From a bacterium UBA3734 (GTDB lineage: Bacteria > Bacteroidota > Bacteroidia > Bacteroidales > Bacteroidaceae), in NCBI GenBank assembly GCA_002372575.1, contig DFHC01000033.1, forward strand, positions 1-22,983: a stretch of DNA of 22,983 nucleotides, in the 5' to 3' direction. Of this stretch, positions 1 through 22,983 are shown in pieces (within the stretch, counting starts at the first letter, position 1; each line of letters opens with the position of its first letter). Under the pieces are notes generated by a model. The model was not told where the DNA came from. It saw only the letters and a list, made by a program, of their open reading frames with translations, and searched no databases. The translations under genes and the position numbers were made by a program.

Positions 1-587
1 TGGAAACCGCGAATCACCATGTTCTGGAAGCGGTCGCTCTGGATTTTCGCCCAGTTTTCGACCTCGTTCGAGGGGATGTCCTCGGTGTAGCACGTGACAT
101 CGTTCGAGGTGTAGGCATTCGTGCCTTCTGCGCCGATGGCCGACATGAGTTTGTCGTACTCGTTGGGGATGAAATACTGCGCGGCCACCTGGCTCACGGA
201 GTCGATTTCGCGATAGGCCAGCCGGCGCTGCTCGGGGTCGGTGAGCAGGCGATAGCGTTCGTAGCGCTGTTCGATGTCGTCGAGCAGCGGAGCCTCGGCT
301 TCGGGATTGCTGGTGCCGAAGAGCTTCGTGCCCTTAAACATCAGATGCTCCAGATAGTGGGCCAGTCCGGTGGTTTCGGCGGGGTCGTTTTTCGAGCCCG
401 TGCGCACGGCGATGTAGGTCTGGATGCGCGGTTTCTCGCTGTTCACGGAGAGATAGACTTTCAGTCCGTTCTCGAGTGTGTAGATGCGGGTTTGCATCTG
501 GTCGCCCGCCACTGTTTTGTACTCATACGTCTTGGCCGATGCCGTCATTCCGAGCAGCAAGAGGCCGATGGTCAGGATTTTTTTCAT
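1..587 (-). CDS. M16 family zinc peptidase, N-terminal part (runs off the window)
   Basis: This is the first ~195 residues of a secreted or periplasmic insulinase-type metallopeptidase. It was read by translating the minus strand from the ATG at 587-585. A hydrophobic signal peptide (about residues 1-18, ending ASA) is followed by the M16 N-terminal fold. The inverted zinc motif HYLEH (H77, E80, H81) is present within LAHYLEHLMFKG, so the active site is intact. Family members act on peptides, and Bacteroidota genomes often carry large two-repeat versions. The start directly follows the repeat-rich gap after hflX on the same strand, 87 bases away, so the two genes could share a transcript; no TAnnTTTG box is obvious in the gap. 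The C-terminal part lies outside the window, so one-repeat and two-repeat forms cannot be told apart. Confidence 0.9.
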   Translation of the reverse strand, partial: MKKILTIGLLLLGMTASAKTYEYKTVAGDQMQTRIYTLENGLKVYLSVNSEKPRIQTYIAVRTGSKNDPAETTGLAHYLEHLMFKGTKLFGTSNPEAEAPLLDDIEQRYERYRLLTDPEQRRLAYREIDSVSQVAAQYFIPNEYDKLMSAIGAEGTNAYTSNDVTCYTEDIPSNEVENWAKIQSDRFQNMVIRGF

Positions 588-596
588 ATTTTTTTG

Positions 597-644
597 AATT
601 AAGAATTTCAAATTAAGAATTACGAATTAAAAATTAAGAATTAT
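597..644. repeat. Low-complexity AATTAAGAATT repeat between hflX and the peptidase gene
   Basis: About four imperfect copies of an AATTAAGAATT-like unit, including AATTACGAATT variants, fill most of the gap. The same AATTG/AATTA flavour recurs inside the DUF4922-SpoIID gene near 13960. No function is assigned. Confidence 0.7.
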
Positions 645-653
645 GATTACTTT

Positions 654-689
654 TCAATGTTCAATCTTCAATGTTCAATCTTCAATGTT
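654..689. repeat. Tandem TCAATCTTCAATGT repeat overlapping the hflX stop
   Basis: Alternating TTCAATGT and TTCAATCT units repeat about 2.5 times. The minus-strand hflX frame ends inside this array: its last residues (NIED) and its TGA at 677-675 are repeat sequence, so the repeat has replaced or extended the original gene end. Confidence 0.75.
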
Positions 690-1970
690 ATATAAAAAAT
701 CGTTGTACGGATATTTCTGCACGTGCAGCTGTCGCACCATCTGGTAGAGCTGCGTGCGCAGTTCTTCGATGTTTTCCTTGTTTTTGGCGGAAATGAAGAT
801 AGGCGAAGAGGACAATTTCGCCATCCACGTGCGTTTCAGTTCGTCGAGCGACACGTTTTCCTTCGTTGGCGGCGTGAGGTCGTCGGGTTCTTTCTCCACC
901 CACGAATAATTGTCGATTTTGTTGAACACAATCATCGACGGCTTTTCGGCGCAGCCGAGGTCGGCCAGCGTTTTCTCCACGACCTGAATCTGCTCCTCGA
1001 AGTCAGGATGCGAAATATCGACCACGTGCACGAGCAGGTCGGCCTCGCGCGTCTCGTCGAGTGTCGATTTAAACGAATCGACGAGGTCGGTGGGCAACTT
1101 GCGGATGAAGCCCACGGTGTCGGCCAGGAGGAAGGGCAGGTTCTCGATGACCACCTTGCGCACGGTGGTGTCGAGCGTGGCGAAGAGCTTGTTTTCGGCA
1201 AACACGTCGCTCTTCGAGAGCAGGTTCATGATGGTGGATTTGCCCACGTTGGTGTAGCCCACGAGTGCCACGCGGATGAGTCGCCCGCGGTTTTTGCGCT
1301 GCGTGGATTTCTGCTGGTCGATTTCCACGAGCCGCTGCTTCAGCAGCGTGATGCGCTGCTTGATGATGCGCTGGTCCATTTCGAGCTGCGTTTCGCCCGG
1401 GCCGCGCAGTCCCACCGAGCCTTTTCCGCCGCCCGAGCCCGAGCCGCCGCCCTGTCGCTCGAGGTGCGTCCAGAGGCGTTGCAGGCGGGGCAGCATATAG
1501 CGGTATTGCGCCAGTTCCACCTGCGTCTTGGCGTTGGCGGTTTGGGCGCGCATGGCGAAGATGTCGAGGATGAGGCTTGTGCGGTCGAGGATTTTCACTT
1601 TCAGCTCCTGCTCGATGTTGCGAATCTGCTTGGCCGAGAGTTCGTCGTCGAAGATGACCATGCCCACGGGCTGCGGAGGTGCGGAGGTGCGGAGGTGGGG
1701 AGGTGCGAGGTCATATTCATCGGCCTCGTCCTGACACTTTTTGATATACTCTCGAATCTCCTCCAGTTTTCCTTTGCCCACGTAGGTCACGGCACTCGGT
1801 CCGCCCACGCGCTGCGTGAACCGTTTCACGACGACGGCTCCGGCCGTTTTGGCCAGAAACTCCAGTTCGTCGAGGTATTCTTTCGTCTTGGCCTCGTCTT
1901 GCTGCTGCGTGATGAGTCCCACGAGCACGGCGGTCTCGGCTTTCGCCTCGGAAATGACAAATTCTTTCAT
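675..1970 (-). CDS. hflX: Ribosome-associated GTPase HflX
   Basis: HflX binds the ribosome and helps split or rescue stalled 70S particles. The protein has 431 residues from the ATG at 1970-1968. Seen here are an N-terminal HflX domain, the glycine-rich linker (GGGSGSGGG) with the GPGETQLE motif, and a G domain with Walker A GYTNVGKST, G3 DTVGFI and G4 NKID. An upstream in-frame ATG at 2057 would add 29 residues. It is rejected because a full promoter (TTTTG, 19 bases, TAACTTTG) lies between it and 1970, and family members start at MKEFVISE. The frame carries a repeat-encoded insert (APPHLRTSAPPQ) just before the conserved VGMVIFDDELS segment, and its last codons are also repeat sequence. Transcription probably starts within a few bases of the ATG. 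Confidence 0.95.
   Translation of the reverse strand: MKEFVISEAKAETAVLVGLITQQQDEAKTKEYLDELEFLAKTAGAVVVKRFTQRVGGPSAVTYVGKGKLEEIREYIKKCQDEADEYDLAPPHLRTSAPPQPVGMVIFDDELSAKQIRNIEQELKVKILDRTSLILDIFAMRAQTANAKTQVELAQYRYMLPRLQRLWTHLERQGGGSGSGGGKGSVGLRGPGETQLEMDQRIIKQRITLLKQRLVEIDQQKSTQRKNRGRLIRVALVGYTNVGKSTIMNLLSKSDVFAENKLFATLDTTVRKVVIENLPFLLADTVGFIRKLPTDLVDSFKSTLDETREADLLVHVVDISHPDFEEQIQVVEKTLADLGCAEKPSMIVFNKIDNYSWVEKEPDDLTPPTKENVSLDELKRTWMAKLSSSPIFISAKNKENIEELRTQLYQMVRQLHVQKYPYNDFLYNIED
1672..1712. repeat. GCGGAGGT repeat inside hflX
   Basis: Three near-perfect GCGGAGGT units plus a GGGGAGGT variant lie within the HflX frame. They encode a Pro-rich loop in the N-terminal domain and keep the frame open. 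No other HflX motif is disturbed. Confidence 0.75.
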
Positions 1971-1978
1971 ATTGGGTA

Positions 1979-2010
1979 CAAAGTTACGAATAAGTGAGTA
2001 GAATACAAAA
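1979..2010 (-). promoter_or_regulatory. hflX promoter (TTTTG-N19-TAACTTTG)
   Basis: On the minus strand TTTTG (2010-2006) is followed by exactly 19 bases and TAACTTTG (1986-1979), the Bacteroidota sigma consensus. Only eight bases separate the box from the hflX ATG, so the predicted transcription start falls at or within a few bases of the start codon. Confidence 0.85.
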
Positions 2011-2063
2011 GAAAAAGACTTTTTTCTTTTATTCTCGAGCGAGAGTAACTTATTCAAAGCTAC

Positions 2064-2104
2064 AAAAAAGAAGCGAAACCCGTAAAAGTTTCGCTTCTTT
2101 TTTT
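2064..2104 (-). terminator. Bidirectional-looking terminator hairpin upstream of hflX
   Basis: The stem AAGAAGCGAAAC pairs with GTTTCGCTTCTT across an 8-base loop, with an A-run on one side and a T-run on the other. On the minus strand it lies downstream of the cohesin-like gene and just before the hflX promoter, the expected place to end that transcript. The same GCGAAAC/GTTTCGC stem recurs at 5259-5280. Confidence 0.8.
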
Positions 2105-2106
2105 CA

Positions 2107-2223
2107 GGAGTTATCGCTGCGCTTAGGAGTTAGTTCGCTTCGCTCACGGAGTTAGAGGGAGTTAGCAGTCGTTTGACTAAACTATTGACTTTTAACTCCA
2201 GAGGTCGCAGACCTCGTAACTCC
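2107..2223. repeat. GGAGTTA / TAACTCC intergenic repeat
   Basis: Four GGAGTTA units in direct orientation face two inverted TAACTCC units. A short perfect hairpin GAGGTC-GCA-GACCTC (2201-2215) lies between the two inverted copies. No open frame or promoter is visible here. Confidence 0.6.
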
Positions 2224-2233
2224 CTTTCACTTC

Positions 2234-2298
2234 TCATCCCCCCCACTGGGAGCGGCTAAATGCTCCCCACCCTTTGGGAGGGGCTGGGGGTGGGTCTT
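2234..2298. repeat. GC-rich palindromic element, copy 1 (touches the stop of the cohesin-like gene)
   Basis: C-runs, a CCACCCTTTGGGAGGGG core and a CTGGGGGTGGG arm match the dispersed element seen at 2385, 8825, 9750, 13908, 17370 and 18171. It ends at the TAA (2299-2297) of the minus-strand gene. A small hairpin GGGAGC/GCTCCC is included. Confidence 0.7.
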
Positions 2299-2887
2299 AC
2301 TTCACCACCTTCCTGCCATTATGGATATAAATCCCCTTCTCCTTCGGCTCGCCGTTCAACTTTTTGCCGTCCACCGAATACCAGTTCCCCTTCCCTTTTG
2401 GGGCAGGGTTGGGGGAGAGGCTGTCAATTCCCGACGTTTCCTTCACCGTAATGGTGAACTCGGTATCGGGACGGGCATGGCTCACGGCCTCAGGCGTGGC
2501 AGTGCGGAAAAGGCGGATGCGGCCAGTTTTCGTGCCGACGTCGCCATTTACGGTAATGGGCAGACGGAGCAGTTCGCCGTTGGCGAGGTTGTCGAGGTTC
2601 ATGTTATAGAGCACGAAGAGGCGGTCGCCGCTGCTGAGCGTGCTCACGCTGAGTTCGTGGCTGTTGGCCGACGAACCTTTCGTGATGGCAGCCTCATCAA
2701 GGGTGATGCCTGAGGGCAGCGTGAGGTTAAACTGCAAGGCGGTCACGCCGCCGAGACCTGCGCCCGTCACAACCAGCTCTGCCTTCGCTCCGGCCTCGGA
2801 TTCGATGGGCGCAATGCTGAGGGTCTGGGCTGATGCACTAACCATCGCCGTCAGTACAACCAACATATTTAGTAATTTCTGTTTCAT
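2297..2887 (-). CDS. Secreted cohesin-like protein with C-terminal tail domain
   Basis: A 196-residue exported protein. Residues 1-20 form a signal peptide ending ASA before QT. Residues ~22-148 read as a cohesin-like beta-sandwich (LQFNLTLPSGITLDEA, then SGDRLFVLYN and GELLRLPITV). This fold binds dockerins in cellulosomes; in Bacteroidota it is usually a stand-alone surface module of unknown partner. Residues ~155-167 (SPNPAPKGKGN) are encoded by the GC-rich repeat. The C terminus (WYSVDGKKL...KGIYIHNGRKVVK) resembles the short Bacteroidales C-terminal tail related to secretion or sorting domains. The gene follows the dockerin gene after 34 bases on the same strand, so co-transcription is likely. 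The cohesin assignment rests on pattern only and is moderately certain. Confidence 0.75.
   Translation of the reverse strand: MKQKLLNMLVVLTAMVSASAQTLSIAPIESEAGAKAELVVTGAGLGGVTALQFNLTLPSGITLDEAAITKGSSANSHELSVSTLSSGDRLFVLYNMNLDNLANGELLRLPITVNGDVGTKTGRIRLFRTATPEAVSHARPDTEFTITVKETSGIDSLSPNPAPKGKGNWYSVDGKKLNGEPKEKGIYIHNGRKVVK
2385..2422. repeat. GC-rich palindromic element, copy 2, inside the cohesin-like gene
   Basis: A 38-base unit with a TTCCCTTTTGGGG core and a GGGGGAGAGGCT end lies in frame and supplies the linker between the cohesin-like domain and the C-terminal tail. Confidence 0.75.
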
Positions 2888-2921
2888 CGTTATTCGTTGT
2901 TTTTGTTGTTTGACTTATCTT

Positions 2922-3701
2922 TTATTTCATATATACATTCATTTTTGCACCAGTTGAATTTGGTTGCCATATATCATAACTAATAGAATTAATGGTTATT
3001 ATAGATAATTTTTTCCATGTATTATTTGGCGTTGCCATATCACTTGCATATGCTTTAAATGATTTATCGGTTGGAACAGCAACATACCAAGAATTACCGG
3101 CAGTTCCACCAGTTATAGTTTGATTAATTTGATTTGCATTTAAAGTATGCCATTTATTATTTGTGAAGTTTGTATCATCAACTGTTGGTGTTCCACTTAT
3201 TGATGTTGGTTGTGTCTGACCGGCATACCAATAATACACAGTTTGAGCAACAACAAAGTTTATGCTCCCGCTTATCTTGTTATTCGTTTTATAAATCTTG
3301 TATCCCATAACGTCTGTCCAAGTAAACTCAACGGCAGAGCCATTTCCATCAGTGAGTGACTTTATATGTTTTGTCTCAGGCATGACGAAATAGACGTACT
3401 GGCCGTTAGCCGTTACTGAACCTGTTTCGGGGACTTCACTTTCGGCAATTCGGGAGGCTACGTCTGTGAGATTGTCAGCTTGCACGGCGTTGCCATTATT
3501 CGTGCCGGCATACCAATAGCACATCTTTTCTCCGACGGCACCGCCGCCCTCCTTCATAATCTTAATGACATTAACGAGGTCGGCCACATCCACCGTTCCG
3601 TCTTCGTTCACGTCACCTTTTACGGGGTTCGTGTTTTGTGCAAACGCACTTATGCTACCCAGCAGCACCGCTGCCAGCAGCGTGAGAAATCTCGTTTTCA
3701 T
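2922..3701 (-). CDS. Secreted dockerin-type protein with two WYAG modules
   Basis: A 259-residue exported protein. A signal peptide (residues 1-21, ending AFA) leads to a single dockerin-like calcium loop (D30, N32, D34, G35, D38, D41 in GDVNEDGTVDVADLV). Two related modules follow, starting at about residues 61 and 156; each opens with YWYAG and contains a hydrophobic WYV/YVYFVMP strand, so the gene shows internal duplication. The module part (about 2922-3480) is clearly more AT-rich than the signal/dockerin part, which suggests a mosaic origin. Upstream is the P-loop gene (19 bases), downstream the cohesin-like gene (34 bases). Dockerin loops usually bind cohesins, and the adjacent cohesin-like product is a natural candidate partner. 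That pairing is inferred. Catalytic function: none recognised. Confidence 0.8.
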   Translation of the reverse strand: MKTRFLTLLAAVLLGSISAFAQNTNPVKGDVNEDGTVDVADLVNVIKIMKEGGGAVGEKMCYWYAGTNNGNAVQADNLTDVASRIAESEVPETGSVTANGQYVYFVMPETKHIKSLTDGNGSAVEFTWTDVMGYKIYKTNNKISGSINFVVAQTVYYWYAGQTQPTSISGTPTVDDTNFTNNKWHTLNANQINQTITGGTAGNSWYVAVPTDKSFKAYASDMATPNNTWKKLSIITINSISYDIWQPNSTGAKMNVYMK

Positions 3702-3720
3702 ATTTTTCTTGTTAATAGGA

Positions 3721-4386
3721 TTAAACGTATTTTCTTGTTTGCATTTGATTCATAATATCTATTATCTCCAATGCTACATTTTCATCATGTTCACAGATTT
3801 TTTTAATCTTTTGATAGCCTGGAACGGGCTTACTTTTACCACGGCATGGGTATTTCCTTATCCACCGTTCGCCCTGCCAATCTTCACAGGTTAAATCCTG
3901 ATAATACCTTTGTGCTTGTATGCCGCCATATTGAGTAATATTGGCTGGATTAATACAAATTTCTGGGCGGGGTTTAGCTTTCAGCTCTTCGTGGTCAATT
4001 TTGACAAATTTTTTCCCGTCGAACTCATATACTTTGTGTGGCTTGAGTACACACTGGTAGAAGAACCGAAAGTTGTCTTCTACCATCTGCCAGTTATCTC
4101 CGTCGGTAGAGACATAGATTGGGATTTTTTTACCCTCCGCCGTCTGATAATGTACGATAACACTCACGTCGCGATATCTGTTGTTATTTTTATCGTAGAA
4201 TGCATTCTCAAAAGCGTTTTGAATGGAAGCCTTACGACTTCCTCCTCCACAAAGCAATACGATAAGATGTTGCAGGGTACTACTCTTTCCACAATTGCTC
4301 TCGCCAAACAGCACAATGCCAAACATTGGCTTGGGTGATTTTCTTTTTAAAAGTTGCAATGAAACTCTTTCCTCGTTTTTTTTCAT
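3721..4386 (-). CDS. Orphan P-loop ATP/GTP-binding protein
   Basis: A 221-residue soluble protein of unknown function. The only clear motif is a Walker A loop near the N terminus, GESNCGKS (G28-S35), after a hydrophobic strand (FGIVLF). No convincing Walker B or arginine finger is visible, and the remaining part (Trp/Tyr-rich, with a Lys/Arg-rich C-terminal third) matches no family I know. There is no signal peptide. Base composition is AT-rich compared with hflX or nagB, which suggests horizontal acquisition. It is followed after 19 bases by the dockerin gene and preceded by a 345-base gap holding possible RNA structure. It could be a cargo or defence-type NTPase, but nothing in the sequence proves this. 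Confidence 0.75.
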   Translation of the reverse strand: MKKNEERVSLQLLKRKSPKPMFGIVLFGESNCGKSSTLQHLIVLLCGGGSRKASIQNAFENAFYDKNNNRYRDVSVIVHYQTAEGKKIPIYVSTDGDNWQMVEDNFRFFYQCVLKPHKVYEFDGKKFVKIDHEELKAKPRPEICINPANITQYGGIQAQRYYQDLTCEDWQGERWIRKYPCRGKSKPVPGYQKIKKICEHDENVALEIIDIMNQMQTRKYV

Positions 4387-4498
4387 AATTCGAATAAGTC
4401 TAAATGTTTAGGATGATTTTGATTTGGAAGTCCAAGGGTGCTGGAAAATAGACAGAAAAAGAAAACGTGGACTCATTACTTCGTCTACGTATTCTACG

Positions 4499-4612
4499 GT
4501 ATTGGGGATGACCTTGTATTCTTAAACGAGTAAAAGCCCACGCCGGTTGGCGTGAACATCAACTTCATTCTTGAATACTTTTCTTTCAATTCCCCAATTG
4601 TTAGAATACAAG
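4499..4612. other. Structured intergenic stretch with pseudoknot-like pairing
   Basis: The gap 4387-4731 has no plausible gene. It contains a strong hairpin CACGCC-GGTT-GGCGTG (4539-4554) and a smaller one, CAATT-CCCC-AATTG (4587-4600). Two long-range complements interlock: ATTGGGGA (4501-4508) with TCCCCAAT (4591-4598), and CTTGTATTCT (4513-4522) with AGAATACAAG (4603-4612). This is a possible non-coding RNA, leader or protein-binding site between the toxin gene and the P-loop gene; strand unknown. No known RNA family was recognised. Confidence 0.35.
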
Positions 4613-4670
4613 AACTAAGCTAACGCTTCTTATCTATATGTCTTTTTGCTTTGTTTTATGTCATAGGCAA

Positions 4671-4705
4671 GTTGAATTTTGAGGGTTGATGGTTGAGGTT
4701 TGAAT
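4671..4705. repeat. GGTTGATGGTTGAGG low-complexity repeat
   Basis: GTTGA/GGTTGA units repeat about four times downstream of the toxin gene. The same family (GTTGATGGTTGAATG) occurs inside the DUF4922-SpoIID gene at 14136-14169. Confidence 0.55.
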
Positions 4706-4731
4706 TATGGTTTAATGATTTATCTGTTTGT

Positions 4732-5004
4732 TTAGAACAGGTCGGAATGCGTACCGGTATCGACGAGTATCAAACGAAGCTGTCGGTCGTCTTGCTCCCA
4801 CACGAGCAGCCAGTCTGGGTTAATGTGACATTCCCAGCAGCCTTTGTATTTGCCTTGCAGCTTATGCTGACGATATTCGGGAGGGAGTATGCCTTTCTCC
4901 TGCAAAATGTCGAGCACGGCCACAAACTCCTGAATGTTGAGTCCGCGACGGGCGCAACGCTTCAGCGACCGTTTAAACTGTCCGGTGTAGATTACCTCGT
5001 ACAT
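4732..5004 (-). CDS. YafQ-family mRNA interferase toxin
   Basis: A 90-residue RelE/ParE-superfamily endoribonuclease of the YafQ branch, which cleaves mRNA on the ribosome. Every residue associated with YafQ catalysis is present: H47, H60, D64, W65 (in HINPDW), H86 and F90 (in GTHSDLF). The LPPEYRQHKLQG strand is also typical, and the length matches the family. The ATG lies three bases after the antitoxin stop, a tightly coupled arrangement with the antitoxin first. The family is known to be autoregulated through the antitoxin-toxin complex. No sign of decay is seen, so the toxin is probably active when freed. Confidence 0.93.
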   Translation of the reverse strand: MYEVIYTGQFKRSLKRCARRGLNIQEFVAVLDILQEKGILPPEYRQHKLQGKYKGCWECHINPDWLLVWEQDDRQLRLILVDTGTHSDLF

Positions 5005-5007
5005 CGC

Positions 5008-5211
5008 TTAGCCAAGAATCTGCTTGATGAGGTCTTCCGCATTCTCAGCACGATAGACATTGCCTTTGCGAATATCCTCCAGCCCTTTTTCTATTCCACT
5101 CTTGCGACGACGGCGTATGGTCCACCCCATTTTCCTAGCCAGGCTCCTGAGTAAACTCAGGTCTCCGTTTGGCAACGAAAGACTTACATTTTCTATCGCT
5201 ACGGTTTGCAT
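5008..5211 (-). CDS. Antitoxin of the YafQ-type system
   Basis: A 67-residue partner of the downstream toxin. The protein carries the segment LLRSLARKMGW followed by basic residues (RRRRK) and an acidic, helical C terminus ending LIKQILG. This layout is common in small Bacteroidota antitoxins paired with YafQ-like toxins: an N-terminal DNA-binding or dimer part and a toxin-wrapping C terminus. The ATG at 5211-5209 is chosen because the promoter box TATCTTTG (5248-5241) lies just upstream. A longer frame opening at 5271 would include that promoter and is not credible. The family of the DNA-binding fold cannot be stated from sequence by eye. Confidence 0.85.
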   Translation of the reverse strand: MQTVAIENVSLSLPNGDLSLLRSLARKMGWTIRRRRKSGIEKGLEDIRKGNVYRAENAEDLIKQILG

Positions 5212-5240
5212 ATTGATGTTTATTTGATTTATCTTGTTTG

Positions 5241-5272
5241 CAAAGATACGACAAAAATGCGAAACTTCCAAA
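5241..5272 (-). promoter_or_regulatory. Promoter of the toxin-antitoxin pair
   Basis: TATCTTTG (5248-5241) with an upstream TTTG (5272-5269) spaced 20 bases fits the Bacteroidota consensus. The predicted leader is about 20-25 bases. The upstream half of the promoter overlaps the palindrome at 5259-5280. Confidence 0.7.
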
Positions 5273-5280
5273 AGTTTCGC
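5259..5280. promoter_or_regulatory. Perfect inverted repeat over the toxin-antitoxin promoter (candidate operator)
   Basis: GCGAAACTT (5259-5267) and AAGTTTCGC (5272-5280) form a perfect 9-base inverted repeat around CCAA, covering the -33 region. It lies between two divergent promoters and is not downstream of any gene, so an operator or insulator role fits better than a terminator. However, a T-run follows on the plus strand, and the same stem core serves as a terminator at 2064-2104. Confidence 0.5.
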
Positions 5281-5343
5281 CTGTTTTTTGGCTCCATGAA
5301 AAATAAATTTTTAATTTATGTGTTCACTTCATTGAATTTTTTG

Positions 5344-5351
5344 TAACTTTG
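5344..5351 (+). promoter_or_regulatory. Promoter -7 box of the thioesterase gene
   Basis: TAACTTTG followed by C matches the consensus. The -33 region is weak (TGTT rather than TTTG at the expected distance). It implies a leader of about 30 bases before the ATG at 5388. Confidence 0.65.
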
Positions 5352-5387
5352 CAGTCAGAATTGTTTGATTAAGGATAAAATTTCAAT

Positions 5388-5846
5388 ATGACTGAACCAA
5401 CGACAAAACAACCTGCGCAGGAAGCACCGACATTCCGTCACGTGCTGCCCTTGCAGATTCGCTGGAACGACACCGACAAGTTTGGCCACGTGAACAACGG
5501 CGTTTTTTTCGAGTTTTACGACACGGCGAAGACCGACTACATGACGACCGTGTGCCCGGGTGTGGACTGGGAGCAGGTGGGCATCGTGGTGGTGCACATC
5601 GAGGCCGACTTCGTTGCCGAGGTGAAGGCCGGTCACCACATTCTCGCCCGCACGCGCACCTCGCACATCGGGCGCACGAGCATTCGTCTGGAACAGGAAA
5701 TCATCGACTCAGACACGCAGCAGGTGAAGTGCCGCTGCACGTCGGTGATGGTGCTCTACGACCTCCACGAGCACCAGACGATTCCGCTGCCCGACCACTG
5801 GGTGCAGGCTATTAACGCGTATGAAGGAAAGGAGCTAAAAGGTTAA
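5388..5846 (+). CDS. Acyl-CoA thioesterase, hotdog fold (4HBT/YbgC type)
   Basis: A 152-residue single-domain cytoplasmic hydrolase of thioesters. The N-terminal signature WNDTDKFGHVNNGVFFEFYD carries the catalytic Asp and the GHVNN turn of the 4HBT family. The following DF..E(V/I)KAG strand and the HIGRTSIRLEQEI strand are the usual hotdog sheet. The substrate cannot be predicted. The gene has its own promoter and stands alone between the divergent toxin-antitoxin pair and nagB. Its last codons (ELKG and the TAA) merge into a TTAAAGGG-type tandem repeat, so the C-terminal end appears to be repeat-derived. Confidence 0.88.
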   Translation: MTEPTTKQPAQEAPTFRHVLPLQIRWNDTDKFGHVNNGVFFEFYDTAKTDYMTTVCPGVDWEQVGIVVVHIEADFVAEVKAGHHILARTRTSHIGRTSIRLEQEIIDSDTQQVKCRCTSVMVLYDLHEHQTIPLPDHWVQAINAYEGKELKG

Positions 5847-5919
5847 AGGGTTAAAAAGTTAAAGGGCTAAAAAGTTAAAGGGCTAAAAAGTTAAAGGGTT
5901 AAAAAGTTAAAGGTTAAAA
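5847..5919. repeat. 16-base tandem repeat AGGGYTAAAAAGTTAA
   Basis: Four complete consecutive units (5847, 5863, 5879, 5895) differ only at one C/T position in the order T, C, C, T, followed by a partial unit. A degenerate unit overlaps the thioesterase stop codon. There are no spacers, so it is not a CRISPR array. Confidence 0.9.
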
Positions 5920-5942
5920 TTCACTCGGAGATCCCAACTCGC

Positions 5943-6019
5943 CGACTCTCAACTGTCAACTATCAACTATCAACTATCAACTCGCCAACTCTCAACTCTC
6001 AACTGTCAACTATCAACTA
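5943..6019. repeat. Heptamer repeat CAACTNT upstream of nagB
   Basis: About ten consecutive CAACTAT/CAACTCT/CAACTGT units end nine bases before the nagB start. No TAnnTTTG promoter is visible in the gap. The family recurs, inverted, at 14908 as TTGAGAGTTGAG. Confidence 0.85.
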
Positions 6020-6027
6020 AAAGAAAT

Positions 6028-6819
6028 ATGAGACTAATCATTCAACCCGACTACGAGCAGCTGTCGCGCTGGGCTGCCGAACACGTCATCAAGCGCATCA
6101 ATGAGTTTCAACCCACGCCGGAGCGCAAGTTCGTGCTCGGACTGCCCACCGGCTCGTCGCCCATCGGCATGTATAAGAACCTGGTGAAGGCCTGCGCGGA
6201 AGGCCGCGTTTCGTTTAAAAACGTCGTGACGTTCAACATGGACGAATACGTCGGACTGCCCGAGGAGCATCCCGAGTCGTATCATTCGTTCATGGCCGCG
6301 AACCTCTTCAACCACATCGACTGCCCGAAAGAGAACATCCACATCCTGAACGGCAATGCCGAGGACCTCGACGCCGAATGCGAGCACTACGAGCAGATGA
6401 TTCGCGAGGCTGGCGGCATCGACCTCTTCATCGGCGGCATCGGCCCCGACGGCCACATCGCGTTCAACGAGCCGTTCTCGTCGCTCACCTCTCGCACGCG
6501 CCAGAAAACGCTCACCACCGACACTATCATCGCCAATTCGCGCTTCTTCGAGGGCGACGTGAACAAGGTGCCCAAAACGGCGCTCACGGTGGGCGTGGGC
6601 ACGGTGATGGACGCCCGCGAAGTGATGATTCTGGTGAACGGCCACGGCAAGACGCGCGCGCTGCAAGCCGCCGTTGAGGGACCCGTGACGCAGGCCTGGA
6701 CCATCAGCGCGCTGCAACAGCACCGCCACGGCATCATCGTGTGCGACGAAGCCGCCACCGACGAGCTGAAAGTGGCTACGTATAAGTATTTCAAGGACAT
6801 CGAAAAGAACAATTTATAG
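6028..6819 (+). CDS. nagB: Glucosamine-6-phosphate deaminase
   Basis: Converts glucosamine-6-phosphate to fructose-6-phosphate and ammonia, the entry of amino sugars into glycolysis. The 263-residue length and numbering agree with the E. coli enzyme: D72 (in NMDEYVGL), D141, H143 and E148 (in [11 protein letters not shown]) are all present, so an active enzyme is expected. The phosphate-binding loop LPTGSSP (about residues 39-45) is intact. The next gene starts 11 bases downstream and encodes a catalytically altered NagB fused to a deacetylase, so the two probably form one operon. Neighbouring sialate esterase and GH84 genes would supply its substrate indirectly. Confidence 0.97.
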
Positions 6820-6830
6820 GAATTGGAATT

Positions 6831-8822
6831 ATGAGACTCAATCTAAGTTCACAAATCGTACTGAATAAAGTACCCGAAGCATTCTACCGCCCTCGCACGA
6901 CGGTGGAACGCAGCGAAATTACGCGCATGGAGAAGGTGCCTACGGACATCTATCCGAAAGTGGAAGAGGCCGTGAAAGCTATTGCCACGACTGTTGTCGA
7001 AGAAATCAAACGCAAGCAGAAAGAAGGCGAATACTGCGTGCTGGGCTTGGGAACCGGCACTTCGCTGACGCCGCTCTACGAAGAGCTCATCCGCATGCAC
7101 AAGGAAGAGGGCGTGAGCTTCAAGAACGTGGTGGTTTTCAATGCCTACGAGTATTTCCCCTTGGCCAAAAACGCTTCGCAGAGCGCCATCGGACAGCTTC
7201 GCGAGCGATTCCTCGACCACGTCGATATAGACAAGCAAAACATCTTCTCGCCCGACGGAACCATCGAGCAGGAGCGCGTGCAGGAGCACTGCCGGCTCTA
7301 CGAACAGCGCATCCGCTCGTTCGACGGCATCGACATCATGCTCCTCGGCATCGGCCGCATGGGTAACATTGCCACGAACGAGCCCGGTTCGTCGCTCAAT
7401 TCGCCCTCGCGCATCATCCTCATCGACGCCACCTCGCGCGAGGAAATGACGCGCAGCTTCGGCGGCAGCGAGCCCGTTCCGCCCTGTTCCATCACAATGG
7501 GTGTGGCCACGATTCTCGCCGCCCGCAAGATTTTCCTCACGGCATGGGGCGAGGAAAAGGCCGAAATCATCCAGAAAACCGTCGAGGGAACCATCACCGA
7601 CCGCATTCCGGCCACGTTCTTGCAGACGCACAACCACGTGCACGTTGTGTGCGACCTTGCCGCCGCCTCGCGACTGACGCGCATCGTACACCCGTGGCTC
7701 GTCACTTCGCTCAAGTGGAACGACAAACTCGTGCGCTCGGCGCTCGTTTGGCTCTGCCAGAAGACGAAAAAGCCCATCCTGAAGCTGACGAACAAGGACT
7801 ACAACGAAAACGGACTCTCGGAACTCTTGGCGCTTTACGGCTCGGCCTACAATGCCAACATCAAGATTTTCAACGACTTGCAGCATACGATTACGGGCTG
7901 GCCCGGCGGTAAGCCGAATGCCGACGACACGTATCGTCCGGAGCGTGCGAAACCGTTCCCGAAGCGCATCATCATCTTCTCACCGCACCCCGATGACGAC
8001 GTCATCTCGATGGGCGGAACGCTGCAGCGACTCGTGGCTCAGGGACATGAGGTCCACGTGGCCTACGAAACCTCGGGCAACATCGCCGTGGGCGACGAGG
8101 AAGTGTCGCGCTTCATGCTCTTCGTCAAGGGGTTCGAGGAAATCTTTGGCGACAAGAAAGACGGCGCCATCGTCAAGAAAGTGGGCGAGATAGAGAAATT
8201 CGTGGCCGGAAAGAAGGAAGGCGACCTCGATACGCGTGACATCCTGAACATCAAGGGTTTGATTCGCCGCGGAGAGGCTCGCACGGCCAGCATCTACAAC
8301 AAGATTCCGCTCGATCGCGTGCATTTCCTCGACCTGCCGTTCTATGAGAGCGGAAAAATCGAGAAACTGCCTATGTCGGAGAAGGACGTTGCCATCGTGC
8401 AGAAGCTCATCAACGAGGTGAAGCCGCACCAGATTTACGTGGCCGGCGACCTTGCTGACCCGCACGGAACCCACCGCAAATGTACCGACGCCGTGCTCGC
8501 CGCCATCGACGAAGAGAAGAAGGCCGGCACGGAATGGCTCAAGGAGTGCCGCATCTGGATGTATCGCGGTGCGTGGGCCGAGTGGGAAATCGAGAACATC
8601 GAGATGTGCGTGCCGATGTCGCCCGAGGAGCTTCGCGCCAAGCGAAACTCGATTCTGAAGCACCAGTCGCAGATGGAAAGCGCCCCGTTCCTCGGCAACG
8701 ACGAGCGCCTGTTCTGGCAGCGTGCCGAAGACCGCAACCGTGGCACGGCCAAGCTCTACGACGACCTCGGACTGGCCTGCTACGAGGCGATGGAGGCGTT
8801 TGTGGAATACAAACCACTGTAA
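6831..8822 (+). CDS. NagB-like domain fused to a PIG-L/LmbE deacetylase
   Basis: A 663-residue cytoplasmic two-domain protein conserved in Bacteroidales and often annotated as glucosamine-6-phosphate deaminase. Residues ~35-295 have the NagB fold but lack its catalysis: Y106 replaces D72, M177 replaces D141 and N179 replaces H143; only E184 matches E148. The glycine loop LGLGTGTS (~71-78) remains, so sugar-phosphate binding is possible. Residues ~378-650 are a PIG-L-type zinc deacetylase with HPDDD (H386, D388, D389) and a second histidine motif HGTH (H545, H548). PIG-L enzymes remove N-acetyl groups from GlcNAc-containing compounds. A likely role is deacetylation of an amino-sugar derivative, with the NagB part as sensor or scaffold; this is inference. 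It starts 11 bases after nagB and appears co-transcribed with it. Confidence 0.9.
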   Translation: MRLNLSSQIVLNKVPEAFYRPRTTVERSEITRMEKVPTDIYPKVEEAVKAIATTVVEEIKRKQKEGEYCVLGLGTGTSLTPLYEELIRMHKEEGVSFKNVVVFNAYEYFPLAKNASQSAIGQLRERFLDHVDIDKQNIFSPDGTIEQERVQEHCRLYEQRIRSFDGIDIMLLGIGRMGNIATNEPGSSLNSPSRIILIDATSREEMTRSFGGSEPVPPCSITMGVATILAARKIFLTAWGEEKAEIIQKTVEGTITDRIPATFLQTHNHVHVVCDLAAASRLTRIVHPWLVTSLKWNDKLVRSALVWLCQKTKKPILKLTNKDYNENGLSELLALYGSAYNANIKIFNDLQHTITGWPGGKPNADDTYRPERAKPFPKRIIIFSPHPDDDVISMGGTLQRLVAQGHEVHVAYETSGNIAVGDEEVSRFMLFVKGFEEIFGDKKDGAIVKKVGEIEKFVAGKKEGDLDTRDILNIKGLIRRGEARTASIYNKIPLDRVHFLDLPFYESGKIEKLPMSEKDVAIVQKLINEVKPHQIYVAGDLADPHGTHRKCTDAVLAAIDEEKKAGTEWLKECRIWMYRGAWAEWEIENIEMCVPMSPEELRAKRNSILKHQSQMESAPFLGNDERLFWQRAEDRNRGTAKLYDDLGLACYEAMEAFVEYKPL

Positions 8823-8824
8823 AA

Positions 8825-8863
8825 CCTCACCCCCAGCCCCCTCTCCGAAAAGAGAGGGGGTGG
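8825..8863. repeat. GC-rich palindromic element, copy 3
   Basis: The arm CCTCACCCCCAGCCCC is followed by a CCCTCTCC-GAAA-AGAGAGGGGG hairpin directly after the stop of the NagB/PIG-L gene. It may act as a terminator-like structure here, but the same sequence sits inside coding regions elsewhere, so this is not its defining role. Confidence 0.75.
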
Positions 8864-8894
8864 TCATTGTTGGAAGAATTTGTCAGACGGAAAT

Positions 8895-11159
8895 ATGAAG
8901 AAAGTACTTTTTCTGGGTTTGCTGTTTGCTTCGTTTTGCGCATCGGCGAAAGAGAAGATTCGCGTGGCCTGCGTGGGCAATAGCGTCACCTACGGAATGG
9001 GCGTCGAAAATCGTGAGCAAAACGCCTATCCCGTCGTGTTACAGCGCTTGCTGGGCGACCAGTACGACGTTCAGAACTTCGGCCACTCGGGTTCGACGCT
9101 GCTCAACCGCGGTCATCGGCCCTACACGAAGGTTGACGAATATCGGAAAGCCCTCGATTTCAAGGCCGATTGGGTGATTATCCACCTCGGACTGAACGAC
9201 ACCGATCCGCGCAACTGGCCGAACTACAGCGACGACTTCATCGGCGACTATCGCGCCCTGATCAACTCGTTTCGCGCCGTGAATCCGAAGGCGAAAGTCT
9301 GGATTTGCGCGATGACGCCCATCTTCCACCGCCATCGCCGTTTCCAGACCGGCACGCGCGACTGGCACGAGGCCATCCAGAAGCGAATCCGACAGATTGC
9401 CGCCACCGCCGACGTCGGCCTCATCGACCTGCATACGCCGCTTTACGCGCATCCCGAACTGCTGCCCGACGCGCTGCATCCCAACGTGGAGGGTGCTGCG
9501 ATGATTGCCAAGACCGTCTATTCGGCCATCACGGGCGATTTCGGCGGCTTGAAACCCTCGCCGATGTATGGCAACGGCATGGTTCTGCAGCGTGGCGACA
9601 GCATTCCGCTGCACGGAACAGCCAACGCGGGCGACGTCGTTGACGTGACGTTCAACGGCGTTTCGCTGACGACGAAAACCAACGCGGATGGCCGATGGCG
9701 AGTTGTATTTCCGTCGGTGGAGGCGGGTGGGCCGTATCGGTTGGAGTTTAGCCTCTCCCCCCAGCCCCCTCTCCAAAAAGAGAGGGGGAGAGAGTTTTCC
9801 CGAACGAAAGCATCTCGCAAAAAACAATCTCCCTCCCCTTTTGGGGAGGGTCGGGGTGGGGCTGTCCTCTTCGACAGCGTCTATGTGGGCGAAGTCTGGC
9901 TCTGCTCAGGCCAGTCGAACATGGAATTTCAACTCAGAAGAAGTTCGACGGCAGAAGAAGATGTTGCACTTTTCCCGCAGTCGGCAGCGAGCAGACTGCT
10001 GCACCTCTGCAACATGGCGCCGATCTACAGCACCGACAATGACAACTGGCCGGCAGCCGTTTGCGACTCGGTGAATCAGTTGAAATACCTGAAAAAACCC
10101 GTTTGGGAACGCGCAACGGCGGAAAACATCAGGAATTTCTCGGCCATCGCCTACCACATGGGGCGTGTCTTGGCCGATTCGCTGCAAGTGCCTGTCGGTA
10201 TCATCTGCAATGCTGTCGGCGGCTCGACAACCGAGTCGTGGATTGACCGCCGCACGCTCGAATGGAAACTTCCGAACATCCTCACCGACTGGTATTTTGG
10301 CGACTACGGCCAGCCGTGGGCACGCGAAAGGGCTTTGAAAAACATCGCGCAGGTCGTGAATGTGGAAAAAGACGGGAAATCGACGCCCGACCTGAACAAA
10401 ACACGCCAGCAACGGCATCCCTACGAGCCTTGCTATATGTTCGAGGCGGGCATCTTACCGCTCGACCACTTCCGAATCAAGGGCGTGGCGTGGTATCAGG
10501 GCGAGTCGAATGCCCATAACATCGAGCTCCACGAGCAGTTGTTCCGACTGCTACGCGACAGTTGGAGCGCGTATTTTGGACGGCGTAGTCTACCCTTCCA
10601 CTTTGTGCAGCTATCGGGCCTGAACCGTCCGTCGTGGCCGGCGTTTCGCGACAGCCAGCTGCGCTTGAACCGTGGAAACGGACTGCATTCGGGAATGGTG
10701 GTCAGCCACGACCACGGCGACTCGCTCGATGTGCATCCGCGCAACAAACGACCCATTGGCGAGCGACTGGCACGACTGGCGCTGCACAAGAATTATGACT
10801 ACAGAAAGCTCGTGAGCCAGAGTCCTCGTCCCGTAGGAATCGATATCCACGAAGGCTGCGTCCGCATCGCGTTCAGTGGCCTCAACGATGCCAATCGGGG
10901 GCTTCATCCTGCTTCGGGCGACCGAATCATCGGCTTCGAAGTGGCTGGGAAAGATGGCATTTTCCATCCTGCCGAGGCGCGAGTCGATGAGAATCTCTTG
11001 CTCGTTCTCCTGACCTGTCCTGAGGTGAAGGAGCCTGTCGAAGTGCGCTACGCGTGGCAGCCTTTTACGCGGGCCAATCTCGTGAACGGCGCGGGACTGC
11101 CTGTCTCGACTTTTAAATATCGCGTTTCAAAAAGAAAAGAACCTTGGGTTTGGGACTAA
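8895..11159 (+). CDS. Two-domain sialate O-acetylesterase (SGNH hydrolase + SASA)
   Basis: A secreted 754-residue esterase that removes O-acetyl groups from sialic acids or related sugars. A signal peptide (about 1-18, ending ASA) precedes an SGNH/GDSL hydrolase domain (about 20-215) with GNSVTYG, the GLNDTDP block and the D-x-x-H pair in DALHPN. The second domain (about 320-640) is the sialate O-acetylesterase type, with GEVWLCSGQSNME, NAVGGSTTESW, WYQGESNAH and a terminal DVHP. A 38-residue insert encoded by the 114-base repeat (9750-9863) lies in the linker between the domains without breaking the frame. The ATG at 8895 is preferred over an upstream TTG (8880) because it opens directly into the signal peptide. 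Two-domain versions are known in gut Bacteroidota that feed on mucin. Confidence 0.9.
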   Translation: MKKVLFLGLLFASFCASAKEKIRVACVGNSVTYGMGVENREQNAYPVVLQRLLGDQYDVQNFGHSGSTLLNRGHRPYTKVDEYRKALDFKADWVIIHLGLNDTDPRNWPNYSDDFIGDYRALINSFRAVNPKAKVWICAMTPIFHRHRRFQTGTRDWHEAIQKRIRQIAATADVGLIDLHTPLYAHPELLPDALHPNVEGAAMIAKTVYSAITGDFGGLKPSPMYGNGMVLQRGDSIPLHGTANAGDVVDVTFNGVSLTTKTNADGRWRVVFPSVEAGGPYRLEFSLSPQPPLQKERGREFSRTKASRKKQSPSPFGEGRGGAVLFDSVYVGEVWLCSGQSNMEFQLRRSSTAEEDVALFPQSAASRLLHLCNMAPIYSTDNDNWPAAVCDSVNQLKYLKKPVWERATAENIRNFSAIAYHMGRVLADSLQVPVGIICNAVGGSTTESWIDRRTLEWKLPNILTDWYFGDYGQPWARERALKNIAQVVNVEKDGKSTPDLNKTRQQRHPYEPCYMFEAGILPLDHFRIKGVAWYQGESNAHNIELHEQLFRLLRDSWSAYFGRRSLPFHFVQLSGLNRPSWPAFRDSQLRLNRGNGLHSGMVVSHDHGDSLDVHPRNKRPIGERLARLALHKNYDYRKLVSQSPRPVGIDIHEGCVRIAFSGLNDANRGLHPASGDRIIGFEVAGKDGIFHPAEARVDENLLLVLLTCPEVKEPVEVRYAWQPFTRANLVNGAGLPVSTFKYRVSKRKEPWVWD
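9750..9863. repeat. 114-base inverted pair of GC-rich palindromic elements inside the esterase gene
   Basis: Two element copies face each other. The left arm begins AGCCTCTCCCCCCAGCCCC and carries a CTCTCC-AAAAAG-AGAGGGGG hairpin. The right arm holds CCCTCCCCTTTTGGGGAGGG and ends GGGGTGGGGCT. About 35 unrelated bases separate them. The total is exactly 38 codons, so the frame is kept. The layout, with inverted termini and a short centre, resembles a miniature mobile element, but no target-site duplication was identified. Confidence 0.8.
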
Positions 11160-11185
11160 CCACCCATCATTCATCACCCATCATG
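11160..11185. repeat. CATCA/CCCATCAT repeat carrying the creatininase start codon
   Basis: CACCCATCAT, TCATCACCCATCATG repeats fill the 23-base gap after the esterase gene, and the ATG at 11183 is part of the last unit. A related stretch recurs inside the same gene at 11577-11606. Confidence 0.6.
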
Positions 11186-11974
11186 AACAGAGAAATCGAC
11201 CTTTCCGTCTCGACTTACGGCGTAGCCCGACAATTAAAATACGACGTGGCCATTCTGCCGTGGGGCGCCACCGAGCCGCACAACCTGCATCTGCCCTATA
11301 TGACCGACTGCATCCTCTCGCAGGCCGTCGCCCTCGATGCCGCCGAACGGGCGCTCCACCAGTATGGCGTGCGCTGCATGGTGCTGCCGCCCGTGGCGAT
11401 GGGCTCGCAGAACCCCGGCCAGCGCGACCTGCCGTTTTGTATCCATTATCGCTATGAAACGCAGTTCTCGATTCTGAAAGACATCGTCGCCTCGCTCCAG
11501 CATCAGGGCATTCGCCGCTTGCTCATCGTCAATGGACATGGCGGAAACTCGTTCAAGCAGATGATTCGGGATTTATCCCTCGTCACTCATCCTTCATCCA
11601 TCATGATAGCCTCTGCCGAATGGTTCAAAATGGCTTCTGCGAAAGACTTTTTCGAGCAGCCCGGCGACCACGCCGACGAAATCGAGACCTCGGTGATGAT
11701 GCATTACCATCCCGAACTGGTGCGGCTGGAAGAGGCGGGTGAGGGCAAGTCGCGAAGTTTCGCCATCGAAGCCCTGCGCGAGGGAAAAGTATGGATGCCA
11801 CGCCATTGGACGCTCGTCACCGACGACACTGGCATTGGCAATCCCGCCCTCTCAACTGCCGAGAAAGGCCGTCGTTTCGCCGATGCCTGCGCCGATGGAT
11901 TCGCCCGTTTCCTTCGTGATTTCTCGAAAATCAACGAAGAAAGCGAACTCTACTCCGAAAAGTCTTCTTACTGA
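11183..11974 (+). CDS. Creatininase-family metal-dependent amidohydrolase
   Basis: A 263-residue cytoplasmic hydrolase of the creatininase/MftE family, whose members open amide or lactam bonds with a two-metal centre. Metal-ligand motifs are seen: E31, H36 and D42 in GATEPHNLHLPYMTD, H119 in NGHGGN, and acidic residues D165/E166 in GDHADEIETS. The true substrate is unknown; creatinine is unlikely in this setting. The start at 11183 is chosen because an earlier ATG (11144) overlaps the esterase gene and adds only repeat-like residues. A short in-frame stretch (SLVTHPSSIMI, about 11577-11606) looks repeat-derived. The gene probably belongs to the nagB-esterase transcription unit. Its end overlaps the convergent permease gene by seven bases. 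Confidence 0.85.
   Translation: MNREIDLSVSTYGVARQLKYDVAILPWGATEPHNLHLPYMTDCILSQAVALDAAERALHQYGVRCMVLPPVAMGSQNPGQRDLPFCIHYRYETQFSILKDIVASLQHQGIRRLLIVNGHGGNSFKQMIRDLSLVTHPSSIMIASAEWFKMASAKDFFEQPGDHADEIETSVMMHYHPELVRLEEAGEGKSRSFAIEALREGKVWMPRHWTLVTDDTGIGNPALSTAEKGRRFADACADGFARFLRDFSKINEESELYSEKSSY
11577..11606. repeat. CATCCTTCATCCATCATG repeat inside the creatininase-family gene
   Basis: The stretch resembles the ATCA/CCCATCAT repeat that supplies this gene's start codon. It is read in frame as THPSSIM between the NGHGGN block and the SAEWF block. Confidence 0.45.
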
Positions 11975-13308
11975 TTGGCTGTCGCATCCTTTTTACCAAA
12001 TTCGGGGTCGATTTTCAGGAATGCCGTCACGACAAACGTGATGACACAGCAGGCCATCACGATAATGAAGAACGTGCGGTAGCCAACAGCATCTTTCAGC
12101 CAACCCGAGAACATGCCCGGAAGCAACAGTCCGAGGTACGACAGACCCGTGCAGATGGCGTAGTGCGAGGTCTTGAACTCGCCCTGTGAAAAATAGAGCA
12201 TGTAGAGCGTAAGAGCCGTGAAACCGAGTCCGTAGCCGAATTGCTCCACGAAAATGCAGGCGCTGATGAGCCGGAGGTCGGAGGGCAGCGCGAAACTCAT
12301 ATAGACATAGACCAAATTCGGCAGCGTCAGCGCAATGACGAAGGGCCAAAGCCATTTTTTCAGGCCATCGCGACTGGCGAGAATGCCTCCGACGATGCCG
12401 CCCAGCAACAGTCCGAACACACCAATGCCGCCGTAGGCCCACCCGAATTCCTGCGGCGACAACCCGAGTCCGCCCTCAGAATTGGGGCGTTGCAGGAAGG
12501 TGGTGCTCATTTTCGTGAGCATGGCCTCGGGAAAACGATAGAGCAGCAGGAACAGCAGCACCACGATGATGCCTTTCAGCGGCAGTTTTCGGAAAAACGT
12601 CACAAGCGTGTCGCCCACGCCGTGCATCACTTGCAGGGCGGTCAGGTGCGTGTTGTTTCGCTCCGCCGGACGCGGCATCACGAAGCTGTGGTAGAGCCAG
12701 ATGGCAATCATCAGGCCCGCAAGGCCGTAGAAAACAAGGCTCCACGTGTAGGCAATCTGGTTGCGGAAAATCACTTGCAGAATACCGGCCAGCGCCACGA
12801 GTGCGCCCTGTCCGAAGATGACGGCGAAGCGATAGAACGTGTTGCGGATGCCCACGAAAAACGACTGTTGGTGGCTGTCGAGCTCAATCATGTAGAAACC
12901 GTCGGCGGCGATGTCGTGGGTGGCACTCGTGAAGGCCATCACGAAGAAGAAAAACATCGTTCCTTGGAACCAGAAACTGGCGTTGAGCATGAAGGCGATG
13001 CCTGCAAACGACGAGGCCAGCAGAATCTGCATGGCGAGCACCCACCAGCGTTTCGTCTTGTAGATGTCGATAAACGGGCTCCACAGCGGCTTGAAGACCC
13101 ACGGAAGCCCGAGCCACGAAGTGTAGAGCGCAATTTCCGTGTCCGACATGTCGAGTTGCATATACATGGTGACGGCGACCGTCATGACGATGACATTGGG
13201 CAGTCCCTCGGTGAAATAGAGTGTCGGTACCCATTTTAGCGGTTTTCTGTAAGGTGCTGGTATCCAACCCCATAGGAGGCTATACCTCGGCGTTTTTTCG
13301 TATTTCAT
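11968..13308 (-). CDS. AmpG-like MFS permease
   Basis: A 446-residue inner-membrane transporter of the major facilitator superfamily, closest in pattern to AmpG, which imports GlcNAc-anhydroMurNAc muropeptides for cell-wall recycling. About twelve hydrophobic segments are readable. The N-terminal block WVPTLYFTEGLPNVIV, the PWVFKPLWSPFID loop and the THDIAADGFYMIEL segment are AmpG-like. The start at 13308-13306 (MKYEKTPRY) is four bases after the stop of the DUF4922-SpoIID gene, so translation is probably coupled; a longer frame from 13380 would run into that gene. As last gene of an operon with a SpoIID-type protein, a role in peptidoglycan recycling fits well. The exact substrate is inferred. 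Confidence 0.85.
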   Translation of the reverse strand: MKYEKTPRYSLLWGWIPAPYRKPLKWVPTLYFTEGLPNVIVMTVAVTMYMQLDMSDTEIALYTSWLGLPWVFKPLWSPFIDIYKTKRWWVLAMQILLASSFAGIAFMLNASFWFQGTMFFFFVMAFTSATHDIAADGFYMIELDSHQQSFFVGIRNTFYRFAVIFGQGALVALAGILQVIFRNQIAYTWSLVFYGLAGLMIAIWLYHSFVMPRPAERNNTHLTALQVMHGVGDTLVTFFRKLPLKGIIVVLLFLLLYRFPEAMLTKMSTTFLQRPNSEGGLGLSPQEFGWAYGGIGVFGLLLGGIVGGILASRDGLKKWLWPFVIALTLPNLVYVYMSFALPSDLRLISACIFVEQFGYGLGFTALTLYMLYFSQGEFKTSHYAICTGLSYLGLLLPGMFSGWLKDAVGYRTFFIIVMACCVITFVVTAFLKIDPEFGKKDATANQ

Positions 13309-13312
13309 ACAC

Positions 13313-15619
13313 TTAATATATTTTTTTAATTTTCGTGTTCTGATAATAATGTTGCAGGATTTCGTCGTAAGAATGGCCATTTTCGCCCATCACGGCGGCT
13401 CCAATCTGGCAAAGGCCCACGCCGTGACCCCAGCCTTTTCCTTTCAGGATGAATTGGGTGGTGGGTGATGGGTGTTGATTTTCGACTTTCTCGACCTCGA
13501 ACCAGCTGCTCTTCAGGTGCGAATCGGAAAGCGTGCGGCGGATTTCGAGCTCTTTTCCGATGGTGAAATTGCCCTTGCTGCCCACGATTTTCAGCTTCCA
13601 GATGCGCCCGCTCTTGCCGCGTTCCAAAGGGACGAGGTCGGTGATGGTGCCGAGGTCGATGCCATGTTTCGAGCGGAGCCACTCGGCAACTTGCTCGCTG
13701 CTGATGCACTCGGTCCACTCGTAGAAGTCGGGCGTTTCCTGGTCGTAGTCGTTGAGTACCTGACGGATGAGCGAGGCATCGCTCGTGTTGCACCACGGAC
13801 ACGCCACGGAGCGCAGATAGGGCTTCTCGATGTTTTCCCAACAGTACTGAAATTCCTCGGTTCTGCCACCACAGCACTTTGAAAAACGGGTGTCGCAGAT
13901 TTTGGCAGCCTCACCCTCAACTCCTTTCCCATCGGAGTGGGGGGAACTATGAACCTGTGAATTGTGAATTGTTAATTGCAAATGATAAGTAAGAACCTGC
14001 CCATGCGTGGCCTTGACAGCCTCGGCCACGTGCGGATTTGTGGCGCGCGTGATGCCTTGATAGCGCTGGCAGTGGTCGTCGGCGCAAACGTCGAAGAGCA
14101 CGTGGTCTTCGCGGTCGTACCAGCGGATGAGTTCTGAATGTTGATGGTTGAATGTTGATGGTTGAATTGTTTTTTGAGGTTTCAACGCCTCCTTTTTTTC
14201 CTCGATTTGCGCCAGAAGCCACGAACGCGAAATCACGGCGTGAGCCTTGAGCAGTTCGAGCGACGAGGTGCCGCTCATCTCGCTCGAAATCACGCTCTCG
14301 AGGTATTGCTCGACGGGTAATTCGTTGATAGCCAATATCTTGTCGTGGTCGATAATCAGGCGAAGCGTTCCGCGAAACGTCTGCGTCTCTTTGCGATTCC
14401 AATGGAAATCAACGCCGATGGTGACATCTTCGAGCGTGAAGGATGCATCGTCGGCTTTCGGGCTGAAAATCAGTTGCTTATAGTTTTTTTCGTTCCAAAG
14501 AATCGCTCCGTTTGCAAACGTGGCAACTTGCTCGCCCTCGATTTCGATTCCATTGACGGAATACGATGCGTTCAGCGTAAATTTCATCTGCTGCGCACTG
14601 ACGATGCCGACGGATACCATCGGCGCAGAATGCTGAGTTTTTTGCGCGATTTCTTGTGCCGATTCCGCATCAATGGCGCATTCTTGCAGAATTTCCGCGG
14701 CTTTCGAGGCCGTCAGCCGCTCGAAATCTTCTTGTCGCGGCGTGATGATGAGGCCGGCCATGTCGAGCGCACCCGGACTGACGAGCACCTGACTGTCGCC
14801 CTCGGCAAAATAGCAGTCGGGACGATGCTTGCGCCGCGGAAAAACGACGGAAATCGTCGTGTCGTCCTCGCGCCATGCCACGATGTTCAGCATCGGCTCT
14901 TCTTCAGTTGAGAGTTGAGGGTTGAGAGTTGAGAGTTGATGGGTGATGGGTGATGGGTGATGGGTGGTGGATGAGAGTCGGGTGTATAGGGTTTCAAACA
15001 ATCGGCGGTCGTTTTCGGCATTTTTGCTGCGAATCACGAAAGCTGGCACGACGAAATCGCTCAACAACGCTATTGAATCGGCGTCGTTCAGGGCGAAAAC
15101 GCTTTCCAAATGCTCCTGCAAGTGCGACCACTGCTGCCGCAAGGGAAGCTGTTCGCCCGTTCCGGCCTGAAAATGCAGGTGGTCGGGTGCGGAGGCACCG
15201 CAGCGCGGGCCGTTGTAGAAAACGGTGAGCTTGGGAAATTGCACCGTCAGTTGGTGAATTATCGCGTAGTGGCCGTCGATTTGCTGCGGCTTGTGCGACT
15301 TCAGCGGAATGGTGAAGTGCATCGGCAAAATGGGGAACGGATTAACGAGCAATTCGTATTCTTCGCTGCTGACGATGTCTTCAATCGTCTTGGAAAACTG
15401 CACTTGCGGACGATTCTCCGAGCAAAGGAAGCAAGGTCGCTTTTCGAGCGATTTCGCGTCGATTTTCGCTCCCGTCGAGACCATTCGGGCCGGATTCCAC
15501 TGCACGCGAAGGCCGTTTTCGGGAAAATCGCGCGTCTGAACCCGTGCCAAGTCGTCGAAGCGTTGGCGTGCATCGGGCCATTGCGCCAGTTGTCGGTCGA
15601 AAAACTCCTTGATTTCCAT
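13313..15619 (-). CDS. DUF4922 (HIT-like) fused to SpoIID/LytB domain
   Basis: A 768-residue fusion. Residues ~1-330 are DUF4922, a galactose-1-phosphate uridylyltransferase/GDP-hexose-phosphorylase-like fold with CFLC (C63, C66), NPFPILPMHF and the histidine motif HLHFQA (H147, H149). Residues ~400-768 are a SpoIID domain, the type that cleaves or binds denuded peptidoglycan glycans. They carry VEQYLESVISSEM, the family glutamate in SLELLKAHAV, CCGGRTEE and GWGHGVGLCQIGA. No signal peptide is visible, which is odd for a wall-active domain. Four in-frame repeat inserts interrupt the protein, encoded at 14908-14976, 14136-14169, 13908-13985 and 13453-13480. The gene lies one base after the glycosyltransferase stop and four bases before the permease start. 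The combined function is unknown. Confidence 0.88.
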   Translation of the reverse strand: MEIKEFFDRQLAQWPDARQRFDDLARVQTRDFPENGLRVQWNPARMVSTGAKIDAKSLEKRPCFLCSENRPQVQFSKTIEDIVSSEEYELLVNPFPILPMHFTIPLKSHKPQQIDGHYAIIHQLTVQFPKLTVFYNGPRCGASAPDHLHFQAGTGEQLPLRQQWSHLQEHLESVFALNDADSIALLSDFVVPAFVIRSKNAENDRRLFETLYTRLSSTTHHPSPITHQLSTLNPQLSTEEEPMLNIVAWREDDTTISVVFPRRKHRPDCYFAEGDSQVLVSPGALDMAGLIITPRQEDFERLTASKAAEILQECAIDAESAQEIAQKTQHSAPMVSVGIVSAQQMKFTLNASYSVNGIEIEGEQVATFANGAILWNEKNYKQLIFSPKADDASFTLEDVTIGVDFHWNRKETQTFRGTLRLIIDHDKILAINELPVEQYLESVISSEMSGTSSLELLKAHAVISRSWLLAQIEEKKEALKPQKTIQPSTFNHQHSELIRWYDREDHVLFDVCADDHCQRYQGITRATNPHVAEAVKATHGQVLTYHLQLTIHNSQVHSSPHSDGKGVEGEAAKICDTRFSKCCGGRTEEFQYCWENIEKPYLRSVACPWCNTSDASLIRQVLNDYDQETPDFYEWTECISSEQVAEWLRSKHGIDLGTITDLVPLERGKSGRIWKLKIVGSKGNFTIGKELEIRRTLSDSHLKSSWFEVEKVENQHPSPTTQFILKGKGWGHGVGLCQIGAAVMGENGHSYDEILQHYYQNTKIKKIY
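13453..13480. repeat. TGGGTGATGGG repeat inside the SpoIID domain
   Basis: GGTGGTGGGTGATGGGTG units read in frame as HPSPTTQ, near the C-terminal GWGHG block. They belong to the same family as 14941-14970. Confidence 0.65.
13908..13985. repeat. GC-rich palindromic element (copy 6) plus AATTGTGAATTG repeat inside the SpoIID domain
   Basis: AGCCTCACCC...GTGGGGGGAACT (13908-13948) is the palindromic element. It is followed directly by GAATTGTGAATTGTTAATTG. Two different repeat families are therefore nested side by side in the frame (peptide TIHNSQVHSSPHSDGKG), just before the conserved CDTRFSKCCGG motif. Confidence 0.75.
14136..14169. repeat. GAATGTTGATGGTTGAATG repeat inside the fusion gene
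   Basis: Two GAATGTTGATGGTT units are read in frame as a TIQPSTFNHQHS-type peptide inside the SpoIID region. Confidence 0.75.
14908..14976. repeat. TTGAGAGTTGAG + TGATGGG repeats inside the DUF4922 domain
   Basis: Four TTGAGAG/TTGAGGG units are followed by five TGATGGG-like units. The reverse-strand peptide is rich in His, Pro, Ser and Thr (HHPSPITHQLST) and falls between two conserved parts of the DUF4922 fold. Confidence 0.85.
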
Positions 15620-15620
15620 C

Positions 15621-16991
15621 CTATTTCTTCATCTTCTGCCGTGCCATCAGCTCCATCGTGCGCAGGCGGTCTTTATAAAGGTTATTGGCGTTCACTTTCT
15701 CCACGGAGAGCGCCGCGTCGCTGTTGCCGTCCCATCGGCGGCAGAGGTAGAGCTCGTCGTAGATGCGACCGATGCGCCACCGTCGGCTGAAAATGAGACC
15801 CATCGCGTAGTCCTCGCCATACGAGGTGTTCGGGAACTGGATTTGCCGCACAAACGGTGTAAAGAATGCGCGTGGAGCTCCTAATCCGTTGATTCTCAAT
15901 GCGTTGTTCGGGCCATTTTCGTCGGTCCATTCGCGGTGGTCGATGAGGCCGGGCGGCAGCGTTTCCAGCTGGAAATCGCACATCCGATAGCTGCCTACAA
16001 TCATTGCGGCCTGCTGCTCACGGAACGCATCGACGATTTTCTGCAGCGTCTGGGGCGAGGAATAGAGGTCGTCGCTGTCGAGTTGCACGGCGAAACGCCC
16101 GCAGTGCTCGCTGTTCACGGCCATGTTCCAGCAGCCGCCGATGCCCAAATCGCGCCGATTCGGCGTGAGAACAATCAAATTTTCGTTCTTGGAGGCGAGT
16201 TCGGCAAGGATTTCCGAGGTTCCGTCTGTGGAATGGTTATCGACCACGACGACGTTGAACGGGAACGATGCCTCTTGCGACAAGGCGCTCTTCACGGCCT
16301 CGCCGACGGTTTTCGCGCGGTTAAAGACGGGAATCACCACCGAGGCCTCGACGCTGAACGTCGCGCCATCGAAGTCGATTTCGGGGTACGAAGCCGTGTC
16401 GATCAGCGCATTCAGCTGCCGCAGATGCTCCGTGCAGGCGCGTTCCATCTCGATTTGCACCTCTCGGTTGCGCGGATTCACGTAGTCGAACTGCTTTTCG
16501 CCACTCTTGCGCGTGTCCTCTTCGACAATCGTGTAGAGCGTTTCGTTCAGGTGGAAAAGCAGCCCGCAGCGACTCAAAAACAGGCGCAAATCGTACCACG
16601 CAGCGAAGCGGAACTGCCGCTTTTCGTCTGCCGCAACCTCCTCGGCCCATTTTTTCAGCCACCGGGTGCGAATCAGCACGATTTGCCCGAAATCGAAGTC
16701 GTCGCGCAGCGAACCCTCCTGATAATCAATGACGGGATGGCGCTCCGTTTCGCCCTGCTTCACGGCCAGATAATCGCTGTAAACCATCGCGGCATCGGTT
16801 TCCTCAGCCGCCCGAAGCAATCGCTGCAAGGCGCCCTCACCCATATCCACGGGCGTGGACTTCAGGCTGAGCAGCGTGTAGTCTCCATCGGCCTCTCGCG
16901 CCACTTGCAGCAGCTCGCCGGTGTCGCAAAGTCCATTGTTCGTGAGCTGAAAATGGTCGATTTTTGCTCTCATTCGTTGTATTTTCTCCAT
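15621..16991 (-). CDS. Family 2 glycosyltransferase with N-terminal GT-like extension
   Basis: A 456-residue cytoplasmic or membrane-associated glycosyltransferase. The GT-A domain begins at about residue 213: VVIPVFNRAKTV, then VVVVDNHSTDGT, and the metal-binding DSDD (305-308). A later acidic GED (in SYGEDYAMG) fits the catalytic base position. Residues ~35-195 resemble a second GT-A half (YTLLSLKSTPVDM, AAMVYSDY, RFAAWYDLRLFLSR) but lack the opening nucleotide-binding strand, so this part is probably degenerate. Donor and acceptor are unknown. It is the first gene of the operon with DUF4922-SpoIID and the AmpG-like permease; only one base separates it from the next start. It shares an intergenic region with the divergent rlmN. 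Confidence 0.88.
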   Translation of the reverse strand: MEKIQRMRAKIDHFQLTNNGLCDTGELLQVAREADGDYTLLSLKSTPVDMGEGALQRLLRAAEETDAAMVYSDYLAVKQGETERHPVIDYQEGSLRDDFDFGQIVLIRTRWLKKWAEEVAADEKRQFRFAAWYDLRLFLSRCGLLFHLNETLYTIVEEDTRKSGEKQFDYVNPRNREVQIEMERACTEHLRQLNALIDTASYPEIDFDGATFSVEASVVIPVFNRAKTVGEAVKSALSQEASFPFNVVVVDNHSTDGTSEILAELASKNENLIVLTPNRRDLGIGGCWNMAVNSEHCGRFAVQLDSDDLYSSPQTLQKIVDAFREQQAAMIVGSYRMCDFQLETLPPGLIDHREWTDENGPNNALRINGLGAPRAFFTPFVRQIQFPNTSYGEDYAMGLIFSRRWRIGRIYDELYLCRRWDGNSDAALSVEKVNANNLYKDRLRTMELMARQKMKK

Positions 16992-17011
16992 TTGTGGTTC
17001 GTAATTTCGTG

Positions 17012-17019
17012 CAAATTTA
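17012..17019 (-). promoter_or_regulatory. Probable -7 box of the glycosyltransferase operon
   Basis: TAAATTTG on the minus strand fits TAnnTTTG and is followed by GC as usual. The nearest TTTG upstream is 22 rather than 19 bases away, so the -33 element is uncertain. It lies 20 bases before the ATG. Confidence 0.55.
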
Positions 17020-17061
17020 TAAAAAAAAATGGAAGTTTGCTCAAAAGAGGGGAAAAAATTG

Positions 17062-17069
17062 TAACTTTG
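17062..17069 (+). promoter_or_regulatory. rlmN promoter -7 box
   Basis: TAACTTTG followed by C, with a TTTG at 17036-17039 (22-base spacing). The ATG of rlmN is 33 bases downstream. The two divergent boxes are about 45 bases apart, so both transcription units may be co-regulated. Confidence 0.7.
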
Positions 17070-17102
17070 CAGGTTGAAACGTGCAATAATCAGCTGAAAA
17101 CG

Positions 17103-18233
17103 ATGGGTGACACCAAAAAACGGCTTCTTGGAATGACGCTGTCAGAACTGAAAACGATGGCAGCCGACATGGGGATGCCTGCCTTCACGGGCAGACAGAT
17201 TGCCCAGTGGCTCTACGAAAAGCACGTTGGCAGCATCGACGAGATGACGAATCTTTCGAAGCAAAACCGCGAGCGACTCGAAGCCGAGTATGAGGTGGGA
17301 CGAATGGAGGCAGTGGATTGCCAGCGCAGCAGCGACGGGACGGTGAAATACCTTTTTCCGGTTAGAAAACTCCCCTCACATTCTGAAAAGGGGCAGGGGG
17401 AGAGGCTCTATGTCGAAACCGTCTATATCCCTGACGGTGAGCGGGCTACGCTCTGCGTGTCGTGTCAGGTGGGATGCAAGATGAACTGCCTTTTCTGCCA
17501 GACGGGAAAACAAGGATTCGACGGCAACCTCACCGCTGCCGACATTCTGAACCAGATCCACTCCCTGCCTGAGCGCGAAAGCCTCACGAACATTGTGTTC
17601 ATGGGGCAAGGCGAGCCGATGGACAATCTCGACGAGGTGCTTCGCGCCACGCAAATTCTCACTGCCGACTGGGGCTGGGCGTGGAGTCCGCGCCGTATCA
17701 CGGTGAGCAGCGTGGGCATCAGGGAGAAACTCCGCCGCTTCCTCGATAAAAGCGAGTGTCACGTGGCCATCAGCCTGCACTCGCCCTTCCACGAGCAGCG
17801 CGCGGAACTGATGCCGGCGGAGCGTGCGATGCCGATTGCCGAAACGGTAGAGTTGTTGCGCGCTTACGATTTCGCCCACCAACGACGCCTCTCGTTTGAG
17901 TACATCGTGTTTGCAGGGGTGAACGACTCGCGCGTCCATGCCAAGGCCATTGTCGATTTGCTGAAGGGACTCGACTGCCGCATCAACCTGATTCGCTTCC
18001 ACCAGATTCCTGGTAGCGAGTTGCGCGGAGCCGACGAAACCACGATGCTCCGACTGCGCGACTACCTCACGCAGCACGGCTGTTTCGCAACCATCCGCGC
18101 CTCGCGAGGCGAAGACATTCAGGCAGCCTGTGGACTGCTTTCGACGAGGGGGAGTGAGCAAAAAAATAATCGTTCTCCTCTCCCTTTGGAGGGGGCCTGG
18201 GAGGCTCTAAATCGTAAAATAGTGAAATTGTAA
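17103..18233 (+). CDS. rlmN: 23S rRNA (A2503-C2)/tRNA (A37-C2) methyltransferase RlmN
   Basis: A 376-residue radical SAM enzyme that methylates C2 of A2503 in 23S rRNA and of A37 in some tRNAs. The cluster motif C125-x3-C129-x2-C132, the resolving C118 and the methyl-carrying C343 (in QAACGLL) are all present, as is GQGEPMDN, so the enzyme should be active. The ATG at 17103 lies 33 bases after the promoter box; the open frame upstream (to 15936) is antisense to the glycosyltransferase gene. Residues ~90-102 are encoded by a GC-rich repeat placed before VETVYIPDGE. About 28 C-terminal residues after LLST are also repeat-encoded, an extension absent from usual RlmN proteins. pdxA-like follows 18 bases downstream. 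Confidence 0.95.
   Translation: MGDTKKRLLGMTLSELKTMAADMGMPAFTGRQIAQWLYEKHVGSIDEMTNLSKQNRERLEAEYEVGRMEAVDCQRSSDGTVKYLFPVRKLPSHSEKGQGERLYVETVYIPDGERATLCVSCQVGCKMNCLFCQTGKQGFDGNLTAADILNQIHSLPERESLTNIVFMGQGEPMDNLDEVLRATQILTADWGWAWSPRRITVSSVGIREKLRRFLDKSECHVAISLHSPFHEQRAELMPAERAMPIAETVELLRAYDFAHQRRLSFEYIVFAGVNDSRVHAKAIVDLLKGLDCRINLIRFHQIPGSELRGADETTMLRLRDYLTQHGCFATIRASRGEDIQAACGLLSTRGSEQKNNRSPLPLEGAWEALNRKIVKL
17370..17407. repeat. GC-rich palindromic element, copy 7, inside rlmN
   Basis: A 38-base unit CTCCCC...GAAAAGGGGCAGGGGG ending AGAGGCT, the same length as the copy at 2385. It replaces the short loop normally found between the N-terminal domain and the radical SAM core. Confidence 0.75.
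18171..18206. repeat. GC-rich palindromic element, copy 8, at the rlmN 3' end
   Basis: CTCCTCTCCCTTTGGAGGGG followed by GCCTGGGAGGCT. It is translated as part of the RlmN C-terminal extension (RSPLPLEGAWE). Confidence 0.75.
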
Positions 18234-18251
18234 AATCGTAAAATTGAAATA
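18208..18251. repeat. AAATCGTAAAATTG-type repeat between rlmN and pdxA
   Basis: Three to four AAAT(C/T)GTAAAAT units run up to the pdxA-like ATG. The rlmN stop codon (18231-18233) lies within them. Confidence 0.65.
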
Positions 18252-19274
18252 ATGCTTATGGACGAAAAAAGAATTCGCGTAGCCATCACGCATGGCGACA
18301 CCAACGGAATCGGATACGAACTGATCTACAAGACCTTCGCAGCACCCGAAATGCTCGAACTCTGCACACCTATCGTATATGGCTCGCCCAAATTGGCCGC
18401 CTATCACCGCAAGGCACTGACTGCCGAAACACCGTTTAGCATCATCAGCTCGGCCGAGGAGGCTCGCGACGGCAAACTCAACCTGCTGACTTGCTTCGAC
18501 GAGGAAGTGAAAGTGGAACTCGGAACGCCCACGGAAGAGGCTTCCGCTGCCGGCGTGAAAGCCCTGAAAAAAGCCATCGAGGACCAGAAAGAAGGGCGTT
18601 TCGACGCCTTGGTACTGGCACCCTTGGCGCAAAACAGCGAAGTGAAGCGACAGGGACTCGTCGTGATGATGGATCAGAACTTGCGCGTGGCTGTGGCCAA
18701 TGCCGGTTCGTCGATAAAAGAGGCTGTTTCGAAGGTGACGAAAGACAACGTCGCACGCAAAGCCGAGACGTTCTTCGACCTGCTGAAGCGCGACCTCCGT
18801 ATCAGCAACCCGCGCATCGCAGTCTTGTCGCTGAACCACAAGGCCGACGGCGCAGAGGAGGTAGAGGCCATCCGCCCGGCCATCGAGGAACTTGTGGCGA
18901 AAGGAAAACAGGTTTTCGGCCCTTATCCTGCCGACGATTTCTTCGGAACAGGAAAATACCAGGCCTTCGATGGCGTTTTAGCCATGTATCACGACCAGGG
19001 AGCCGTTCCGTTTCGCACGCTCTCGTCGTCCGACAGCATCCTCTGCGTGGCCGGACTGCCCGTCCCCTGCACGATGCCTCTGGATGCCGCATGCCACGAG
19101 AATGCCGGCAAAAACCTTACCGACGAAAACTCGTTCCGACAGGCCATCTACATGGCTATCGACATTTGCCGAAACCGTGCTAACCACGATGCTCCACTGG
19201 CCAATCCGCTTCCCAAACTCTTCCACGAAAAGCGCGAAGACGGTGAAAAAGTGCGCTTCTCCGTCCCCAAATGA
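18252..19274 (+). CDS. PdxA-like protein, active site degraded
   Basis: A 340-residue member of the 4-hydroxythreonine-4-phosphate dehydrogenase family (vitamin B6 synthesis). The GDTNGIGYE start block, [10 protein letters not shown] and MYHDQG (H247) are typical. However, compared with the family the segment carrying the substrate motif GHTE is missing after VLAPLA. The first metal histidine position reads FF (174-175), LNPHAG has become LNHKADG (195-200), and the late PAHGT block reads PLDAAC. Two of three metal ligands are therefore lost or displaced. The protein probably lacks normal PdxA activity; it may be a new-function paralogue. The frame is otherwise intact and long, which argues against a simple pseudogene. 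Its stop overlaps the next start (ATGA). Confidence 0.85.
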
Positions 19275-20266
19275 AAAAAAAATACCAGAACGGATTTTTC
19301 ATCTTCGGCCTGCTCGTGCTGGCGGTGATGGTGACACAGCTCGACTTCTCCGAGGTGTGGAGCGGCCTGCTGCACACGGGCTACTGGTTTTTAGCGGTGC
19401 TTGCACTCTGGAGCGTGCTCTACGTGCTGAACACGGCCTCGTGGTATGTGCTGATCCGCTGTCAGGCCGACGAAAAGCTGCCCGTTTCCTTTTGGTGGCT
19501 CTATAAAATCACGGTCAGCGCGTTTGCCCTCAACTATGCCACGCCCGGCGGACTGATGGGTGGCGAGCCCTATCGCGTGATGTCGCTCGCTCCGAAAATC
19601 GGTACCGAGCGGGCATCATCGTCGGTCATCCTCTTTGTCATGACCCATATTTTTAGCCATTTCTGGTTTTGGCTACTGTCCATCCTTCTTTATGTCTGCA
19701 CACAGCCAGTCAATTTCTTCATGGGCACGGTGCTCACGCTCGTTGGTGCATTTTGCCTGCTTGGAATCTGGTTTTTCATGGTCGGATATAGGAAAGGACT
19801 GGCCGTGAGGGCGATGAAAATCTTGCGCTGCATTCCCTTCGTAAAAAAATGGGCACAGCGGCTCATCGAAACCCGACGCGAGCAGCTCGACACCATCGAC
19901 GCGCAAATCGCTGCACTGCATCGGCAGAAACTCGGTGTGTTCTTTACGGTGTTCTTCCTGGAACTACTCTGTCGGGTGGGCGCCGCCCTCGAGGTGTTTT
20001 TCATCCTGCTCATCATTCTGCCCTCGGTCAATTTCGTGCAGTGCATCCTCATTCTCGCCTTCACGTCGCTTTTCGCCAACCTGCTTTTCTTCATGCCTCT
20101 GCAACTCGGCGGACGCGAGGGCGGATTCCTGATGTCGGTCAATGGTCTTGGCATGACTGCCAGTGCAGGCTCCTTCGTTGCCCTCATCGTGCGTGTCCGC
20201 GAGCTCGTCTGGACGGGTATCGGACTGCTACTCATCAAATTTGAGAAGTGCAAACCCACTCGCTGA
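19271..20266 (+). CDS. Flippase-like integral membrane protein (LPG synthase TM / UPF0104 type)
   Basis: A 331-residue inner-membrane protein with about eight hydrophobic segments. The [17 protein letters not shown] segment and the [13 protein letters not shown] loop match the family that includes the membrane part of lysylphosphatidylglycerol synthase and AglD/YbhN proteins. No soluble lysyl-transferase domain is present. The family is associated with lipid or lipid-linked glycan handling, but the substrate is not known here. The ATG overlaps the stop of the PdxA-like gene by four bases, showing translational coupling and one operon with rlmN. Confidence 0.85.
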
Positions 20267-20313
20267 CTTGTTTTACACTGACGGGGGATTTCACGAAAAA
20301 AAAGACTGAATCT

Positions 20314-20344
20314 TTTGAGGATTCGCCACTTTTTCGTATCTTTG
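20314..20344 (+). promoter_or_regulatory. Promoter of the GH84 gene (TTTG-N19-TATCTTTG)
   Basis: TTTG (20314-20317), exactly 19 bases, and TATCTTTG (20337-20344) followed by C match the Bacteroidota consensus fully. The leader would be about 20 bases. This separates GH84-DUF3467 from the rlmN operon. Confidence 0.85.
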
Positions 20345-20370
20345 CAAACGCAAAACATACCCCAAAAATC

Positions 20371-22353
20371 ATGAAAACCCTGAAATCAACCCTGATTCTG
20401 CTGCTGGCTCTCGTGGCTGGCAGCGCGTGGGCCGACGGCGGCTACACGGTTTATCCCATCCCCCATGAGCAAGTGGCCGGACAAGGAACGGCCTCGTTTA
20501 CCCACGCCGTGAGCATTGTGGCTGAAAGTGGCATCGACGAATACACGCGCAACCGCGCCATTCAGGTGCTGGCCGACCGCGGACTGCAGGCGACGGTCGT
20601 GAAAAAGGCAAAAAGCGGCCAGTCGGCGATTTATCTCGGCGTGAACGGCTCGGGTGGCGTGGCCGACAAAATGGCTTCGCGGAAAAAACTGCGTCGCGAC
20701 GTATTCCAGAAAGAGAAATACGACCGCCACATCGTGAGCCTGACGGCGGAAAAGGGTAGGGCACAGGTGGTGATTCTTGGCGAGAACACCGACGCTGCGT
20801 TCTACGGCCTGGCCACGCTGGAGCAAATGCTCGACCGAGGCACGAAGTCGCTGCCCTGCGCCACGTTCTACGACTATGCCGACGTGCAGAACCGCGGCGT
20901 CATCGAGGGCTACTACGGCGTGCCCTACAGCATGGAGGTCACCGCCGATTTGTTCCGCTTCATGGCGCGCTACAAGCTGAACGCCTATATGTACGGCGCG
21001 AAGAGCGACCCCTATCACTCGCGCTACTGGGACAAGGCCTACCCCGAGAAAATCACCGACGAGGAGCGCCGCCTCGGCCTCATGACGCAGGATATGCTCT
21101 GCCAGCTGACCGACGTGGCCCACCAGACGAAGGTGAACTTCATCTGGGCGATTCATCCGGGGCAGAGTTTCACGAGTGCCGACAGCAAGGACGTGCTCGA
21201 CCGCATCATGTCGAAATTCGAGAAGATGTATGAACTGGGCGTGCGCCAGTTCGGCGTGTTTGTCGATGACGTAGGCGTGCCCGACGACGAACCCACCCTG
21301 AGGCTCGGTGCCGAGCGACTCGCGCAACTGCAAGGGAAAATCGACAAGAAATGGAACTTCACGGGTGCCGCACCCGCCGACACCGTGAAACCGCTGCAAT
21401 ACGTGCCGCAGCTCTATGCCTTCAGCTGGGTTTCCAAGGAAAAGGCGCGGAAGTTCTGGGAGTCGCTCCGACCCGTTCCGGCCAAGGTGAATATCTACAC
21501 GACGGGCAAAAACGTGTGGTCGGTGCCCAACAGCAGCGATCTCGACGTGCTCCACGACTATCTCGGACGCGAAGTGTCGTGGTGGTGGAACTACCCGTGC
21601 AACGACAACGACATGACGAAGATTTTCCCCGCCGACACCTATTCGAACTTCGCCGACGAGAAGCACATCGCCAACGATGCCCGCCTCGAAAAGGGCCTGC
21701 GCCTGAAAACCATCATCATCAACCCCATGCAGCAGGGCGAAATCTCGAAAATAGCGCTCTTCAGCGTGGCCGACTACACGTGGAACATGAACGCCTTCGA
21801 CAACCAGACGAGCTGGGAAGCTTCGCTGCCCGCCGTCGTCGGACGCAACCGCGCCGCTGCCTTCAAGACGCTTGTGCCCTACCTGCGCCACTACGATGCC
21901 CAGACGCCGCTCGCCCAGCTCATCAGCAACTTCAAGGCGGCCTTTGAAAAGGGTTCTGCGGCAGAAAAAACGCAGGCTTCCGCTGCGCTCACGACGCAGT
22001 TGAAACGACTCGGTGAGGCTTGCGACGTGGTGGCCACGATGCAACAAAGCCATCTTGAGAGCGACAGCCTCTTCTATGCCGACCTGCGCCCGTGGCTGCT
22101 GAAGTTGAAATCGATGACCACGCAGGCCCAGACGATGCTCCGCGCCCTTCAGCCCGATGGCGAAAAAGCCGTCGGCCGAATCGACTTCGCCAAAAGCTGG
22201 TCGGCCATCGAGGGCATGGAGAAGAACGAGCAGTTCCAATTCGACGTGCTCAACGGCCTCGGCAGCGACATCAAGCTCTCGGTGCTCACCGCCGAGCCTG
22301 CCGCCAAGTCGCTCCGCCCGTTCCTCAACTGGCTGTTGGAACAGCAGGAATAA
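20371..22353 (+). CDS. GH84 beta-N-acetylglucosaminidase (O-GlcNAcase/hyaluronidase family)
   Basis: A 660-residue exported glycosidase that releases beta-linked GlcNAc with substrate-assisted catalysis. A signal peptide (1-21, ending WA) precedes an N-terminal GH20b-like domain (about 24-165), the catalytic barrel from the RGVIEGYYGVPYS block (176-187) on, and a helical C-terminal part (about 470-660). The catalytic Asp pair D299-D300 in FGVFVDDVG corresponds to the double Asp of the Bacteroides thetaiotaomicron enzyme. ATG 20371 follows a full consensus promoter. The neighbourhood (sialate esterase, nagB) suits mucin or other host-glycan breakdown in the periplasm. A long open frame on the opposite strand is an antisense shadow. 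Confidence 0.93.
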   Translation: MKTLKSTLILLLALVAGSAWADGGYTVYPIPHEQVAGQGTASFTHAVSIVAESGIDEYTRNRAIQVLADRGLQATVVKKAKSGQSAIYLGVNGSGGVADKMASRKKLRRDVFQKEKYDRHIVSLTAEKGRAQVVILGENTDAAFYGLATLEQMLDRGTKSLPCATFYDYADVQNRGVIEGYYGVPYSMEVTADLFRFMARYKLNAYMYGAKSDPYHSRYWDKAYPEKITDEERRLGLMTQDMLCQLTDVAHQTKVNFIWAIHPGQSFTSADSKDVLDRIMSKFEKMYELGVRQFGVFVDDVGVPDDEPTLRLGAERLAQLQGKIDKKWNFTGAAPADTVKPLQYVPQLYAFSWVSKEKARKFWESLRPVPAKVNIYTTGKNVWSVPNSSDLDVLHDYLGREVSWWWNYPCNDNDMTKIFPADTYSNFADEKHIANDARLEKGLRLKTIIINPMQQGEISKIALFSVADYTWNMNAFDNQTSWEASLPAVVGRNRAAAFKTLVPYLRHYDAQTPLAQLISNFKAAFEKGSAAEKTQASAALTTQLKRLGEACDVVATMQQSHLESDSLFYADLRPWLLKLKSMTTQAQTMLRALQPDGEKAVGRIDFAKSWSAIEGMEKNEQFQFDVLNGLGSDIKLSVLTAEPAAKSLRPFLNWLLEQQE

Positions 22354-22384
22354 TCAACACATTAATAATATAATTATAGGAACA

Positions 22385-22705
22385 ATGGAAAATAACGAAA
22401 AAAACAATGGGCAGCAGCTTCAATTGAACCTGAAGCCGGAAATTGCCGCAGGAGAATACTCTAATATGGCACTCATCACCCACTCGCACAGCGAGTTTAT
22501 CATCGACCTCGCCCGCCATCTTCCGGGAATGCCGCAACCAGAGGTGTGCAGCCGTGTCGTCATGGCACCCGAGCACGCCAAGCGATTGCTCGGCGCGTTG
22601 CAGGAAAACCTCTACAAATACGAGCGGCAATTCGGCAAAATTGAACTCCCCGGTATGCCGCAGCGCACCGTAGCACCCTTCGGTGGAGGGCATGGTGAAG
22701 CCTGA
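22385..22705 (+). CDS. DUF3467 protein
   Basis: A 106-residue soluble protein of the DUF3467 family, function unknown. A Gln/Asn-rich start (MENNEKNNGQQLQLNL) leads to the conserved core EYSNMALITHSHSEFIIDLARHLPGM, followed by the SRVVMAPEHAKRLLGAL and NLYKYERQFG blocks. It starts 31 bases after the GH84 stop and lies 234 bases before rpsL, from which a terminator and a promoter separate it. In Bacteroidota this gene is usually found near rpoC and rpsL, so its link with rpsL is conserved here while the upstream neighbour differs. The start at 22385 was chosen because the longer frame runs back into GH84. Confidence 0.9.
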   Translation: MENNEKNNGQQLQLNLKPEIAAGEYSNMALITHSHSEFIIDLARHLPGMPQPEVCSRVVMAPEHAKRLLGALQENLYKYERQFGKIELPGMPQRTVAPFGGGHGEA

Positions 22706-22753
22706 AAAGGTAAAAATTAGTGTTAATAAGCATTTAAAATGTTATATTTTATT

Positions 22754-22784
22754 AAAATCGGGCTTTTGTCCGATTTTTCTTTCT
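22754..22784 (+). terminator. Terminator after the GH84-DUF3467 unit
   Basis: AAAATCGG (22754-22761) pairs with CCGATTTT (22770-22777) across an eight-base loop and is followed by more T residues. It ends the upstream unit before the rpsL promoter. Confidence 0.75.
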
Positions 22785-22814
22785 TATTGATGTGTGTATT
22801 CGGATAAAAAGTCG

Positions 22815-22822
22815 TAACTTTG
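22815..22822 (+). promoter_or_regulatory. rpsL promoter -7 box and long leader
   Basis: TAACTTTG followed by C fits the consensus; the -33 region is weak (TGTG). Transcription from here gives a leader of about 110 bases (to 22939). That is long for this phylum and may hold a ribosomal-protein control element, though no strong hairpin was identified by eye. Confidence 0.75.
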
Positions 22823-22939
22823 CACCCCGAATGTCACACAACGGCCTTTTGCGAACAAATTGAGAAGAGGCGAGTGACGGCGTAATTAGCTGAAAATAAA
22901 CGAAATAAATAAACATATAAACTTAAAAAATTAAACATT

Positions 22940-22983
22940 ATGCCTACTATTTCACAGTTAGTAAGAAAAGGCAGAAAGGTGCT
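22940..22983 (+). CDS. rpsL: Ribosomal protein S12, first codons (runs off the window)
   Basis: The last 44 bases encode MPTISQLVRKGRKV, the universally conserved start of ribosomal protein S12 of the 30S decoding centre. The gene begins the str operon (rpsL, rpsG, fusA) in most bacteria; its continuation lies outside the window. It has its own promoter box and a long leader. Confidence 0.95.
   Translation, partial: MPTISQLVRKGRKV

Follow-up and report, generated by a model that had tools for sequence, protein, structure and literature searches.

How does an enzyme gene come to carry a long palindrome within its coding sequence without losing its reading frame? The question is raised by a gene for a GDSL lipase / sialate O-acetylesterase (SASA) in the 22,983-nt stretch of DNA analysed here (the window), which is contig C120 (DFHC01000033.1) of the rumen Prevotella genome UBA3734 (1.88 Mb, 58.5% complete). 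An interpretation made from the letters alone (the sequence-only reading) had recognised an in-frame inverted pair of a palindromic repeat, 114 nt long, at 9750-9863 of this gene. This is borne out by the scores of a covariance model and by the 759-codon frame, which stays open across the whole pair. We propose, with a probability of roughly 85%, that the pair belongs to a REP/REPIN-type miniature palindromic element, tagged in most copies by AGCC[T/C]C, that has multiplied in a set of Prevotella species and is tolerated in protein loops.

Repeat units in the window

The covariance model, R1, was built from 15 units including the left esterase unit. These had been chosen via the head pattern, so that the head consensus is partly a selection effect, from which an earlier BLAST search was free. 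Searched against the window, R1 recovers all eight units, which are given below together with the spacer and the host gene.

2263-2297 (-): unit at the end of the 196-codon frame 2297-2887 (-); R1 26.1 bits
2385-2422 (-): unit in the 196-codon frame 2297-2887 (-), no Pfam match; R1 39.0 bits
8823-8861 (+): intergenic unit 5' of the esterase gene; R1 51.1 bits
8880-11159 (+): host gene, GDSL lipase / sialate O-acetylesterase (SASA), 759 aa; Pfam PF13472 and PF03629, AlphaFold model
9750-9789 (+): left unit of the in-frame inverted pair, head AGCCTC; R1 59.0 bits, E 4.7e-10
9790-9828 (+): spacer, 39 nt, coding in frame for a basic Lys/Arg/Ser-rich peptide; from the sequence
9829-9863 (-): right unit, inverted, head AGCCCC; R1 33.9 bits, E 2.3e-5
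13907-13944 (+): unit in frame in the DUF4922/SpoIID gene (13313-15619, -); R1 22.4 bits, E 0.003
17370-17407 (-): unit in frame in RlmN (15936-18233, +), between RlmN_N and Radical_SAM; R1 33.8 bits, Pfam, orthologues
18173-18206 (-): unit at the 3' end of RlmN, whose frame stays open for 24 nt more; R1 20.0 bits, E 0.009

The two units of the esterase pair face outward (head-out) round the 39-nt spacer, giving 114 nt in total. The corresponding RNA folds with -64.2 kcal/mol (z = -5.4), a value that none of 200 shuffled sequences reached. Chance is excluded as the origin of this pair by the R1 scores, by the fold and by the count of the head pattern AGCCTCNCCCC, which occurs 55 times in the genome against 4 times for its reversed control. 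An Rfam scan of the window at gathering scores returned no matches to curated RNA families.

Further copies had been placed at 2234, 2385, 8825, 13908, 17370 and 18171, in genes and in gaps. All of them are real by R1, although with small shifts in coordinates (2234 becomes 2263-2297). Two copies outside the esterase are clearly intragenic, namely those in the DUF4922/SpoIID gene and in RlmN, whereas the copy at 18173 lies at the very end of the RlmN frame, the one at 2385 in a frame without Pfam match, and those at 8823 and 2263 at or between gene ends. The unit at 8823-8861 has a counterpart at the matching position in the relative L061 and none in L066 and L062; that in the DUF4922/SpoIID gene is absent from L061 and L066.

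Other features were observed in the same DNA. At about the place of the DUF4922/SpoIID unit, L061 and L066 have a heptamer-array peptide (PTPNIQHPTP, STPNTQHPTP). The RlmN frame 15936-18233 includes an upstream stretch of ~390 codons, and its two parts match separately in the genomes of L062 and L066, stops counted. Tandem arrays of 7 or 14 nt (TTAAAGG, TCAACTN and TTGATGG types) lie between genes or close to them at 596-644, 5824-6020, 14125-14172 and 14906-14976, and a distinct dispersed repeat of ~50 nt is present at 2055-2103, 5241-5289 and 20296-20349, with a hairpin arm AAAGTTTCGC common to two of these copies.

Copy number and arrangement in the genome

Searching the full genome, as the sequence-only reading had suggested, brought up many further copies. 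R1 matched 118 units at E ≤ 1, of which 92 reach E ≤ 0.01; these counts come from 150 scored out of 580 candidates, so that weak copies may be missed. An AGCC unit consists of a head, AGCC[T/C]C in most copies and AACC, GGCC or ACCC in a minority, followed by a variable, C-rich linker, a stem of the CCCCTCTCC / GGAGAGGGG type and a short loop; it forms a hairpin and is about 29-43 nt long, ~38 nt being typical.

For the arrangement of the copies we used 111 of the 118 matches, chosen by hand. We dropped four matches at E 0.26-0.38 and three partial ones on the strand opposite to units counted before, and retained two window units with genome-search E values of 0.26 and 0.75, for which the window search gives 0.003 and 0.009. 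The 111 units form 94 clusters, 77 single and 17 multiple, and the orientation is inverted and head-out in 13 of the 17 close pairs. In seven of these 13 the sequence starts with AGCC and closes with GGCT, and in the remaining six one end or both depart from this. Among the extragenic pairs, several join a 32-nt unit to a longer unit, with a similar spacer adjoining the longer one. G-quadruplex motifs are confined to a minority of the units (15/111, compared with about 0.1-0.2% of controls).

Copies inside genes

Thirty-eight of the 94 clusters, 33 of them single units, lie in a frame that stays open for 150 nt or more to either side. This criterion is loose, since 38-nt segments taken at random from the same loci pass it in 69% of cases, and 38/94 is thus an upper figure; measured against the random segments, the intragenic share is a depletion. 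In 23 of the 38 cases the same frame has Pfam domains on either side of the insert or running across it; the domains are one-sided or ambiguous in 10 and lacking in 5. The tally was made by hand, and for TsaD and an OEP protein we infer the place of the second domain stretch. Judged by their domains, the 23 hosts include TsaD, SufD, Lon, MutS, MiaB, MurB, Fmt and a Mur ligase (with two inserts), as well as DsbD, a U32 peptidase, ABC-F, SpoU, CutC and RlmN.

Several insert peptides recur, namely SLSPDPSPKGEGS, LPSxxGEGxGERL and SPLSTWRGAGGEA. If expressed, the units would be translated in several frames and in both orientations. All six frames are open in 63 of the 111 units; the figure is 29% for shuffled units and 16% for segments drawn at random from the same loci. 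Units on the same strand as the gene favour one codon phase (15:5:1, chi-square p = 0.0006), and those on the opposite strand have no clear preference (3:10:9, p = 0.14). The proposal of a single dispersed palindromic family that makes Pro/Gly/Ser/Lys-rich in-frame inserts is supported by the 92 units at E ≤ 0.01, by the 38 of 94 clusters in frames, by the recurrent peptides and by the orthologues without insert described below.

The insert site of the esterase in relatives

The closest named relatives of the esterase are from Prevotella and Prevotellaceae, mostly rumen MAGs. Nineteen relatives, of 80 loci fetched, were examined. In all twelve relatives outside the clade of UBA3734 (L067-L072, L074-L079), 20 residues separate AGGPY from the next conserved block. 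All eight members of the clade (UBA3734 and seven relatives) have a longer stretch at this site, ranging from 21 to 52 residues:

UBA3734: 52 residues, AGCC pair
L062: 44 residues, right unit (R1 25.9 bits)
L073: 46 residues, left unit (R1 31.2 bits)
L066: 35 residues, basic remnant, by eye
L065: 35 residues, basic remnant, no recognisable AGCC arm
L061: 21 residues, scar resembling the end of the right unit, by eye
L063 and L064: 48 residues, GTAG pair

By eye, seven of the eight have the basic spacer in common. In a tree of three proteins from 13 genomes the clade has a support of 100; UBA3734 groups with L061, L062 and L066 (98), and L063 and L064 group with L073 (100). Within the sub-clade of L063 and L064 two supports are weaker, 64 and 69. 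Shortly 3' of the first site the gene has a second one, at which L063 (7070-7104) and L064 (7076-7113) each carry one AGCC unit (18.6 and 30.0 bits) and L073 (6967-7083) a pair, all in frame; the esterase of UBA3734 is empty there.

The insert had been taken to be exactly the repeat, 38 codons long. This does not hold, as the net gain compared with the empty orthologues is 32 codons. Its supposed position, a linker between two catalytic domains, needs correction: in the AlphaFold model (mean pLDDT 84.5) the middle beta domain that holds the insert sits between both catalytic domains, and the insert (residues 291-328) lies in a loop flanked by strands 283-292 and 328-344 of this domain, not in a bare linker. 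The only long internal stretch of low confidence, residues 297-318, falls within the insert, which is predicted to be a disordered loop of the middle beta domain.

Insert sites in other host genes

In SufD, UBA3734 has 28 codons at the insert site and the homologues P0004-P0008 have 4-5, even though they are 97.0-97.4% identical outside gaps. At the DNA level, the nearest empty relative, L306 (83-84% identity), has 5 codons compared with the 28. Among the SufD loci (23 of the 30 kept could be parsed), L321 and L322 contain a single reversed unit (R1 37.0 and 31.0 bits); tandem hairpins in L331 and a remnant in L333 were seen by eye, both without R1 match. For TsaD, P0122 is 97.3% identical and has a short loop without insert. 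Across the 118 TsaD homologues that could be parsed out of 120 listed, this loop has between 8 and 41 residues, and many of the homologues contain a REP-like peptide there, judged by the peptide only. In the model of P0121, which is 99.2% identical to the UBA3734 protein, residues 128-148 have a pLDDT below 50, in a modest model overall (mean 64.2). Where the inserts of MutS and RlmN lie, the orthologous stretches vary, and the RlmN gene of L276 contains a unit (R1 60.3 bits).

Judged by the orthologous sequences, the sites in the esterase, SufD and TsaD are true inserts, and presence in some and absence in other close relatives suggests that the AGCC units are mobile. The appearance of the same residues at the same sites in unrelated lineages, named by the sequence-only reading as evidence to the contrary, was not seen in the more distant relatives. 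Nor did we see the clean insertion, of the repeat and nothing else, that had been expected: the esterase, MutS and RlmN have a net gain shorter than the element, and SufD has 28 codons against 5. Native codons are missing where the inserts stand, which hints at recombination or at later trimming. In SufD, no target-site duplication was seen at the single junction compared with a nearby empty relative (L306).

The variation of the same loops in length and composition across the genus, seen in SufD and TsaD, could also be explained by local growth of low-complexity loops through GC-rich slippage and drift, without any mobile DNA, and a short tandem repeat is indeed present in at least one such loop of relatives. 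Slippage could hold for single loops, but it cannot copy a sequence from one locus to another, and here one 38-nt unit with head, linker and paired stem recurs at dozens of loci that are unrelated to each other, some within genes and some not, inverted in 13 of 17 close pairs. As a general explanation we regard it as very improbable.

A second repeat family at the esterase site

The pair at the esterase site of L063 and L064 belongs to a different family, with the tag GTAG. Its motif GTAGGGGCAGAC occurs 160 times in the genome of L063 (G176) and 146 times in that of L064 (G177), once each in three others and not at all in the remaining eight of the 13 genomes, UBA3734 included. The locus L301 in the genome of L064 codes for a Y1 protein of 180 aa with GTAG repeats on both sides and is thus a GTAG REPtron. 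Beside it a trmB-like gene (2217-3044, -; named by sequence) has in-frame AGCC-type units near its C-terminus. Genome G028 has a further Y1 gene (L166, 1210-1990) between GTAG repeats, whose arms differ and are of the GTAGGGGCGTACC type.

The GTAG family is nearly always extragenic in the sample. In 40 stretches of G176 we counted 44 GTAG clusters, of which 4 meet the open-frame criterion, compared with 47% of random 87-nt segments of these stretches; one of the four is the esterase, and the others are frames of 139-246 codons that lack a Pfam match. A family with so few copies in genes of this sample thus occupies the old insert site of the esterase in L063 and L064. AGCC units of the same two genomes meet the criterion in 11 of 15 cases, with Pfam domains flanking or spanning 9 of the 11; the 15 are the best-scoring of 48 (G176) and 28 (G177), so that this share may be biased, and two of them are the same gene in both genomes. 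Their Pfam-supported hosts include LeuRS, a KsgA-like protein, Lgt and a sulfatase.

This comparison bears on the idea that the repeats are mainly RNA or DNA signals, such as terminators, mRNA stability hairpins or gyrase sites, whose intragenic copies are accidental. The hairpins are very stable, 56 of the 94 AGCC clusters fail the open-frame criterion, many of them at gene ends, and such functions are described for REPs in parts of the literature (PMC3733652, PMC6006769). Against such a role stand the AGCC units of G176 and G177, in frames in 11 of 15 cases, 9 with Pfam support, compared with 4 of 44 for GTAG clusters in G176, the esterase alone being recognised by Pfam; the share of the 15 best-scoring units may be biased. 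We consider it improbable as the main explanation.

How the GTAG pair came into the esterase can be read in two ways. In the bolder reading it replaced an older AGCC pair in place; about as likely, it was inserted independently into an empty or permissive loop, and we give this second course a substantial chance, a little short of even. Loops at these sites take many kinds of insert, L065 has a basic stretch without recognisable AGCC arm, the order of events in the sub-clade is weakly supported (64 and 69), and the further AGCC unit at the second site in L063 and L064 indicates that the gene takes up repeats repeatedly. For replacement speak the insert at the site in all eight clade members, the AGCC left unit at the same place in L073, which is joined to L063 and L064 at a support of 100, the basic spacer in seven of eight (by eye) and the near-complete absence of the GTAG family from genes elsewhere in the sample.

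More tentatively still, and with the odds somewhat against it, loops of conserved proteins might be lasting niches in which later REP families swap the arms and the translated spacer stays, so that a loop would record the succession of families; openness in all six frames would then make the AGCC family a REP superfamily suited to coding DNA.

Distribution and search for a mobilising enzyme

In the 198 genomes of the order that were surveyed, the AGCC family is nearly absent outside its own genus. With at most 150 candidates scored per genome, R1 matched 15-93 units at E ≤ 0.01 in each of the seven clade relatives; outside the clade it matched 45 in the genome of L071, 2 in that of L067 and none in three others. 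An order-wide survey with stricter filters (at most 34 scored candidates per genome) gave matches at E ≤ 1e-4 in 12 of 198 genomes including UBA3734, of which ten others have 1-4 matches and one has 13. Across 150 genomes of the genus, the head pattern exceeds its control in some only, and the control is nearly equal in G003 and G026.

A RAYT (Y1 transposase) for the AGCC units was sought among genes with the Y1_Tnp profile (PF01797). The profile was found in 39 of 60 genomes and in 9 of 12 relatives reached through loci; the UBA3734 assembly, 58.5% complete, gave no match to this profile. We compared 46 Y1 loci, composed of 30 kept of 89 matches (13 from the genus) and 16 from relatives, 33 of the 46 being outside the sampled genus list or only 1.5 kb deep. 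In none of the 46 is the gene enclosed between R1 matches, and in 5 such matches lie on one side only; these five are among the 16 from relatives, and the 30 have no R1 match. L303, a Y1 gene in the genome of L063, has a GTAGGGAC-type repeat on one side.

Relation to known palindromic elements

REP/REPIN sequences with RAYT are divided into GTAG and CGTC superfamilies by Di Nocera et al. 2013 (PMC3733652), who also describe intragenic REPs in several species, with the largest numbers in Opitutus terrae and Rickettsia conorii, and a case in recB, where two Xanthomonas species have different REPs at nearly one position. Prevotella has 0 occurrences in the main text of that paper. Among the open-licence PMC papers listed in a search, none deals, by title and beginning of the abstract, with REPs or in-frame palindromes in Prevotella. 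Like REP/REPIN elements, AGCC units are hairpins of the 20-40 nt class with a tag at one end, present as singles and inverted pairs at high copy number. Unlike them, they carry mostly the tag AGCC[T/C]C instead of GTAG or CGTC, and have a C-rich linker of variable sequence between tag and stem. An apparently large share is intragenic, and no RAYT was found among the 46 Y1 loci compared. Beside the mainly extragenic habit of REPs one can set the 38 of 94 AGCC clusters in frames by the loose criterion (random 69%), 23 with Pfam support.

Rickettsia palindromic elements insert in frame into many unrelated genes and encode a peptide insert (PMC10969869 and PMC3733652). The likeness drawn to them by the sequence-only reading stands for behaviour, since AGCC units also form in-frame inserts in unrelated protein-coding genes, and does not extend to membership: the phylum is another one, and AGCC units are shorter, C/G-rich and read in several frames and both orientations.

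According to PMC6006769, TnpA-REP proteins of subclass 2.4 (Cyanobacteria, Bacteroidetes and others) are associated with GTAG REPs, also in frame within tnpA, which resembles the GTAG family and the RAYT of L301. Subclass 2.6 (Bacteroidetes) has atypical, non-GTAG structures with copies elsewhere in the genome. The AGCC units are likewise non-GTAG, but no Y1 gene flanked by them was found; an enzyme of subclass 2.6 that might handle AGCC units is, by analogy, a lead. Head-out AGCC pairs share terminal inverted repeats with MITEs (AGCC...GGCT in 7 of 13). Two candidate RNAs confined to Prevotella are named near uvrC in PMC8040213. The AGCC family is REP/REPIN-like and behaves like Rickettsia palindromic elements; new are its tag, the tolerance of its unit for coding use, how many housekeeping genes host it, and that families alternate at one fixed loop.

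Model and implications

We propose that units of ~30-43 nt, singly or as head-out inverted pairs, come to lie at sites all over the genome. They would probably be moved by a Y1/HuH enzyme that processes the single-stranded hairpin in trans, or else by recombination from one copy to another. Since the unit is poor in stops in all six frames and would give Pro/Ser/Gly/Glu/Lys-rich peptides predicted to be disordered, copies that hit surface loops would be translated and tolerated, and others presumably purged. Occupied loops could then serve as long-lived docking sites, in which arms decay, are deleted, invert or yield to another REP family.

Intragenic REPs and Rickettsia palindromic elements are already known; here one family in a common animal-gut genus enters many housekeeping proteins. 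The AGCC inserts would explain Pro/Gly-rich variable loops in alignments of Prevotella proteins, and close relatives with and without insert make neutrality, arrival and the evolution of loops by capture of selfish DNA directly testable.
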